DNA from: Microcella humidisoli
Lineage (GTDB): Bacteria > Actinomycetota > Actinomycetes > Actinomycetales > Microbacteriaceae
Length of the DNA: 64,000 nt
Direction: 5' to 3'
Assembly: GCF_024362325.1 (NCBI RefSeq)
Contig: NZ_CP101497.1
Coordinates: 1,860,001 to 1,924,000, forward strand
Below are positions 1 through 64,000 of this stretch, piece after piece. The number at the start of each line of letters is the position of its first letter. Position 1 is the stretch's first letter. Below the pieces are notes generated by a model. It ran no database searches and had not been told where the DNA came from. It saw only the letters and a list, made by a program, of their open reading frames with translations. The position numbers and the translations under genes were made by a program.

Positions 1-2
1 AC

Positions 3-497
<495 letters not shown>

Positions 498-518
498 GCG
501 AGTGCTCGGCCGGTTAGG

Positions 519-524
519 TATGAT
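519..524 (+). promoter_or_regulatory. probable -10 element TATGAT
   Basis: TATGAT matches the sigma-70 -10 consensus in five of six positions and lies about 50 bases before the start at 575. No convincing -35 is visible. It suggests that the propeller gene has its own leadered transcript after pyrH. Confidence 0.45.
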
Positions 525-574
525 CTAAGGGACGCGACCGCGTCGCCCGCCGACGACCTGCCGGGAGAGCATCC

Positions 575-1831
575 ATGACCGACGCCGTCACCATCGCCAC
601 GGGAGTGCCCGGCATCAGCGTGCGGCTGACGCCGACCGAGCGTTTCACCTTCGGAAGCTTCGTCGACTGCAACATGGCGACGGCGTGGGTCGGTGACCGG
701 TTCCGCATCTTCCCGGGCAAGTACGGGGAGGACCCCGTCTGGGGGCAGGCGAACGAGCTCAAGCACGCCGACGGTGCGACCGTGGCCGAGGCGTTCTCGC
801 GGCGTCCGGAAGAGTTCGTCGAGCCCGTCATGCCGCCGAACACCCCGCCGGGCGAGCCCGGCCTGCACGGCGCGGTGTGGTTCGAGACGGTCTACCAAGA
901 GCCCTCCGACCCCACCGGCCGCACCCTCTACGCGCTGTACCACAACGAGAACTACCCCGAGACGCTGCCCTACGACCCGGCGACGGGGGAGGGGCTACGC
1001 GCCGACGACTGGCCGCCCGGGCTGACCGGCCCCGAGTCGGTGCAGGCCGTGCCCCGCATCGGCATCATGAAGTCGACGGACGGCGGAGAGAGCTGGGCCA
1101 ACCACGGCATCCTGCTGGAAGACCGCGATGACCGCATGATCCGCCTGCCCGTCAACCGCAACAACTGCTTTCCCGGCGGGGTCGGCGACCCGAGCGCCGT
1201 CGCGTCGGGCGATCACCTCTACGTGTTCTACGGCGAGTACGCCTACCCCGAGGCGTGGGATGCCCGCACCTGGTCACGCGAGACCGAGGCCGCGGCGCAG
1301 TGCGTGAGTGTGGCTCGCGTGCCGCTCGCCGCGCTCGACGAGCCCACGGGCGCCGCGCGGCGCTGGAGCGGCACCGCCTTCGATGCGCCGTGGGACGGCG
1401 TCGGGCAGCCGATCGCGAGCCTGCGCATCCCGGCATCGGAGGGCGGCGGCGCCGTCTCGCAGGGCGACGAGCTCTACTACTGGGGCCCCTCGGTCAGCTG
1501 GAACGAGCACCTCGAGGCCTGGGTCATGCTGCTCGGGCGCGTCGACGGCAGCTTCTGGGTGGGCGACAGCCTGTTCGTGTCGATCAACCCGCACCGCGAC
1601 CTCGGCGAGGGCGACAACGCGCAGCAGTGGTCGACACCCGTGCGCATCGTGCACCGCCCCGGCCACACGCTCTGGTACCCCTCGCTGCAGCCCACCGACT
1701 CGCCGGAGGATCTCGCGGCGAAGCGCACGTGCCTGCGTCTCGGCCGCGAGGCGCGGCTGTTCTTCAAAGACATGGCGGGCGATGAGCACGTGTACATCAG
1801 CGACTACCGCGTGGAGTTCGTGCGCGAGTGA
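575..1831 (+). CDS. Sialidase/GH43-like beta-propeller protein, unknown substrate
   Basis: A 418-residue protein without signal peptide or membrane segment, so probably cytoplasmic. It contains one clear Asp-box, STDGGESW at about residues 167-174, the beta-hairpin motif of sialidase and other glycan-acting propellers. It is rich in regularly spaced aromatic/Gly strands (for example YALYHNENYP and LYVFYGEYAYPEAW), as expected of a five- or six-bladed propeller. The composition suggests a glycoside-hydrolase-like or carbohydrate-binding role, but no catalytic set can be assigned with confidence. The ATG at 575 has a GGGAGAG ribosome site 7 bases upstream. It sits between pyrH and an EamA transporter, a position normally empty in relatives. 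Confidence 0.6.
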   Translation: MTDAVTIATGVPGISVRLTPTERFTFGSFVDCNMATAWVGDRFRIFPGKYGEDPVWGQANELKHADGATVAEAFSRRPEEFVEPVMPPNTPPGEPGLHGAVWFETVYQEPSDPTGRTLYALYHNENYPETLPYDPATGEGLRADDWPPGLTGPESVQAVPRIGIMKSTDGGESWANHGILLEDRDDRMIRLPVNRNNCFPGGVGDPSAVASGDHLYVFYGEYAYPEAWDARTWSRETEAAAQCVSVARVPLAALDEPTGAARRWSGTAFDAPWDGVGQPIASLRIPASEGGGAVSQGDELYYWGPSVSWNEHLEAWVMLLGRVDGSFWVGDSLFVSINPHRDLGEGDNAQQWSTPVRIVHRPGHTLWYPSLQPTDSPEDLAAKRTCLRLGREARLFFKDMAGDEHVYISDYRVEFVRE

Positions 1832-1893
1832 CGCGCGTCACGCGCGTGCCCGCGGTGCGCCACCGCGCGCGCCCGGGTGCGCCACCGCGCGCC

Positions 1894-1899
1894 TAGGCT
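1894..1899 (+). promoter_or_regulatory. leaderless -10 element TAGGCT
   Basis: TAGGCT ends 6 bases before the GTG at 1906, which leaves no room for a ribosome site, so transcription probably starts at or next to the start codon. Confidence 0.5.
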
Positions 1900-1905
1900 G
1901 ATCGG

Positions 1906-2778
1906 GTGATCGCCGCCCTGCTCATCGCCGGCGCCGCGATCGCTCACGCGACGTGGAACATCGCGATGAAGCGCGCGGGCACGAGCGGCACGCCGTTCAT
2001 CGCCGCGACGCTCGTGGTCGGCGTCGTGATCTTCGCGCCGTTCGGCGTCTCGGCGCTCATCGCCGCACCGCCGACGACCTCCGCCGTCGTGCCGCTCGTG
2101 CTCGGCAGCGCTGGGCTGCAGCTCGCCTACTTCCTGCTGCTGCAGCGCGCCTACCGGCTCGCCGACGTCGGCGTCGTGTACCCGGTGGCGCGCGGCACCG
2201 GGCCGCTGCTGAGCGTCATCGGAGCGGTGCTCCTGCTCGGCGAGCGGCCCGGCCTCGTCGCGCTCGCGGGTGCGGCGCTCGTCGTTGCCGGGGTCGTCGT
2301 CATCGGCACGGCGGCCGCGCGCGCACCGATCGGCGAGCGGGATTCGACCGCGCGGCGCTGGCGGGGCATCCGCTACGGGGCGGCGGTCGGCGTCGTCATC
2401 GCCGCCTACACGCTGTGGGATGCGGCCGCCGTCACGCGCGCCGATCTCGAGCCCGTCGGCTACTACTGGGCGAGCATGGTCGTGCAGTTGGGCGTGCTGC
2501 TGCCCCTCGCGCTGCGCGAGCGCGGGGCGCTCGCGCGAACCGTGCGCGAGCACCCCGTCGCGATCGGGCTCGTCGGCGCGCTCTCACCGCTCGCCTACGT
2601 CGCGGTGCTCGTCGCCTACACGCTCGCGCCCGTGTCGATCGTGGCCCCGGCCCGCGAGGTGAGCGTCGTGCTCATCGCCCTTGCCGGCTGGCTGCTGCTG
2701 CGCGAGCCGCACCCGGTGCGGCGCCTGCTCGGCAGCGTCATCGTGCTCGCGGGCATCGCGCTGCTGGGCCTCGGCTGA
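1906..2778 (+). CDS. EamA/DMT-family membrane transporter
   Basis: A 290-residue very hydrophobic protein with about ten predicted transmembrane helices arranged as two EamA halves. The first half begins at IAALLIAGAAIAHATWN and the second at RGIRYGAAVGVVIAAYTLWD; both have the family's helix-1 pattern with a polar or aromatic pair. DMT exporters move amino acids, nucleotides or other metabolites out of the cell; the substrate cannot be told. The GTG start at 1906 is supported by the -10 element 6 bases upstream. The short spacer from 1832 contains the 16-base string GTGCGCCACCGCGCGC twice. Confidence 0.88.
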   Translation: MIAALLIAGAAIAHATWNIAMKRAGTSGTPFIAATLVVGVVIFAPFGVSALIAAPPTTSAVVPLVLGSAGLQLAYFLLLQRAYRLADVGVVYPVARGTGPLLSVIGAVLLLGERPGLVALAGAALVVAGVVVIGTAAARAPIGERDSTARRWRGIRYGAAVGVVIAAYTLWDAAAVTRADLEPVGYYWASMVVQLGVLLPLALRERGALARTVREHPVAIGLVGALSPLAYVAVLVAYTLAPVSIVAPAREVSVVLIALAGWLLLREPHPVRRLLGSVIVLAGIALLGLG

Positions 2779-2804
2779 TGCCCCTCCGGTGCTGGCTCGA
2801 CCAC

Positions 2805-2810
2805 TAGACT
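2805..2810 (+). promoter_or_regulatory. -10 element TAGACT of frr
   Basis: TAGACT lies 27 bases before the frr start. The ribosome site GAAGGAG (2826-2832) follows, so frr has a short leader. This separates frr transcription from the transporter upstream. Confidence 0.5.
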
Positions 2811-2837
2811 CGGGGTCGACCCACCGAAGGAGCCGCC

Positions 2838-3392
2838 GTGATCGCCGATGTTCTGGCCGAAGCCACCGAGAAGATGACCAAGGCCGTCGAGGTCGCGAAA
2901 GAAGACTTCGCGACCGTGCGCACGGGCCGGGCCAACCCGCAGCTGTTCCAGAAGATCCTCGTCGAGTACTACGGCACCCCGACGCCGCTCGCCCAGCTCG
3001 CGAGCCTGCAGAACCCCGAAGCGCGCACGATCCTCATCACGCCCTACGACAAGAGCGCGCTGAAGGAGATCGAGAAGGCGATCGTCAACTTCCCGAACCT
3101 CGGGGCGAGCCCCAACAACGACGGCGAGATCATCCGCGTCACGATGCCCGAGCTGACGGAGGACCGTCGCAAGGAGTACGTGAAGATCGTCAAGCAGAAG
3201 GCGGAGGACTGCAAGGTCTCGATCCGCAACATCCGCCGCAAGGCGAAAGACGACCTCGACGCCCTCAAGAGCGAGGTCGGCGACGACGAGGTCGCGCGCG
3301 CCGAGAAGGAGCTCGAGGCGATCACGAAGCGGGCGACCGACGCCGCGGAGGACGCGCTCAAGAAGAAGGAAGCCGAGCTGCTCGAGGTCTAG
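2838..3392 (+). CDS. frr: Ribosome-recycling factor
   Basis: RRF splits post-termination ribosomes together with EF-G. The 184-residue length is standard for the family. The sequence begins [20 protein letters not shown] and shows the diagnostic [14 protein letters not shown] (residues about 29-42) and the [23 protein letters not shown] stretch of the tip of domain I. The C-terminal half is the helical hairpin [24 protein letters not shown] start with GAAGGAG six bases upstream. Its stop codon abuts the ATG of cdsA, so the two are almost certainly co-transcribed and translationally coupled, the classical frr-cdsA order. Confidence 0.97.
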
Positions 3393-4406
3393 ATGCCCGA
3401 GACGCCCGAATCCGCGCCGCCCGCAGCGGCCCCCGAGCACGAGGCTCCGCGCACCGCGCGGCGGCCCGCTCGCGGCCGTGCCGGCTCGGCGCGTGGCGAG
3501 GTCGAGGCGGCCATCCACGACATCGAGAACACGGTGCACAATCTCGAGGCGAAAGCGCGCGAGATGGATGCCCGCATCGAGGCCCGCGCCGGTCGCAGCC
3601 TGACCAAGGCCATCTTCTTCGGTCTGGTTCTCGGCCTGGCGCTGCTGTTCAGCCTCATCGTTCTCAAGCAGCTCTTCATGATCTTCGTCGCCGCGCTCGT
3701 GGCCTTCACCGTCTACGAGCTCGCGAGCGCGCTGCGCTTCGCGGGGCGCGATATCCCGCGCATCCCCCTCGTGATCGCCGCGATCGGCGTCGTGCCGCCC
3801 GCGTTCTACCTCGGTGCGCCGGGGCTGTGGTGGGCGTTCCTCGCGGGCGTCGCGTTCGTGAGCCTGTGGCGCATCGTCGAGACCGCGCGTCCCGCCATGC
3901 GTCAGCCGGGCGTCTCCCTGCGCACCGACCTCGCGGCGGGCGTCTTCGTGCTCAGCTACGTGCCCCTGCTCGCGGGCTTCGCGGTCGTCATGACGGCGCA
4001 GCCGGGCGGCGAATGGTGGGTGCTCGCGTACCTCATCGTGGTCATCGCGATCGACACGGGCGCCTACGCCTCGGGCGTGCTGTTCGGCAAGCACCCCATG
4101 GCGCCGCGCATCAGCCCGAAGAAGACCTGGGAGGGTTTCGCGGGCTCGGTCGTCGCCGCGACCCTCGCAGGCATCCTGCTCGCCGTGCTCATGATCGGCA
4201 CCGAGTGGTGGGTCGGCCTCATCCTGGCCCTGACGCTCGTCGGCGTCGCGACGCTCGGCGACCTCACCGAGTCGCTCATCAAGCGCGACCTCGGCATCAA
4301 AGACATCTCGACCTGGCTGCCGGGCCACGGCGGGTTCCTCGACCGGCTCGACTCGATGCTGCCGTCGACGATCGCCGCGTACGTCATCTTCACGCTGCTG
4401 GGCTGA
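3393..4406 (+). CDS. cdsA: Phosphatidate cytidylyltransferase
   Basis: Makes CDP-diacylglycerol from phosphatidate and CTP at the membrane, the entry point for phospholipid synthesis. The 337-residue protein has a 65-residue Pro/Ala/Arg-rich and then helical cytoplasmic N-terminal extension, followed by about eight membrane helices. The family signature is clear: SPKKTWEGFAGS at about residues 242-253 and GDLTESLIKRDLGIKD near residues 290-305, with the metal-binding acidic residues. It ends with the usual GHGGFLDRLDSMLPS segment. The ATG immediately follows the frr stop codon. The N-terminal extension is longer than in enterobacterial CdsA but common in actinobacteria. Confidence 0.96.
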   Translation: MPETPESAPPAAAPEHEAPRTARRPARGRAGSARGEVEAAIHDIENTVHNLEAKAREMDARIEARAGRSLTKAIFFGLVLGLALLFSLIVLKQLFMIFVAALVAFTVYELASALRFAGRDIPRIPLVIAAIGVVPPAFYLGAPGLWWAFLAGVAFVSLWRIVETARPAMRQPGVSLRTDLAAGVFVLSYVPLLAGFAVVMTAQPGGEWWVLAYLIVVIAIDTGAYASGVLFGKHPMAPRISPKKTWEGFAGSVVAATLAGILLAVLMIGTEWWVGLILALTLVGVATLGDLTESLIKRDLGIKDISTWLPGHGGFLDRLDSMLPSTIAAYVIFTLLG

Positions 4407-4453
4407 GGCGGGCGCCTCGGCGCCGCGTGGCACGGGTGGCGGCGCGACTGCGG

Positions 4454-4459
4454 CAGAAT
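4454..4459 (+). promoter_or_regulatory. leaderless -10 element CAGAAT
   Basis: CAGAAT ends 6 bases before the GTG at 4466 and decides that start over longer in-frame readings that would run into cdsA. Confidence 0.45.
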
Positions 4460-4465
4460 GGTGCG

Positions 4466-5020
4466 GTGACTTCGACCTTCCCCCTCGCCCGATCGGGCAA
4501 GCCCGGCTACGACGCCGAGGAGGTCGATGCGTTTCTCGAGCGGGCCCGCGAGGCATTCTCGGCGCCGCTCGGCGACGGCGCGACCTTGACGAGCGACGAG
4601 ATCCGGCACACGGCGTTCCGGGTCGTGCGCAAGGACGGCTACTCGGCCCGGCACGTCGATGCCGCTCTCGAGCGACTCGAGGAGGCCTTCGCGGGTCGCG
4701 AGCGCGAACAGGGCATCGCGAGCCTGGGGGCCGAGGCCTACTACGCGCAGGCCCGCGCGACGGCCCAAGAGATCATCGATCGCCTCGCTCGACCGGCGGG
4801 CAAGAAGTTCCGTCGTCTCAGCCCGCTCACGCGCGGATACCACCCCGCCGACGTCGACGCCTTCGCCGTGCGCATCTCGGCGTACTTCGAGAACGGCCAG
4901 GCGCTGCCCGTCGAGACGGTGCGCACGATCGCGTTCCGACCCCGCTACCGCGGCTACGACGAGGCCCAGGTCGACCTGCTGCTCGACACCGTGATCGGGC
5001 TCATGCTGGCCGTTCGCTGA
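4466..5020 (+). CDS. Small protein with four DivIVA-type motifs
   Basis: A 184-residue protein starting at GTG 4466, 6 bases after a CAGAAT -10 element, so probably leaderless. It carries four copies of the DivIVA N-terminal signature G-Y-x4-V-D-x-h-L/A, with the Gly at residues 14, 58, 124 and 163. Copies 2 and 4 are each preceded by an IR/VR-x-x-AFR stretch, so the protein looks like an internal duplication of a two-motif unit with a 110-residue period. DivIVA motifs bind curved membrane and wall-growth scaffolds (Wag31 in actinobacteria). There is no long coiled coil, unlike true DivIVA. It is probably a cytoplasmic adaptor in polar growth or division; the exact role is unknown. Confidence 0.8.
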   Translation: MTSTFPLARSGKPGYDAEEVDAFLERAREAFSAPLGDGATLTSDEIRHTAFRVVRKDGYSARHVDAALERLEEAFAGREREQGIASLGAEAYYAQARATAQEIIDRLARPAGKKFRRLSPLTRGYHPADVDAFAVRISAYFENGQALPVETVRTIAFRPRYRGYDEAQVDLLLDTVIGLMLAVR

Positions 5021-5040
5021 GCCCCGCGGCGCCCGTCGGG

Positions 5041-5046
5041 TAGAAT
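5041..5046 (+). promoter_or_regulatory. -10 element TAGAAT
   Basis: TAGAAT, a near-consensus -10 hexamer, ends 9 bases before the GTG at 5056. A leaderless or nearly leaderless transcript is expected. Confidence 0.5.
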
Positions 5047-5055
5047 CGGGGCACT

Positions 5056-5694
5056 GTGGGAAAGCATGCTTCGACGCCGACGCGCCCCACTGCGGTGACC
5101 GAGCGGTGGATGCGCGCTGATCGGCGACCCCTTCCGGCCTCGATCGAGCGGCATGTGCGCACGCCGTGGTCGCTGCCCGTCTTCGCCTCGGTCGTGTCGC
5201 TCGCGTTCGTGCTCGTGTCGATCACCGACCACTCGCCGGCGATGGCGCTCGAGGTCACCGCCCCGGCCTCGCCGCAGCAGACGCAGGTCGTCGCGGCCTC
5301 CGACGACTACGTCAGCAGCATCGAGCGCACGCAGTGGAAGACCTCGCAGGTCGTCACCTACGGCACCGCTCCGGCCGCCGGCACGCCTGATCCCGGTTCG
5401 GCGAAGGCGATCGCGCTCGAGATGGTGACAGCACGCGGCTGGTCGGCGAACCAGTACAACTGCCTCGTCGCGCTCTGGAACAAGGAGTCGGGCTGGAACG
5501 TCTACGCCCACAACAAGAGCTCGGGCGCCTATGGGATTCCGCAGGCGCTGCCGGGCACCAAGATGGCCTCGGCGGGGGCGGACTGGGCGACGAATCCGCG
5601 CACGCAGATCACGTGGGGCCTCGGCTACATCCAGGGCCGCTACGGCGACCCGTGCGGCGCCTGGGGGCACAGCCAGCGCGTCGGCTGGTACTAG
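5056..5694 (+). CDS. Exported lytic-transglycosylase-like wall protein
   Basis: A 212-residue protein. An N-terminal cytoplasmic basic stretch is followed by one hydrophobic segment at about residues 39-57 (VFASVVSLAFVLVSI), a signal anchor or signal peptide. A Ser/Thr/Pro-poor linker then leads to a C-terminal SLT/lysozyme-like domain (about residues 115-212). That domain has the typical actinobacterial pattern: NQYNCLVALWNKESGWN with the catalytic-type Glu, then SGAYGIPQALPGTKMAS and WGLGYIQGRYG, ending CGAWGHSQRVGWY. It probably cuts or binds peptidoglycan outside the membrane. GTG 5056 is the first start after the -10 box. It follows the DivIVA-motif gene, which fits a wall-growth neighbourhood. 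Confidence 0.85.
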   Translation: MGKHASTPTRPTAVTERWMRADRRPLPASIERHVRTPWSLPVFASVVSLAFVLVSITDHSPAMALEVTAPASPQQTQVVAASDDYVSSIERTQWKTSQVVTYGTAPAAGTPDPGSAKAIALEMVTARGWSANQYNCLVALWNKESGWNVYAHNKSSGAYGIPQALPGTKMASAGADWATNPRTQITWGLGYIQGRYGDPCGAWGHSQRVGWY

Positions 5695-5706
5695 GCCCGC
5701 GCATCC

Positions 5707-6009
5707 ATGCCCCGCAGCAATCGGCCGCGCAGCAGGCGCCGCGGTGACGAGCCTGTCGAGCCGTTCGATCTCGACCGCCTGAGCGCGGGCCTGCGTCGCA
5801 CGGAGGTCAAGCGCTCGGGCACCTGGAACGTGCAAAGCGTCTCGGCCGCCTCCGCGCAGAAGGTGTACCTGTGTCCGGGCTGCCGCCTCGACGTGCCGGT
5901 CGGCCAGGCGCACATCGTGGCCTGGCGCGCCGACGGGCTCATGGGCGAGCAGGCCGACCTGGCCGACCGCCGGCACTGGCACTCCCACTGCTGGAGGATG
6001 GAACCATGA
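5707..6009 (+). CDS. Conserved small protein with putative zinc site
   Basis: A 100-residue basic protein. After an Arg-rich N-terminus and the stretch EPFDLDRLSAGLRRTE comes a compact Cys/His set: CPGC at about residues 56-59, then one His in VGQAHIVAW, and HWHSHCW near the C-terminus. This spacing fits a single structural zinc site. Proteins of this type occur throughout actinobacteria with no experimental function that I can name. The stop codon overlaps the start of the alpha/beta hydrolase (ATGA), so the two are translationally coupled. Confidence 0.75.
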   Translation: MPRSNRPRSRRRGDEPVEPFDLDRLSAGLRRTEVKRSGTWNVQSVSAASAQKVYLCPGCRLDVPVGQAHIVAWRADGLMGEQADLADRRHWHSHCWRMEP

Positions 6010-6719
6010 GCGAGCCGATCCGCAGCGCGACCGTGCTGCCCGCCCACCGCACCGACATCGAACTGCGCACGCCCGATGGCCTCACGCTCGTCGGCGAGCT
6101 CTCGCTGCCCGAGAGTCACGACCCCGTCGCGACGCTCGTGTGCCTGCACCCGCTGCCGACGGCGGGCGGCTACATGGACTCGCACATCATCCGCAAGGCC
6201 GCCGCGCGCCTGCCCGCGCTCGCCGATATCGCCGTGCTGCGCTTCAACTTCCGCGGCGTCAGCTCGCCGCGGGGCACGAGCGAGGGATCGTTCGGCCACG
6301 GCGACGATGAGCGATTCGATCTGGATGCGGCGATGGCGTTCGTCGCCGAGCGCGGTCTTCCCGACCCCTGGCTGCTCGGCTGGTCGTTCGGCACGGAGGT
6401 GGCCCTCAAGCACGGCCTCGAGCACGCCGTCGTGGGGGCGATCCTGCTCTCGCCGCCTCTGCACCGCACGAGCGCCGACGAGGTCGCCGCGTGGGCGGGC
6501 AGCGGCAAGCGACTCGTCGTGGTCGTCCCCGAGCTCGACGACTACCTGCGGCCGGCCGAGGCGCTCGAGCGCTTCGCGAGCGTGCCCGAGCGCGAGTTCG
6601 TCGCGGTCGAGGGCGGCAAGCACTTGTGGGTCGGCGAGAACCAGACCGCGCGCGTGCTGACCGAGATCGTGGCGCGGCTCAACCCCGCGGTGCTGCCGCT
6701 GCCGACCGAGTGGCCGTGA
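6006..6719 (+). CDS. Alpha/beta hydrolase
   Basis: A 237-residue cytoplasmic alpha/beta-hydrolase. The oxyanion region VCLHPLPTAGG is at about residues 42-52, the nucleophile elbow GWSFG at about residues 121-125, an acidic residue in VVPELDDY, and the catalytic-type His in EGGKHLW near residue 208. The size and the PLPTAGGYMDSH pattern resemble the small dienelactone-hydrolase/KANL2-type esterases. Substrate unknown. The ATG at 6006 overlaps the stop of the upstream zinc-site protein by four bases, so they form one operon. An upstream extension of the frame exists but lies wholly inside that gene. Confidence 0.85.
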   Translation: MSEPIRSATVLPAHRTDIELRTPDGLTLVGELSLPESHDPVATLVCLHPLPTAGGYMDSHIIRKAAARLPALADIAVLRFNFRGVSSPRGTSEGSFGHGDDERFDLDAAMAFVAERGLPDPWLLGWSFGTEVALKHGLEHAVVGAILLSPPLHRTSADEVAAWAGSGKRLVVVVPELDDYLRPAEALERFASVPEREFVAVEGGKHLWVGENQTARVLTEIVARLNPAVLPLPTEWP

Positions 6720-6756
6720 CCTCGCGAGCGCTGCGCGCCTGAGCGCAGCCGCGCCG

Positions 6757-7818
6757 CTACTTCTCTTCGAGCTTCGGCACGACCACCTGGTCGATGATGA
6801 TGAGGATCGACGCCGCGACCGGAATCGCGATGAGGGCGCCGAGGATGCCGAGCAGCGTGCCGCCGATGAGGGCCGCGATGACCACGACGACGCCCGGCAC
6901 CTTGACGGCGCGGTTCATGATGTTGGGGCTGAAGACGTAGGCCTCGATCTGCATGTAGACGAGGTACCAGACCGCCGCGACGATCACGGTGATCAGCGAG
7001 TCGGGGTTGACGAGCAGCTGGGTGGCCACGATGAGGATCGAGCCCGAGAGCGTTCCGACGAGCGGCACGAGCGAGAACAGGAAGGCGATGAAGGCGAACA
7101 GCGCCGGATACGCGGCGCCGATGATGCTGAGGAAGATGAAGCTCAGCACGCCGTTGATGAAGGCGAGCGTCACCTGCCCGACGACGTAGCGGCCGACGGC
7201 CTGCGCCACCTGCTCGGAGATGTCGACGAACTGCTCGCGGCGCGAGCGCGGCACGAGGCGGTACAGGGCCTTCTTGATCGAGCTCAGCGAGGCCGTGAAG
7301 TACAGGGTGAGGATGAGGATGATGAGGGCGCCGAAGACGCCCGTCGCGATCGAGACGCTCACCGACAGCACGCCACCGCCGATCTGGGCGAGGTTGTCGG
7401 GGTCGGTGAGGTAGACGAGCGCATCCTGCGCCGCAGCCCGCACGTCGAGGATCTCGATCGGGATGATGCTCTGCACCTGCGACAGCAGCTCGTCGAGCGA
7501 GGCAGGGTTGGTGACGTACTCCGTGATCTGGGTGATGAGCTTGCTCGACTGCTCGACCACGACGGGGATGATCGCGAAGACGAGGCCGGCGAAGAGCCCG
7601 AGCACGCCGAGGAGCACCGTCAGGATCGCGGCCCAGCGGGGCCACTTGCGCGACTCGAGCCACGAGATGAGCGGGTCGAGCCCGAGCGCGATGAAGATCG
7701 CCGCACCGATGTAGGTGAGGATCGTCGCGAGCGAGGCGAAGGCGCCCCCGATGAGCAGGGCGATGAGCACGCCGAGCCCGCCGAAGATGCCGAGGCGGAA
7801 CGCGTTCTGGATCTTCAC
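6757..7818 (-). CDS. AI-2E family transporter (permease)
   Basis: A 353-residue integral membrane protein of the TqsA/YdiK-like AI-2E family, with about eight helices. Helices 1-3 are at about residues 10-100, followed by a long amphipathic/soluble segment (about residues 100-150), then helices up to the C-terminal basic tail. The family stretch NGVLSFIFLSIIGAAYPALF and the ending IPVAASILIIIDQVVVPKL are recognisable. Members are proton- or sodium-coupled exporters of small molecules; autoinducer-2 transport holds only for some. GTG start with GGAGGA six bases upstream. It follows the coiled-coil DivIVA gene by 29 bases on the same strand, so the two are probably one operon. Confidence 0.9.
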   Translation of the reverse strand: MKIQNAFRLGIFGGLGVLIALLIGGAFASLATILTYIGAAIFIALGLDPLISWLESRKWPRWAAILTVLLGVLGLFAGLVFAIIPVVVEQSSKLITQITEYVTNPASLDELLSQVQSIIPIEILDVRAAAQDALVYLTDPDNLAQIGGGVLSVSVSIATGVFGALIILILTLYFTASLSSIKKALYRLVPRSRREQFVDISEQVAQAVGRYVVGQVTLAFINGVLSFIFLSIIGAAYPALFAFIAFLFSLVPLVGTLSGSILIVATQLLVNPDSLITVIVAAVWYLVYMQIEAYVFSPNIMNRAVKVPGVVVVIAALIGGTLLGILGALIAIPVAASILIIIDQVVVPKLEEK

Positions 7819-7847
7819 GGATGTCCTCCGGTCGTGGTCGACGAGGA

Positions 7848-9506
7848 CTACTCGTCGCGGGTGGAGAGCGCCTCTGCCTGCGACAGTACCCCGCGCAGTC
7901 CCTCGAAGTAGCCCGCCACGGCGTCGCGCTCGACACGGATGCGAGCCATGCGCTCCTCCGCGTCGGCGACCATCGCGGCAGTGCGCTCCTCAGCATCGCG
8001 CAGCAGGTCGGCGGCGCGGCGCTCGGCGTTCTCGAGCACGTCCCGGGCCGTCGAGTCGGCCGATGCCCGCAGGGCCTCGGCCTCGTCGCGCGCAGACCGC
8101 TCGAGCGACTCGGCTTCGGTGCGCACGGCCGCCGCGCGCTCCTGTGCGGCGGTGAGCTGCGCGGTCGCTTCGTCGAGGTAGCGCTGGGTCTGCGCCACGG
8201 CATCCTGCTGGCGGGTCAGGTACTCGCGCTCGGCTTCCTCGCGACGAGCGGTCAGCTCGACGTCGAGGTCGATGCGGGCCTGCTCCGCCTCGCGGGTGAG
8301 GCGCGCGCGGTGCGCATCGGCGTCGTGCTGCAGCTGAGCGCGCTGCTGCTCGGCCGCGTCGGCGAGCTGGCGGCGCTGCTGCTCGACCGCGCGCTCGAGG
8401 GCCGTGGTCTGCTCAGCGGCGGCGGCGGCGTGCGCTGCGCGCTGCTCGGCGACCTCGCGCTCGACGGCGGCACGTGCCTCCGCAATCTCGCGCTCGGCGG
8501 CCGCGCGGGCATCGGCGACCTCGTGAGCGAGGGCGGACCGGGTGCTCGCGACCTCTTCGGCGAGGGCCGTGCGGGCGGACTCCAGCTCGAGCTCGAGGGC
8601 GGCGCGACCGGCGCTGATGTGCTGCTCGAGCGCGGTGCGGCTGCGGGTCTCGAGCTGCTCGACCTCGGTGCGGCGGCGCGACTCCTCGGCCTCCCACTCG
8701 GCCTGGCGGCGCGTGAGCTCGCCCTCCACCGACTCGCGAGCGGCGGCGAGCTCGGCCTCGAGGTCGGCGCGTGCATTGCGCAGGTCGTCGTCGAGCTGGG
8801 CGCGGCGCGTGGCGTCGTCGCTCTCGAAGGCGGCCCGCGCGCGCTCGGTGTCGCGGGCGAGAGCGCCCGCAGCCTCGCGGGCCTCAGCGACCTCGCGGTC
8901 GGCGACGACGCGCAGCTCGGCGAGTTCGCGCTCGGTCTCGGCCCGCAGGGCGGCCGCCTCGCGCTTGGCCGTGGCGCGCGCTTCGGCCGCCTCGGTCGCG
9001 ACGGCGCCGCGAATGGCGGCCGCCTCGCGCGTGGCCTCCTGCACGAGCGCATCGGCTTCGGTGCGGGCGCGGGCGACGGTCTCCTCCGCCTCGCGCACGG
9101 CCGACTCGGTGATCTGGGTGGCGCGCGTGGCGGCCTCGGTCACCATGCGCTCGGTGCGCTCGGCGGTCTCCGCCTGCAGGCGCTGCGCCTCGGTCTGCGC
9201 GCTCGCGCGCAGCTTCTCGGCGTCGATGTCGGCCTGGCTGATGAGGCGCGTCGACTGCTCTTCGGCGACCCGCAGCGTCTGCTCGAGCTTCGTGCCGAGC
9301 CCCGCATACGTCGGGCGGCCGACCTCGTCGAGCTCGGCCTGCAGGTCGTCGATGACTGCTTGCAGCCGCCCGACCTCCTTGGCCGCCTCCGCCCGATCGG
9401 TGTTCGCCTTGATCAGCTCGCGGCGGATCTCCTGCAGCGCCCGGTCGACGTCTTCGCGCTTGTAGCCGCGCATCTCGGATCCGAAGTCGTACTCAGTGTC
9501 TGCCAC
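7848..9506 (-). CDS. DivIVA-motif long coiled-coil protein
   Basis: A 552-residue protein. The first 45 residues carry a DivIVA-type head (MRGYKREDVDRALQEIRREL). Nearly all of the rest is uninterrupted coiled coil rich in Ala, Glu and Arg with repeated heptad/hendecad blocks (for example AEREIAEARAAVEREVAEQR). Such Scy-like or Wag31-like scaffolds organise polar growth, chromosome segregation or division in actinobacteria; this one is much shorter than Streptomyces Scy. No membrane segment is seen. GTG start at 9506 with GGGAGA seven bases upstream. Its repetitive composition generates long open shadow frames on both strands. Probably co-transcribed with the AI-2E permease. Confidence 0.85.
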   Translation of the reverse strand: MADTEYDFGSEMRGYKREDVDRALQEIRRELIKANTDRAEAAKEVGRLQAVIDDLQAELDEVGRPTYAGLGTKLEQTLRVAEEQSTRLISQADIDAEKLRASAQTEAQRLQAETAERTERMVTEAATRATQITESAVREAEETVARARTEADALVQEATREAAAIRGAVATEAAEARATAKREAAALRAETERELAELRVVADREVAEAREAAGALARDTERARAAFESDDATRRAQLDDDLRNARADLEAELAAARESVEGELTRRQAEWEAEESRRRTEVEQLETRSRTALEQHISAGRAALELELESARTALAEEVASTRSALAHEVADARAAAEREIAEARAAVEREVAEQRAAHAAAAAEQTTALERAVEQQRRQLADAAEQQRAQLQHDADAHRARLTREAEQARIDLDVELTARREEAEREYLTRQQDAVAQTQRYLDEATAQLTAAQERAAAVRTEAESLERSARDEAEALRASADSTARDVLENAERRAADLLRDAEERTAAMVADAEERMARIRVERDAVAGYFEGLRGVLSQAEALSTRDE

Positions 9507-9808
9507 GTGCCGTCTCCCGGGGGAATAAGGGGGTTAACCGGTTCGAGTGTAGTCGGCGGCGAGGCTCTCGCGGCCTGCCGGGGTCTCGCCGACGAGGCCG
9601 CACGCGGGCCTCGAATGGGCGCTCGGCCGCGCATCCGCTATTCTGGAACGTCTTTGTTCTGCTGGACGCCCGCCTTCCGTGGTGGGAGAGCCCGATGTCG
9701 AGCGCAGGTGGATCGACGCGAACCGCGTCGAGAGTTCGCTCCACCGCCGGACGTTCATGGGCCGCGATCGACCTCGATCGCAAGCGCCAGCACGAGAGGA
9801 GTAGACCC
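9507..9808. other. 302-bp divergent intergenic region
   Basis: Separates the minus-strand coiled-coil gene from the plus-strand membrane protein. On the minus strand a TACACT -10 candidate lies at 9546-9551, and GTTAACCGGTT at 9531-9541 contains the palindrome AACCGGTT. On the plus strand TATTCT at 9639-9644 is a -10 candidate for the membrane-protein gene. An ATG at 9695 preceded by GGGAGAG would give a 38-residue longer N-terminus of that protein. No RNA gene seen. Confidence 0.5.
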
Positions 9809-11677
9809 GTGCGATTCATCGCAGCGATCGTGTTCTTCGTCATCGCCGTCGTCGGAGTCGGACTGGGAGTCGCCCAGCGCACCGTGTGGGCCCCGCCCGA
9901 CCGGGTGACGGCCGATCTCTCGCTCGACAGCCCCGTATCGGTGACGGTCGTCGACGGCAGCGCGCTCAACGCCTATGAGGGCCGCCAGACGGTGACCATC
10001 GAGGGCGGCGTGGTCGCCCCGTCGGTGCCCGAGCCCGAGCCCTCCGAGGTTCCCGCCGTCGGTGAGACGCCCGCCGCGAGCCCCGACCCCGACGCTGCCA
10101 CCGAGACCGAGGCGATCACCGCGGCCTACGGGCGCACCGCCGACGTGATGGCCTGGGTCGGCGCCGCGAGCTACAACCGGGTGACCTGGGATGCGGAGAA
10201 CGGCACCTTCGTCACCGAGACGGTCGTCGGCACCGAGAGCACCGTGCCGAACCCGTACGGCGGCGACCTCTGGTACGGCGACTTCGAGGGCGAGGGCGAG
10301 CTGGGCCTGACGATCAACGTGCCCGACGACATCTCGCTGCTCGTCGTCTCTGACGGCACGCTGCCCGCGCCGCAGCAGCTCTCGGTCACGTGGCCGCTCG
10401 ACAACAGCACGCCGTTCTCGACGATGCTCATCCTCGGCGGCGTCGGCTCGCTCGTCGTCGGACTGCTCTTCCTACTGTGGGCGCTGCTGCACATGCGCCG
10501 CCAGCGCGGTCCGCGCCGCAAGACGCCGAAGATGCCGAAGGTGCCCAAGCCCTCGCGGTACCGCCCGACCTCGAGCCGGGCGCTGCTGGGCCGGCCGAAG
10601 GGCCGTCGCGCCGCGCAACGGGTGGCGCTCGTGCCGGGCCTGCTGATCGGCTCGGTGCTGCTCGCGGCCTGCACCACGGGGGGAGCGGGAGTCGTCGCGA
10701 CTCCCACGCCCGAGGCCACCGAGGTCGCCGAGACCCCCGCGGTCGCGGTCACCGAGAATCAGCTGGAGCGCATCGTCTCGCGCGTCGCCCTGACGATCCA
10801 GCAGGCCGACGACGAGCTCGACGACGAGCTCGCCGCCACGCGACTGGCCGGGCCCGCGCTCGAGCTGCGCGAGGCCAGCTACACGATCCGCGACGACGAG
10901 GACGACTTCGCGATCGTGCCGACGATCCCTGCGGGCGATGTGCAGCTCACGCTGCCCCAGCGGCTTCCCGACGAGGGCGACACCTGGCCCCGGTCCGTGC
11001 TCGCGATCGTGCGGGAGCCGGCGACCGTCAATGACGAGGGCGAGGAGCAGCAGACTCCTCCGCTCGCGCTTCTGCTCGTGCAGGACGACCCGCGCAGCCA
11101 GTACAAAGTGCACTACGCGATCACCGTGACGCTGCCCGAGGGCGCCGAGCGGCCCGAAGTGGCTCCGGCCGAGCTCGGGGCGCCGCTGCTTCCGCGGGAC
11201 ACGCCCCTCTTGGCCGTGAGCCCGGCGGATGTGGCGGCCGGCTACGCCGACGTGCTGCTCACGGGCGAGGAGAGCGAATCGTTCCCGCTCTTCCAAGCCG
11301 AGGGCGACACGCTCGTCGAGCAGATCGGCGCCGCCGCCAAGGCCGAGCGCAAGGCCGACCTGCCGGACACGGCGGCCATCGGCTTCTCGAACACCGTCGG
11401 CGAGGCCGAGATCTTCTCCTTCGTTACGAACGACGGCGGCGCACTCGTCATGCTCTACCTGACCGAGTCGGAGAGCGTGAAGCCGACGCAGGCCGGGGCC
11501 GCCGTCAACGCCCCTGCCGCGGTCGCGGCGCTCGCAGGACGCTCGCAGAGCACACGCGGCATCGTCGCGACCTACGGCATCCAGGTGCTGTTCTCGGTGC
11601 CGCCCGTCGGCAGCGAGGAGCAGGTCGTGCTGCTGGGCTACACCCAGGGCCTCATCGCCGCGAGGGAGATCCGATGA
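9809..11677 (+). CDS. Three-helix membrane protein with internal lipobox-like site
   Basis: A 622-residue envelope protein from GTG 9809, with AGAGGAG seven bases upstream. Helix 1 at residues 2-22 (RFIAAIVFFVIAVVGVGLG) is followed by an outside domain to about residue 204. Helix 2 (STMLILGGVGSLVVGLLFLLW) leads to a very basic cytoplasmic linker of about 45 residues. A third hydrophobic stretch then ends in LIGSVLLAAC (about residues 278-287), which looks like a lipoprotein signal, and leads into a 335-residue Thr/Glu-rich outside domain. No enzymatic motif is recognised. The architecture suggests a fusion of a two-helix protein with a lipoprotein. The alternative start at 9695 cannot be excluded. 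Overlaps the next gene by four bases. Confidence 0.75.
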   Translation: MRFIAAIVFFVIAVVGVGLGVAQRTVWAPPDRVTADLSLDSPVSVTVVDGSALNAYEGRQTVTIEGGVVAPSVPEPEPSEVPAVGETPAASPDPDAATETEAITAAYGRTADVMAWVGAASYNRVTWDAENGTFVTETVVGTESTVPNPYGGDLWYGDFEGEGELGLTINVPDDISLLVVSDGTLPAPQQLSVTWPLDNSTPFSTMLILGGVGSLVVGLLFLLWALLHMRRQRGPRRKTPKMPKVPKPSRYRPTSSRALLGRPKGRRAAQRVALVPGLLIGSVLLAACTTGGAGVVATPTPEATEVAETPAVAVTENQLERIVSRVALTIQQADDELDDELAATRLAGPALELREASYTIRDDEDDFAIVPTIPAGDVQLTLPQRLPDEGDTWPRSVLAIVREPATVNDEGEEQQTPPLALLLVQDDPRSQYKVHYAITVTLPEGAERPEVAPAELGAPLLPRDTPLLAVSPADVAAGYADVLLTGEESESFPLFQAEGDTLVEQIGAAAKAERKADLPDTAAIGFSNTVGEAEIFSFVTNDGGALVMLYLTESESVKPTQAGAAVNAPAAVAALAGRSQSTRGIVATYGIQVLFSVPPVGSEEQVVLLGYTQGLIAAREIR

Positions 11678-12585
11678 CCGACGCTCGACTCTCGGGCGGC
11701 ACCCTGCGCGGTGCCGTCGACCTCTCGGGCCTCGTGCGGGCCGCGCAGGCTCCCGCACCAGCGGCGGGAGCGGCACCCGCACCGACGGGCCTCATGCGTG
11801 ACGTCGACGACGTGTCGTTCGGCGAGGTGGTCGAGCAGTCGCGCACCGTTCCCGTCGTCGTCGAGTTCTACGCCGACGGCATCGCGCCCGTTCTCGGCCC
11901 GATCATCGCTTCCTATGGTGGCCGGCTCGCGCTCGCGACGGTCGACGGCAACCGCAGCCCCCAGGTCGCGCAGGCCTTCCAGATCCAGCAGGTTCCCGCG
12001 GTGGTGGCGCTCGTCGGCGGTCGACCGCTGCCGCTCTTCGTCGGCATGCCGAGCGAACCCGAGGTGCGCCAGGTGCTCGACCAGGTGCTCGAGCTCGCCG
12101 CGCAGAACGGCGTCACGGGCAGCATCCCCGTCGATGGCGACGAGGAGGGCGCCGAGCCCGTCGAGCCGCCCCTGCCGCCCCTGCACCAGGAGGCCTACGA
12201 CGCCATCAGTGCCGGCGACTACGCCGCGGCGGCGACTGCCTACCGCACGGCCATCGCCCAGAACCCCCGCGACCAGCTCGCCGTGGCCGGGCTCGCCCAG
12301 GTCTCGCTGCTGCAGCGGCTCGAGGGGCTCGTCGCGGCCGACGTGCGCGCTGCGGCCGCCGCCGCTCCCGATGACGCGGATGCGCAGCTCGCGGTCGCCG
12401 ACCTCGACCTCAGCGGGGGCCATGTCGACGACGCGTTCGCGCGCCTGCTGCGCGTCTTCCCCGGCCAGCAGGCCGAGGCGAAGGCGACGATCCGTGCCCG
12501 GTTTCTCGACTACTTCGAGATCGTGGGGGCCGACGACCCGCGCACGATCGCGGGGCGCCGCGCGCTCACAAACCTGCTGTACTGA
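11674..12585 (+). CDS. Thioredoxin-fold/TPR protein (YbbN/CnoX type) without CXXC
   Basis: A 303-residue cytoplasmic protein. The thioredoxin-like domain (about residues 40-155) keeps the family's VVVEFYADG strand and the cis-Pro segment FQIQQVPAVVAL. The CxxC motif is replaced by ADGIAPVL, so it cannot act as a disulfide reductase. The C-terminal half (about residues 168-303) is helical and TPR-like, starting LHQEAYDAISAGDYAAAATAYRTAI. This matches the co-chaperone/tetratricopeptide YbbN group. The ATG overlaps the stop of the membrane-protein gene (ATGA), so translation is coupled and the pair may work together. It converges with glgB, ten bases away. Confidence 0.88.
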   Translation: MTDARLSGGTLRGAVDLSGLVRAAQAPAPAAGAAPAPTGLMRDVDDVSFGEVVEQSRTVPVVVEFYADGIAPVLGPIIASYGGRLALATVDGNRSPQVAQAFQIQQVPAVVALVGGRPLPLFVGMPSEPEVRQVLDQVLELAAQNGVTGSIPVDGDEEGAEPVEPPLPPLHQEAYDAISAGDYAAAATAYRTAIAQNPRDQLAVAGLAQVSLLQRLEGLVAADVRAAAAAAPDDADAQLAVADLDLSGGHVDDAFARLLRVFPGQQAEAKATIRARFLDYFEIVGADDPRTIAGRRALTNLLY

Positions 12586-12595
12586 CGCGCGCTCC

Positions 12596-14779
12596 TCACT
12601 CGCGCTGCAGGTACAGGCCCGCGAGCGGCGGCAGCGTGAGCTCGACCGACGCCGGTCGGCCGCCCCACGGGGTGTCGGTCGCGTGCACGCTGCCGAAGTT
12701 GCCGACGCCCGAGCCGCCGAACTCTTCCGCATCGGTGTTGATGACCTCGCGCCAGGTGCCCGCCGCGGGCAGCGGCAGCCGGTAGGGCCCCACCGGGTTG
12801 CCGCTGAAGTTGAACACGCCCACCAGCGGTGCCCCGTGGGCGTCACGGCGCTCGAACGCGATGACGTTGTTGCCGGCGTCGCCTCCTTCGAGCCACGAGA
12901 AGCCCTCGGGGGAGTTGTCGAGCTCCCACAGCGCGGGCGTCTCGCGGTACACGCGGTTGAGCTGGCTCACGAGGTGGTGCAGGCCGCGGTGCACGGGCTG
13001 GTCGAGAATCCACCAGTCGAGTCCGCGCTCTTCGCTCCACTCGCTCGGCTGCCCGAACTCCTGGCCCATGAACAGCAGCTGCTTGCCGGGGTGCGCCCAC
13101 ATGAACGAGAGGTAGGCGCGCACGTTGGCGAGCTTCTGCCACTGGTCGCCCGGCATCTTGGCGAGCAGCGAGCCCTTGCCGTGCACGACCTCGTCGTGGC
13201 TGATCGGCAGCATGAAGTTCTCGCTGAACGCGTAGAGGAAGCTGAAGGTGATCTCGTTGTGGTGGTGCGAGCGCCACATCGGGTTGCGCGCGAAGTAGCT
13301 GAGGGTGTCGTGCATCCAGCCCATGTTCCACTTCATGCCGAAGCCGAGGCCGCCCTCGCTCGTGGCCTTCGTCACACCCGGCCACGAGGTCGACTCTTCG
13401 GCGATCATGACGATGCCGGGCACGCGCTTGTACGCGGTCGCGGTCGCCTCCTGCAAGAACGCGATGGCTTCGAGGTTCTCGCGCCCGCCGAGCACGTTGG
13501 GCAGCCACTGCCCGTCGCTGCGCGAGTAGTCGAGGTAGAGCATGCTCGCGACGGCGTCGACCCGCAGACCGTCGATGTGGAATTCCTCGAGCCAATAGAG
13601 CGCGTTGGCGACGAGGAAGTTGCGCACCTGGCTGCGGCCGAGGTCGAAGATGTAGGTGCCCCAGTCGGGGTGCTCACCCCGTCGGGGGTCGGGATGCTCG
13701 TACAGGGCCGCCCCGTCGAACCGGCCGAGCGCCCACTCGTCCTTCGGGAAGTGCGCGGGAACCCAGTCCATGATCACGCCGATGCCGGCCTGGTGGAGGC
13801 GGTCGATGAGGTACCGGAGGTCATCCGGGTGCCCGAATCGTGACGTCGGGGCGAAGTAGCCCGTCACCTGGTAGCCCCACGAGGGGCCGTAGGGGTGCTC
13901 GGCGAGCGGCATGAACTCGATGTGCGTGAAGCCGAGCTGCGTGACGTACTCGATGAGCGGGTCGGCGATCTCGCGATACCCGAGCCCGGGCCGCCACGAG
14001 CCGAGGTGCATCTCGTAGACGCTCATGGGGGCGTCGTGCGGGTTGCGAGCCGCACGGCTCGCCATCCACTCGCCGTCGCCCCAGGCGTACTGCGAGTCGC
14101 CGACGACGGATGCGGTGGCCGGGGGCGTCTCGGTGTAGCGCGCCATCGGATCAGCGCGGGTCACCCACGTGCCCTCGGCCGTGAGCAGCTCGAACTTGTA
14201 GGTGGAGCCGGCCCCGAGCCCGGGCACGAAGAGCTCCCAGACGCCGTTGTCGTCGAGGCGGCGCATGGCGTGGCCGAGGCCGTTCCAGCTGTTGAAGTCG
14301 CCGACCACGCGCACGGCCTGCGCGTGCGGCGCCCAGACGCTGAAGCTCGTGCCGTCGACGTCTTCGTGCGGGCGGTGGTGGGCGCCGAGCACCTGCCAGA
14401 GCTGCTCGTGGCGCCCTTCGGCCCACAGGTAGAGGTCGACCTCGCCGACGCTCGGCACGAAGCGGTAGGGGTCGTCGGCGTGCCAGTCGGGGCCGCCGTC
14501 GTAGGCGGTGCGCACGGTGTAGGCCTGGCCCTCGTCGAGCCCGCCGGGCAGCAGCCCGTGCCAGAGCCCATCGGCGTCGTGGGCGAGCGCGTGCTCGGTG
14601 CCGTCGGCGCGCACGATCGTGACGCTCGCAGCGAGCGGACGCACGACGCGCACGAGCCAGCCGCCGTCGACGTGCCGCTGACCGAGCGCGTCGTGCGGGC
14701 GCGGGTGCCGGCCGTCGACGAGCGCGCGACGGTGGTCGGGGTGCAGCGGCGGCGGACCGTCCTTCTTCTTCGCAACCAT
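12596..14779 (-). CDS. glgB: 1,4-alpha-glucan branching enzyme
   Basis: Introduces alpha-1,6 branches in glycogen or GlgE-made alpha-glucan. The 727-residue length is typical of actinobacterial GlgB. Domains: an N-terminal beta-sandwich (residues 1-110), a CBM48 module ([12 protein letters not shown] near residue 145), the GH13_9 barrel and a C-terminal beta domain. Active-site segments visible: [14 protein letters not shown] with the nucleophile Asp about 408, MIAEEST with the acid Glu about 461, and [16 protein letters not shown] 14779 overlaps the glgE stop inside GTGATG; a GAAGGG site 6 bases upstream favours ATG over GTG 14782. Second gene of the glgE-glgB operon. Confidence 0.97.
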
Positions 14780-16800
14780 CACGTGCCCTTCGGGTACTCG
14801 ATACGCAGAATGTGCACGGGCTCGACGAAGGCGTCGAGCCGCACGAAGTTGTCGGCGCCCCACCGGAACTTCTCGCCCGTGATGAGGTCTTTCACGTCGA
14901 AGGTCGATCCGGGCTCGAGCCCGAGCGCCGCGAGGTCGAGGTGCACGGTCGTCTGGCGGGCAGAGTGCGGGTCGACGTTCGCGACGACGATGATGCCGTC
15001 GCTGCGCCCACTGCGCACGAAGCGACCGGGAAGCACCTTCGCGTAGACGAGGATCGCCTCGTCGTCGCTCCAGTGCACGCTCAGGTTGCGCAGCTGGCGC
15101 AGCGCGGGGTGCTCGTTGCGGATGCGGTTGAGCGTCGTCAGGTACGGCGCGATCGATGCCCCGGCCTTCTCGGCAGCCGCCCAGTCGCGCGGCTTGTACT
15201 CGTACTTCTCGTTGTCGATGTTCTCTTCGCTGCCCGGCCGCGCGACGTTCTCGATGAGCTCGTACCCGGCGTAGACGCCCCACGTGGGGCTCGCGGTGGC
15301 GGCGATCGCCGCGCGCACCTTGTAGGCGGGAACACCCCCGAACTGCAGGTACTCGGTGAGGATGTCGGGCGTGTTGACGAAGAGGTTGGGCCGCAGGAAG
15401 GCGCTCGTCTCGCGGCTGAGCTCGGCGAGGTAGGTCTCGAGCTCGACCTTCGTGTTGCGCCACGTGAAGTAGGTGTACGACTGCTGGAATCCGGCTCCGG
15501 CGAGGGCCTGCATCATGGGCGGCCGCGTGAAGGCCTCGGCGAGGAAGACGATGTCGGGGTGGGCGGAGCGCACCTCGTGCAGCAGCCACTCCCAGAAGTG
15601 CAGCGGCTTGGTGTGCGGGTTGTCGACGCGGAAGATGCGCACCCCCCGCTCGATCCACAGCAGCACGATGCGCAGCACCTCACGGCTGAGTCCCTCGAAG
15701 TCGTTGTCGAAGTTGAGGGGGTAGATGTCCTGGTACTTCTTCGGCGGGTTCTCGGCGTAGCGGATCGTGCCGTCGGGCAGCGTCGTGAACCATTCGGGAT
15801 GCTCGCTCACCCACGGGTGGTCGGGCGCGCACTGCAGGGCCAGGTCGATGGCCACCTCGATGCCGTTCTTGGCCGCGGCCGCGACGAAGGCCTCGAAGTC
15901 GGCGACCGTGCCGAGGTCGGGGTGCACGGCGTCGTGGCCGCCCTCGCTCGAGCCGATGGCCCAGGGGCTGCCGGGGTCGTGGGGTCCGGGTGTGAGCGTG
16001 TTGTTGGGGCCTTTGCGGTTGAGGCGGCCGATCGGATGGATGGGCGGCAGGTAGAGCACGTCGAAGCCCATGCTCGCCACGGCCGGCAGGCGCTTGGTCG
16101 CGGTCGCGAAGGTGCCGCTCTGCCACGAGCCGTCTTTGCGGCGCTTGGCGCCTTCTGAGCGGGGGAAGAACTCGTACCAGCTGCCGACGGCGGCGCGCGT
16201 GCGCTCGACGTGCAGGGCGAGCCACTCGCTCGCCGTGCGGAGGCTCTGCAGCGGGTGCCGGCCGACGGCGGCGACGACGCGAGCGTCGGTCGCGACGGCG
16301 AGGCGCGCCGCCGGGGTCAGCGTGGTCGTCGACATGGCGGTGCGCGCATCCGTCAGCACCGAGGCCGCCGGGTCGCCCGCCGCGTGGGTCGCCGCCCGCT
16401 CGAGCAGTTGGGCGCCCTCGAGCAGCATGAGCTCGACGTCGACGCCCGCCGCGATCTTGACGGTGGCGGCGTGCAGCCAGGTCGCCCAGTCGTCGGCCCA
16501 GGCCTCGACGTGCCAGCGCCAGGTGCCCGTCTGCTCGAGCGGCACCTCGGTCTGCCAGCGGTCGGTGCCGGCGACTCGCTGCTCGAGGGGGTGGCGCTCG
16601 ACCGTGCCGTCGGGGGCCGTGAGCACGACCTCGGCGCCGAGGATGTCGTGGCCCTCGCGGAACACCGTGGCGGCGAAGGGCACGACCTCGCCGGCGAAGG
16701 CTTTGCTCGGCCAGCGGTTCTCGGGCTGCTGGGGGCTCAAGTGACGGATCGGGATGCGCCCGATGCGGTGGGTGAAGGGCGGTGTCTGCGTCGTTGCCAC
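14779..16800 (-). CDS. glgE: Alpha-1,4-glucan:maltose-1-phosphate maltosyltransferase
   Basis: GlgE (GH13_3) extends alpha-glucans with maltose-1-phosphate, the last step of the trehalose-to-glucan route. The 673 residues cover the N-terminal beta domain beginning [20 protein letters not shown], a helical insert, and the barrel. The active-site stretch [20 protein letters not shown] contains the nucleophile Asp, and [10 protein letters not shown] holds the acid Glu. The typical [11 protein letters not shown] follows. GTG start at 16800 is 6 bases after a TAGGGT -10 element on the minus strand (leaderless). The partner genes treS and maltokinase are not in the window, so maltose-1-phosphate must be supplied from elsewhere. 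Confidence 0.96.
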
Positions 16801-16806
16801 CCCTTG

Positions 16807-16812
16807 ACCCTA
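16807..16812 (-). promoter_or_regulatory. leaderless -10 element of glgE (TAGGGT)
   Basis: Read on the minus strand, TAGGGT ends 6 bases before the glgE GTG at 16800. Confidence 0.5.
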
Positions 16813-16894
16813 CGCCGGGGGCGGGGTGGATGCGCGGGTCGCGCGGGCCCGGACGCCAGCCTCGCGGGCCGTGTCGGCACAAGGGGGGACTAAA

Positions 16895-16914
16895 TGTACC
16901 CCGACTGGGGTACA
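16895..16914. promoter_or_regulatory. Perfect inverted repeat TGTACCCC-N4-GGGGTACA
   Basis: Two 8-base arms around the spacer GACT, about 95 bases upstream of glgE. The symmetry fits a dimeric regulator site or an RNA hairpin. No known regulator can be named from the sequence. Confidence 0.55.
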
Positions 16915-17161
16915 CGAATCTTCGTCAAGACCTGGAGCGCGGTGCCCCTGCGTCGTACAGTGATGTTCGGAAAACGAACCGGCCGCATACCCGAAACGGC
17001 CCGAGCGTTCCCCGACTAGCACGGAGCAACCCGAATCGCCCCGTGGTGCAGGACCGAGACTCGATTCCCCCCAATCGCGAGTACCGGTCCTGTTCGTCGT
17101 TAACGGCCCCCGAGCGCCGTGCGAGCTTCGCGCGAGCTCCTCTCGTGCCGCCCGCCGGGCT

Positions 17162-17173
17162 GGAACCGGTTCC
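17162..17173. promoter_or_regulatory. Palindrome GGAACCGGTTCC near glgP promoter
   Basis: A perfect 12-base palindrome with a central CG, the style of LacI/MalR-family operators. It ends 20 bases before the TAGAGT -10 box of glgP and so covers the -35 position. It may be a repressor operator for glgP. Confidence 0.5.
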
Positions 17174-17193
17174 CGATCGCCCGCGCACTCGCC

Positions 17194-17199
17194 TAGAGT
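17194..17199 (+). promoter_or_regulatory. -10 element of glgP (TAGAGT)
   Basis: TAGAGT lies 47 bases before the chosen glgP start, giving a leader of about 40 bases that contains the GAGGAG ribosome site (17233-17238). Confidence 0.45.
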
Positions 17200-17246
17200 G
17201 AAACGCGGGGTGCCCCCACCACGCCCCGTGCCGAGGAGTGATGAGC

Positions 17247-19799
17247 GTGAAGGCGATCCGCCGCTTCACCGTCCGTACCGTCCTGCCCGAGTCGCTCGCC
17301 GCCGTCGCGGCGCTCGCCGCCAACCTGCGCTGGTCGTGGCACGAGCCCACCAAGGCGCTGTTCGCGCGCATCGACCCGCAGCGCTGGGAAGACCTGGACC
17401 ACGACCCCGTGGCACTGCTCGGCGCCGTCGACCCCGCCCGCCTCGACGAGCTCGCCGCCGACAGCGCGTTCATGGCCGAGGCCGAGGCGCTGCGCGCCGA
17501 CCTCACCGCCTACCTCGAGCAGCCGCGCTGGTACCAGTCGCTGCCCGACGCCCCGCAGCGCATCGCCTACTTCTCGCCCGAGTTCGGCATCGCCTCGGCG
17601 ATTCCGCAGTACTCGGGCGGTCTCGGCATCCTCGCCGGCGACCACCTCAAGAGCGCGAGCGACCTGGGCCTGCCGCTCATCGGCGTCGGCCTCTTCTACC
17701 GCGCCGGCTACTTCCGCCAGGCGATCGACCGCGACGGCTGGCAGAAGGAGAGCTACCCGCTCATCGACCCCGATGGACTCCCGATGCAGATGCTGCGCGA
17801 GCACGACGGCAGCGCCGTGCGCATCTCGCTGCGCCTGCCCGGCGGCGACGCCCTGCACGCGCGCGTCTGGCAGATGCAGGTCGGCCGCGTCGTGCTGCTG
17901 CTGCTCGACACCGACATCCACGACAACAGCGACGAGCTGCGCGGCGTGACCGATCGGCTCTACGGCGGCGGCGGCGAGCACCGACTGCTGCAGGAGCTGC
18001 TGCTCGGCATCGGCGGCGTGCGCGCGATCAAGCGCTACGTCGACGTCACCGGCACTCCCGCCCCCGAGGTGTTCCACACCAACGAGGGCCACGCCGGCTT
18101 CCTCGGCCTCGAGCGCATTAGCGACCTCATCGCCGAAGGCCTCTCGTTCACCGAGGCCCTCCAGGTCGTGCGCGCCGGCACGCTGTTCACCACCCACACG
18201 CCGGTTCCCGCCGGCATCGACCGCTTCGACGGCGAGCTCATCGAGCGCTACTTCTCGACCGATCTGCTGCCCGCCGTGAGCGCGCCCGACGTGCTCGCGC
18301 TCGGCACCGAGGACTACGAGGGCGGCGACCCCGCCGTCTTCAACATGGCGGTCATGGGCCTGCGCCTCGCCCAGCGCGCGAACGGCGTGAGCAAGCTGCA
18401 CGGCGACGTCTCGCGCGGCATGTTCGGCGCCCTCTGGGAGGGCTTCGATCAGGATGACGTGCCGATCACCTCGGTGACGAACGGCGTGCACGCCCCCACG
18501 TGGACCGATCCGCGCATGGTCGCGCTCGCGAAGGAGAAGCTCGGCACCTACGAGACCTCGTCGTGCGACTGGCGCTCTGAGGCCGTCACCGACGCCGACC
18601 TGTGGGCCGTGCGGCGCGCCATGCGCGAGCAGCTCGTGACCGACGCGCGCGAGCGTGTCACGGCGGCCTGGGCCGAGCAGAACCCGGGCGTCGCCGCGCC
18701 GAGCTGGATGGGCGAGCTGCTCGACCCCGACGTGCTGACGATCGGCTTCGCGCGCCGCGTGCCCACCTATAAGCGCCTGACCCTCATGCTGCACGACCCC
18801 GATCGCCTGCGCGCGCTGCTCACGCACCCCGAGCGCCCCGTGCAGCTCGTCATCGCGGGCAAGTCGCACCCCGCCGACGACAGCGGCAAGGCGCTCATCC
18901 AGAAGCTCGTGCAGTTCGCGGCCGATCCCGAGCTGCGCCGCCGCATCGTCTTCCTGCCGAACTACGACATCGGCATGGCGCGGCTGCTCTACCCGGGCAC
19001 CGACATCTGGCTGAACAACCCGCTGCGTCCGCTCGAGGCGTGCGGAACATCCGGCATGAAGGCGGCCCTCAACGGATCGCTGAACCTGTCGATCCTCGAC
19101 GGCTGGTGGAACGAGTACTACGACGCCGAGAACGGCTGGGCCATCCCCACGGCCGACGCCGCGGGCGACGGCGCCGAGCGCGACAAGCTCGAGGCCGAGG
19201 CCATGTACGACCTCATCGAGCACCAGATCGCGCCGCGCTACTACGACCGCGACGCCGAGGGTCTGCCGCGCCGCTGGCTGCAGAGCATCCGGCACACGCT
19301 CGCGACGCTCTCGCCCGAGCTCTCGGCCGACCGCATGGTGCGCGAGTACGTCGAGCGGCTCTACGTGCCCGCCGCGCACGCCGAGCGCGCCATCACGGCC
19401 GATGACCACCGGCCGGCGCGCGAGCTCGCGGCCTGGAAGGCGCGCGTCGCCGCCGAGTGGCCGCACGTGTCGGTCACGCACGTCGAGTCGGGCGGGGTGC
19501 AGTCGCCGCAGGTCGGCGACGAGCTCAAGGTGCGCGCGCACGTGCAGCTCGCGGGCCTCTCGCCCGACGACGTGCTCGTCGAGGTCGCCTTCGGGCGCGC
19601 CCGCAACGGCGACGACCTCGTGGATGTTCGGCGTCAGCCGCTCGAACTCGCCGAGCACGAGCTGGGCCAGCCCGCGACGTTCGTCGGCATGGTGCCGCTC
19701 GCACGCTCGGGATCGTTCGGCTACAACGTGCGGGTCACCCCGAAGCACGCGCTGCTCGCGAACCCGGCCGAGCTCGGCCTCGTCGCCGTCGCGCACTGA
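17247..19799 (+). CDS. glgP: Glycogen/alpha-glucan phosphorylase
   Basis: Releases glucose-1-phosphate from alpha-1,4-glucan chains (GT35). The 850-residue actinobacterial form begins KAIRRFTVRTVLPESL and has the expected N-terminal DUF3417-like region (NLRWSWHEPTKALFARID). The substrate-side stretch YFSPEFGIASAIPQYSGGLG follows, then VTNGVHAPTW and the PLP site ACGTSGMKAALNG with the pyridoxal Lys at about residue 605. GTG 17247 is preferred over ATG 17241: it lies 8 bases from GAGGAG and aligns with the MKA-RRFTVR start of relatives. Transcribed away from glgE, with a palindrome at its promoter. A hairpin follows the stop codon. Confidence 0.95.
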   Translation: MKAIRRFTVRTVLPESLAAVAALAANLRWSWHEPTKALFARIDPQRWEDLDHDPVALLGAVDPARLDELAADSAFMAEAEALRADLTAYLEQPRWYQSLPDAPQRIAYFSPEFGIASAIPQYSGGLGILAGDHLKSASDLGLPLIGVGLFYRAGYFRQAIDRDGWQKESYPLIDPDGLPMQMLREHDGSAVRISLRLPGGDALHARVWQMQVGRVVLLLLDTDIHDNSDELRGVTDRLYGGGGEHRLLQELLLGIGGVRAIKRYVDVTGTPAPEVFHTNEGHAGFLGLERISDLIAEGLSFTEALQVVRAGTLFTTHTPVPAGIDRFDGELIERYFSTDLLPAVSAPDVLALGTEDYEGGDPAVFNMAVMGLRLAQRANGVSKLHGDVSRGMFGALWEGFDQDDVPITSVTNGVHAPTWTDPRMVALAKEKLGTYETSSCDWRSEAVTDADLWAVRRAMREQLVTDARERVTAAWAEQNPGVAAPSWMGELLDPDVLTIGFARRVPTYKRLTLMLHDPDRLRALLTHPERPVQLVIAGKSHPADDSGKALIQKLVQFAADPELRRRIVFLPNYDIGMARLLYPGTDIWLNNPLRPLEACGTSGMKAALNGSLNLSILDGWWNEYYDAENGWAIPTADAAGDGAERDKLEAEAMYDLIEHQIAPRYYDRDAEGLPRRWLQSIRHTLATLSPELSADRMVREYVERLYVPAAHAERAITADDHRPARELAAWKARVAAEWPHVSVTHVESGGVQSPQVGDELKVRAHVQLAGLSPDDVLVEVAFGRARNGDDLVDVRRQPLELAEHELGQPATFVGMVPLARSGSFGYNVRVTPKHALLANPAELGLVAVAH

Positions 19800-19807
19800 T
19801 CGCTGGC

Positions 19808-19833
19808 GGCGGGGCGCTCGCGGGCGCCCCGCC
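19808..19833. terminator. Bidirectional hairpin terminator, 10-bp stem
   Basis: GGCGGGGCGC (19808-19817) pairs perfectly with GCGCCCCGCC (19824-19833) around a 6-base loop. It lies between the convergent glgP and YbaK-type genes. No T-run follows, as is common in actinobacteria. Confidence 0.6.
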
Positions 19834-19853
19834 GTCTGTGCCGCCGCCGCGGA

Positions 19854-20360
19854 TCAGCGGGCGATATCAGCCAGCTGACCGCTCGTGACGCGCAGCAGGT
19901 CGTCGGGCGCGAGCTCGATGTCGAAACCGCGCCGGCCGCCCGAGACGTAGACGGTCTCCCACAGCGCGGCCGTCTCGTCGAGCACCGTCGGCAGGGCGGC
20001 CTTCTGACCGATGGGCGAGATGCCGCCCACGACGTATCCGGTCTTGCGCTCGGCCACGGAGGGGTCGGCCATGACGGCGCGTTTGGCTCCGACGGCCGCG
20101 GCGAGCGACTTGAGGTCGAGCATCCCCGTGACCGGCACGATGCCGACGACGAGTCGGCCGTCCGCCTCGGCGAGCAGCGTCTTGAACACGCGGTCGGGGT
20201 CGAGCCCCAGCGCGTGCGCGGCCTCGAGGCCGTAGTTCGTGGTGGCGGGGTCGTGCGCGTACGTGTGCGCGGTGAACGGGATGCCCGCCGCGACGAGCGC
20301 CACCGTCGCGGGCGTGCCCGGCCCGCTCGCCCCGGGCCGCGCGCCCGCCTGCTTGACCAT
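19854..20360 (-). CDS. ybaK: YbaK/EbsC-type Cys-tRNA(Pro) deacylase
   Basis: A 168-residue single-domain YbaK/ProX editing protein that hydrolyses mischarged tRNA, best known for Cys-tRNA(Pro). Diagnostic stretches are VFKTLLAEADGRLVVGIVPV, with the catalytic-type Lys in KTL (near residue 60), and TGYVVGGISPIGQK near residue 110, typical of the bacterial YbaK group. ATG 20360 is chosen because it fits the family N-terminus; a GTG at 20375, directly after the glgX stop, would add five residues. Adjacency to glgX is probably only co-transcription; no functional tie to glycogen is evident. Confidence 0.9.
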   Translation of the reverse strand: MVKQAGARPGASGPGTPATVALVAAGIPFTAHTYAHDPATTNYGLEAAHALGLDPDRVFKTLLAEADGRLVVGIVPVTGMLDLKSLAAAVGAKRAVMADPSVAERKTGYVVGGISPIGQKAALPTVLDETAALWETVYVSGGRRGFDIELAPDDLLRVTSGQLADIAR

Positions 20361-20375
20361 GCCCCGACCGTGCAC

Positions 20376-22424
20376 TCAGCCGTGCGCGCGGAACAGCAGC
20401 ATCGACGCGGGGCCGACCGCGAGGGTCTCGCCCGGGGCGTGCTCGGAGACGAGCTCGCTGATGTCGTCGTGCGAGCTGTCCCACAGCAGCGTGTAGCCGT
20501 CGACGCCCTCGTGCGCGGGAAGCGTGACCTCCACGGGCTCCTCGATGCCGTGCACGATGAGCAGGATGCGGTTGAACTCTTCGAACTCGGGCGTCGAGGC
20601 GGCGAGGTACTGCAGGGTGCGCTCGGCGGGGGAGTCCCAGTCCTCCATCGTCATCGCGAGGCCCTCTTTGTTGTACCAGTCCATCTGGGTCGCGTTCGGC
20701 ACCGTCTCGCCCCAGCGGCCGTAGCGCACGGGGCGCAGGGCGGGGTTCTCGCGGCGAAGCCGCAGCAGGCGCTGCACGACGCGGTACAGGTCCTGCTGCC
20801 AGCCCTCGTGATTCCAGTCGAGCCAGGTGAGCTCGCTGTCGTGGCAGTAGGCGTTGTTGTTGCCCCGCTGGCTGCGGCCCACCTCATCGCCCGCCGTGAT
20901 CATGGGCATGCCGGCGCTCAGCAGCAGGGTCGCCATGAGGTTGCGCATGGCCTTGCGCCGCGCCGTCGTGATGGCCGGGTCGTCGGTGAGTCCTTCCACT
21001 CCGAAGTTGTAGGAGCGGTTGTTGTCGGTGCCGTCGCGGTTGTCTTCGCCGTTGCCGATGTTGTGCTTGACGTTGTAGGCGGTCAGATCGGCCACGGTGA
21101 AGCCGTCGTGCGCCGTGATGAAGTTGACGCTCGCGAGCGGCCCGCGCTCGTGGGCGAAGACGTGGGCGCTGCCGGTGATGCGCCGTGCGAGCGACCCGAT
21201 GCCTTCGGGCGCCGTGCCGTGCTCCCGAGCTGCGCCGGCATCCGTCAGCCAGAAGGCGCGCGCGCGATCGCGGAACCCGTCGTTCCACTCGTGGTAGCCG
21301 TGCGGGAAGTGGCCGACCTGCCAGCCGCCCATGCCGACATCCCAGGGCTCGGAGATCATCTTGACGCCCTGCAGCGCCGGGTCGTCGAGGATCGCCCGCA
21401 GCAGGGGATGCTCGGGGTCGAACTCGGCGTTCGCCCCGCGTCCCAGAGTGGCCATGAGGTCGAAGCGGAAGCCGTCGACCTGCACCTCGTTCGCCCAGTA
21501 GCGCAGCGAGTCGAGCACGAGGCGCTGCGCGGCCGGGAGCGAGAAGTCGATCGTGTTGCCGCAGCCCGTCGTATCGATGTAGGCGCCCTCGGGGGTCTGC
21601 CGGTAGTAGCTCGCGGCATCGATGCCGCGGAAGCTCGTCGTCGGACCCTCCGGTCCTTCCTCCGAGGTGTGGTTGTAGACGACGTCGAGCACGACCTCGA
21701 GACCCGCCTCGTGCAGCAGCTTGACCATGCCCTTGAACTCGCGCAGCACCGCGCCCGTGCCGCCGAACTGCGCCGAGCGGGTGGCGTACGCCGCGTGCGG
21801 CGTGAAGAAGTTGAGCGTGTTGTAGCCCCAGTAGTTGACGAGCCCCTGGCCTTGCAGTCGCTGCTCGCTCACGAACTGGTGCACCGGCAGCAGCTCGATG
21901 GTCGTGATGCCGAGCTCTTTCAGGTAGCCGATCGTCGCGGGGTGGGCGAGCCCGGCGTAGGTGCCACGCAGCTCGTCGGGCAGCTCGGGGGCGAGCTTCG
22001 TGAGGCCCTTGACGTGCGCCTCGTAGAGCACCGTGTGATCGAGGGGGATGCGCGGCTTCTGCACGCCCGCCCAGTCGAAGGCGTCATCCTGCACGTAGCC
22101 GCGCCAGTCGCCATCGGGCGTGCGCGCGAGACCGCGCGCGTAGGGGTCGAGCAGCACGCGCTCGGGGTCGAAGGCGTGGGTCGGCCCCGTGGGGCCGTCG
22201 ACGCGAAGGCCGTAGCGCACACCCGGGGCGAGCGACCGGGTCGTGATGTGCCAGATGCCCGATTTCATGCGGTGCAGGTCGTGGGTCTCGGCGATCCACG
22301 TCGGGTCGTCGGGCGCGAAGATGCACAGCTCGACGGCGGTCGCGTGAGCGCTGAACACCCGCAACTCGCCGCCGCGGGCGGTCTGCCGCACGCCGAGATG
22401 CCCGAGGGGGTCGTTCGAGGCCAT
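20376..22424 (-). CDS. glgX: Glycogen debranching enzyme
   Basis: Isoamylase-type GH13_11 enzyme that removes the alpha-1,6 stubs left by phosphorylase, so it works with GlgP. 682 residues: an N-terminal CBM48-like domain (SAHATAVELCIFAPDD), then the barrel with GVRYGLRVDGP, DVVYNHTSEEG and VDGFRFDLMATLGR (nucleophile Asp near residue 320). MISEPWDVGMGGWQVGHFP holds the acid Glu, and NFITAHDGFTVADLTAYN the transition-state Asp. ATG start at 22424 lies 7 bases after a TAGCCT -10 element (22432-22437, minus strand), so the transcript is leaderless. The stop abuts the possible start of the YbaK gene. Divergent from the cysteine desulfurase. Confidence 0.96.
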   Translation of the reverse strand: MASNDPLGHLGVRQTARGGELRVFSAHATAVELCIFAPDDPTWIAETHDLHRMKSGIWHITTRSLAPGVRYGLRVDGPTGPTHAFDPERVLLDPYARGLARTPDGDWRGYVQDDAFDWAGVQKPRIPLDHTVLYEAHVKGLTKLAPELPDELRGTYAGLAHPATIGYLKELGITTIELLPVHQFVSEQRLQGQGLVNYWGYNTLNFFTPHAAYATRSAQFGGTGAVLREFKGMVKLLHEAGLEVVLDVVYNHTSEEGPEGPTTSFRGIDAASYYRQTPEGAYIDTTGCGNTIDFSLPAAQRLVLDSLRYWANEVQVDGFRFDLMATLGRGANAEFDPEHPLLRAILDDPALQGVKMISEPWDVGMGGWQVGHFPHGYHEWNDGFRDRARAFWLTDAGAAREHGTAPEGIGSLARRITGSAHVFAHERGPLASVNFITAHDGFTVADLTAYNVKHNIGNGEDNRDGTDNNRSYNFGVEGLTDDPAITTARRKAMRNLMATLLLSAGMPMITAGDEVGRSQRGNNNAYCHDSELTWLDWNHEGWQQDLYRVVQRLLRLRRENPALRPVRYGRWGETVPNATQMDWYNKEGLAMTMEDWDSPAERTLQYLAASTPEFEEFNRILLIVHGIEEPVEVTLPAHEGVDGYTLLWDSSHDDISELVSEHAPGETLAVGPASMLLFRAHG

Positions 22425-22501
22425 GCGTCTTAGGCTAGGTCAACGCGAGACGAGCGCTGTTCACCGCCGCCGCATCGACCGTGCGCCGAGAGGAGGCCCG
22501 C

Positions 22502-23743
22502 GTGATCTACCTCGACCATGCCGCCACCTCACCCATGCCGGCCGCCGTTCGCGACGCCTACGTCGAGGCGCTGCAGCTCGTCGGCAACCCTTCGTCGATC
22601 CATGGGGCGGGCCAGCGTGCGCGCGCCGCGGTCGACGACGCGCGGGCCCGCATCGCCTCCACGCTCGGAGTCGACGCGATCGAGCTCACGCTCACGGGTG
22701 GAGGCACCGAGGCGGTCAACCTCGCCATCAAGGGGATGTTCTGGGCGCGCAACGCGAGCGCCTCCCGACGACGCATCCTCGTGCCGCGCACCGAGCACCA
22801 CGCGGCGCTCGACGCCGTCGAATGGCTCGCCGCGCACGAGGGGGCCGAGCTCACGTGGCTCGAGGTCGACGCGCTCGGTCGGCTGCTGCTCGACGGCTTT
22901 TCGGAGGCGCTCGGCGACGGATCCGATGTCGCCCTGCTCACGATGCTGCACGCCAACAACGAGGTGGGCACGCTGCAGCCGGTGGCCGAGGCCGCCGCGC
23001 TCGCCGCGGCCGTCGCCGTGCCCGTGCACGTCGACGCGATCGCGGCCTACGGGCAGGTGCAGCTCGATCCGCTGCCGCCGGGGGTCTCGGCGCTCTCGAT
23101 CTCGGCGCACAAGATCGGCGGCCCGGTCGGGGTCGGGGCGCTCGTGCTGCGCCGTGGTGCCGAGGTCGTGCCGCTGCAGCACGGCGGCGGGCAGCAGCGC
23201 GGGCGATCGGGAACCATGGACGCCGCGGGCGCTGTGGCTTTCGCCGTCGCGGCCGAGCTCGCGCACGCCGAGCTCGCCGAGCGGGCCGCGCACAAGCGTG
23301 CGCTGCGGGAGCGGCTTGCGGCGGGCATCCGGAGCGCGGTGCCGCAGGCCGTGCTGCATGGTGCCGCCGGCACCGCGGCTGCCGGCACCGCGGCCGCCGA
23401 GCCCGACCCCGTGCGAGCCGCAGAGCTCGACGCGCTCGCTCTGCCCGGCACGCTGCACCTGACGGTGCCCGGCGCCGAGGGCGACTCGCTGCTCATGTTG
23501 CTCGACGCGCGCGGCATCGCCGTCTCGACCGGCTCGGCCTGCCAGGCCGGGGTGCCCGAACCCAGCCACGTGCTGCTCGCGATGGGTCTCAGCGAGGCGG
23601 ATGCTCGCGGCGCGCTGCGCATCACGATCGGCCCGGCGACGACGGTCGACGAGATCGACGCCCTGCTCGCCGCGCTGCCCGAGGCGGTCGAGCGTGCGCA
23701 GGCAGCGGGGCTCGCAGGGCAGCAGCCGCGCCTCGGGCGCTAA
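22502..23743 (+). CDS. Cysteine desulfurase (IscS/NifS family)
   Basis: PLP enzyme that takes sulfur from cysteine; next to mnmA it most likely feeds tRNA thiolation and perhaps Fe-S assembly. 413 residues. Family landmarks: start VIYLDHAATSPMP, the conserved TEHHAALD, HANNEVGTLQP, the PLP Lys (about 204) in SAHKIGGPVGVGAL, and the catalytic loop STGSACQAGVPEPSHVLLAMG with the active Cys at about 347. GTG 22502 is chosen because AGAGGAGG lies just upstream and the family starts at this point. An insertion rich in Ala (AAGTAAAGTAAAEPDP) near residue 300 is a local expansion. Mostly co-directional with mnmA, 106 bases apart. Confidence 0.94.
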   Translation: MIYLDHAATSPMPAAVRDAYVEALQLVGNPSSIHGAGQRARAAVDDARARIASTLGVDAIELTLTGGGTEAVNLAIKGMFWARNASASRRRILVPRTEHHAALDAVEWLAAHEGAELTWLEVDALGRLLLDGFSEALGDGSDVALLTMLHANNEVGTLQPVAEAAALAAAVAVPVHVDAIAAYGQVQLDPLPPGVSALSISAHKIGGPVGVGALVLRRGAEVVPLQHGGGQQRGRSGTMDAAGAVAFAVAAELAHAELAERAAHKRALRERLAAGIRSAVPQAVLHGAAGTAAAGTAAAEPDPVRAAELDALALPGTLHLTVPGAEGDSLLMLLDARGIAVSTGSACQAGVPEPSHVLLAMGLSEADARGALRITIGPATTVDEIDALLAALPEAVERAQAAGLAGQQPRLGR

Positions 23744-23837
23744 AGTCGCTGCGCCTCCGCCGCCGAGAGCGTCGCGCCTCGGGCGGTGAGCGCGGTCTCG
23801 CCGACCGTGCGCCGAGCATCCACCCGGCGGCGCCGCG

Positions 23838-23843
23838 TACCCT
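23838..23843 (+). promoter_or_regulatory. leaderless -10 element of mnmA (TACCCT)
   Basis: TACCCT ends 6 bases before ATG 23850. The intervening GGAGGC could also serve as a ribosome site for read-through transcripts from the upstream gene. Confidence 0.45.
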
Positions 23844-23849
23844 GGAGGC

Positions 23850-25064
23850 ATGCGGGTTCTGGCAGCGATGAGCGGCGGCGTCGATAGCGCCGTCGCGGCT
23901 GCGCGCGCCGTCGACGCGGGCCACGACGTCGTCGGCGTGCACCTCGCGCTCAGCCGCATGCCCGGCACGCTGCGCACCGGCAGCCGTGGCTGCTGCACGA
24001 TCGAAGACAGCCTCGATGCGCGTCGCGCGGCCGAACTGCTGGGCATCCCGTTCTACGTCTGGGACTTCAGCGAGCGCTTCCGGGCCGACGTCGTCGACGA
24101 CTTCATCGCCGAGTACGCCGCGGGCCGCACCCCCAACCCCTGCATGCGCTGCAACGAGCGCATCAAGTTCGCCGCGGTGCTCGAGAAGGCGCTCGCCCTT
24201 GGATTCGACGCGGTCGCGACCGGGCACTACGCCCACATCGTCACCGACGAGGCTGGCAACCGCGAGCTGCACCGCGCTTCCGATGAGGCGAAAGACCAGT
24301 CGTACGTGCTCGGCGTGCTGACGACCGAGCAGCTCGCGCACGCGATGTTCCCGCTCGGCACGACGCCGTCGAAGGCCGTCGTGCGCGCCGAGGCGGCCGC
24401 GCGCGGGCTCACGGTCGCGCAGAAGCCCGACAGTCACGACATCTGCTTCATCCCGGACGGCGATACGCGCGGCTGGCTCGCCGACCGCATCGAGCCCGTC
24501 GAGGGCGCGATCGTCGACCGGTCCGGGGCCATCGTCGGTGCGCACGATGGGGCGACGAGCTTCACCGTCGGTCAGCGGCGCGGACTCAACCTCGGCGTAC
24601 CTGCGCCCGATGGTCGTCCGCGCTTCGTGCTCGAGGTGCGCCCGCGCACGAACGAGGTCGTCGTCGGGCCGCGCGAGGCGCTCGCGATCCGCGAGCTCGC
24701 CGGGCGCCGCTTCACGTGGGCGGGGCTCGACCCGATCGCGAGCGGCATCACGAGCGCTGATCTTGCTGCTGATCCCGCCCCCGACCCCGATGCTCCGGAT
24801 GCCCTCCTCCCGTTCGACTGCCACGTGCAGGTGCGGGCTCACGCCGACCCCGTGCCCGCGGTCGCCCGCGTGATCGTGGTACCCGCCGAGGCCGACGAGC
24901 CGGATGCGCCCGCGAGCCGCGAGCTCGTCGTCGAGGTGCACGAGCCGCTGCTCGGCGTCGCGCCGGGGCAGACGGCCGTGATCTACGTGGGGACGCGCGT
25001 GCTCGGCCAGTGCACGATCGACCGCACGGTCAGCGCTGTGCCGGTGGGGTCTGCCGCTCTCTAG
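23850..25064 (+). CDS. mnmA: tRNA-specific 2-thiouridylase
   Basis: Thiolates U34 of Lys/Glu/Gln tRNAs using sulfur from a cysteine desulfurase. 404 residues. The PP-loop [11 protein letters not shown] opens the protein, [20 protein letters not shown] follows, and the two catalytic cysteines sit in PNPCMRC (Cys about 98) and SHDICF (Cys about 199). GHYAHIV and the [10 protein letters not shown] strand are also present. It is about 35-40 residues longer than the common length because of Asp/Pro/Ala-rich inserts near residue 310 and in the last domain. It follows the desulfurase, the expected partner. Its TAG stop codon is also the first half of the TAGACT promoter box of the next gene. Confidence 0.95.
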
Positions 25065-25067
25065 ACT
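25062..25067 (+). promoter_or_regulatory. leaderless -10 element TAGACT
   Basis: TAGACT overlaps the mnmA stop codon and ends 6 bases before GTG 25074. Confidence 0.5.
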
Positions 25068-25073
25068 GGCGCC

Positions 25074-26348
25074 GTGACCGCCGAGCTGCTGCGCCTGAGC
25101 GATGTCCCGCGCGAGCGCCCGGGCGCTGACCCCGCCGCCTTCTGGCCGCGGCTCACCGCGGCGACGGCGCACCTCGACCCGCCGCTCGGCGTCATCGATC
25201 GCGCGGCCCTCGCGTACAACGCCGCCGACCTCGTGCGTCGTGCCGGGGGAGTACCGATCCGGGTGGCGAGCAAGTCGATCCGCGTGCGCGGCGTGCTCGA
25301 TGCCGTGCTCGCGCGCCCCGGCTTCGCGGGAGTGCTCGCCTACACGCTGCCCGAGGCGCTGTGGCTCGCCGACCCCAGCCAGCCCGGCGGCGGCATCGAC
25401 GACGTCGTGCTCGGATACCCCACAACCGATCGCGCGGCCCTCGCGCGGCTCGCCGCCGACGAGCAGCTCGCCGCGCGCGTGACGCTCATGATCGACGACG
25501 TCGCCCACCTCGACCTGGTCGACGCGGTCGTCGCGCCGGGGGCGCGGCCGAGCATCCGCATCGCCCTCGAGCTCGATGCGAGCTGGCGCGGCCCGCTCGG
25601 CCACCTCGGCGTGCGCCGCAGCCCGCTGCACGAGCCGGCGCAGCTCGCCGCCCTCGCCCGTGCGGTCACCGAGCGCCCCGGCTTCACGCTCGTCGGCGTC
25701 ATGGCCTACGAGGCGCAGATCGCGGGACTCGGCGACGCGCCTCCGGGCCGCCCCCTGCGCGGCGCGCTCGTGCGCGGCATCCAGCGCCGATCGCGCGCCG
25801 AGCTCGCCGAGCGTCGCGGGCGCGCGATCGCGGCGGTGCGCGCCGTCGCCGAGGAGGCCGGCACGCCCCTGCAGTTCGTCAACGGCGGCGGCACCGGGTC
25901 GCTCGAGTCGACCGCCGCCGACCCGAGCGTCACCGAGCTCGCCGCCGGCAGCGGCCTCCTCGGCCCGCACCTGTTCGACACCTATCGCGGCTTCACGCCC
26001 GCGCCGGCGGCGGCCTTCGCGCTGCCCGTCGTGCGGCGCCCGACCGACGGCATCGTCACGCTGCTCGGCGGCGGCTGGATCGCGAGCGGGCCACCCGCCG
26101 CCGACCGTCTGCCGCAGGTGGTCTGGCCCGAGGGGTTCCGGATGCTCGGCGCCGAGGGTGCCGGCGAGGTGCAGACTCCGCTGCGCGGGCCGGCCGCCCG
26201 CACGCTGCCCGTCGGCGACCGGGTCTGGCTGCGCCACACGAAAGCCGGAGAGCTCGCCGAGCACCTCGATGCCTACGTCGTCGTCGACGGCGAGCGGGCG
26301 ACGGGCGAGCTGCCGACGTACCGCGGCGAAGGGAAGGTGTTTTTGTGA
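25074..26348 (+). CDS. PLP enzyme, alanine-racemase/D-threonine-aldolase fold (amino acid deaminase/aldolase)
   Basis: A 424-residue protein with the N-terminal alanine-racemase barrel. LGVIDRAALAYNAADLVRRAG leads to the pyridoxal Lys in IRVASKSIRV (near residue 67), then MAYEAQIAGLGD and VNGGGTGSLEST, which bind the cofactor phosphate. The C-terminal beta domain ends GDRVWLRHTKAGELAEHLD, which carries a metal-type His as in D-threonine aldolases. Probably acts on a D-amino acid or D-hydroxy amino acid. Starts leaderless at GTG 25074 and overlaps the FAD oxidase by four bases (GTGA). The constant pairing of these two genes in actinobacteria suggests a joint pathway that is not characterised. 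Confidence 0.82.
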   Translation: MTAELLRLSDVPRERPGADPAAFWPRLTAATAHLDPPLGVIDRAALAYNAADLVRRAGGVPIRVASKSIRVRGVLDAVLARPGFAGVLAYTLPEALWLADPSQPGGGIDDVVLGYPTTDRAALARLAADEQLAARVTLMIDDVAHLDLVDAVVAPGARPSIRIALELDASWRGPLGHLGVRRSPLHEPAQLAALARAVTERPGFTLVGVMAYEAQIAGLGDAPPGRPLRGALVRGIQRRSRAELAERRGRAIAAVRAVAEEAGTPLQFVNGGGTGSLESTAADPSVTELAAGSGLLGPHLFDTYRGFTPAPAAAFALPVVRRPTDGIVTLLGGGWIASGPPAADRLPQVVWPEGFRMLGAEGAGEVQTPLRGPAARTLPVGDRVWLRHTKAGELAEHLDAYVVVDGERATGELPTYRGEGKVFL

Positions 26349-27718
26349 GCGAGACCCGCGCGACCGAGATGGCCGCCGCACCGGCGACCGAACCCCGCGC
26401 GAGGCGCGCACACGCCCCGCGCCCGTGGCGCAACTGGACCCGCACCGAGCAGGTCACGCCCGTGCGCGTCGAGCGGCCCGCGAGCGGCGACGAGGTCGTC
26501 GCGGCGATCGCCCGTGCTCGCGCCGACGGACTGCCCGTCAAGGCGATCGGCTCCGGCCACTCATTTACGGGCATCGCCGTCGCCCCGGGCGTGCAGCTCG
26601 ACCTGACCGACCTCGCGGGCATCACCCGCATCGACGCCACCACCGGCCTCGTGACGCTCGCCGCGGGCACGAAGTTGCACGCCGCCTCCGCCATGCTGCA
26701 CGAGCACGGTCTCGCCTTCGAGAACCTCGGCGACATCGACGTGCAGTCGATCTCGGGCGCGCTGAGCACGGGCACGCACGGCACCGGTCGAGCCTTCGGC
26801 GGCCTCGCCACGCAACTTCGGAGCGTGACGCTCGCGACCGCCGACGGCCGCCTGCTGCCCGTCAGCCCCACCGAGAACGCCGAGCTGTGGCCGGCCGCGC
26901 GCCTCGGGCTCGGCGCCCTCGGGGTGCTCGTCGACCTCACCGTGCAGACCGTGCCGACGTTCGTGCTCGCGGCGGACGAGCATCCGGAGCCCCTCGATGC
27001 CGTGCTCGACGACTGGCCGACCCGCTCTGCGCAGGCCGACCACGTCGAGTTCTACTGGTTTCCGCACACCCGGCTCGCGCTCACGCGCAGCAACACGCGG
27101 CTGCCCGCCGACGCCTCGCGGCAGCCGGTCGGCCGCGTCAAACGCTGGGTCGACGACGACCTGCTCGGCAACGGGCTCTACGAGGTGCTCTGCCGCATCG
27201 GCTCGATCGCTCCGGGCACGATCCCGGCGTTCAACCGGCTCGCGAGCGGGGTCGCCTTCAACCGGCAGGTCGCCGACTACTCGCACCGCGTGTTCGCGAG
27301 CGAGCGAAAGGTTCGGTTCCGCGAGATGGAGTACTCGGTGCCGCTCGACGCCGTCGCCCCCATCCTGCGCGAGCTCGACCGGGTCATCGAGCAGAATAGC
27401 TGGCGCATCTCGTTCCCCATCGAGGTGCGGGCGACGGCCGCCGACGACGTGTGGCTCTCGACCGCGCACGGCCGCGAGAGCAGCTACATCGCCGTGCATC
27501 GCTACCACCGCGAGGATGCTCATGACTACTTCACGGCCGCCGAAGCGATCCTGCGCGCGCACGACGGACGCCCGCACTGGGGCAAGCTGCACACCCGCGC
27601 CGCCGCCGACCTGCGGCCCGCGTACCCGCGCTTCGACGACTTCCTCGCCGTGCGCGACCGGCTCGACCCTGATCGGGTCTTCACCAACGACTACCTCGAC
27701 CGCGTCCTGGGTTCCTGA
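26345..27718 (+). CDS. D-arabinono-1,4-lactone oxidase family FAD protein
   Basis: A 457-residue FAD-linked oxidase of the L-gulono/D-arabinono-lactone oxidase family (VAO fold). The FAD domain includes VKAIGSGHSFTGIA with the His at about residue 72 that binds FAD covalently in relatives, and DIDVQSISGALSTGTHGTG (about residues 135-153). The C-terminal ALO domain ends with PHWGKLHTRAAADLRPAYPRF and RDRLDPDRVFTNDYLDRVLG, both typical. Substrate could be a sugar lactone or an alditol. Starts at GTG 26345 inside the stop of the upstream PLP gene. No signal peptide, so cytoplasmic. Confidence 0.9.
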   Translation: MSETRATEMAAAPATEPRARRAHAPRPWRNWTRTEQVTPVRVERPASGDEVVAAIARARADGLPVKAIGSGHSFTGIAVAPGVQLDLTDLAGITRIDATTGLVTLAAGTKLHAASAMLHEHGLAFENLGDIDVQSISGALSTGTHGTGRAFGGLATQLRSVTLATADGRLLPVSPTENAELWPAARLGLGALGVLVDLTVQTVPTFVLAADEHPEPLDAVLDDWPTRSAQADHVEFYWFPHTRLALTRSNTRLPADASRQPVGRVKRWVDDDLLGNGLYEVLCRIGSIAPGTIPAFNRLASGVAFNRQVADYSHRVFASERKVRFREMEYSVPLDAVAPILRELDRVIEQNSWRISFPIEVRATAADDVWLSTAHGRESSYIAVHRYHREDAHDYFTAAEAILRAHDGRPHWGKLHTRAAADLRPAYPRFDDFLAVRDRLDPDRVFTNDYLDRVLGS

Positions 27719-27731
27719 CAGGGGTCGCTCC

Positions 27732-30184
<2,453 letters not shown>

Positions 30185-30209
30185 CGTGTAACGGCTGGAT
30201 GTCGGTTGA

Positions 30210-30250
30210 GAAGAATGTTCAGTACACCCCCCCAAAAGGGGACATTCTTC
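30210..30250. promoter_or_regulatory. Imperfect hairpin between ligA and DUF1023-type gene
   Basis: GAAGAATGT (30210-30218) pairs with ACATTCTTC (30242-30250). Inside, CCCC (30230-30233) pairs with GGGG (30238-30241) around AAAA, leaving an 11-base bulge on the left side. The result is a 13-bp stem, unusually AT-rich for this genome. It could be a terminator, a leader structure of the following gene (a TACCAT -10 candidate is at 30254-30259) or a regulator site. Confidence 0.5.
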
Positions 30251-30323
30251 GCATACCATGGAAAAACGCTGATGGGACCGTCTCGGGGGATGCCCGGACC
30301 ATCGCGCAAAAGGGGAAACGGGC

Positions 30324-31703
30324 GTGCTGTTCGACGCGACGGCAGTGTTGATCGCCTCGCTCACCGTGGCCACGGTGGCGGGGAACCCCGTCGTGCACGC
30401 AACCGTCCCCTCGAGCCCGCCCATCAGCATCACGACCCCCGCAGAAGTGCGGGAGATCGACCTGCCCACCAGTCAGCAGCAGAGCGTTAGCGCCTCGGCT
30501 CCCGCCACCCCCCGGTCGGCGACGAGCATCGCGAACCTCACCGGTGCCTCCCTGCTGCAGGCCCTCACCGCGATGCCCCCCACCGCGGTGAGCGACTATG
30601 TGGAGGCGAACCCCCGACGCCTCCACGACCTGCTCGCGGCGCCCCCCGGCGCCCCGCAGGTGGCCGGCTGGTGGGCAGGTCTCGATCGCACGGCGCAGCG
30701 CGCGCTCGCCACCGCCGCGCCCGAGCTCATCGGCAACCTCGACGGCATCCCCGTCGCCGTGCGCAACGACGTCAACCGCGATGTGCTGCGGTCGACCATC
30801 CGTGAGCTGGAACTGGGCGGGGCGGATGCGGGGCGCGCGCTCGCGACGCAGAACCTGCAGCGCCTCCAGATGCTCTACGCGATCGCCGACGCCCTCGGGC
30901 CCGCCTCCGCCAACCCGCCCCGGTCGCTGCTGCAGCTCGACACCCACGACGCCGGCAAGGTGGCGATCGTGCTCGGCGATCTCGACACCGCCGACTACGT
31001 CAGCTACCTCATGCCCGGCATGTTCATCACCGTCGGCGGCAACGTCGTCGAATGGACGGAGACGGCCGCCCGGCTCTACGAGGAGCAGGTCTCGTGGCTC
31101 TCGCTGCTCGCCGAGGCGGGCGCGAGCGACGAGGCCGAGACCGTGGCGACCGTCGCCTGGATCGGCTACCAGACCCCCCACCTGCTGAACGTCGGCAGCC
31201 TCGACCTCGCCTACGAGGGTCGGGATGCGATCGCGAGCGCCATCGACGGGCTGCAGACCCTGCGCGGCACCGACCAGCCCTTCATCTCGCTGCTTGCGCA
31301 CTCCTACGGGTCCACCGCGGCGATGCTCGCACTGAGCGGCAGCACCTCGGTCGACGCTCTCGCGATGATCGGCTCGCCCGGAGCCCCCGTCACGGGCGTC
31401 GACGACCTCAACGTGCGCGGCGACGTCTTCGTCGGTGAGGCGGCGTGGGATCCCATCCCGAACAGCTCGTTCTTCGGATCCGACCCGGGCTCGACCGAAT
31501 TCGGTGCCCGCATCATGAGTGTGGCCGGCACCGTCGACGTCATCACGAACCGCGTGCTCACCGCATCCATCGGCCACAACTACTACTGGGGTGTGGGCAC
31601 CGAGTCGATGCGCAATCTTGCGCTCATCGGCATCGACAAGGGCGAGCTCGTGACCGATGGCTCGCAGCGCGATGCCGGGCGCACGCTCGCCCTGCTGCTC
31701 TAG
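30324..31703 (+). CDS. DUF1023-type alpha/beta hydrolase
   Basis: A 459-residue protein with an N-terminal hydrophobic segment (ATAVLIASLTVATVAG, residues 5-20), so probably exported or membrane-anchored. A helical region of about 230 residues resembling the WXG-like N-terminal part of actinobacterial DUF1023 proteins follows. The hydrolase domain has the nucleophile in LLAHSYGS (Ser near residue 332), an Asp in the DVFVGEAAWDP region, and the C-terminal His in IGHNYYW. Substrate unknown; DUF1023 proteins are usually annotated only as alpha/beta hydrolases. GTG start with AAAGGGGAAA upstream. No close operon partner. Confidence 0.82.
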   Translation: MLFDATAVLIASLTVATVAGNPVVHATVPSSPPISITTPAEVREIDLPTSQQQSVSASAPATPRSATSIANLTGASLLQALTAMPPTAVSDYVEANPRRLHDLLAAPPGAPQVAGWWAGLDRTAQRALATAAPELIGNLDGIPVAVRNDVNRDVLRSTIRELELGGADAGRALATQNLQRLQMLYAIADALGPASANPPRSLLQLDTHDAGKVAIVLGDLDTADYVSYLMPGMFITVGGNVVEWTETAARLYEEQVSWLSLLAEAGASDEAETVATVAWIGYQTPHLLNVGSLDLAYEGRDAIASAIDGLQTLRGTDQPFISLLAHSYGSTAAMLALSGSTSVDALAMIGSPGAPVTGVDDLNVRGDVFVGEAAWDPIPNSSFFGSDPGSTEFGARIMSVAGTVDVITNRVLTASIGHNYYWGVGTESMRNLALIGIDKGELVTDGSQRDAGRTLALLL

Positions 31704-31832
31704 GTGCCTCGGCGCGGGGCGGCCGCGCCCCCGATCGCCGCGGTGCCGATCGAGGTGTCGCTCGCGGTGCCGCTCGTGCGGGCGCTCGTGCGAGTCGCGG
31801 CCACGACCCGGTCGCGCGGGAGGCGCGGCGAC

Positions 31833-31838
31833 TACCCT
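31833..31838 (+). promoter_or_regulatory. leaderless -10 element TACCCT
   Basis: TACCCT ends 6 bases before ATG 31845 and decides that start; the longer in-frame reading would place a charged stretch ahead of the lipoprotein signal. Confidence 0.45.
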
Positions 31839-31844
31839 GGGCCC

Positions 31845-32285
31845 ATGCGCCGACGCTTCGTGACGACTCTCGCGGTCGCGGTCGTCGCTCTGGGGCTCAC
31901 CGGATGCGCGGTGCAGTCGTCGACGCCGGTCACCGACCTCGAAGCCCGAGAACGCTTCCTCGCGGTGCTCGACGAGGCGCAGCAGCTCATCGGCGGCGAC
32001 TGGCAGACCATGGATGATCCGACGCCGCGCGCATGCGTCATCCCCCTCTGGGTGGCGGGTGAGCGCTACCCCGCGCTGCGGGTGGGTGAGGCGCCGCGGT
32101 CGGTGGAGGCGGCGGCCGCTCGAGTCGAGGACGCGTGGACCGATGCCGGTATGCGGGTGACGCGCACGGCCATCGGCGATGTCGTCGAAGTCAAGGGCGA
32201 GAGTGCCGACGGGGAGCTTGTGGTGCTGCGCGTCAGCGAGAGCGCGAGCACGCTGCTCGGCGAGAGCGAGTGCCGGCCGGTCTGA
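31845..32285 (+). CDS. Predicted lipoprotein, unknown function
   Basis: A 146-residue protein with a textbook lipoprotein signal: RRR, then a hydrophobic core TTLAVAVVALG, and lipobox LTGC with the acylated Cys at about residue 21. The mature part contains an acidic helical stretch and Cys residues in RACVIPLW and SECRPV, which may form a disulfide outside the membrane. I recognise no domain; small actinobacterial lipoproteins of this type are common. Converges on the META-domain lipoprotein with a 28-bp repeat between them. Confidence 0.8.
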   Translation: MRRRFVTTLAVAVVALGLTGCAVQSSTPVTDLEARERFLAVLDEAQQLIGGDWQTMDDPTPRACVIPLWVAGERYPALRVGEAPRSVEAAAARVEDAWTDAGMRVTRTAIGDVVEVKGESADGELVVLRVSESASTLLGESECRPV

Positions 32286-32290
32286 GCCGC

Positions 32291-32402
32291 GCCCGTCTCA
32301 CCCCTCCACGAGGGGCCTCGCGACCTCAGCCGTGTGCGAGGCGTGCCGCGACCTCAGCCGTGTGCGATGCGTGTCGCGACCTCACCCCTCCACGAGCAGG
32401 TC
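32291..32402. repeat. 28-bp tandem repeat between convergent lipoprotein genes
   Basis: CGCGACCTCAGCCGTGTGCG starts a 28-base unit at 32319-32346, repeated at 32347-32374 with two changes. A more diverged unit starts at 32291 and another at 32375. The last 15 bases of the META gene (32382-32396) recur unchanged 84 bases (three periods) away at 32298-32312. Confidence 0.75.
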
Positions 32403-32954
32403 GAACTCGAGGCGCACGCTCGGGCCGATGAGCTCGACGGTGTCGGAGTCGAGGCGTCGGGCGCTCGTCACGCCGGCGAGAGCATCCAGGTACCGCTGTT
32501 CGAGCTCCATGACGCCCTCGTCGAGGCACGCCATCTCGGTCTGGAACAGCTGCTCGACCCGCAACGGCTGCTCGACCTCGGCGACGGTGCCGACGACCGT
32601 GCCGCCGTAGGTGTTGCAGGCGGCGACGCCGGAGATCGCATCCCCCTGCACGATCATGGTGATGCCGCCGACCGCGAGGTCGAAGTCGCCCGCGGTGTCC
32701 TCGCCCGAGACGAGTCCCCAGTCGCCGCCGAGGCCCGCGCCCGATCCGATGCCGAGAGCGGAGCATCCGGCGAGCAGCGTCGCGGCCGACAGCGTGAGCG
32801 CGACGGCTGCGAGCGCGGTGCCGCGGCGGGCGGTGCGGCGGGCGGTGCCGGTGGTTGTGCGGATCGTGCTGCTGCTGCTGCTGCTGCCGCCGCTGCCGCT
32901 GCCGGTGCTGCCGCTGCTGCCCGTGCGGCCGCTGCTGGTGCTGGTGCTGGTCAT
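32382..32954 (-). CDS. META-domain lipoprotein with Ser/Gly/Thr-rich leader
   Basis: A 190-residue lipoprotein. The first 30 residues after ATG are almost only Ser, Thr and Gly, followed by the basic stretch TARRTARRG, a hydrophobic core and the lipobox LLAGC (Cys about residue 63). The mature part is a small META/HslJ-like domain: GDWGLVSGEDTAGDFDL, ACNTYGGTVVGTV with the family's C-N-x-Y-G-G, and a second Cys in EMACLDEG. HslJ-type proteins are envelope proteins linked to stress or antibiotic resistance. The ATG has GGGAGG four to five bases upstream. The abnormal leader is encoded by a CTG/CCG-type microsatellite. Confidence 0.83.
   Translation of the reverse strand: MTSTSTSSGRTGSSGSTGSGSGGSSSSSSTIRTTTGTARRTARRGTALAAVALTLSAATLLAGCSALGIGSGAGLGGDWGLVSGEDTAGDFDLAVGGITMIVQGDAISGVAACNTYGGTVVGTVAEVEQPLRVEQLFQTEMACLDEGVMELEQRYLDALAGVTSARRLDSDTVELIGPSVRLEFDLLVEG
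32867..32951. repeat. Trinucleotide-like microsatellite in the META lipoprotein leader
   Basis: On the plus strand the region is nearly all GCT/GCC/GGT-type triplets, beginning with seven CTG-like steps. It encodes the Ser/Gly/Thr tract of the lipoprotein leader and is a likely slippage site. Confidence 0.7.
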
Positions 32955-33040
32955 GATGCCTCCCGTCGACGGGTGGGCGGCGTGCGCCGTCTCTACTCTT
33001 TCAGACGACCGGCACGGCCGAACCGTTGGGGTGCGCTCAG

Positions 33041-33046
33041 TAGACT
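33041..33046 (+). promoter_or_regulatory. -10 element TAGACT of gatCA
   Basis: TAGACT lies 52 bases before the gatC start, so this operon has a leader of about 45 bases. The motif ATGTCTGAGA occurs twice near the start (33081 and 33098), but only the second opens the gatC frame. Confidence 0.45.
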
Positions 33047-33097
33047 GGAGCATCCCCGCCGAAGGTCACCCTGGCAGCCCCATGTCTGAGAGGCACC

Positions 33098-33397
33098 ATG
33101 TCTGAGATCACCCCCGAGCGCGTGGCGCACCTGGCGTCGCTCGCGCGCATCGCGCTGACGCCCGACGAGATCGAGCAGCTGACGGGCGAGCTCGGAGCCA
33201 TCGTCGACTCGGTCGCGAAGGTGCAGGAGGTCGCGACACCCGAGGTGCCGGCGACGAGCCACCCGATTCCGCTGACGGGCGGGCTGCGGGTCGATGAGCC
33301 GGGGCAGACGCTCTCGACCGAGCAGGCGCTCGCCGGGGCGCCCGACCACGACGGCAGCCGTTTCCGTGTCACCGCGATCCTGGGGGAGGAGCAGTGA
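33098..33397 (+). CDS. gatC: Asp/Glu-tRNA amidotransferase subunit C
   Basis: Small subunit that wraps around GatA and GatB in the complex converting Glu-tRNA(Gln) and Asp-tRNA(Asn) to their amides. 99 residues, normal length. Typical start [26 protein letters not shown] and the later region [13 protein letters not shown] that threads between the other subunits. The ATG at 33098 is followed by gatA with a four-base GTGA overlap, so the two are coupled. gatB is 2.6 kb downstream rather than adjacent. Confidence 0.95.
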
Positions 33398-34941
33398 GCA
33401 CCGCGGCATCCTCGGGAGCCGGCGCAGGCTCCTCCACGGACCTCACGCGCACCTCGGCCGCCGACCTCGCCGCGCACCTCGCCGCGGGCGAGATCTCGAG
33501 CGTCGAGGTGACCCAGGCGCATCTCGACCGCATCGGCGCCGTCGATGGCGACGTGCACGCCTTCCTGCACATCAATGCTGCGGCGCTCGAGACGGCTGCG
33601 CAGGTCGACGCCGATCGCGCGGCCGGGGTCGCGCTGCCCGCGCTCGCGGGGGTGCCGATCGCGATCAAAGACGTGTTGTGCACGCTCGACATGCCGTCGA
33701 CCTCGGGTTCGAAGATTCTCGAGGGCTGGATTCCGCCCTACGACGCGACGGTCGTCGCCCGTCTCCGCGCCGCGCGCATGATCCCGCTGGGCAAGACCAA
33801 CATGGACGAGTTCGCCATGGGGTCGAGCACCGAGCACTCGGCGTACGGTCCGACGAAGAACCCGTGGGATCTCACGCGAATCCCCGGCGGTTCCGGTGGC
33901 GGTTCAGCCGCGGCGGTGTCGGCCTTCGAGGCGCCGGTCGCGCTCGGGAGTGACACCGGCGGCAGCATCCGTCAGCCGGCCGCGGTCACCGGGTCGGTCG
34001 GCGTGAAGCCCACCTATGGCGGTGTGAGCCGGTACGGCGCGATCGCGCTCGCCTCGTCGCTCGACCAGGTCGGGCCGGTGTCCCGTTCGGTGCTGGATGC
34101 TGCGCTCGTGCACGACGTCATCGGCGGGCATGATCCGCGCGATGCCACGAGCATCCCCGACGCGTGGCCCTCGATGGCGGCGGCCGCGCGGGCCGGCCAG
34201 TCGGGTGACGCCCTGAAGGGCGTGCGTGTCGGTGTCGTGAAGCAGCTCGAGGGCGAGGGATTCCAGGCGGGCGTCAAGTCGGTCTACCACGAGACGCTCG
34301 AGCTGATGGCGGCGGCGGGTGCCGAGATCGTCGAGGTCAGTGCGCCGCACTTCGAATATGCAGTCGCCGCGTACTACCTGATTCTGCCGGCGGAGGCGTC
34401 GAGCAACCTGGCGAAGTTCGACTCGGTGCGGTTCGGGCTGCGGGCCGAGGTGCCGGGTGGGACGGTCGAGGACGTGATGGGGGCGACGCGCGAGGCCGGG
34501 TTCGGGCCTGAGGTGAAGCGACGGATCATCCTCGGCACGTATGCGCTGTCGGCGGGCTACTACGACGCCTACTACGGCAGTGCGCAGAAGGTGCGCACCC
34601 TCATTCAGCGTGATTTCGCGGCGTGTTTCGAGCAGGCCGACATCCTGGTGTCGCCGAGTGCGCCGACGACGGCGTTCCGGTTCGGTGAGAAGCTGGCGGA
34701 TCCGCTGGCGATGTACCTCAACGATGTGACGACGATTCCGGCGAACCTGGCGGGAGTGCCCGGCATGGGGCTGCCGATGGGGCTTGCGCCGGAGGATGGT
34801 CTGCCGGTGGGGCTGCAGCTGATGGCGCCGGCGCGTGAGGATGCGCGGCTGTACACGGCGGGTGCGGCGATCGAGCAGCTGCTCGAAGCGCAGTGGGGCG
34901 GGCCGCTCTGGGCGAAGGCTCCGGAGCTGCGTCAGGCCTAG
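33394..34941 (+). CDS. gatA: Asp/Glu-tRNA amidotransferase subunit A
   Basis: Amidase-signature subunit that releases ammonia from glutamine. 515 residues; the N-terminal 15-20 residues (Ala/Ser/Gly) are extra. The Ser-cisSer-Lys triad is visible: Lys 92 in IAIKDVLCT, Ser 167 in [12 protein letters not shown], and nucleophile Ser 191 in [12 protein letters not shown]. Later features are the family stretches [11 protein letters not shown] and the C-terminal [14 protein letters not shown] start within the gatC stop. The second half of the gene uses more G-ended and fewer C-ended codons than the first half. Confidence 0.97.
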
Positions 34942-35030
34942 TAGGCACGGGCGCCGTTCGGGATTCCGCCTGAGCCGCACTTGCGCCCCCGAGTTCTCGC
35001 GCCCGCGCATCTGCGCCAGGGTGGGCGCCT

Positions 35031-36470
35031 TTAGCTCGCGCCCGCGAGGGCGCGCTCGCGTTCGATGATGGGGCTCTTGCTGGGGGCGGGGATCGGTCTC
35101 TGCTCGGGGTCGATCGATCTCGGCGGGATCAGCACCAGGTCACCGGCCATCCCCGTGCGTCCCACAGATTCCCGGCGTCGTTCGAATCGCCAGCCGTTGT
35201 TGTGCAGCAGCAGGTGATGGTGCCGGCAGAGCAGCACTCCGTCGGCGAGGTCGGTCGCTCCGCCCTCGGACCAGGGGACGATGTGGTGCGCTTCTGTCCA
35301 CGATGGCGGGCGTTCGCAGCCGGGGAACCGGCATCCGCCGTCGCGCGCGGCGAGGGCGAGCCGCTGCCGTCGGGTGTAGAGCCGCGTCTCGCGGCCGAGC
35401 GCCACGACGTCACCCCGCGCGTCGATGACGATGGGGACGACCCCGGAGGAGCATCCGTGCCGGTCAGCGGTGTCGATGCTCACGGGCTCGGTCTGGCCGT
35501 CGATGCGCGCGAGGCCGCGGCGGGCGCGCACGTCGCGTTCGGCGACGATGACCTGCACGGCGGGGGAGCGCGTGCCGATCACTTCGGTCGGGGCGACGTC
35601 GCCGCCGATGCGCACGAGCTCGACGAGCGCATCGAGCGCGAGCTGCTCGGTCGTGCGCGCGTCGCGCGTGATGCGCTCAGCGCGCTCCACCTCGCCGGGG
35701 CTCACAAAACGTGGGCCGCCGCGGCGGGGCGAGGTCGCGCCGTCGACGGCGTCGCGCACGAGGGCCGCCGACTCGGGGTCGAGCAGTCCGCTCAGGCGGG
35801 TCATGCCGTCGGCTTGGCGGCTGAGGAAGAGGTAGCGCCGATCACGCAGCGACTGCTCCCGTTCGGCGACGAGTTCGGGCTGGCCGTCGAGGTCGAGCAG
35901 TGCGCGGGCGTTGCGCGCGCGCACCGCCAACTGCTCGAGCGTGAGCAGGGCTGCTTCGGCGACGAGCTGGGTCGCGGCGGATGCGAGCTGCGCTGCGGTG
36001 ACGTGGTCATCAGGCTCGCCGAGCGACCGAGCGATCGTGTCGCCCGCCTCGACGCTCACTCGCGCTTCGGAGACGGCTGCGGCGATCGGCTCGAGCCACG
36101 GGCGTGCGGGGGCGGCAGGCTCACTGTCAGTCGCCCCCAGCATCGACCCCACGCGCACGAGGGCGGCGGCGTCGCGCGCGCTCGTTCCGGTCAGATGCTG
36201 AACGAGAGCCTGCGGAGTGCGGCTGCCGAGCCGTTGAGCGAGACCGTCATGACCGAGCGAGTGGTGCGAGCGCCGGGCGATCTCGTCGGCGACGACCGCG
36301 AGGTTAGTGTCGGTGCGACGCCGCAGTTCGGCCAGACGGGACTGCAGATCGAGCAACGCCTCATCAGCCAACTGGCCCACGAGTGCCCCCGCGTAGAGCC
36401 CGAGCGCCGGCACGTCGAACATCGCGTCAGCACCCGGAGGGGTGATCGTCGCGGTGTTCGAATGAGGCAT
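35031..36470 (-). CDS. DUF222 protein with C-terminal HNH endonuclease domain
   Basis: A 479-residue protein. Residues about 15-330 are the DUF222 region common in high-GC actinobacteria, and the HNH nuclease domain is at about residues 380-440. Its motif is clear: CRFPGCERP, EAHHIVPWSEGG and LCRHHHLLLHNNGW, with paired Cys for a structural zinc and the catalytic His. These proteins occur in many copies per genome in this group and in mobile regions; DNA cleavage is likely, but the biological role is unknown. ATG at 36470, with a GAGAAT box five bases before it. No partner gene nearby. Confidence 0.9.
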   Translation of the reverse strand: MPHSNTATITPPGADAMFDVPALGLYAGALVGQLADEALLDLQSRLAELRRRTDTNLAVVADEIARRSHHSLGHDGLAQRLGSRTPQALVQHLTGTSARDAAALVRVGSMLGATDSEPAAPARPWLEPIAAAVSEARVSVEAGDTIARSLGEPDDHVTAAQLASAATQLVAEAALLTLEQLAVRARNARALLDLDGQPELVAEREQSLRDRRYLFLSRQADGMTRLSGLLDPESAALVRDAVDGATSPRRGGPRFVSPGEVERAERITRDARTTEQLALDALVELVRIGGDVAPTEVIGTRSPAVQVIVAERDVRARRGLARIDGQTEPVSIDTADRHGCSSGVVPIVIDARGDVVALGRETRLYTRRQRLALAARDGGCRFPGCERPPSWTEAHHIVPWSEGGATDLADGVLLCRHHHLLLHNNGWRFERRRESVGRTGMAGDLVLIPPRSIDPEQRPIPAPSKSPIIERERALAGAS

Positions 36471-36910
36471 GCTTCATTCTCTCGCAGGGTAGAACTGGTG
36501 TACAGAGCGTGAGTGAAACTCGTGGATAAGAAGTTCTGGGGCGGCTTGTGGAGGAGGGGCGGGGTTCGCTGGCAGCCGGGGAAAGCGCGCGAGGCAACGG
36601 ACGGCAGGGCGCCCGGAGGCGGCGTGCATTGGCTGCCGGGAACGTCGGCAGGGCGCCCAGAGGCGGCGTGCGTTGGCTGCCGGGAACGGCGGGTGGGCGC
36701 CCGGAGGCGCGGACGGCGTCAGCGATCGGGCGGGAAGGAGGAACCGGCGGGCGGGCGGCGGCCGGCGGTCGCTCTCGTGCAGGCGCCAGCGGCGGTAGGG
36801 CAAACTCCACAGGCCCGCGGACGCGCAGCACCCGCGGAGGGGCAGCCGACCCGAGAACCCGCGAGAACACCCGAGACAGAGCATCCACCCCCCTGCAAGA
36901 ATCGCTCTCG
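36471..36910. other. 440-bp repeat-rich intergenic region
   Basis: No convincing gene. It contains 44-bp tandem repeats (36602-36710), and the surrounding sequence is very rich in GGCGGG/GCCGGG strings. Open frames on both strands are low-complexity Arg/Gly/Pro and lack ribosome sites. The 3' end holds an AAGAAT box (36897-36902) for the gene at 36911. Confidence 0.6.
36602..36710. repeat. 44-bp tandem repeat, about 2.5 units
   Basis: Unit 1 at 36602-36645 and unit 2 at 36646-36689 differ at only a few positions; a partial third unit runs from 36690. Core strings are GGGCGCCC-GAGGCG and TTGGCTGCCGGGAACG. A diverged piece with TCGCTGGCAGCCGGGG precedes unit 1 at about 36567. Confidence 0.8.
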
Positions 36911-37546
36911 ATGCCGACCCGCCTGATCACCCTCGCCGCGTACACCGCGCTACCGCTCGCCGGCGTGCTGCTGCTGGGCTGGGATTGGCGCGAGATCATC
37001 CTGTTGTACTGGCTCGAGAACATCAGTCGCGGGGTGGCGATGGTGATCACGATGATCCGGTCGGCGGATGCGCCGGGCGGCGACGACCCCGCGCACATCG
37101 GCGAGCTGCGCGTCAATGGCCGGCTCGTGCGCGGCCCCGGCGCCGGGCGAGAGCTCGCGAGCTTTTTCGCCCTGCACTACGGAATCTTCACGCTCGTGCA
37201 CGGCGTCTTCGTGCTGCTGCTCGTGGCCGGCGTCTTCCTGCCAACGGCCGCCGGGCAGAGCCCCGTCAACTGGCTCACCGCCCTGCTCGTCTGGATCATC
37301 GGCGGCACCGCCCAGGTGCTCGCCGCCCGTTTCGGCCCCCTGCCCGAGCAGCGCGGGCAGCGCCTCATGCTCAGCGCCTACCCCCGCATGATCGTGCTGC
37401 ACGTGAGCGTCATCGTGGGCATCGTGCTCATCGCCACGTTCGATTGGCCCGCCGCCGCGGCTGTGCTTCTCATCGGCCTGCACGCGCTCGTCGACGGTGC
37501 GGGGTGGATGCTCTCCGCCCGCCGCGACCGAGCGCGAGCATCCTGA
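36911..37546 (+). CDS. Membrane protein, DUF6498-like
   Basis: A 211-residue protein with about five to six membrane helices. It starts PTRLITLAAYTALPLAGVLLLGWDW and continues with the diagnostic ILLYWLENISRG, the Y-W-x-E-N pattern of the DUF6498 group. HYGIFTLVHGVFVLLLVAG and a C-terminal helix pair GLHALVDGAGWML follow. Function unknown. The ATG is chosen because the 121 codons upstream in frame are low-complexity repeat DNA; an AAGAAT box ends 8 bases before it. It lies just upstream of gatB, 30 bases apart, but gatB has its own -10 box. Confidence 0.75.
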   Translation: MPTRLITLAAYTALPLAGVLLLGWDWREIILLYWLENISRGVAMVITMIRSADAPGGDDPAHIGELRVNGRLVRGPGAGRELASFFALHYGIFTLVHGVFVLLLVAGVFLPTAAGQSPVNWLTALLVWIIGGTAQVLAARFGPLPEQRGQRLMLSAYPRMIVLHVSVIVGIVLIATFDWPAAAAVLLIGLHALVDGAGWMLSARRDRARAS

Positions 37547-37564
37547 CCCCACCGTCAACGCCCG

Positions 37565-37570
37565 TAGGAT
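37565..37570 (+). promoter_or_regulatory. leaderless -10 element of gatB (TAGGAT)
   Basis: TAGGAT ends 6 bases before ATG 37577. Confidence 0.5.
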
Positions 37571-37576
37571 TGACGC

Positions 37577-39091
37577 ATGGCGCGCGCGGAACTCATGGAC
37601 TTCGACAAGGCACTGGAACTCTTCGAGCCCGTGCTCGGCTTCGAGGTGCACGTCGAGCTGAGCACGAAGACGAAGATGTTCAGCGACGCCCCGAACCCGG
37701 CTTTCAGCGGCAACGCCGTGACCGAGCCGAACACGGCGATCACCCCGGTCTGCCTCGGCCTGCCGGGCAGCCTGCCGGTGGTCAACGAGCAGGCGGTGAG
37801 CTACGCCATCTCGCTGGGCCTCGCGCTCGGCTGCCAGATCGCCGAGAGCAGCACGTTCAGCCGCAAGAACTACTTCTACCCCGACACCCCGAAGAACTAC
37901 CAGATCAGCCAGTACGACGAGCCGATCGCGTTCGAGGGCGAGGTCGAGGTCGAGCTGCCCGATGGCCGCCTGTTCACGGTGCCCATCGAGCGCGCCCACA
38001 TGGAGGAAGACGCCGGCAAGCTGACGCACGTCGGCGGGTCGACGGGCCGCATCCAGGGCGCCGAGTTCTCGCTCGTCGACTACAACCGCGCGGGCGTTCC
38101 GCTCGTCGAGATCGTGACGAAGCCCATCATCGGCGCCGAGGCCGACGCGCCCGCGCTGGGGGCGGCGTACGTCTCGCTCATCCGCGACATCGCGCGCGCC
38201 CTCGGCATCAGCGAGGCCCGCATGGAGCGCGGCAACCTGCGCTGCGACGCCAACGTCTCGCTGCGTCCGCGCGGGCAGGAGAAGCTCGGTACCCGCACAG
38301 AGACCAAGAACGTGAACTCGTTCAGAAGCGTCGAGCGCGCCATCCGCTACGAGATCCAGCGGCAGGCGGCGATTCTCGCGGCCGGCGGCGAGGTCCAGCA
38401 AGAGACCCGTCACTGGCACGAAGACACCGGCACGACCTCACCCGGACGCGTCAAGAGCGACGCCGACGACTACCGCTACTTTCCCGAGCCCGACCTGCTG
38501 CCGGTGGTTCCTGCCCCGGCGCTCATTCAGCAGCTGCGGGATGCTCTCCCGGAGGCCCCGGCCACCCGCCGACGCCGCCTGAAGGAAGAGTGGGGTTTCA
38601 GCGACCTCGAGTTCCGCGACGTCGTCAACTCAGGCCTCTTGGTCGAGGTCGACGAGACGGTCGCCGCCGGAGCTGCCCCCCAGCAGGCCCGCAAGTGGTG
38701 GACGGGCGAAATCGCCCGCATCGCCAACGCCCAGAACGCCGAGCCCGCCGCCCTGATCACGCCGGCGGATGTCGCGGCCATCGTCGCCCTCGTCGACTCC
38801 GGTGCCCTGACCGACCGTCTGGCGCGTCAGGTCGTCGAAGGTGTCATCGCGGGCGAGGGCACGCCGGCCGAGGTCGTCGAGTCGCGCGGCCTGCAGGTTG
38901 TCTCGGATGACGGCGCGCTCATCGCGGCGATCGACGCGGCGCTCGCGGCGCAGCCGGATGTTCTCGAGAAGATCCGCGAGGGCAAAGTGCAAGCGGCCGG
39001 GGCCGTGATCGGTGCCGTCATGAAGTCCATGGGCGGCAAGGCCGATGCGGCGCGCGTGCGCGAGTTGGTGCTGGAGCGGGCGCAGGCCTGA
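37577..39091 (+). CDS. gatB: Asp/Glu-tRNA amidotransferase subunit B
   Basis: Kinase/tRNA-binding subunit of GatCAB. 504 residues, normal length. Recognisable stretches: [65 protein letters not shown] and [16 protein letters not shown]. The C-terminal YqeY-like tRNA-binding tail ends [25 protein letters not shown] start, leaderless. The last 306 sense bases (38783-39088) recur 1.9 kb downstream as an incomplete copy, so the tail of this gene may have been replaced or donated during an insertion event. Confidence 0.97.
38783..39088 (+). repeat. Left copy of 306-bp direct repeat (gatB 3' end)
   Basis: Pairs without gaps with 40699-41004. About two dozen mismatches were counted by eye (about 92 percent identity), most of them at third codon positions. 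Confidence 0.9.
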
Positions 39092-39099
39092 CGCCGACC

Positions 39100-39540
39100 G
39101 TGATCGTCGAGAGCTCAGCGTCGCTCGTCATTACGAGTTCGACAATGACAGTCGAGCAGATCACGGAGAAGCTGGGCATCGAGCCGGCGGCCAGTCGCAA
39201 TACTGGTGACCCACACGGTGCGCGCCGGCCAGAGGCGAGCGGAGTCGTCGTCCAGCGCACGGCACGCGAGACCTTCTGGCGGCTCGACTCCGGCGAGGGT
39301 CGTGACACCGACTCGTCTAGCAGCCTGGTCGCGCTGGTCGATCTTCTGCGTGACAAGCGCGACAACCTCGCGTCGCTCAGACCGATGTGCACCACGACCA
39401 TCATCTGGGGCGGCTTCAGCGATAGCGACCAAGGCGGGTTTGTGTTCCCGGCCGCACTGCTCGATGAACTCGGCGCGCTCGGGTGCGACCTGCACGGCAC
39501 TGCGTATCTGAGTGAAGGCGAGTCCGCTGGTGAGCTCTGA
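39100..39540 (+). CDS. DUF4279-like protein of unknown function
   Basis: A 146-residue cytoplasmic protein. The pattern VESSASLVITSS near the start, then EQITEKLGIEPAAS, TFWRLDS and CTTTIIWGGFSDSDQGGFVFPAALLDELGALGCDL, matches the DUF4279 family as I recall it: a small alpha/beta protein often found singly and scattered among unrelated bacteria. Function unknown. GTG start nine bases after the gatB stop; no good ribosome site, so it may be translated from gatB read-through. First cargo gene of the islet. Lower GC than the flanks. Confidence 0.62.
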   Translation: MIVESSASLVITSSTMTVEQITEKLGIEPAASRNTGDPHGARRPEASGVVVQRTARETFWRLDSGEGRDTDSSSSLVALVDLLRDKRDNLASLRPMCTTTIIWGGFSDSDQGGFVFPAALLDELGALGCDLHGTAYLSEGESAGEL

Positions 39541-40201
39541 GAAGCGTGGTTGGCGCTCGCCCCTCTTGGTGGCTGGGCTCGCTGTACTTGTGTTCGGGGG
39601 CTTGGCTTCTCTCTTCCTCATCGCGCCGCCAGGGTCACGGGTCTACGAGTCGCGTTTCTCCATCGCACTGCTTGTCGCATCAGTCGGTGTTGTTGTGGTC
39701 GTGGTCGCGGTGTGGCTCCTTCGGCCTGGAAGCTGGTACCTAGGACGACTTGCGGCGCTCGACCAAGAACTCTCGCGGCTGGTTGGTGAGCCCGTCCAGC
39801 TGTTCGTCGGCACTACGAGTTTCGACGGCCTCGATGTTGCGCCGGAGATCGCAACGATCAGGAATGGCCGCCGCTCCATCTGGCGGTGCGCGGTTGGCCC
39901 CCGTGGCGTCGCAATCGGCCGCCCCGGCAATGTTCCGCGGTGTGTCGTGGTGTCCGATGTCAGCGATGAGGTAACGGTCGAGGTTGGCGGTCCAGGAGGA
40001 GGCCCCCTTGCCTGGCGAAATGAAGTGACCCCCCAACTACTCATGCGCATCGTGAGACCGTCGGGCACCCTCACGATCACCTGGGACAGGCTCGTGAGCC
40101 CCAGCCGCGGAAAGTCAGTGCGCGACGTCAACGAGGTGGCCGAGCTCGTCACCCAGCTAACCGCCGTGCTTGGGGCCAGAAGCGCTGAGCCTCCGGCCTA
40201 G
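39512..40201 (+). CDS. Two-helix membrane protein, unknown function
   Basis: A 229-residue protein with two adjacent helices (LLVAGLAVLVFGGLASLFLI and ALLVASVGVVVVVVAVWLL, residues about 18-70) and a cytoplasmic domain of about 155 residues with beta-strand alternation (ATIRNGRRSIWRCAVGPRGVAIG and PSGTLTITWDRLV). No family recognised. It overlaps the end of the DUF4279-like gene; GTG 39512 gives a 29-base overlap and GTG 39530 an 11-base overlap, and the sequence does not decide between them. The overlap implies co-translation of the pair. AT content higher than in neighbours. Confidence 0.65.
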   Translation: MKASPLVSSEKRGWRSPLLVAGLAVLVFGGLASLFLIAPPGSRVYESRFSIALLVASVGVVVVVVAVWLLRPGSWYLGRLAALDQELSRLVGEPVQLFVGTTSFDGLDVAPEIATIRNGRRSIWRCAVGPRGVAIGRPGNVPRCVVVSDVSDEVTVEVGGPGGGPLAWRNEVTPQLLMRIVRPSGTLTITWDRLVSPSRGKSVRDVNEVAELVTQLTAVLGARSAEPPA

Positions 40202-40231
40202 TCCCGTCAATGGATGTCGCGCACTTAGTCG

Positions 40232-40681
40232 CTAGAACAACGCCCTAACAGCGGCTTCCTGCCGTGACCCCTCGATGCGCCGAACCTCTAAGTCGCGAGC
40301 GACGACCTCGATGACCTGTTCCTTGGCGAGAACAACGTGATGCACGAGGTCAGCGAACCGGCGTGAGTCGTGCTGCGGGTGCACGCTGTTCTGCTTCTCG
40401 AGCATCGCGACCAGCTCGCTGTTGCTCACCTCACCAATCCACACGACGTCCTCAAGGCCCTTGCCATACAAGCGATGCCCCGAGATTGCTTCGTCGTTCG
40501 GGCCGCCTATCGAGCTGTAGTGAGTCCCGGTCCAGACCAGCATGACCGTGCGTTGGTCGGTGTCGTCCACTCGGGGTCTCAGTGCAAGCGCTGCGCCCCT
40601 GTCGTCTGCGACGAGCACCGCGTCCGGGTCGTTCGGATCCCACACAACGCCGAGGTCGACGGCAACAACTTTCTCGGACAT
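40232..40681 (-). CDS. Hypothetical protein, unknown function
   Basis: A 149-residue cytoplasmic protein with no recognised domain. Visible features: an acidic N-terminus ([20 protein letters not shown]), a Trp-centred strand [20 protein letters not shown], then [28 protein letters not shown], and a His-rich segment [18 protein letters not shown], followed by a basic C-terminus. ATG 40681 lies 6 bases after a TAACGT -10 element (40688-40693, minus strand), so it is leaderless. The -35 region of that promoter lies inside the truncated gatB copy. Converges with the membrane-protein gene 30 bases away. Third islet gene. Confidence 0.65.
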
Positions 40682-40687
40682 GGCCTC

Positions 40688-40693
40688 ACGTTA
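40688..40693 (-). promoter_or_regulatory. leaderless -10 element TAACGT
   Basis: Read on the minus strand, it ends 6 bases before ATG 40681. It sits six bases from the right end of the islet. Confidence 0.4.
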
Positions 40694-40698
40694 GTGCA

Positions 40699-41007
40699 GT
40701 CGCCCTCGTCGACTCCGGTGCCCTGACCGACCGTCTTGCGCGTCAGGTCGTCGAGGGCGTCATCGCGGGGGAGGGCACCCCTGCTCAGGTCGTCGAGTCG
40801 CGCGGCCTGCAGGTCTTCTCCGACGACGGCGCCCTGATCGCGGCGATCATTGCGGCGCTCGCGGCGCAGCCGGATGTTCTCGAGAAGATCCGCGACGGCA
40901 AAGTGCAGGCGGCCGGAGCCGTGATCGGTGCCGTCATGAAGTCGATGGGCGGCAAGGCCGATGCGGCTCGCGTGCGCGAGTTGGTCTTGGAGCGGGCGCA
41001 GGCCTAG
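40699..41007 (+). pseudogene. Truncated second copy of the gatB 3' end
   Basis: Encodes the complete C-terminal GatB/YqeY-like tail from [18 protein letters not shown] to LVLERAQA and a TAG stop, but lacks the catalytic part (about 400 residues) and any start codon at its left edge. Most differences from the intact gene are synonymous; the clearest amino-acid changes are Ile for Asp in [12 protein letters not shown] and Gln for Glu in GTPAQVV. The reading frame is unbroken, which fits a recent event or an incoming gatB tail that displaced the resident one. Confidence 0.88.
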
Positions 41008-41082
41008 CCTGAGGCTGTGTGCCGCTCGCGGCATGTGCCATCGACGGCGCCCTTGACCGGGAGCACCGTCACCCCTCTGCGG

Positions 41083-41088
41083 CAGACT
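41083..41088 (+). promoter_or_regulatory. leaderless -10 element CAGACT
   Basis: CAGACT ends 6 bases before GTG 41095 and sets that start. Confidence 0.4.
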
Positions 41089-41094
41089 GACCCG

Positions 41095-41418
41095 GTGCGA
41101 GCATCCGCAGACGACACCATCACCTACGACTTCACGGCAGAGCTCTACGAGTGGACCGGCCCCGCCGCCTGGCACTTCGTCACCGTGCCCGTCGCCATCA
41201 GCGACGAGATCGACGCGCGCACCTACGGCCTCACGAACGGGTTCGGCAGCGTGCGGGTGCGCGTGCGCATCGGTGGCAGCGAATGGGCGACGAGCCTGTT
41301 CCCCGACGCGAAACTGCAGGCCTACGTCCTGCCGGTGAAGAAGGCCGTGCGGCAGGCCGAGGCGCTGATCGCCGGCGATGAGGCACGTGTGCACATCGAA
41401 CTGGTCGACGTCTCGTGA
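41095..41418 (+). CDS. DUF1905 family protein
   Basis: A 107-residue protein. The typical DUF1905 start YDFTAELYEWTGPAAWHFVTVP is followed by FGSVRVRVRIGGSEWATSLFPD and the ending VLPVKKAVRQAEAL with VHIELVD. The family is a small beta-barrel of unknown function, often next to YdeI-type or DUF1697 proteins. GTG 41095 is set by the -10 box 6 bases upstream. Overlaps the DUF1697 gene by four bases, so they form a translationally coupled pair. Confidence 0.85.
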   Translation: MRASADDTITYDFTAELYEWTGPAAWHFVTVPVAISDEIDARTYGLTNGFGSVRVRVRIGGSEWATSLFPDAKLQAYVLPVKKAVRQAEALIAGDEARVHIELVDVS

Positions 41419-41954
41419 CCCACGTCTTCCTCTTCCGCGCCGTCAACGTCGGCGGCACCGCCAAGCTGCCCATGGCCGAGCTGCGGGCGCTCGCCACCGA
41501 GCTCGGAGCCACCGACGTGCAGACCTACATCGCCTCGGGCAACCTCATCGCCGCGCCGCCGGGCGACCCGCTCGCATTCGCGCGCGACCTCGAGAATCAG
41601 GTCGAGACCCGCTTCGGGTTCCGTCGCGAGGTCATCGTGCGTGATGCGGCGGCGTTGCGTGCGGCGCGGGATGCGCATCCCTTCGTCATCGTCGACCCGG
41701 CCTTCTCGTACCTGGTGCCGCTGGCCAGCGCCCACGTCGACCCCACCGCCGCGGCGGAGGTGCCGAGCGGAGACGACGATTGGGCGCTCGTCGGCTCCGA
41801 CCTCCACGTGCGCTACGCCCACGGCGCGGGCCGCGCCGAGCTCGACCTCGCCCGCCTGCTGCGCGCCCTCGGCGTCGTCGGCACGGCGCGCAACCTGCGC
41901 ACGGTCGACGCGCTGCTCGCCCTGCTCGACCGCCAACCCGTGACAGAACCGTGA
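41415..41954 (+). CDS. DUF1697 family protein
   Basis: A 179-residue protein starting THVFLFRAVNVGGTAKLPMAELRAL and continuing GATDVQTYIASGNLI, the unmistakable DUF1697 signature (R-x-V-N-V-G, then Q-T-Y-I-x-S-G-N). The family has a ferredoxin-like fold repeated twice and no proven function. The end ARNLRTVDALLALLD is also typical. Its GTG lies inside the upstream stop codon. Confidence 0.92.
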   Translation: MTHVFLFRAVNVGGTAKLPMAELRALATELGATDVQTYIASGNLIAAPPGDPLAFARDLENQVETRFGFRREVIVRDAAALRAARDAHPFVIVDPAFSYLVPLASAHVDPTAAAEVPSGDDDWALVGSDLHVRYAHGAGRAELDLARLLRALGVVGTARNLRTVDALLALLDRQPVTEP

Positions 41955-42350
41955 CCCCCGCCAGCGCGACACGCCCGGGATGCATGAGCTAGTGTCGTGA
42001 TTCGCGCCTGCACACGGCAGGCGGCGAAACACGAGCGTCTGCACTCTGCCGGCGCCAGAACAACGCCCACGGAAGGAGCACGAGCATGAATATGGCCTAT
42101 TCGCCTATTCGCCGATTCGCGAACAGCTCGCGCAGCGCCTCGAGCGCTTCCTTCCCGACCTCATCTAGGGGCGGTCCGTCACATCCAGCGACGCTCCGTG
42201 CCATGAGGCCCGGGGCGTCGTTCTTCTGTGCTCGCCATGAGCACGGCTCCCACCGCGGGGGAGCAGAGCGCGACTCTTCGGGACCGGTCGGTCGAGCATC
42301 CACTCGCCGACCCACGACAGAAACGAACACCGAAGAGAATCGAAAGGATC
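41955..42350. other. 396-bp region with orphan promoter, RBS and start
   Basis: Contains a TAGTGT -10 box (41990-41995), a hairpin with a 7-bp stem (CGCCTGC 42005-42011, GCAGGCG 42017-42023), a strong ribosome site GGAAGGAG (42071-42078) and ATG AAT ATG at 42086. No gene of normal composition follows. On the minus strand at 42097-42170 an open frame reads DEVGKEALEALRELFANRR and then a stop, like the tail of a lost gene. It appears to be a deletion scar that now also forms the leader of rtcB. Confidence 0.5.
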
Positions 42351-43532
42351 ATGCAGAAGATCTCGAAGACCCTCGCCAGCTGGGCGAGCATCCTCGACGA
42401 GAAGACGCTCGAGCAGGCGCGCACGACCGCGACCATGCCGTTCATCTACCCGCACCTGGCCCTCATGCCCGACGCCCACCTGGGGTTGGGCGCGACGGTC
42501 GGCTCGGTCATCCCGACCCTGCGGGCAGTCATGCCGGCGGCCGTCGGGGTCGACATCGGGTGCGGAATGATCGCGGTGCTAACCGACACAACGGTCGACC
42601 AGTTGCCGGATGACCGCACGCCGTTGCGGCTTGCCATCGAGCGGGCCATCCCCCTGAGCGCGGGTGCGGCGAACAACCGCATCGTCGCAACGGCCCAGCC
42701 GCGGGTGGCCGAGCTCGAGGCCATGGCCGAGACGGCCGGGTTCGACCCGGCGCAGCGGCTGGGGCGGTGGCGGGAGCAGCTCGGCACGCTCGGCAGCGGC
42801 AACCACTTCATCGAGGTGTCGGCCGACGAGCTCGACCGGGTGTGGCTGTTCTTGCACTCGGGCAGCCGGGGTGTGGGCAACAAGATCGCCCAGACCTACA
42901 TCGACATCGCGAAGAAGCTCGCCGCGCAGTGGTTCATCTCACTGCCGGATGCCGACCTCGCGTACCTCGTGGAGGGCACCCCGGAGTTCAGCCGGTACAT
43001 CGCCGAGCTTCGGTGGGCGCAGCACTACGCGCTGCTCAACCGGGAGGAGATGATGGATCGGGTCGTGCGGCAGTTCACCGAGTGGGTGGGCGGCGACGGC
43101 TCTGGCAACAGCGTGACGCAGCTTGAGCGGATCAACTGCCACCACAACTTCACGCAGAAAGAGACCCACTTCGGGAAAGAGGTGTGGGTCTCGCGGAAGG
43201 GCGCGATCTCGGCGAAGGCCGGAGAGCTGGGGTTGATCCCCGGCTCGATGGGCACCGCGTCGTACGTCGTGGAGGGCACGGGCAATGCCATGGCGCTCGA
43301 GTCGTCGCCGCACGGAGCCGGACGGCTCTACTCGCGGTCGGCGGCCCGGAAGACCTTCACGCAGGATCAGCTGCGGGAGGCCATGGTGGGCATCGAGTTC
43401 CGCGACACCGATGCTTTCATCGACGAGATTCCGCACGCGTACAAGCCGATCGACGAGGTGATGGCCGATGCGGCCGACCTGGTCACGATCAAGCACACGC
43501 TGCGGCAGCTCGTCAACGTGAAGGGCGACTGA
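42351..43532 (+). CDS. rtcB: RNA-splicing ligase RtcB
   Basis: GTP-dependent ligase that joins RNA 2',3'-cyclic phosphate (or 3'-phosphate) ends to 5'-OH ends, for RNA repair. 393 residues. Active-site elements: GVDIGCGMIAVL with metal Cys about 71, LGSGNHFIEV, LHSGSRGVGN, the NCHHN His pair, LIPGSMGTASYVVEG and the guanylylated His about 321 in SSPHGAGR. ATG 42351 is chosen because GAAAGGA lies directly upstream and actinobacterial RtcB starts QKISKTLASWASILD; a longer in-frame start at 42228 would add 41 unrelated residues. No archease or RtcR neighbour. Confidence 0.95.
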   Translation: MQKISKTLASWASILDEKTLEQARTTATMPFIYPHLALMPDAHLGLGATVGSVIPTLRAVMPAAVGVDIGCGMIAVLTDTTVDQLPDDRTPLRLAIERAIPLSAGAANNRIVATAQPRVAELEAMAETAGFDPAQRLGRWREQLGTLGSGNHFIEVSADELDRVWLFLHSGSRGVGNKIAQTYIDIAKKLAAQWFISLPDADLAYLVEGTPEFSRYIAELRWAQHYALLNREEMMDRVVRQFTEWVGGDGSGNSVTQLERINCHHNFTQKETHFGKEVWVSRKGAISAKAGELGLIPGSMGTASYVVEGTGNAMALESSPHGAGRLYSRSAARKTFTQDQLREAMVGIEFRDTDAFIDEIPHAYKPIDEVMADAADLVTIKHTLRQLVNVKGD

Positions 43533-43566
43533 GTGACAGGGCGACTCAGCACCGCGCCGGTCGTCT

Positions 43567-43582
43567 CGCTGCTTCGGCAGCG
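43567..43582. terminator. Hairpin with TTCG tetraloop after rtcB
   Basis: CGCTGC-TTCG-GCAGCG, a very stable 6-bp stem with a UUCG loop; outer GC-rich pairing may extend it. It lies between the convergent rtcB and lipoprotein genes. Confidence 0.55.
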
Positions 43583-43602
43583 GGGCGGCCGGCGTCGTCG
43601 TG

Positions 43603-44226
43603 CTACAGCGGCAGGCAGAGGTGCGCCCACTGCCCGCCCGCGGCGGTTCCCCACTGCAGCAGGTTTACGACGGGCGAGCCGTCCGTGATCCCGAAGACGT
43701 AGCTCGCGTCGCTGTCGGGGTCATCGACGGTGATCCGCGTCACGGGCCCCACGCTGACGTCGTCGAAGGCGTCGACGACCGCCGAGGGGTAGGCGGCGAG
43801 CACCTCGGCCTGTGTCGAGCCGACGCCGACCCCCTCCGCGTTGCGGGGCAGGTCGCCCATCGCCTCGCCGAAGGCCTGCGTGTAGAAGAACAGGATTCCC
43901 GGGTCGACGCCCTCGGGGTCGGTGAAGGCGTAGGTGGCCGCGTCGGCGCCGTGCGTCTCGACCTCGGCGTACCAGGGGCACTCGGCCAGACCGGTGACGG
44001 TGGAGCCGAACTGCGTGCTGAACTCGGCGAAGTCGGCGGCGCTCAGCTGCCCGCCGCGAAAGTAGGTGAAGCCGTAGTCGGCCAGCTCGGGCTCGGGGCT
44101 CGGCGTGACCGTCACGGTCACGGTCGGCACCGGGGTCTCGGCGGCGGGCGGCGCGGGAGTCGCGCAACCGGCGAGGGCGAGCAGCAGGGCGGCGATCAGC
44201 CCGGTGGATGCGGTGCGCACAGTCAT
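43603..44226 (-). CDS. Predicted lipoprotein, unknown function
   Basis: A 207-residue protein with a lipoprotein signal: RTASTGLIAALLLALAGC, lipobox LAGC with Cys about residue 21. A Pro/Thr/Val-rich linker (TPVPTVTVTVTPSPEPE) spans the wall. The mature domain has GFTYFRGGQLSAADFAEFSTQFG, a Cys in LAECPWYAEV and a C-terminal HLCLPL, so a disulfide between the two Cys is possible. No named domain. ATG 44226 lies 7 bases after a TAGAGT -10 element on the minus strand; longer in-frame readings lack a signal. Confidence 0.82.
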   Translation of the reverse strand: MTVRTASTGLIAALLLALAGCATPAPPAAETPVPTVTVTVTPSPEPELADYGFTYFRGGQLSAADFAEFSTQFGSTVTGLAECPWYAEVETHGADAATYAFTDPEGVDPGILFFYTQAFGEAMGDLPRNAEGVGVGSTQAEVLAAYPSAVVDAFDDVSVGPVTRITVDDPDSDASYVFGITDGSPVVNLLQWGTAAGGQWAHLCLPL

Positions 44227-44233
44227 GCGGGGC

Positions 44234-44239
44234 ACTCTA
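44234..44239 (-). promoter_or_regulatory. leaderless -10 element TAGAGT
   Basis: Minus-strand TAGAGT, 7 bases before ATG 44226. Confidence 0.45.
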
Positions 44240-44276
44240 GCCCCCGGGTGCGCCGCCGCGATAGGGAGGATTCTGC

Positions 44277-45233
44277 CTATTCCGTCGCCGAGAAGATCGG
44301 GGCGCACGCGGCTGCGATCGCGTCGACGTGGCGGTCGTCGGTGCCGCAGCATCCCCCCATGACGGTCAGGTTCGGCAGCAGCTCGGTGAGATCGCGATAG
44401 AGCGCGGCGAGCGCGACCGGATCGCCGGCGTCGAGCTCGTCGGCCTCGTCGAGCTCGGCGTGGCTGAGGGTCGAGGCGTTGGCGCGTACGCCGCGGATGC
44501 GTGCGAGCGCCGGCGACCCCGCTTCGAGGGCGGGCATGAGGTGGGTCGGATGCGCGCAGTTGACCATGACGTACGCGGCCGCGGCGGCGGTCGCCGCGTC
44601 GAGTTCGGCGATGGCCTCATCGAGCCGTTGGCCGCTCGGCAGGAGGCCATCGAGCTCCACGGTGAACGAGATGACGACGGGCATGCTGTGCTCGACGGCC
44701 GCACGCACGATGCCGATCGCCTCATCGACGTGCGTGAGGGTGAGGGCCGTGATGAGGTCGGCACCGCCGTCGGCGAGGGCCCGGATCTGCTCGCTGTGGT
44801 ACGCCGCCGACTCGGTCGGGGTCATGACGGTCGACGGCGAGTAGCCGTCGCCGCGCGGGCCGATGTTGCCGCTGATGACGATGGGCGGCTGCCCCTGACC
44901 GTGGGCGGTGCGCAGCGTGCGCAGGTGCTCGACCGCCGCGATGTTGACGGCGCGCAGCGCGGCCGAACTGTAGCCGAGGCGCTTGCCCCAGTCGCTGCTC
45001 GCGCGCCAGGTGGCGGTCTCGAGCACGAGCCCCGTGCCGTGCGCTCGCGCGATGGCGAGGTAGGCGAGGAAGTAGCGCTCGAGGGCGGCGCGGCCCTCCG
45101 CGGTGTCGAGCAGCGGGAAGGCGGCGAAGTCGGGCAGGTCGAGCCCGTCGTGGAAGATGAGCGTCGTCTCGAGGCCCCCGTCGGTGAGGAAGAGGTCGGG
45201 GCTGAGCTGGGGCAGCACGGCATTGTCGGGCAC
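44277..45233 (-). CDS. Homocysteine S-methyltransferase family protein
   Basis: A 318-residue zinc-dependent methyltransferase barrel. The N-terminal LTDGGLETTLIFHDGLDLPDFAAF is typical of the MmuM/Hmt family. The zinc ligands are visible as Cys in MVNCAHPTHL (near residue 228) and the Cys pair in MGGCCGTDDRHV (near residue 295). These enzymes move a methyl from S-methylmethionine or S-adenosylmethionine to homocysteine, but many family members have unknown acceptors. GTG 45233 with GAGGAG five to six bases upstream. Not part of an obvious methionine operon here. Confidence 0.88.
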   Translation of the reverse strand: MPDNAVLPQLSPDLFLTDGGLETTLIFHDGLDLPDFAAFPLLDTAEGRAALERYFLAYLAIARAHGTGLVLETATWRASSDWGKRLGYSSAALRAVNIAAVEHLRTLRTAHGQGQPPIVISGNIGPRGDGYSPSTVMTPTESAAYHSEQIRALADGGADLITALTLTHVDEAIGIVRAAVEHSMPVVISFTVELDGLLPSGQRLDEAIAELDAATAAAAAYVMVNCAHPTHLMPALEAGSPALARIRGVRANASTLSHAELDEADELDAGDPVALAALYRDLTELLPNLTVMGGCCGTDDRHVDAIAAACAPIFSATE

Positions 45234-45322
45234 AGAAACTCCTCGTTCGGTCGGGTCGACGCTCGGGGGTGAACGAGTGCTGGCCTTCAGTGTGGGCCGA
45301 GGAGTGCCCGCGTGCAAGCCCG

Positions 45323-46315
45323 CTACTCGCGCAGGCGCACCAAGCGCGTCTGCGTCGACTCGTCGAGCTCGACGATGTTGGCGCGCGACTTCAGGAAGCT
45401 CGTGAACGAGCTGTAGCCGAGCGCCTTCTCGTTGAAGGCGGGGTCGAGGCGCTTCATCTGCTGCTTGAGCGCCGAGGCGTGCGCCCAGTCGGCGTCGTCG
45501 GCTTCGTGCACGAGCCGCAGGGCGCGCACGATGAGCGCCGTCGCGGCGCGCTTCGACGTCGCCGATTCGACCGAGGCTGCGGTCGCCGCGGTCTGACCGG
45601 CGAGTGGCTCGGCACCGCTCGCGGTGTCGGCGATCGCCCCGGCCGTCGATGCGCGGCGCGACCGCTTCGCGGGCGGGGCGGTCTCGTCGGTGCTCACGGC
45701 ATCCGGAGCGACCACGAGCGCCGCCGCGATGTGGGCGGCGGGCCGGATGCCCGGCAGCGAGTCGTAGTCGGCGTACTCGTTGCACGCCGCGGCGAGCGAC
45801 TTGCTCGTGCCGCCGGCGACCCCGATGCCGACGATGTAGCGGCCGAGGCGCTTGGCCCGCTGCGCGAGGGCGATGTAGTCGCTGTCGCCTGCGGCGATGA
45901 CGACGTGCGTGATGTCGGGCAGCCGGAAGAGGTCTTCGACCACATCGACCGAGAGGCGGATGTCGGCGCCGTTCTTCATCTGCTGCGTGGCGGGGAACAG
46001 CTGGGTGAGGTCGACCGCGCGCTCCATGAGCTGCCCCTGGTAGGTGGCGTTGACGCCCACCGACCAGTCGGCGTAGGCGCGCGACAGCACGATCGTGCCG
46101 AAGGCCGAGGCGAAGTCGAGGATGGCGCTGATGTCGACGGTCGCGTGCCGAACCTTGTCTTTCTGCTCGGGGCTCGCGTCGGCGAGTCCGGGCGCGAGCT
46201 TGTAGACGTTGTCTTTGCGCCAGGCGCTGCGGCCGTGCACCTGGTCGTAGCGCGAGATGACGATGTTGTCGAAGTCGATGTAGACCGCCACGCGGTTCTC
46301 GGCCGATTCGGCCAT
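45323..46315 (-). CDS. NYN-domain RNase-like protein with C-terminal OST-HTH/LOTUS region
   Basis: A 330-residue cytoplasmic protein. The N-terminal NYN/PIN-like domain (LabA/DUF88 type) shows the acidic metal-binding set in VAVYIDFDNIVIS (residues about 9-21), KNGADIRLSVDVVEDLF and IAAGDSDYIALAQRAKRLG. A Thr/Ala-rich linker of about 60 residues leads to a C-terminal domain (about residues 255-330) resembling OST-HTH/LOTUS: WAHASALKQQMKRLDPAFNEKALGYSSFTSFLKS. Together these suggest an RNA endonuclease guided by an RNA-binding winged helix. ATG with AAGGAGG seven bases upstream, the strongest ribosome site in this region. Confidence 0.88.
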   Translation of the reverse strand: MAESAENRVAVYIDFDNIVISRYDQVHGRSAWRKDNVYKLAPGLADASPEQKDKVRHATVDISAILDFASAFGTIVLSRAYADWSVGVNATYQGQLMERAVDLTQLFPATQQMKNGADIRLSVDVVEDLFRLPDITHVVIAAGDSDYIALAQRAKRLGRYIVGIGVAGGTSKSLAAACNEYADYDSLPGIRPAAHIAAALVVAPDAVSTDETAPPAKRSRRASTAGAIADTASGAEPLAGQTAATAASVESATSKRAATALIVRALRLVHEADDADWAHASALKQQMKRLDPAFNEKALGYSSFTSFLKSRANIVELDESTQTRLVRLRE

Positions 46316-46383
46316 GGGTCGCCTCCTTCTGGGTCGGGACCCGGTCGACCCCATCCTGTCAGGCCGCGACGGCGCGGCGGCGT

Positions 46384-47697
46384 TCAGGGCTGCGGGTCGA
46401 GCGCGTCGTAGTCGCGCAGGCTGCGGTACACCCGCAGGAAGACCGCGCACACGACGATGATGATGAGCCCGCCGAGCAGGGGCGGGAACCACAGCAGCAG
46501 GGTGAGGCTGAGCGCGCCGACGTAGAGGTCGCCGACGCGCGGCCCGCCGTTGACGACGACGGTGAAGAGGCCCTGCAGCCGCCCGCGCATGACGTCGGGC
46601 ACGGCCGCCTGGATCATCGTGGTGCGGTAGATCATGCTCACCGAGTCGGCCGCGCCCGAGAGCGCGAGCAGCACCGAGGCCACGATGAGGGCGGGAATGT
46701 TGGCCTCGCTGATGTCGGTGCCCACGTCGATGGGCAGCACCGCGGTCACGAGCAGCAGCAGCCCGAACAGCAGGATGCTCGCGCCGTAGGCCGCGACCGC
46801 GATCACCATGCCCTTGCCGTGGGCGCGCACGGCGGCGACGCGGCCCGACAGCAGACCGAGCACGAGCATCCCGACCGCACCGGCCGACGAGAGGATGCCC
46901 ACGGTGACGGCGCCACCGCCGATGAGGAGGGCGCCGATGGCGGGGAAGAGCACGCGCGGGTTGCCGAAGGTCATGGCGACGATGTCGAGCACGAACGATG
47001 CGCGGATGTTCGGCGCGACCCGCAAGAACCGCCATCCTTCGACGATCGAGCGCAGGTCGGCCCGGCGGCGCTCGCCGTCGGGAATCATCGCGGGCAGCGT
47101 GTAGAGCCCGTAGAACGCGGCGAGGAAGAGCACGACGTCGACCGTGTAGGTGACGCTGAAGCCGAGGTAGGCCACGGCGAGCCCAGCGAGCGCGGGCCCG
47201 ACGGTGAGCTGCACGCCCGCGCTGATGCCGCCGAGCGCGCCCGCGGCGGGCAGCAGCTCGATGCGCACGAGGCGGGGGATCATCGCCTGCCGGGCGATCT
47301 GCACCATGACGGCGGCGACCGAGTTGACCGTGATGAAGGCGTAGAGCGGCCAGATGTCGGGCACGCCGAGCCAGCTGTACACGGCGATGGCCGCGGTCGA
47401 CCCCCAGGCTGCGATCGCCGCGATGAGGGCAACGCGGCGCCGGTCGAAGCGGTCGGCGAGCGCGCCCCCGTAGAGCCCGAAGATGATCATCGGCCCGAGC
47501 GCGAAGGCCGCGACGAGCGAGACGGCGAGGGTCGACGCGGTGCGGTCGTAGATGTCGAGGCCGACGGCAACGATCGTCATCTGGCTGCCGATGCCCGTGA
47601 TCGCCGCTCCCGCCCACATGCGGGCGAAGGCGGGGCTCTCGCGCAGCGGGCGCAGGTCGACGAGGTGGCCGCGGCGCGCGGCGGCAGGAGCAGTCAC
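46384..47697 (-). CDS. MFS transporter (enterobactin-exporter-like)
   Basis: A 437-residue MFS protein with about twelve helices. SPAFARMWAGAAITGIGSQM starts helix 1. The family A-like loop after helix 2 reads GGALADRFDRRR (near residue 78), and IARQAMIPRLVRIELLPAAGAL is typical of EntS/DHA3-type exporters. The substrate is unknown; this group moves drugs, siderophores or lipopeptides out. GTG 47697; a TAGCCT box on the minus strand (47707-47712) ends nine bases before it. Flanked by the NYN and SDR genes on the same strand without overlap. Confidence 0.88.
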   Translation of the reverse strand: MTAPAAARRGHLVDLRPLRESPAFARMWAGAAITGIGSQMTIVAVGLDIYDRTASTLAVSLVAAFALGPMIIFGLYGGALADRFDRRRVALIAAIAAWGSTAAIAVYSWLGVPDIWPLYAFITVNSVAAVMVQIARQAMIPRLVRIELLPAAGALGGISAGVQLTVGPALAGLAVAYLGFSVTYTVDVVLFLAAFYGLYTLPAMIPDGERRRADLRSIVEGWRFLRVAPNIRASFVLDIVAMTFGNPRVLFPAIGALLIGGGAVTVGILSSAGAVGMLVLGLLSGRVAAVRAHGKGMVIAVAAYGASILLFGLLLLVTAVLPIDVGTDISEANIPALIVASVLLALSGAADSVSMIYRTTMIQAAVPDVMRGRLQGLFTVVVNGGPRVGDLYVGALSLTLLLWFPPLLGGLIIIVVCAVFLRVYRSLRDYDALDPQP

Positions 47698-47725
47698 AGT
47701 AGCTCTAGGCTACGCGCTTTTCTCC

Positions 47726-48673
47726 CTATCGAGACACTGTCTCAGCAATTTCGGCATACCGAACACCCGTAAGCCGCTCCGACGCGTCCCAGAGCAGCAC
47801 CGCGGCGGTCGCGTCACGCGCCGCGCGCGGCAGGCGCGCGGGCGCCGGCAGGCCGCGCACTTCGAACAGACCGTTCGGTCCGTAGTAGCCGCCGGGCGTG
47901 GCCGAGGGGCTCGTCGCGGCGTAGAGCGAGGGCAGGATCCCCTGGTTGACGCCCTGCATGAAGCGCGCCGTGCGGCGCTGCTGCGCGGGGCTCGGCGGCC
48001 GGCCGTCGCGCGGGCCGGTGGTCTGCAGGTTCGTTGCGGTGCCGCCCGGATGCGCGGCGATGCTCGTCACGCCCCAGCCGTTGAGCGTGCTCAGGCGCTG
48101 CAGCTCGCGCGCGAACACGAGGTTCGCGAGCTTCGACAGCCCGTAGGCACCCCAGGCGCTGTAGCTCTTCTCGGCCTGCAGGTTGTCCCACTGCCAGCGG
48201 CCGGCGTTCGCCGCGATGCTGCTCGTCGAGACGACGCGCGGCGCCTCGGAGCGCTGCAGCGCCGGCAGCAGCAGGCCGGTGAGCGCGAACGGCCCGAGGT
48301 GGTTGCTGCCGAACTGCAGCTCGAAGCCGTCGGCCGTCTCGCGGCGGTCGGGCACGGCCATGATGCCGGCGTTGTTGATCAGGATGTCCACCGCGCGATC
48401 CTCATCGAGCAGGCTCTGCGCGGCCGAGCGCACGCTCGCGAGCGAGGCGAGGTCGAGGTCGAGCAGGCGCAGGTGCGCATCCGGATGCTGCGCCTGCAGC
48501 TCATCGAGGGCCCGCTGCCCCTTCTCACGGTTGCGCACGGCCATGACGACCTCGGCTCCCGCGGCGGCGAGGCGGCCGGTGAGTCCGAAACCGAGGCCGC
48601 TGTTGGCGCCCGTGACGACGGCCAGGCGGCCCGTCAGGTTCGGAACGGTCGTGTCGAGGGCGGTGCGGGGCAT
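47726..48673 (-). CDS. SDR family oxidoreductase
   Basis: A 315-residue short-chain dehydrogenase. Cofactor motif [12 protein letters not shown] (near residues 19-30), NNAGIMA (near residue 98), and the active-site Ser plus the Y-x3-K pair in [21 protein letters not shown]. The overall pattern ([33 protein letters not shown]) is the retinol-dehydrogenase-like/WW-oxidoreductase group, which is often NADP-dependent. Substrate unknown. ATG with GGAG six to nine bases upstream. Divergent from the K+ channel gene, 89 bases apart. Confidence 0.92.
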
Positions 48674-48750
48674 GGAGTCTCCGTCGTCGTGATGAGTACT
48701 GACATCACACCATTCGGAGCCCGGTCCGACCTGGGAGCGGTCGCGTCGGC

Positions 48751-48756
48751 CAGAAT
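48751..48756 (+). promoter_or_regulatory. leaderless -10 element CAGAAT
   Basis: CAGAAT ends 6 bases before ATG 48763, which it supports over an in-frame ATG-like start at 48757. Confidence 0.45.
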
Positions 48757-48762
48757 GTGCCC

Positions 48763-49464
48763 ATGACCGCGATCGATCACCGCCGCCTGGCCTGGGAGGC
48801 CCGCACCTCGTCGACCCTCGCCGTGCTCGGCGTGCTCTTCCTCATCGCGTACTCGGTCTACGTTCTCGTCGTCGAACCGTCTGATCTGCTCTTCGCGGCG
48901 ATCCTGCTCGTCGGCCTCGTCAGCTGGGTGGCGTTCGCCGTCGACATGGTCGCGCGCACGGCGCTGAGCGACCGCGGGCGGCGCGTGCGCTTTCTACTAA
49001 CCCACCCGCTCGACGTGCTCGCGCTCTTCGTGCCTCTCTTCCGCGCGCTGCGCGTCGCCGGCCTGCTGCGGTACATCCCCATGCTGCGCGGCCGCTCGGG
49101 CGCGGCCGTGCGCGGCTCGGTCGTCGCCCACGCGCTCGTCTACGCGGTCGTGTACGTCTACGTCATCGCGCTCGCGACCCTGCAGGTCGAGCGCGACGCC
49201 CCCGACGCCACCATCACCACCTTCGCCGACGCCGTGTGGTGGGCGGTCGTGACGCTCGCGACCGTCGGCTACGGCGACACCTACCCGGTGACCGGGCCGG
49301 GGCGTTTCCTCGCCGTGCTGCTCATGGGCGGCGGCATCGTCATCGTCGGCACCGCCTCGGCCATCGTCGTCTCGTACATCACCGAGCGGGTCGGAAACCA
49401 GCGGGCGGCGGCAACGGGCGGGAGCGAGGCTCAGCCGTCGAGCAGCGCGTCCTCGGCCGCGTAG
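48763..49464 (+). CDS. Potassium channel family protein
   Basis: A 233-residue membrane protein. Three to four N-terminal helices ([60 protein letters not shown]) resemble a short voltage-sensor-like module. Then comes helix S5, the pore helix [15 protein letters not shown] with the selectivity filter TVGYGD (near residues 165-170), and S6 [22 protein letters not shown]+ selectivity is clear from the filter; gating is unknown, since few Arg are present in the fourth helix ([10 protein letters not shown]). The C-terminus is short and Ser/Gly-rich. It overlaps the convergent epimerase gene by 34 bases. Confidence 0.93.
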
Positions 49465-50465
49465 TCGAACCAGGCTTCGGCGCCGTAGCGGGTGAGGCCG
49501 GGGAACCGCTCGCGCCAGTCGGTGTCGGCGACGGCCGCGAGCATCCCGTCGATCGCAGGGCCGATCGTCGCGCGGTGGCTGCCGAGCGGCACATAGCCGA
49601 GCTGCTCGCGGGCCGCCTGCATGCTCAGCACGACGGGCACGGGCACCGACCACGGCGTCTGCCCGACACTGCTGTCGGGCCCGCCCGCGCCGCGCGGCAG
49701 CAGGTCGAACTCGGCGCTGTGGCCCAGGTGCGCGAAGACTGCCTGCCCGATCTCGAGCACCGTCGGGGCCGGTTCGTCGACGGCGTTGAGAACGCGGCGG
49801 CCCGGATGCTCTCCCGCGAGCCGCACGAGCTCGGCGATCACGGCCGTCGCCGAGGTCGCGAACCGGCTCTCGCCTCGATCGATGAGCGGCACCCGGCGGC
49901 GGCCGTCGAGGGCGCGCTTGATGAAGTACCACTCGCGGAGGGCGGGCGAACCGGGGCCGTGGATGGCGCCCGGCCGCAGGATCGTCACGGGGAGGCCCTC
50001 GACGGCGAGCAGCGCGCGCTCCATGGCCGCCTTCTGGGGCGAGTAGCCCTCGACCTCGGCGGTCACGATCGGATGCTGCTCGGTGACCGGCACAGGGAAG
50101 CGCGGGAAGTCGTCGTCGCCCGTCGCCGCGTCCATCCACGTGCCGTTCGTGCCGAGGTACACCGAGGCCGTCGAGATGACGACGAGCGATCCCACCTCGC
50201 CGGCGAGAGCCGCGTAGGGCGCGACATCGCCGGGGGTGAAGGCGACGCAGTCGAGCACGAGATCGTGGCCGCGCGCGGCGGCGGTCAGGGCATCCGCATC
50301 CGCGCGATCGAGGGGCAGCGACGCCGCGTTCTCGGCCAGCCCCGCCGGCAGCGGTCGGGTGCCGCGGTGGGCGATCGTGACGCTCCAGCCCGCGTGCAGC
50401 AGCGCGTGAGCGGCCGCTGAACCGATCTGACCCGAGCCCCCGACGAGCAGAGCATTCTTCTGCAT
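49431..50465 (-). CDS. NAD(P)-dependent epimerase/dehydratase family protein
   Basis: A 344-residue extended-SDR protein. Rossmann motif LLVGGSGQIGSAAAHALL (residues 6-23), DCVAFTPGDVAPYAAL, STASVYLG with the active-site Ser, YSPQKAAMER with the Y-x3-K pair, and RPGAIHGPGSP. This fits NAD-dependent sugar epimerases or isoflavone-reductase-like proteins; substrate unknown. ATG 50465 lies 6 bases after the minus-strand -10 element TAGAGT. Its promoter overlaps that of the next plus-strand gene. Its 3' end overlaps the K+ channel gene. Confidence 0.9.
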   Translation of the reverse strand: MQKNALLVGGSGQIGSAAAHALLHAGWSVTIAHRGTRPLPAGLAENAASLPLDRADADALTAAARGHDLVLDCVAFTPGDVAPYAALAGEVGSLVVISTASVYLGTNGTWMDAATGDDDFPRFPVPVTEQHPIVTAEVEGYSPQKAAMERALLAVEGLPVTILRPGAIHGPGSPALREWYFIKRALDGRRRVPLIDRGESRFATSATAVIAELVRLAGEHPGRRVLNAVDEPAPTVLEIGQAVFAHLGHSAEFDLLPRGAGGPDSSVGQTPWSVPVPVVLSMQAAREQLGYVPLGSHRATIGPAIDGMLAAVADTDWRERFPGLTRYGAEAWFDYAAEDALLDG

Positions 50466-50471
50466 GCCGAC

Positions 50472-50488
50472 ACTCTAGGCGCTAGATT
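50472..50488. promoter_or_regulatory. Overlapping divergent promoters
   Basis: TAGAGT on the minus strand (50472-50477) ends 6 bases before ATG 50465. TAGATT on the plus strand (50483-50488) serves the gene at 50518, which has a GAGGAG ribosome site. The two -10 boxes are only five bases apart, so the polymerases would compete. Confidence 0.5.
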
Positions 50489-50517
50489 CGCAGGGTCCAC
50501 TCGAGCCGAGGAGCCCC

Positions 50518-51117
50518 ATGGCGACCACCCAGCCCAGCACCACGAAACCGCTCAGTCGCAACCAGACGCAGAGCGCCCTCATCGCGGGCGCCGTCGCGCA
50601 CACGATCTTCCAGACGGGCTGGTTCGCCTTCGGCATGTCGCTCGCGGCACTCGTCGCCACCGCGCTGTTCGGCAACATCGTCGCGACCATCACGCGCGGG
50701 CTCGGCGGCGACGACCCCAACGCCGTGCTGCGAGCGCTCGACGGCGGCTCTGACCTGCTGTTCTGGGTCGTGATCTCCTTCCTGATCGGCAGCCTCATCC
50801 TCATCGGCCTCGCCATCCTGGTGAGCGGGTGGATGCTCTCGGCCGCAGGCCTGCGCGCCCCCTGGAAGGTCACGATGGCGGCCGTCGGCATCGCCGCGCT
50901 CGTCGACATCGCGCTCTTCTGGGTCTACGTCGGCCTCGCCAACCTGCTGACCGAGAGCCGCCTCGCCGGCCCCGTGCTGCTCACGCCGGTCATCGCCCTC
51001 ATCGGGGGAATCCTCGTCGGCGCGCTCATCTGGTGGCTCGTGTCTCTCACGCGACGCGAGAAGATTCCCGCCGTGGACGAGGCCCCGGCGGTCGTCGCGA
51101 CCGACGAACCCGTCTAG
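50518..51117 (+). CDS. Four-helix membrane protein, unknown function
   Basis: A 199-residue protein with four helices at about residues 18-60 (LIAGAVAHTIFQTGWFAFGMSL), 82-110 (LLFWVVISFLIGSLILIGLAIL), 115-145 and 160-185 (GPVLLTPVIALIGGILVGALIWWLVSL). Short charged ends; the C-terminus is acidic (EAPAVVATDEPV). No family recognised. ATG with GAGGAG upstream. Its stop codon overlaps the end of the convergent alpha/beta-hydrolase gene by four bases. Confidence 0.75.
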   Translation: MATTQPSTTKPLSRNQTQSALIAGAVAHTIFQTGWFAFGMSLAALVATALFGNIVATITRGLGGDDPNAVLRALDGGSDLLFWVVISFLIGSLILIGLAILVSGWMLSAAGLRAPWKVTMAAVGIAALVDIALFWVYVGLANLLTESRLAGPVLLTPVIALIGGILVGALIWWLVSLTRREKIPAVDEAPAVVATDEPV

Positions 51118-51902
51118 TCGAGCAGCTCGCCGAGGAGGGCGGTCAGCTCGGCGCGCATCTGCTCGCTCGTGATCGTGCGCTCGCCGTCGCCTGACTGCGG
51201 GCCGTAGTCGCCGAAGCTCGCATGGTTCGCGCCCGCGATCGTGACGAAGCGGGTGTCGGACGGCAGCATCCCGGCGTTCTGCTCGATGATCGCGGGGGTC
51301 GACAGCGCGTCGTTCTCGCCCGCGATGCTCAGCACCTCGAGGCCCGAGCCGCTCAGGTCGTTCGCGCAGTAGCTGCCGAAGAGCACGAGCCCGGCGGCAT
51401 CGGAGCCCGGCGTCATGAGGCACGCCCGCACGCCTCCGAGCGAGTGCCCGCCCACGAACCAGCGATCGATCTCGGGCGCCGCGGTCGTGAACTGCGCGAG
51501 CGACCGCGTGTCGAAGAACGCCAGGTTGAGGGTCGGCTCGGTGATGAGCACCGTCATGCCGTGCTGCTCGACCGCGCCGCTGAGCTGGAACATGTAGGCG
51601 TGCGCTTCGACGCGCGCCCCCGGCACGAAGACGAGCCCCGTCGAGTTCGCGGGCAGGTCGACCGCGTCGCCGACCGGGGTCATGAGAATGCCCTCCTCGA
51701 GGTACTGCACCTCGACGCTCCCGTTCGCCCACACCTCGATGACGGGAGCGCGCTCAGCGCGGTACGGCGTGTTCGCCCAGATGAGGAAGCCGAGCACGAC
51801 GAGGGCGAGGGCCGACAGCGCGCCCAGACCGATCGCCCGCACACGGCGGCGGATGCGCCCGGCGGGGCGGTGGCGGGCAGAACCAGTGGCGGTGGAGGTC
51901 AT
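51114..51902 (-). CDS. Membrane-anchored alpha/beta hydrolase
   Basis: A 262-residue protein with an Arg-rich N-terminus, one helix (AIGLGALSALALVVLGFLIWA, residues about 23-43) and an outside hydrolase domain. The nucleophile elbow is GGHSLGG (Ser near residue 155), with Asp in AGENDAL and the catalytic-type His in GANHASFGDYG. This is the chlorophyllase/DUF alpha-beta-hydrolase type (GLVFVPGARVEAHAYMFQLS). Likely an extracytoplasmic esterase or lipase. ATG 51902 lies five bases after a GATAAT box on the minus strand (51908-51913), an almost perfect -10. Confidence 0.88.
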   Translation of the reverse strand: MTSTATGSARHRPAGRIRRRVRAIGLGALSALALVVLGFLIWANTPYRAERAPVIEVWANGSVEVQYLEEGILMTPVGDAVDLPANSTGLVFVPGARVEAHAYMFQLSGAVEQHGMTVLITEPTLNLAFFDTRSLAQFTTAAPEIDRWFVGGHSLGGVRACLMTPGSDAAGLVLFGSYCANDLSGSGLEVLSIAGENDALSTPAIIEQNAGMLPSDTRFVTIAGANHASFGDYGPQSGDGERTITSEQMRAELTALLGELLD

Positions 51903-51942
51903 GCGCCATTATCCCGAGCAGACCTGGCACAATGGAGCCATC

Positions 51943-52119
51943 ATGAACATTCTCGCCGTGGCCGTGTCGATCTTCCTCTTCGTGTCGTCGTTCGTGCTGT
52001 TCGCGTACGCCTACGCGGTGCCCGAAGAGTTCGCCGCGATCGTGTTCTTCACGGGCATCATGTCGGCGTCGCTCTCGCTCGCCATTCCGTTCCACCTCAT
52101 GGGTCGCCGCGACTCCTAG
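51943..52119 (+). CDS. Small two-helix membrane protein
   Basis: 58 residues: helix 1 (ILAVAVSIFLFVSSFVLFAYAYAV), a short loop PEEFA, helix 2 (AIVFFTGIMSASLSLAIPFHLM) and a basic end GRRDS. No family recognised; plausible because of the coherent two-helix layout. A CACAAT box (51928-51933) ends nine bases before the ATG, and GGAG follows it. Divergent from the hydrolase gene, 40 bases apart. Confidence 0.6.
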   Translation: MNILAVAVSIFLFVSSFVLFAYAYAVPEEFAAIVFFTGIMSASLSLAIPFHLMGRRDS

Positions 52120-52161
52120 TCGCCGCCGCCTGTCAGGCGGTCATCAGGGTCTGGCCGCCCT

Positions 52162-52656
52162 TTAGGCGGTCTTGAGGATGTTCGCCGTGAAGTTCTCGAG
52201 GCGCTGCTGCAGGCCCGCGCTGCGGCGCGCGATGAGCTCGTCGCGCATCAGGGTCAGCTCGCTCGTGCCCGGCACGATGCGGATCATGATCGAGCACGCC
52301 AGATCGGCGCAGATGTAGGTGCCGATCGAGTTGCCGTCACGGCCGGCCTCGCCGCCGCGCGGCGCGCTGAACATGACCACCTGGGTCGAGGGCTGCGGGG
52401 TGTGGCACAGCGAGCACATCGCGCCGATGCCGGGGCGCAGCGCCGTGCTCGCGGCCCGCACGAGGATTCCGACGGGGCGGTCGTCGACCCAGTGCACGAT
52501 GTAGCCGCGGGGAGAACCGGCCGGATCGCGCCAGCCCAGGTACTCCCGGTCGGCCCACACGGTCTCGTGCAGGCCCGGCAGGGGCATCCGCTCGATCTCG
52601 GCCTCGCTGGCGTTGACCATGCTGGCGCGGATCTGGTCGGCGGTGAGCTCTCTCAT
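52162..52656 (-). CDS. FBP-type zinc-finger protein (EF-G-binding-like)
   Basis: A 164-residue protein of the FBP family, named for fibronectin binding but containing a treble-clef zinc finger at its C-terminal half. The paired Cys are visible in MCSLCHTP (near residue 82) and ICADLACS (near residue 116). The N-terminal half reads LTADQIRASMVNASEAEIERMPLPG, typical of the family. Some members act on the ribosome with EF-G (FusB-like), which could give fusidic-acid tolerance; for this protein that is only a possibility. ATG 52656; the minus-strand TACGCT box ends eight bases before it. Confidence 0.9.
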   Translation of the reverse strand: MRELTADQIRASMVNASEAEIERMPLPGLHETVWADREYLGWRDPAGSPRGYIVHWVDDRPVGILVRAASTALRPGIGAMCSLCHTPQPSTQVVMFSAPRGGEAGRDGNSIGTYICADLACSIMIRIVPGTSELTLMRDELIARRSAGLQQRLENFTANILKTA

Positions 52657-52695
52657 CGCCTCTCAGCGTACGTCACGCCCGCTGAGCGCGGCCGA

Positions 52696-52701
52696 TAGGG
52701 T
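52696..52701 (+). promoter_or_regulatory. leaderless -10 element TAGGGT
   Basis: TAGGGT ends 7 bases before ATG 52709 and decides this start; the longer open frame would run through the FBP gene on the other strand. Confidence 0.5.
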
Positions 52702-52708
52702 GTGCGTC

Positions 52709-54103
52709 ATGCCGTCGCTTCCCCGGGCGCTGCGACCGTTCGCGGTCGCACAGTACCGCCTGCTCGCCATCGCCCTCGTGCTCTCGCTGTTCGGCACGGG
52801 CGTGTGGATCGTCGCCGTGGTCTGGCAGGTCATCGAGCTCGACGGCACGCCCGTCGACCTGTCGATCGTCGCGACGGGCGGCAGCATCGGCCTGGTGCTC
52901 GCCGTGCTGTTCGGCGGGGTCGCCGCCGACCGCATCCCGCAGAAGCGCATCCTCGCGGCGGTCGAGACGGTCAAGGCCGCGTCGGCGGCGGCGATCGCCG
53001 TCCTCGCGCTCACAGACTCGCTCGAGGTCTGGCATCTCGCCGTCGTCTCGCTGCTGCTCGGCGTCGCCGACGGCTTCTTCTACCCCGCGTACTCGGCGTG
53101 GCTGCCCGCGCTCCTGCCGGCCGACGACCTGCTGGCCGCCAACGGCATCGAAGGCGTGCTGCGGCCCACGCTCATGCAGGCGGCAGGCCCCGCCGCGGCG
53201 AGTGCCGCCATCGCCATCCTGTCTCCCGGGCTCGGGTTCGCGACCGTCGCTGTCACCCAGGGTGCCGCGGCCGTGCTGCTCGTGGCCATGCGCACGACGC
53301 CCGTGCGGCGCGAGGCCGACGCCGAGCCCGTGCACGCGCTGCGGGCCGTGTGGGTCGACGTGCGCGACGGCGTTCGGTACATGCTGCGCACGCGCTGGCT
53401 GCTGGCGACGCTGCTGTACTCGGCGCTGCTCGTGCTCGTCATCATGGGGCCGATCGAGGTGCTGCTGCCCTTCGCGGTGCGCGATCAGACCGGCGGCGGC
53501 GCCGGCGCCTTCGCGCTCGCCCTCGCGGCCTTCGGCATCGGCGGAGCGCTCGGCTCGATCGTCGTCGCGTCGATGCGGCTGCCGCGCCGCTACCTCACCC
53601 TCATGATCGCGGCGTGGGGGCTCGGCTGCGCGCCGCTCGTCGTCATCGGCCTGACCGATCAGCTCTGGGTCATGGTCATCGCGCTCTTCGTGTGCGGTGT
53701 GCTGTTCTCCGGCGCCACGGTGGTGTGGGGCACCCTGCTGCAGCGCCGCGTGCCGCCCGAGATGCTCGGTCGCGTGTCGAGCCTCGACTTCTTCGTCTCG
53801 CTCGCCTTCATGCCCATCTCGATGGCGATCGCCGGACCGGTCGGCGAGCTCATCGGCATCCCCGTGGCATTCCTCGCCGCGGGCATCATCCCCGTCGTGC
53901 TCGCGGCCCTGACGCTCCTCATCGCGCGGCTCGGCCCGGATGAGCTCGCGCACCCGCTCACGGATGCCGAGGTCGTCGTCTCGACCGACACGGGACCGAT
54001 CGTCACCGGACCGGGGGCGGCGAGCGGCCGCCAGCGCCCCGTCGACGAGCAGAACCCCGCACCCGGCCCCGCTCCGAGCTCCGCTCCGAGTTCCGCGGAG
54101 TAA
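52709..54103 (+). CDS. MFS transporter
   Basis: A 464-residue DHA3-type MFS exporter: twelve helices, first [24 protein letters not shown]. The loop 2-3 motif [12 protein letters not shown] (near residue 72) is a variant of the MFS motif G-x3-D-R-x-x-[23 protein letters not shown] is typical of the EntS/macrolide-efflux group. The C-terminal tail of about 50 residues is Pro/Ser/Thr-rich ([14 protein letters not shown]). Substrate unknown. Leaderless ATG at 52709. It has no adjacent regulator. Confidence 0.9.
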
Positions 54104-54282
54104 CCGCCCGGCCATCCGCCGTTCACGACGTACAGGGGATGGTCGGCTGGCATGGGGGCGATGCACTGCCCGCGCACGGGCGCTGGGCGGGTGCGGGGGG
54201 CCAAAGTGGGGAACACCCGATCGACACCGCTCGGGCGGGCGCCTCCGTCGCCCTCACGCACGTCATCAGAGATGAGATCCCC

Positions 54283-54681
54283 ATGGCCACCATCGTCGAA
54301 ACCGCCGTCAGCGCCGGATCGTTCACCACTCTCGTCGCCGCCGTCGGTGCTGCCGGCCTCGTCGACACGCTCAACGGAGAGGGCCCCTTCACGGTCTTCG
54401 CCCCCACCGACGAGGCGTTCGCCGCGCTGCCCGAGGGCACCGTCGAGGGCCTGCTCGCCGACATCCCGACCCTCACGTCGATCCTGACGTTCCACGTCGT
54501 GCCGGGTGCCGTGCACGCCGCCGACCTGACCGACGGCCTCAAGGCCGCCACGGTCAACGGCGCCGAGCTCACCTTCGACCTGACCGACGGCGTGAAGGTC
54601 AACGGCGCCACCGTCGTCACGGCCGACATCGTCTGCGACAACGGCGTCATCCACGTCATCGACGCGGTGCTCCTGCCGTAG
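54283..54681 (+). CDS. Single fasciclin-domain protein without signal peptide
   Basis: 132 residues consisting of one FAS1 domain. [20 protein letters not shown] is the start, then the H1-like motif [16 protein letters not shown] (near residues 40-55), LTFHVVPG (about residues 70-77), and the H2-like end [25 protein letters not shown]1 domains are adhesion modules normally outside the cell. Here no signal peptide precedes the ATG, so the protein seems cytoplasmic unless a start further upstream is used; in-frame codons extend to about 54139 but do not form a signal. Two hairpins follow the stop codon. Confidence 0.88.
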
Positions 54682-54688
54682 CAGTGTT

Positions 54689-54747
54689 GTCCGCCCTCGG
54701 GCGGACGGCAGAACGGGGCGGTCCCTTTCGGGGCCGCCCCGTTCTGC
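54689..54747. terminator. Double hairpin terminator
   Basis: First hairpin GTCCGCCC/GGGCGGAC (54689-54706). Second hairpin with a perfect 14-bp stem: GCAGAACGGGGCGG (54708-54721) with CCGCCCCGTTCTGC (54734-54747). It separates the fasciclin gene from the convergent YceI gene. Confidence 0.75.
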
Positions 54748-54793
54748 GTGGGAGGGGTCGGGGCGCGCAGCGCCCCGCATCCAGCGCTGCCGC

Positions 54794-55357
54794 CTAGTCG
54801 GCCTGCAGCGCGAACTGCGCGTCGATCGTGATCGTCACGTCGTCACCGAGCAGGAAGCCGCCGGTCTCGAGTGCGGCGTTCCAGTTGACGCCGAACTCGC
54901 TGCGGCTGATGACGGTACTGCCGCTCGCGGCCGCCTTGACGTTGCCGTAGGGGTCGGTCGCGATGCCGCCGAACTCGCCCGTGAGGGTGACGGGCTTGGT
55001 GACGCCGCGCAGGGTGAGCTCGCCGTCGAGCAGGAGGGCGTCGCCCTCGACCCGCAGGCCCGTCGACACGAAGGTCAGGGTGGGGTACTCGTCGATGGCG
55101 AAGAAGTCGTTGGTGCGCAGGTGCGCGTCGCGGTCGGCGTTCTTGGTGTTGATCGAGGCCATGTCGACCGTCACGGTCACGCTCGACTCGAGCGGGTTCT
55201 CGGCGGCGATGACGGTCGCGTCGAACGACTCGAAGACGCCCTTGACCTTGCTGATGGCGAGGTGGCGCACGCTGAAGCCGATCTCGGTGTGGGCGTGGTC
55301 GACGGTCCAGGTTCCGGTGCGGTAGCCGGGGATCGTGTCGGCGGTGAGAGTGGTCAC
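54794..55357 (-). CDS. yceI: YceI family protein
   Basis: A 187-residue lipocalin-like beta-barrel protein binding isoprenoid-type ligands. Family landmarks: GTWTVDHAHTEIGFSVRHLAISKVKGVF, VTVDMASINTKNADRDAHL, ELTLRGVTKPVTL and a C-terminal DDVTITIDAQFAL. Periplasmic or excreted in other bacteria, but no signal peptide here, as in many actinobacterial copies. GTG 55357 with AAGGAG about eight bases upstream. A 16-18 bp palindrome lies upstream and is a candidate operator. Confidence 0.94.
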   Translation of the reverse strand: MTTLTADTIPGYRTGTWTVDHAHTEIGFSVRHLAISKVKGVFESFDATVIAAENPLESSVTVTVDMASINTKNADRDAHLRTNDFFAIDEYPTLTFVSTGLRVEGDALLLDGELTLRGVTKPVTLTGEFGGIATDPYGNVKAAASGSTVISRSEFGVNWNAALETGGFLLGDDVTITIDAQFALQAD

Positions 55358-55429
55358 GAGGGGTTCTCCTTCGTCGGTGGCGATGTCGAGCCGGTCGGCT
55401 CTCGACGTCGCGAGTCGGTGCGCAGCAAT

Positions 55430-55447
55430 TCGATGCGAACGCATCGA
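55430..55447. promoter_or_regulatory. Palindrome TCGATGCG-AA-CGCATCGA upstream of yceI
   Basis: Two perfect 8-base arms around AA, about 75-90 bases upstream of the YceI start and 95 bases upstream of the methyltransferase. Style and position fit a MarR- or TetR-type operator. The half-site GCATCGATGCG also continues to 55451. Confidence 0.5.
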
Positions 55448-55541
55448 TGCGCGGCGACTCCTGATGCAACGCGACCGCGTCGACCATCTATTCCCCACCA
55501 CCGCACATTCCGTCCGTCCCGGCGTGGGGTTGACTAGAGGG

Positions 55542-57074
55542 GTGGATGCCGAGCTCACCGCCCTCCTGCGCGCCGACCTGCTCGCCGCCGGGTACACGGT
55601 CGACCGGCTGCGGCAGCTGTGGGGCGACGAGGCCGACGCGGCCCTCGCGCGCGGCGACCGCGTGCCGGCGGGTCGGGCACTCCGGGCGATCGACGAGTCG
55701 CCCGCGGCGACGCTCGCCCGGCTCTTCGTGCTCGGCGAGACCGTGGATGACACGGCGCTCGCGCGGGCCTTGCCCGCCCTCGGCACGGCGGGGGCCCGCG
55801 CGCTCGGGCTCGTCGACGCGGGCGGCCGAGCGCTGCTCGACCTCCGGCCCTACACGGCCATCGACGCCGGGGGAGCCGTGCAGTGGCTCGTCGCCTCCGA
55901 CCTCGGTGAGCTCGCCCTCGGCGGCGCGCTGCCGCCCGACCACGTGCTCGGCGTCGGCGGGGCCTCGCTGACGCTCGCGGCGCTCATCCCGACCGAGCCG
56001 GTCGACTCGGTGCTCGACCTCGGCACCGGCTGCGGCATCCAGTCGCTGCACGCCGCCCGGCACGCGCGTCGCGTCGTGGCCACCGACATCTCGGCGCGCG
56101 CTCTCGAGCGCGCGGCGTTGACGCTCGCGCTCAACGCCGTCGACGCGGTCGAGCTGCGGCAGGGCGACCTGTTCGCGCCCGTCGCGGGGGAGCGCTTCGA
56201 CCGCATCGTCAGCAATCCGCCGTTCGTCATCACGCCGCGGCGCGCGGGCGTTCCCGTGTACGAGTACCGCGACGGCGGCCGCGTCGGCGACGCGATCGTC
56301 GAGCAGGTCGTGCGCGGCGCGGCCGAGCACCTGACCCCCGGCGGCACGGCGCACCTGCTCGGCAACTGGGAGTACCACGACGCGATGGGCGGCGACGGCC
56401 TGGCCCGCGTGCGCCGCTGGATCGACGAGGCGGGTCTCGACGGCTGGGTCGTCGAGCGCGAGCGGCAGAGCCCGGCCGAGTACGCGGCCACCTGGATCCG
56501 CGACGGCGGCACGCGCGTCGGCAGCCCCGAGTACGAGCAACTCGCGGCCGAGTGGCTCGACGACTTCGCGGCCCGCGGCGTGACGGCCGTCGGCTTCGGC
56601 TACGTCGTGCTGCGTCGACCCGTGGGCCCGGATGCGGTGCGCCTGCTGCGCACCGAAGTGCTCGGCTCCCCGCTCGGCGGCACGCCCACGGGCATCGGCG
56701 ACCACCTGCTCGCGGGCCTGCGCGCGCACGACCGCATCGCGGCGCTCGACGACGCAGAGCTCGAGACGCTGCGGCTCGAGGTCGCGCCCGACGTGACCGA
56801 GGAGCGCCACTACTGGCCGGGGGAGGAGAACCCCACGGTGATCCGCCTGCGGCAGGGCGGCGGCTTCGCGCGCACGATCGACGCGGATGCCGCGCTCGCC
56901 GGCCTCGTCGGTGCGAGCGACGGCGACCTCACGGTCGGAGAGATCGTCGGCGCCCTCGCCGACCTGCTCGAGGTCGACGAGGGCGCCCTGCGCGCGCAAC
57001 TGCTGCCGCAGGTGCGCGAGCTCGTGGTGACGGGGCTGCTCAGCCCTGCGACGGGGTCGCCCGCCGCAGGATGA
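55542..57074 (+). CDS. SAM-dependent methyltransferase, HemK/PrmC-like, with N- and C-terminal extra domains
   Basis: A 510-residue class I methyltransferase. The N-terminal helical domain (about residues 1-130) is of the type that precedes release-factor or protein methyltransferases. The SAM motif is VLDLGTGCGIQSLHA (near residues 163-177), followed by VVATDISARALERAALTLALN, and the catalytic NPPF in RIVSNPPFVITPRR, the signature of N5-glutamine or base methylation. The C-terminal 150 residues form a winged-helix-like domain. GTG 55542 is chosen because a TTGACT box ends 6 bases before it. The gene overlaps the convergent ABC permease gene by 35 bases. Confidence 0.88.
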   Translation: MDAELTALLRADLLAAGYTVDRLRQLWGDEADAALARGDRVPAGRALRAIDESPAATLARLFVLGETVDDTALARALPALGTAGARALGLVDAGGRALLDLRPYTAIDAGGAVQWLVASDLGELALGGALPPDHVLGVGGASLTLAALIPTEPVDSVLDLGTGCGIQSLHAARHARRVVATDISARALERAALTLALNAVDAVELRQGDLFAPVAGERFDRIVSNPPFVITPRRAGVPVYEYRDGGRVGDAIVEQVVRGAAEHLTPGGTAHLLGNWEYHDAMGGDGLARVRRWIDEAGLDGWVVERERQSPAEYAATWIRDGGTRVGSPEYEQLAAEWLDDFAARGVTAVGFGYVVLRRPVGPDAVRLLRTEVLGSPLGGTPTGIGDHLLAGLRAHDRIAALDDAELETLRLEVAPDVTEERHYWPGEENPTVIRLRQGGGFARTIDADAALAGLVGASDGDLTVGEIVGALADLLEVDEGALRAQLLPQVRELVVTGLLSPATGSPAAG

Positions 57075-57807
57075 GCCAGGCCGCGAGCGCGCAAAACGCG
57101 GTGATGATGAGGCTCCACGCCGCCGAGCCGAGCACGCCCGCGGCGGCGAAGAACGCGCCCACCTGCGGCCATGCGTCGAGCCAGGTGGCGAGCGCAGCGC
57201 CGCCGATGCCGAGGAAGACCAGCCCTCCCCAGAAGGCGTACATGCCCAGGGCCTTCCAGCGCACGTAGACCGACGCGGTGGCGGCACCGATCGAGAAGAA
57301 AAGCAGGAAGGCGAGCAGGCTGAGGGCCAGTCCCTCCCACCACTCGGCTCGCCAGAGCTCGTCGGTCGTGAAGAAGCTGTGCCCGACGCCCCATCCGCCC
57401 GTCGCGCGCTCGACGAGCGAGGCCACGATCAGCATCGCCGAGTAGCCGAGCGAGAGCACGATCGCGAAGACTCCGAAGCCGAGAACGAAGTCGCGGCGCG
57501 TGCTGCCGTAGCCGAGAGCGAGGGGGAAGGCCTGGTTCACGCTCTGCACGGCGACGACGAGCATGTAGATGAACAGGAAGAGCACTCCGCCGTTGATGGA
57601 GGAGTCCATCTCGCCATCCGCCGGGATGCTCGCGCGCACGATCCCCCAGATGGCCATGTTCATGAGGAACACGACGCCGAGAATGAGCAGCGGAGTGTAG
57701 ATCGCCGTCCACGGGTTCGCGAACAGCAGGCGCACGATCGTGGCGACGCGCGTGACCAGCGGTCGCGGCTCGAGTGCCAGCGGGGCGGGGGCGGTGGTCG
57801 TGGTCAT
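57040..57807 (-). CDS. ABC transporter permease
   Basis: A 255-residue ABC-2-like membrane protein with about six helices. Helices include NPWTAIYTPLLILGVVFLMNMAIWGI and GGVLFLFIYMLVVAVQSVNQAFPLALGY, followed by STRRDFVLGFGVFAIVLSLG, a segment typical of GntR-linked permeases. Partner of the ATP-binding protein, with which it overlaps by four bases (ATGA). Probably a drug, lantibiotic or cell-envelope exporter, inferred from the YtrA-type operon layout. Confidence 0.86.
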   Translation of the reverse strand: MTTTTAPAPLALEPRPLVTRVATIVRLLFANPWTAIYTPLLILGVVFLMNMAIWGIVRASIPADGEMDSSINGGVLFLFIYMLVVAVQSVNQAFPLALGYGSTRRDFVLGFGVFAIVLSLGYSAMLIVASLVERATGGWGVGHSFFTTDELWRAEWWEGLALSLLAFLLFFSIGAATASVYVRWKALGMYAFWGGLVFLGIGGAALATWLDAWPQVGAFFAAAGVLGSAAWSLIITAFCALAAWLILRRATPSQG

Positions 57808-58697
57808 CGCGTGACCTCCTCGTGCTCGGTGGGGGTGCCCCCGGTCTGACGGATGATGAGCTGCTGCAGCGAGACGGGCCCGACCTCGAGGCCGGCGGCT
57901 CGCGCCGCGCCCGCGGCCTGCTCGGTGATGCCCGCGACGGTCGCGCTGACGAATCCGCCCAAGCGCTCGCGGTGGATCACCTCGAGGCCCGCGACCGCCT
58001 GCTCGACGGCCTCGGCCGGGCCGGCGAGGGTGGCGGCGTGGGCGCGGAGGGCATCCACGGGCGAATCGATGAGGATGCGGCCATTGTCGATCACGAGCGC
58101 GTGTTCGAGCAGATCGGCGACCTCGTCGATGAGGTGCGTCGAGAGGATGACCGTTCGGGGGTGCTCGGCGTAGTCGGCGAGCAGTCGGTCGTAGAACGCC
58201 TGGCGCGCGATCGCGTCGAGCCCGAGGTAGGGCTCGTCGAAGATCGTGAGGGGCGCGCGCGAGGCGAGGCCGACGATGATGCCGACGCTCGACAGCTGAC
58301 CGCGCGAGAGCTTCTTGATACGGCGGTCGACCGGCAGCCGGAACTCGGTGGCCAGGTCGCGTGCGAACTCGGCGTCCCAGTTCGGGAAGAACCCGGGGGC
58401 GGCCGCGAAGACGTGCTTCGGCTTGAAGTCGTCGGGGTAGCGCTGGCTCTCTTTGATGAAGCACGTGTGCTGCAGCACGCGCGGATTCTCGACGGGCGAC
58501 TCGCCGGCGATCGTGATGCTGCCGGCGGTCGCGAACTCCTGCCCCGTGAGCAGGTGCATGAGGGTGGTCTTGCCGGCGCCGTTGCGTCCGAGGAGACCGG
58601 TGATGGTGTTGCGTGCCAACTGGAAGTCGACGCCGTCGACGGCCGTGATGCCGCGATAGCGCTTCGTGAGGCCGCGCGCCTCGACGATGGTGGTCAT
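57804..58697 (-). CDS. ABC transporter ATP-binding protein
   Basis: A 297-residue ATPase. Walker A GRNGAGKTTLM (near residues 37-47), signature KLSRGQLSSVG, Walker B TIFDEPYLGLD and the H-loop in ILSTHLIDEVADL. The signature motif is the LSRGQ variant common in the YtrB/EcsA group. The C-terminal region (about residues 215-297) varies between relatives. The GntR regulator starts four bases upstream-overlapping, so it is the second gene of a regulator-ATPase-permease operon. Confidence 0.95.
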   Translation of the reverse strand: MTTIVEARGLTKRYRGITAVDGVDFQLARNTITGLLGRNGAGKTTLMHLLTGQEFATAGSITIAGESPVENPRVLQHTCFIKESQRYPDDFKPKHVFAAAPGFFPNWDAEFARDLATEFRLPVDRRIKKLSRGQLSSVGIIVGLASRAPLTIFDEPYLGLDAIARQAFYDRLLADYAEHPRTVILSTHLIDEVADLLEHALVIDNGRILIDSPVDALRAHAATLAGPAEAVEQAVAGLEVIHRERLGGFVSATVAGITEQAAGAARAAGLEVGPVSLQQLIIRQTGGTPTEHEEVTR

Positions 58698-59047
58698 GGG
58701 GTGCCCTTTCGGATCATCTCGATCAGGTGGTCGGTGGTGAGGCCCAGCGCCCGCGCCTCGATGACGAGCGGGTGCACGTACTCGGCGGCGAAGCGTTCGC
58801 GACGATCGGCCAGCAGCCGATCGCGCGCGCCGTCGGCGACGAACATGCCGATGCCGCGGCGCTTGTAGAGCACCCCCGCGTCGACGAGCAGGCTGATGCC
58901 TTTGAGTGCCGTCGCGGGATTGATGCGATGGAACGCCGCGACCTCATTGATCGAGGGCACCTGGGCGCCCTCGGCGAGCGAGCCGTCGATCACCTGGTTC
59001 TCGATCAGCTCGGCGATCTGGAGGAAGATCGGTCGACCGTCGTCCAC
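58694..59047 (-). CDS. GntR-family regulator, YtrA subfamily
   Basis: A 117-residue regulator: a winged helix (PIFLQIAELIENQVIDGSLAEGAQVPSINEVA), a recognition helix INPATALKGISLLVDAGVLYKR and a short helical dimerisation tail, with no effector domain. This is the YtrA subfamily, which represses its own operon and the linked ABC transporter. GTG 59047 with GGGAGG six bases upstream. The promoter contains a GTTACTT-N4-AAGTAAC palindrome, so autorepression is likely. Confidence 0.94.
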   Translation of the reverse strand: MDDGRPIFLQIAELIENQVIDGSLAEGAQVPSINEVAAFHRINPATALKGISLLVDAGVLYKRRGIGMFVADGARDRLLADRRERFAAEYVHPLVIEARALGLTTDHLIEMIRKGTP

Positions 59048-59068
59048 GCGAGCCTCCCTTCTGTGTCG

Positions 59069-59086
59069 GTTACTTAGTCAAGTAAC
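59069..59086. promoter_or_regulatory. GntR operator GTTACTT-N4-AAGTAAC
   Basis: Perfect 7-base arms around AGTC, 22 bases upstream of the regulator start, in a locally AT-rich stretch. Extended GGTTA/TAACC flanks are present. The likely binding site of the YtrA-type repressor encoded next to it. Confidence 0.75.
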
Positions 59087-59167
59087 TAACCAGAGAACCG
59101 GACGCGTGTCAAGCGGGGCACGGCGAAGCCGGCCTCGCACGATGGCGGGGCCCAGCGCGAGCGTCGG

Positions 59168-60004
59168 CTAGCGCGCCGAACGCCGCCAGTCGGGAACCGT
59201 GATCAGGATGGCGATCGCGCTGAGCGCCACGCCCGTGAGCCCGAACGCGAGGCTCGCGGGGCTCTGCACGCCGCTCGCCATGAATGGCAGGTCGTCGGGC
59301 AGGCTGATGCCGATGCCGAGGTACGGGAACCACGCGGCGACGACGATCGCGCTGCCCGCGATGCAGGCCGCGGCGAGCATGCGTCGCGGCGTCAGGATGC
59401 GGTCGGCGGCGATCGCCGGCAGCAGTGCGAGCACCGCGACACCGAGCACGACGGCGAGCGAGAGCGCCACCCAGATGGTCATCGAGATCGTGAACCCGAC
59501 GCGCGAGGCCGTGTTCCAGACGGCATAGACCTCGTCGAGCGTCAGCTGGCCCTGCGCGATCGCGAGCGGCTGCTCGATCGCGAGGGCGTACGCGCCGAAC
59601 GCGACGAGGCCGAGCAGCGCAGCGGCCGCCGCGAGGCCGACGCGGCGGCGCAGACCGCGCGATTCGGGGCCCGGCGACGACCCGGGACCGACCCCGCCCT
59701 CGCCCACGACCGTGCCATCGACGAGGATGACGCGCTGCCGGGGCACGAGCGGCTCATCGAGGAACTCGCCCGCGCGGTCGGCGGGGGTCATGCCGTCGAG
59801 GCTCGTCATGAGCGCACCCGAGCCGACCCGACGGACTCCGCGCACGATCGCGGCGGCGTTGAGACCGCCGCCGAGCAGCACGAGCGCGAGGGCGAGCCAC
59901 AGGAATCCGACGGCGCCGCCGGCCGCGAACCAGCCGAACCCCGCGACGGGAGCCAGCAGCAGGCACGTGAGCCCCCAGCGGAACAGTTGACCGGTCGAGC
60001 GCAC
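59168..60004 (-). CDS. Membrane protein, unknown function
   Basis: A 278-residue protein with about six helices: two at the N-terminus (GLTCLLLAPVAGFGWFAAGG and VGFLWLALALVLLGGGLNAA), a cytoplasmic Gly/Pro/Arg linker near residues 70-118, then four more (VGLAAAAALLGLVAFGAYAL, SMTIWVALSLAVVLGVAVLALL, MLAAACIAGSAIVVAAWF, LAFGLTGVALSAIAILITV). No family recognised. GTG 60004 with AAGGGAG upstream; a TACCCT box on the minus strand (60040-60045) gives a leader of about 29 bases. Divergent from the DUF3097 gene. Confidence 0.75.
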   Translation of the reverse strand: MRSTGQLFRWGLTCLLLAPVAGFGWFAAGGAVGFLWLALALVLLGGGLNAAAIVRGVRRVGSGALMTSLDGMTPADRAGEFLDEPLVPRQRVILVDGTVVGEGGVGPGSSPGPESRGLRRRVGLAAAAALLGLVAFGAYALAIEQPLAIAQGQLTLDEVYAVWNTASRVGFTISMTIWVALSLAVVLGVAVLALLPAIAADRILTPRRMLAAACIAGSAIVVAAWFPYLGIGISLPDDLPFMASGVQSPASLAFGLTGVALSAIAILITVPDWRRSAR

Positions 60005-60057
60005 GGCATCTCCCTTGTATCGCGTGTCGTGATGCGGCCAGGGTAGCCGACACGCCG

Positions 60058-60063
60058 TAGCCT
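60058..60063 (+). promoter_or_regulatory. leaderless -10 element TAGCCT
   Basis: TAGCCT ends 6 bases before GTG 60070. Confidence 0.45.
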
Positions 60064-60069
60064 CGCGGG

Positions 60070-60927
60070 GTGCGCGACTATAGCGATGACGTGCTCTCCG
60101 GCGATTGGCGTGCGGCGGGGCGCACGGTCTCGGCCGATGTGCACGCGGTCATCGACCTCGTCGTCGAGCTGCCCGGCGGGGACTCCGCCGATAACGCCGC
60201 GGGCTTCGTCGGCGCAGTGGTGCACGTCGACGCCGGCAACGTTCACCTCGAAGACCGCCACGGGCGCGTGCGGGTCTTCCCGCTCGGCGCGGGGTTCCTC
60301 GTCGAGGGGCGGCCCGTGCGCCTCATCGCGCCGAGCGCTCCCGTCGCGTCGACCGGCCGCGCGCGCACCGCGAGCGGATCGTTCGCGGTGGCGGATGCTC
60401 GAGCACGCGTGGCCCGTGCGAGCCGCATCTGGGTCGAGGGAAAGCACGACGCCGAGCTCGTCGAGCAGGTGTGGGGCGACGACCTGCGCATCGAGGGCGT
60501 CGTGGTCGAGCAGCTCGAGGGCGTCGACCACCTCGCCGAGCTGCTCGTCGACTTCGCGCCGTCGCCCGGGCGCCGGGTCGGCGTGCTCGTCGACCACTGG
60601 GTTCCCGGATCGAAGGAGGTGCGACTCGTCGAGCAGGCGATCGCGCGGGTGGATGCCCGCCACGTGCTCGCGATCGGGCATCCGTTCATCGACATCTGGC
60701 AGGCGGTGCGCCCGGCGGCGGTCGGCATCGCGGCGTGGCCCGACGTTCCGCGCGGGCAGGACTGGAAGACGGGCACGTGCCGCGCGCTGGGCTGGCCGCA
60801 CGAGACGGCGGCGGACCGCGCCGCGGCCTGGCGCCGCATCCGGGGCAGCGTGCGCGGCTACGCCGACCTCGACCCCGCGCTGCTGGGCCGGGTGGAGCAG
60901 CTCATCGACTTCGTCACCGCCGAGTAG
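60070..60927 (+). CDS. DUF3097 family protein
   Basis: A 285-residue cytoplasmic protein conserved in actinobacteria. It starts RDYSDDVLSGDWRAAGRTVSADVHAVIDLVVE. The most conserved part is RIWVEGKHDAELVEQVWGDDLRIEGVVVEQLEGVDHL, a TOPRIM-like pattern (V-E-G-K-x-D with an acidic D-x-D-like region later, GVLVDHWVPGSKE). TOPRIM folds act in DNA or RNA cleavage and ligation, which is the best clue to its role; function is not established. GTG 60070 is fixed by the -10 box. Confidence 0.88.
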   Translation: MRDYSDDVLSGDWRAAGRTVSADVHAVIDLVVELPGGDSADNAAGFVGAVVHVDAGNVHLEDRHGRVRVFPLGAGFLVEGRPVRLIAPSAPVASTGRARTASGSFAVADARARVARASRIWVEGKHDAELVEQVWGDDLRIEGVVVEQLEGVDHLAELLVDFAPSPGRRVGVLVDHWVPGSKEVRLVEQAIARVDARHVLAIGHPFIDIWQAVRPAAVGIAAWPDVPRGQDWKTGTCRALGWPHETAADRAAAWRRIRGSVRGYADLDPALLGRVEQLIDFVTAE

Positions 60928-60945
60928 CGGCGCAGGAATGACGAA

Positions 60946-60973
60946 AGCCGCCCCACGTCATCGGGGGGCGGCT
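60946..60973. terminator. Bidirectional hairpin terminator, 9-bp stem
   Basis: AGCCGCCCC (60946-60954) pairs with GGGGCGGCT (60965-60973) around a 10-base loop, between the convergent DUF3097 and cold-shock genes. Confidence 0.65.
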
Positions 60974-61017
60974 CTCGTGTGTCTCAGCTCGAGCGGACTC
61001 GAGAAGACGGGAGGGAA

Positions 61018-61221
61018 CTAGAGCGGGCGGATGTTCTCAGCCTGCAGACCCTTGGGGCCCTGCGCGACGTCGAATTCGACCTTCTGGTTCTCGTCGAGCG
61101 AGCGGTACCCGTTCGACTGGATGGCGGAGAAGTGCGCGAACACGTCGGCGCTTCCGTCATCGGGGGTGATGAAACCGAAACCCTTTTCGGCGTTGAACCA
61201 CTTAACAGTGCCTGTCGTCAT
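61018..61221 (-). CDS. Cold-shock protein, CspA family
   Basis: 67 residues, the standard size: [21 protein letters not shown] with RNP1 KGFGFI, and RNP2 in [10 protein letters not shown], ending [20 protein letters not shown]. Single-stranded nucleic-acid chaperone. ATG 61221 with AAGGAG about seven bases upstream. A long untranslated leader with a perfect 17-base palindrome precedes it, as in other cold-shock genes whose leader controls translation. Confidence 0.97.
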
Positions 61222-61245
61222 TGCTGACTCCTTGTTACTCACGGA

Positions 61246-61262
61246 GTTTCGACTGTCGAAAC
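61246..61262. promoter_or_regulatory. Palindrome GTTTCGACTGTCGAAAC in the csp leader
   Basis: 17 bases with two perfect 8-base arms around one T, about 25-40 bases upstream of the cold-shock start. A TTCGACTG-like half-site recurs just upstream. It would form a hairpin in the mRNA or bind a dimeric protein. A TATAGA box lies further upstream on the minus strand (near 61300). Confidence 0.6.
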
Positions 61263-61478
61263 CACCAGTCGAACCACTCGTGAATCCTGCTCTATACGAG
61301 AGCACGTACTGCTTGCACCGCACGTTCGGATCGCCGAGGCGTATCAACTTCGCTCCTGACAGTAGTGCACGGCGAGCGCTGCAGGGGCATCCTTCACCGA
61401 GTTGTTACACGAGTTCTGCACAGCCTGCACCGAACGACGGGCCTTAATGTGGGGGATCCGACCCCCAGGAGACACCGC

Positions 61479-62051
61479 ATGAGCTTCTTCGACCGCCTGT
61501 TCGGCACCCCCACTCCCGAGCCGGAGGCGCGCCGCGCCGGCGTGCGCAGCGACGACGATCGCGCCGTCGAGCGCTACCGCTACCTGCTGCAGACCGCGCC
61601 GCCCGAGACCATCGAGCAGGTGCACGCCGAGGCCTTCGCGAAGCTCAGCCCCGAGCAGCGGCGCCTCGTGTTCGACGAGCTGGCCCGCACCGCGCCCGCG
61701 GGCGAGGCCCCCGCTGACGACGAGCCCGGCACGCTCGCTCGTGCGGCGACGCGGTCAGAGCTGCGCCAGCCCGGCACCATGGAGCGCTCGCTCGCCGGCC
61801 CCTCGTTCGGCCAGATGGTCGGCGCCTCGCTGCTCGGCACCGTGGCGGGCTACGTCATCGGCTCGGCGCTCGCGAGCGCGTTCCTGCCGCCGCTGGATGC
61901 CGGGGCCACCGATGCCGGGGCGACCGATGCCGGGGCCGCGGACGCGGGCGGCGCCGAAGCCGGTGCCGACGCCGGCGGTTTCGATGGTGGCGCGGACGCG
62001 GGCGGCTTCGACGCCGGCGGGTTCGGCGACTTCGGCGACTTCGGGTTCTAG
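61479..62051 (+). CDS. Conserved protein with one helix and D/A/G/F-rich tail
   Basis: A 190-residue protein. It begins SFFDRLFG, and the region VERYRYLLQTAPPETIEQVHAEAFAKLSPEQRRLVFDEL (residues about 30-68) is the recognisable conserved part. One membrane-like helix (MVGASLLGTVAGYVIGSALASAFL) is near residues 112-136. The last 50 residues are a repeat of DAGATDAGA- and GGFDAGGF-like units that look slippage-prone. Function unknown; relatives occur throughout actinobacteria, sometimes named as cation-transporter-like without evidence. ATG with AGGAG seven bases upstream. Confidence 0.78.
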   Translation: MSFFDRLFGTPTPEPEARRAGVRSDDDRAVERYRYLLQTAPPETIEQVHAEAFAKLSPEQRRLVFDELARTAPAGEAPADDEPGTLARAATRSELRQPGTMERSLAGPSFGQMVGASLLGTVAGYVIGSALASAFLPPLDAGATDAGATDAGAADAGGAEAGADAGGFDGGADAGGFDAGGFGDFGDFGF

Positions 62052-62060
62052 GCCGCGATC

Positions 62061-62558
62061 ATGGCGCGGCCGAAGCGCATCGAGCCGGGACCGGGCCAGG
62101 AGTCGGTCTGGGATTATCCGCGGCCCCCGCGGGTCGAGCCCGTGCATGCCCGCGTCACGATCGAGCTGGGCGGTCGGCTCATCGCCGACACCACGCGAGC
62201 GGTGCGCGTGCTCGAGACGAGTCATCCACCCGCCTACTACCTGCCGCCGGAAGACTTCGTCGACGGCGCGCTCATTCCCGGTGAGGGCTCGTCGTTCTGC
62301 GAGTTCAAAGGCCGCGCCGCGTACTACGACATCGTCGGCGGCGGCGTGGTCGCCGACCGCGCGGGATGGTACTACCCAGCGCCCAGCCGCGGATTCGAGA
62401 GCATCGCCGGCTTCGTCTCCGTCTACCCCGGCCGCATGGACCGCTGCACCGTCGACGGCGAGACCGTCACCCCGCAGGAGGGCGGCTTCTACGGCGGCTG
62501 GATCACCGCGAACATCGTCGGCCCCTTCAAGGGCGGCGCGGGCACCTGGGGCTGGTGA
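62061..62558 (+). CDS. DUF427 domain protein
   Basis: A 165-residue protein with the DUF427 pattern: SVWDYPRPPRVEP, RVTIELGGRLIADTTRAVRVLETSHPPAYYLPPEDF, CEFKGRAAYYDI and VSVYPGRMDRCTVDGE. The family is a small beta-barrel in actinobacteria and fungi with no proven role. ATG nine bases after the previous stop, so likely co-transcribed. The first 20 residues differ from most relatives, where the domain starts directly. Confidence 0.9.
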   Translation: MARPKRIEPGPGQESVWDYPRPPRVEPVHARVTIELGGRLIADTTRAVRVLETSHPPAYYLPPEDFVDGALIPGEGSSFCEFKGRAAYYDIVGGGVVADRAGWYYPAPSRGFESIAGFVSVYPGRMDRCTVDGETVTPQEGGFYGGWITANIVGPFKGGAGTWGW

Positions 62559-62645
62559 CCGCGCGCTGATTCGGCGGATGCTCGGTCTCGCCTGTTTCGG
62601 AGCACCGAACTGCGCCCGGCCGTGCCCCGCTGTCATCATGGGCGC

Positions 62646-63728
62646 GTGACCGTCGCGCCCGAGCCGAACCCCGCCGAGATCCGCCGCTGGCGGCGGTACC
62701 TCGCCGACGAGCGTGCCGAGGCCGCCGTCTACCGCGATCTCGCGGCACGCCGCACGGGAGAAGAACGCGCCATCCTGCTCGCCCTCGCTGAGGCTGAGTC
62801 GCGGCACGAGCAACACTGGGTGACGCTGCTCGGCCCGCACGCCGACCGCGTGCCGGCGGTCTCGCTGCGCACGCGCGTGCTCGGATTCTTCGCGCGGCGC
62901 TTCGGCAGCGTGTTCGTGCTCGCCCTGGCGCAGCGGGCCGAGTCGCGATCGCCCTACGCCGACGATGCCCACGCGACGGCCGCGATGGCCGCCGACGAGC
63001 GCATCCACGGCGAGGTCGTGCGGGGGCTCGCCGCCCGCGGCCGCCAACGACTCTCCGGCACGTTCCGCGCCGCGGTGTTCGGCGCCAACGACGGCCTCGT
63101 CAGCAACCTCGCCCTCGTCATGGGCATCGGTGCCGCGGGCCTCGGCCCCGGCGCTGTTCTGCTCACGGGGCTCGCGGGCCTGCTCGCTGGCGCCCTCTCG
63201 ATGGGGGCGGGCGAATACGTCTCGGTGCGCTCGCAGCGTGAACTGCTCGACGCCTCCACCCCCGACCCCGAGGCGCACACCGCGCTGCCGCACCTCGACG
63301 TCGACGCCAACGAGCTCGCGCTCGTCTACCGGGCGCGCGGAATGGACGAGGTGGCGGCGGTCGAGCATGCGCGCGGCATCCTCGCCGATTACGACCCCGT
63401 GGCCGCCGCGGCGCGCGCCGCCGAGGCCGAGGCCGAGCAGCACGAGGCCATCGGCTCGGCGTGGGGCGCCGCCCTGTCGAGCTTCGCGTTCTTCGCCTCG
63501 GGCGCGATCATTCCCGTCGTGCCCTACCTGCTGGGCCTCGAGGGACTCGTGGCGGTCGTCATCTCGGCCGTGCTCGTCGGCATCGCCCTGCTCGTGACGG
63601 GAGCGATCGTCGGCGTGCTCTCGGGGGCCTCGCCGGTCAAGCGGGCGCTGCGGCAGCTGGCGATCGGCTACGGCGCAGCGGCCGCCACGTACCTGCTCGG
63701 CCTCGCGTTCGGCACGACGATCGCCTGA
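62646..63728 (+). CDS. Ferritin-like/VIT1 (CCC1) fusion metal transporter
   Basis: A 360-residue protein of the erythrin-VIT family. The N-terminal ferritin-like domain (about residues 10-135) carries E/H-rich pairs such as LALAEAESRHEQHW and ADERIHGEVVRGLA, which bind di-iron. The C-terminal domain (about residues 140-360) has five helices of the VIT1/CCC1 transporter starting FRAAVFGANDGLVSNLALVMGI, with the typical MGAGEYVSVRSQRELL. It is expected to export or sequester Fe2+ or Mn2+. GTG 62646 is preferred over 62622 because the sequence before it is not family-like; the -10 box CATCAT (62634-62639) ends 6 bases before it. Confidence 0.92.
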   Translation: MTVAPEPNPAEIRRWRRYLADERAEAAVYRDLAARRTGEERAILLALAEAESRHEQHWVTLLGPHADRVPAVSLRTRVLGFFARRFGSVFVLALAQRAESRSPYADDAHATAAMAADERIHGEVVRGLAARGRQRLSGTFRAAVFGANDGLVSNLALVMGIGAAGLGPGAVLLTGLAGLLAGALSMGAGEYVSVRSQRELLDASTPDPEAHTALPHLDVDANELALVYRARGMDEVAAVEHARGILADYDPVAAAARAAEAEAEQHEAIGSAWGAALSSFAFFASGAIIPVVPYLLGLEGLVAVVISAVLVGIALLVTGAIVGVLSGASPVKRALRQLAIGYGAAAATYLLGLAFGTTIA

Positions 63729-64000
63729 TCGTTCGGCCACGAACAGCACTTTCACAGGTTTCTCGGTCAGGCTGGAGTGTTGGCTGCGTTGCCGACAGGG
63801 GCGAGTGCCGCCGGTGCGAACGATTCCGCCGGACCTGGTGCGACGACCTCCTGACCTTGTGCCGAGTGCCCGACCGGGTGCCGCGAGGTCGAACTGCGCA
63901 ATGACGTGCACTCACCGTGTCCACGGCCTGCCGGCCGCCACCAGGAAGTGTTTCTCCTCTCATGCTCCATCTTCTGCACCCGTCTCTTCCGCGCGCCGCG
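63729..64000. other. 272-bp end region without gene
   Basis: No convincing gene on either strand and no RNA gene recognised. Open frames here are short and without ribosome sites. A short hairpin of CGTTCG/CGAACA type (about 63732-63748) follows the VIT gene. Confidence 0.45.

Follow-up and report, generated by a model that had tools for sequence, protein, structure and literature searches.

A spare end of the gatB gene lies behind the intact gatB in the window (the whole 64,000-nt stretch of Microcella humidisoli DNA that was analysed), and it looks like the scar of a foreign gene insertion behind gatB. Judging from the comparison with related genomes, the islet between the two gatB ends may well have arrived as a single insertion at a cargo hotspot that lacks an integrase and starts behind the gatB stop codon.

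The full-length gatB (37577..39091, plus strand; an ORF of 504 aa with the Pfam domains GatB_N and GatB_Yqey) serves as the left anchor of this putative hotspot. Its codons 403–504, taken from the alignment as the proximal tail copy (38783..39088, plus strand), recur without gaps at 40699..41004 with 24 mismatches in 306 nt, i.e., 92.2% identity, in full agreement with the repeat and the roughly two dozen mismatches of the original prediction. The two tails differ in 22 codons, with 18 synonymous and 4 non-synonymous differences, so the expected predominance of synonymous changes was confirmed as well. The displaced tail, delimited by alignment and search (40699..41007 including the stop codon, plus strand), has no start and lacks codons 1–402, and just as predicted it retains the gatB frame and a stop; it ends with TAG (41005..41007), and gatB itself with TGA (39089..39091). 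When the own genome (one contig of 2.65 Mb) was searched, strong matches were obtained at these two places only (E 3e-158 and 2e-125), the remaining matches being three fragments of 31–51 nt with E >= 1e-4. A duplicated tail in the window by chance is excluded, and misassembly would be an unlikely source of the second tail because the two copies differ by 8%.

The islet between them (39092..40698, no strand; delimited by the alignment and the GC count) comprises 1607 nt and has a GC content of 0.640 vs. 0.694 in gatB and 0.702 downstream. It carries three genes. The first one, starting 9 nt past the gatB stop, encodes a DUF4279 protein (39100..39540, plus strand; PF14106, E 2.8e-11), followed by a 223-aa ORF (39530..40201, plus strand; the start is uncertain, GTG at 39512 or 39530), which by eye looks like a membrane protein with two hydrophobic stretches near the N-terminus. 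Relatives of this ORF were found near gatB in G009, G016 and G020, and four more were revealed by a protein search. The third, a 149-aa ORF on the minus strand (40232..40681), showed no family above the cut-off and no relative in the genus. The Pfam search of the three islet genes detected neither a recombinase domain nor replicon-like features, and none of the three, the DUF4279 gene included, had a PADLOC match. Thus, the lower-GC, 1.6-kb, three-gene islet devoid of an integrase was found as predicted. To the right of the scar, the first gene common to many relatives encodes a DUF1905 protein (41098..41418, plus strand; Pfam), and this gene is present downstream of gatB in 15 of the 24 genus regions.

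The same anatomy, an intact gatB followed by new DNA and a same-direction gatB remnant, was found both in the window and in its relatives. Altogether, nine pieces derived from the final 40% of gatB were detected in 8 of the 24 genus regions. Among the 23 genomes having gatB upstream, seven bear such pieces behind it, all on the gatB strand and no more than 3.2 kb away, and the 24th region contains an orphan gatB tail. The controls behaved differently: reversed gatB as a query gave one weak match, codon-shuffled gatB gave none, and no truncated local copy of gatA was found in the 24 genomes. Furthermore, among 236 ORFs the only non-self matches below E 1e-10 belonged to gatB (seven genomes), a helicase (two) and an IS pair (one). 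This convergent NERD-UvrD helicase gene showed mirror-image tail pieces in four genomes. Several other gatB matches were dropped as noise, namely the weak self-matches in G000 and G004 (E ~4e-5), the match in G006 (E 8e-5), and the minus-strand matches in G001 and G005 (one query each, E ~1e-5). In G009, two of the gatB pieces probably derive from a single tail into which an IS inserted.

The interval from gatB to the DUF1905 gene varied from 1577 to 11607 nt in the 14 genomes measured, and the cargo families differed between related genomes. In the genus regions the cargo was often defence-like or anti-phage according to Pfam, run on chosen proteins (30 + 10 out of the 311 called ORFs, flanking genes counted), and PADLOC, run on 20 chosen proteins. 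The genes were called with a home-made codon-usage caller that may miss low-GC cargo; the 223-aa ORF of the window was not called as such. The proposed check for other cargo at the gatB 3′ ends of related genomes thus had a positive outcome, with varied cargo; the view of gatB as an unusual landing site found no confirmation, since gatB is a recurrent cargo site in the genus with examples in other genera too. Neither tyrosine (PF00589) nor serine (PF00239) recombinases were found in the intervals of the 26 genomes searched, positions being matched to intervals by eye. Mutator-family IS transposases are present at the locus in G003, G007 and G009.

Outside the genus, 21 of the 22 genomes with more than one match were rechecked (G037 was left out), and the family counts are lower bounds, with at most three candidates scored per genome. 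One genome, G302, displayed stacked gatB tails. The protein search of 80 named loci yielded no additional gatB piece, and the available flanks contained neither the helicase nor DUF1905, so that the pattern appears to be concentrated in this genus and a few others. The DNA self-search of the 74 loci among them with at least 1.5 kb downstream produced two matches, in L006 (38 nt) and L044 (49 nt); by eye, the latter can be extended to 90 nt, a direct repeat (89/90) that covers the gatB end and continues beyond the stop.

As the process behind the islet we somewhat favour homology-facilitated illegitimate recombination with linear DNA of a relative. The donor would be a linear fragment comprising the end of the relative's gatB and the genes behind it; one donor end would pair with the resident gatB with the aid of RecA, and the other would be joined illegitimately inside the resident gatB tail. 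With donor and recipient assigned in this way, the outcome would be an intact, possibly hybrid gatB followed by the new cargo and, beyond it, by what is left of the old tail, start-less and decaying. The convergent NERD-UvrD helicase gene could serve as an anchor from the opposite side. No clear donor tract, visible as an identity drop along gatB, was found in sister pairs.

The original prediction had proposed instead the integration of a circle by one crossover. Indeed, a non-replicating circle bearing a gatB tail plus cargo and inserted by a single RecA crossover in gatB (Campbell type) predicts the same anatomy, with direct gatB tails around the cargo and gatB left whole, and it requires only general recombination, in line with the missing recombinase genes. 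However, the left borders of the gatB pieces in the genus range from about −607 to −188 nt ahead of the gatB stop, so that every case would need its own circle with gatB cut at a different point. The islet shows nothing replicon-like, and chromosomal DNA is enough as a donor, since relatives carry cargo directly behind their own gatB. A circular donor is possible and not needed; with no sign of a circle and with borders varying by case, this specific mechanism found no support, and we regard it as unlikely.

According to another explanation, the gatB tail was duplicated locally in the chromosome, and the cargo came between the copies separately. The identity data speak against it: the displaced tail of the window is 94.1% identical to G018 vs. 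92.2% to its own gatB, so that the split between the window copies would be about as old as the split from G018, and no second gatB tail was found in G018 and G019, the nearest relatives, which supports the original prediction. In the tree, both window copies fall within the G000/G018/G019 clade, and their grouping as sisters was not rejected (AU p 0.269); for these two copies, the tree does not discriminate between a tail of foreign origin and an old duplication in place. As to the predicted origin of the second tail from a related strain, it is suggested by identity, and we do not claim it because the tree does not carry this hint. The G014 gatB piece is 93.7% identical to G000 vs. 83.9% to its own gatB (95 nt), and the displaced helicase tail of G007 is 98.0% identical to G023 vs. 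90.0% to its own gene (190 nt), but own and displaced helicase copies as sisters were not rejected either (AU p 0.137), and in G009 the own and displaced gatB copies pair weakly in the tree (84/35). In the seven genus genomes with their own gatB, the latter was never the best match of the displaced piece, often by a small margin, whereas in other genera it was the best match for five of six remnants, with few comparators. Lateral cassette exchange is supported for one genome pair: G014 and G019, from different clades, have in common a cassette of 1391 nt with 93.1% identity, exceeding that of their gatB genes (no more than 85%). On balance, local duplication seems improbable to us.

Integrative elements commonly target gene 3′ ends, and the 90-nt repeat in L044 would suit a classical element that used an att site within the 3′ end of gatB and has since lost its integrase, but this is highly improbable: a single att site in gatB was ruled out by the left borders differing between genomes and by the lack of tyrosine/serine recombinases in the genus intervals, the helicase tail is scarred as well, and the mismatch-free block with which the window repeat starts on its left side was rejected as a preserved core and reads as conservation, since it is also identical in G018.

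Returning to homology-facilitated illegitimate recombination, if it is indeed responsible, the displaced flank-gene tails would each mark an individual insertion event in a datable and polarised way, and therefore one-sided insertion vs. double crossover would become testable by strain comparison. It would also provide a cheap search rule: start-less core-gene tails should be sought just downstream of that gene, and whatever lies between would be gained cargo. It is conceivable, though we think it rather unlikely, that gatB and the NERD-UvrD helicase gene together act as a docking platform at which defence genes settle without a recombinase, where arrivals would push older cargo outward and leave gene-tail scars, and where direct-repeat scars would act as RecA handles for excising or swapping cassettes between species; such a platform would be integron-like via ordinary homologous recombination and would keep a layered record of its history.

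Homology-facilitated illegitimate recombination, as described, combines a homologous anchor at one end with an illegitimate join at the other (PMC3240628, PMC5361080, PMC2884548), and it predicts what is seen here: an intact anchor gene, new DNA and a displaced remnant. The descriptions come from experiments and other loci, whereas in our case the process is deduced from sequence and concerns a housekeeping gene. It has been proposed by the authors for the arrays of orphan immunity genes of the Vibrio cholerae T6SS (PMC5361080), where, just as here, a new module settles beside a fixed anchor, the old 3′ module is moved outward, and rounds can stack. However, in V. cholerae an immunity gene is displaced, presumably maintained by selection (PMC5361080), whereas here it is a useless-looking, decaying gatB tail, and the gatB-site cargo consists of mixed defence genes. 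Many gene-gain hotspots are reported to be free of integrases (PMC5635113), and those lacking mobile elements resemble the gatB site in their variable cargo between shared genes, in the lack of a recombinase, and in the suspected role of housekeeping recombination. The model outlined for them, a double crossover at the flanking core genes, leaves no displaced tails (PMC5635113), whereas the gatB site has them. The Pseudomonas aeruginosa hotspot cDHS1 also has fixed core flanks, changing defence cargo and no obvious mobile element (PMC10250203), but it belongs to another phylum and has other flanks, and displaced flank-gene tails are unmentioned in the parts of that report at hand. The same report leaves to future work how core defence hotspots are built (PMC10250203), and the gatB site may be a readable record of this. 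Taken together, the integrase-free hotspot and the displaced orphan module are known kinds, and here they are combined in a scar-keeping form.

The full-length gatB gene (37577..39091, plus strand) is followed by a start-less second copy of its 3′ end, the displaced tail. The gap-free match between 38783-39088 and 40699-41004 contains 24 mismatches in 306 nt, at the positions given in the original prediction, and 18 of the 22 differing codons are silent and 4 non-silent, in line with its view that the mismatches are mostly synonymous. A search of the 2.65-Mb one-contig genome gave strong matches at these two tail positions only. The islet between them (39092..40698, 1607 nt) has a GC content of 0.640 vs. 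0.694 in gatB, thus being lower as predicted, and comprises a DUF4279 gene starting 9 nt past the gatB stop, an ORF of 223 aa in which hydrophobic stretches were noted by eye, and, on the strand opposite to gatB, an ORF of 149 aa. The domain search revealed no recombinase domain in these three genes, which agrees with the predicted lack of an integrase; PADLOC yielded 0 matches on them, and ARAGORN detected no tRNA genes in the 64-kb window. Upstream, 2.6 kb (34942-37576) bearing an opposite-strand DUF222-HNH gene and a DUF6498 gene separate gatA from gatB; 44-nt tandem units starting at 36602, 36646 and 36690 lie within this gap (36602-36733). The gatA-gatB gap is variable too, since in genus genomes with both genes on one contig it amounts to 0.7-4.3 kb in 12 and to at most about 50 nt in 9.

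To search for similar scars in the genus, full-length gatB genes from 19 genomes served as queries, and a piece was accepted if supported by at least 10 of them. A gatB match was present in 24 of the 26 genomes sampled, and all 24 downstream regions were inspected. They contained nine gatB pieces in eight regions (the window's genome G000, G003, G007, G009 with two, G010, G014, G020 and G024), all derived from nt 909 onward of 1515. This recurrence is at odds with the original supposition that gatB is an unusual landing site. In the 7 of 23 regions where gatB itself is present, the pieces all lie on its strand and no more than 3.2 kb from its stop; the G024 piece is uninformative on strand and distance, because the contig carries the gatB tail only and the region was oriented by this tail. 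The two G009 pieces abut at a Mutator-family IS with an overlap of a few nt, and probably represent one tail split by the IS. As controls, reversed gatB gave one weak match and codon-shuffled gatB none. When the 236 ORFs of 450 nt or longer from these regions were examined, non-self matches with E < 1e-10 were limited to gatB (7 genomes), the helicase described below (G007, G008) and an IS pair (G007). In none of the 24 genomes did gatA have a truncated local copy, its contig giving no further match within 20 kb. The anatomy is real, recurrent and controlled.

The first gene to the right of the window's displaced tail encodes a DUF1905 protein (41098..41418, plus strand). DUF1905 is found downstream of gatB in 15 of the 24 regions, at 1577 to 11607 nt from the gatB stop in the 14 genomes with both ends measured, and the interval is lower in GC than gatB in 13 of these 14 (G004 is the exception). 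The closest relatives of the window, G018 and G019 (97% GatB identity), showed no second tail downstream of gatB; the original prediction had proposed to look for a single clean tail in strains without the islet. In G018, gatB is followed by an opposite-strand dehydrogenase gene ending 5 nt from it, and in G019 by 8.1 kb of cargo unlike that of the window, one example of the different cargo that was also to be sought. The first called cargo gene lies on the gatB strand and starts no more than 20 nt from the gatB stop in G000, G006 and G009; judging from this spacing, one advantage of the site may be that cargo is transcribed by read-through from gatB.

Cargo families were assigned for a chosen subset of proteins, several of which had no family match. 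They include TIR/ThsB-like, IrrE-like, DUF4411 and type IV Mrr proteins (G008), a BglII-type endonuclease (G007, with a same-cluster member in G023), Fic (G015), a DUF4011-helicase-nuclease (G019, PADLOC PDC-S37), AAA_13 (G020, PADLOC PDC-S06), HEC-04 (G024), GmrSD_N (G021) and a Pycsar TM-effector domain (G003). Tyrosine and serine recombinases are present elsewhere in the genus genomes, and none falls inside the gatB intervals when listed positions are compared with them by eye; Mutator-family IS transposases were found in G003, G007 and G009. The 223-aa ORF had only four relatives besides itself in a large protein search. Within the genus it is represented in 4 of 26 genomes (G000 itself, G009, G016 in a broken form, and G020), always no farther than about 0.7 kb from the gatB stop, with a gatB piece close behind the ORF in G009 and G020. 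A relative of the window's DUF4279 protein (38% identity) occurs in another genus, about 1.9 kb past the helicase gene of G302 (L148).

The commonest neighbour of gatB is a convergent NERD-UvrD helicase gene, oriented toward gatB and matched in 16 of the 24 regions, in three of them (G008, G014, G019) as fragments only. Its 3′ end is scarred as well: G007, G008, G014 and G019 carry C-terminal pieces that are either extra or orphaned. Both kinds of scar meet in G007, where the order is gatB, the BglII-type gene, a gatB piece, an IS, a displaced helicase tail, DUF7002 and an unknown gene, and the main helicase gene, broken by a second IS. The displaced helicase tail shares 98.0% identity with the helicase gene of G023 (446 nt), 92.8% with that of G021 and 90.0% with the corresponding 190 nt of the gene in G007 itself; for the gatB tails, identity between G007 and G023 is 93.9%. 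The AU test did not reject the own and displaced helicase copies as sisters (p 0.137), and the own, interrupted copy may be decaying.

The window's displaced tail is closer to gatB of G018 (94.1%) and G019 (92.6%) than to its own gatB (92.2%), which speaks for the predicted origin from a related strain; however, the tree places both tails inside the G000/G018/G019 clade (99/98), and their sisterhood is not rejected (AU test, p 0.269). Therefore, the two tails diverged about when the G018 lineage split off. Of the 24 differing sites, 10 have the base of the proximal copy and 8 that of the displaced copy in both G018 and G019; changes unique to the displaced copy (V to F, D to I) fall at sites where the compared genomes otherwise do not vary, as would be expected of a decaying copy. 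From these sequence comparisons, a foreign origin of the displaced tail appears likely. Across the seven genus genomes with their own gatB, the latter is never the best match of the displaced piece, by a small margin in G009 and G020; the G009 tails pair weakly in the tree (84/35), and the G014 piece, only 95 nt long, is 93.7% identical to G000 vs. 83.9% to its own gatB. Downstream of their gatB genes, G014 (L121) and G019 (L117), which belong to two clades of the genus, have a 1391-nt cassette in common that includes a GNAT gene and adjoins helicase tail pieces in both. Its 93.1% identity vs. at most 85% for their gatB genes, each of which groups with other genomes, supports lateral movement of the cassette. 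Outside the genus, where few comparators were available, 5 of 6 remnants matched the gatB of their own genome best, which is compatible with either a foreign or a local origin.

The family sample covered 398 genomes, 390 with a gatB match; outside the genus, 22 had more than one, and 21 of these were rechecked. Clear downstream tails were seen in G057, G250, G302 and G403; those in G034 and G191 were weak (31-37% identity), and the remaining cases are seemingly split genes, contig ends, and distant or full-length other matches. In G302, two successive gatB pieces precede the convergent helicase; in G057, AbiEii/DUF6036-like and HTH genes lie between gatB and its tail, with the helicase beyond. 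A protein search of 80 named loci found no extra gatB pieces, and no helicase or DUF1905 in the available flanks. DNA self-search of 74 of them revealed gatB-end repeats in two only, a 38-nt one in L006 (Homoserinibacter) and a 49-nt one in L044, which is a Micrococcales MAG. The L044 repeat (7446-7535 and 8820-8909) extends by eye to 90 nt with 89 matches and comprises the end of gatB and the 29 nt after its stop; it looks recent and flanks about 1.3 kb with no evident recombinase. Taken together, the survey and the named loci indicate that the gatB scar pattern is common within the genus and sparse elsewhere.

Most plausibly, incoming DNA would pair with gatB while its other end would be closed illegitimately inside the old gatB tail, leaving a start-less, same-direction displaced tail with varied left borders and the cargo in between. 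An equivalent event anchored in the helicase would give the mirror picture, and later rounds would stack, as in G302 and G007. DNA uptake by members of the genus is conceivable, given ComEC (PF03772) in 21 of 26 genomes and in 19 of the 19 good ones. Possibly, a circle bearing a gatB tail was integrated instead, which would yield identical anatomy. Our searches of the open-licence literature, covering gatB as an island integration site or insertion hotspot, defense island hotspots in Microbacteriaceae and defense hotspots arising via illegitimate recombination, found nothing on the gatB site described here; the first of these subjects matched only papers on Streptococcus pyogenes and Staphylococcus aureus. 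The pairing-and-closure scheme corresponds to homology-facilitated illegitimate recombination, as treated in the relevant parts of PMC3240628, PMC5361080 and PMC2884548. Sections of other reports deal with hotspots without mobile elements (PMC5635113), core defence hotspots (PMC10250203) and a variable defence locus of Streptococcus suis (PMC5398294). The gatB site is a hotspot of a known kind, in a scar-keeping form.
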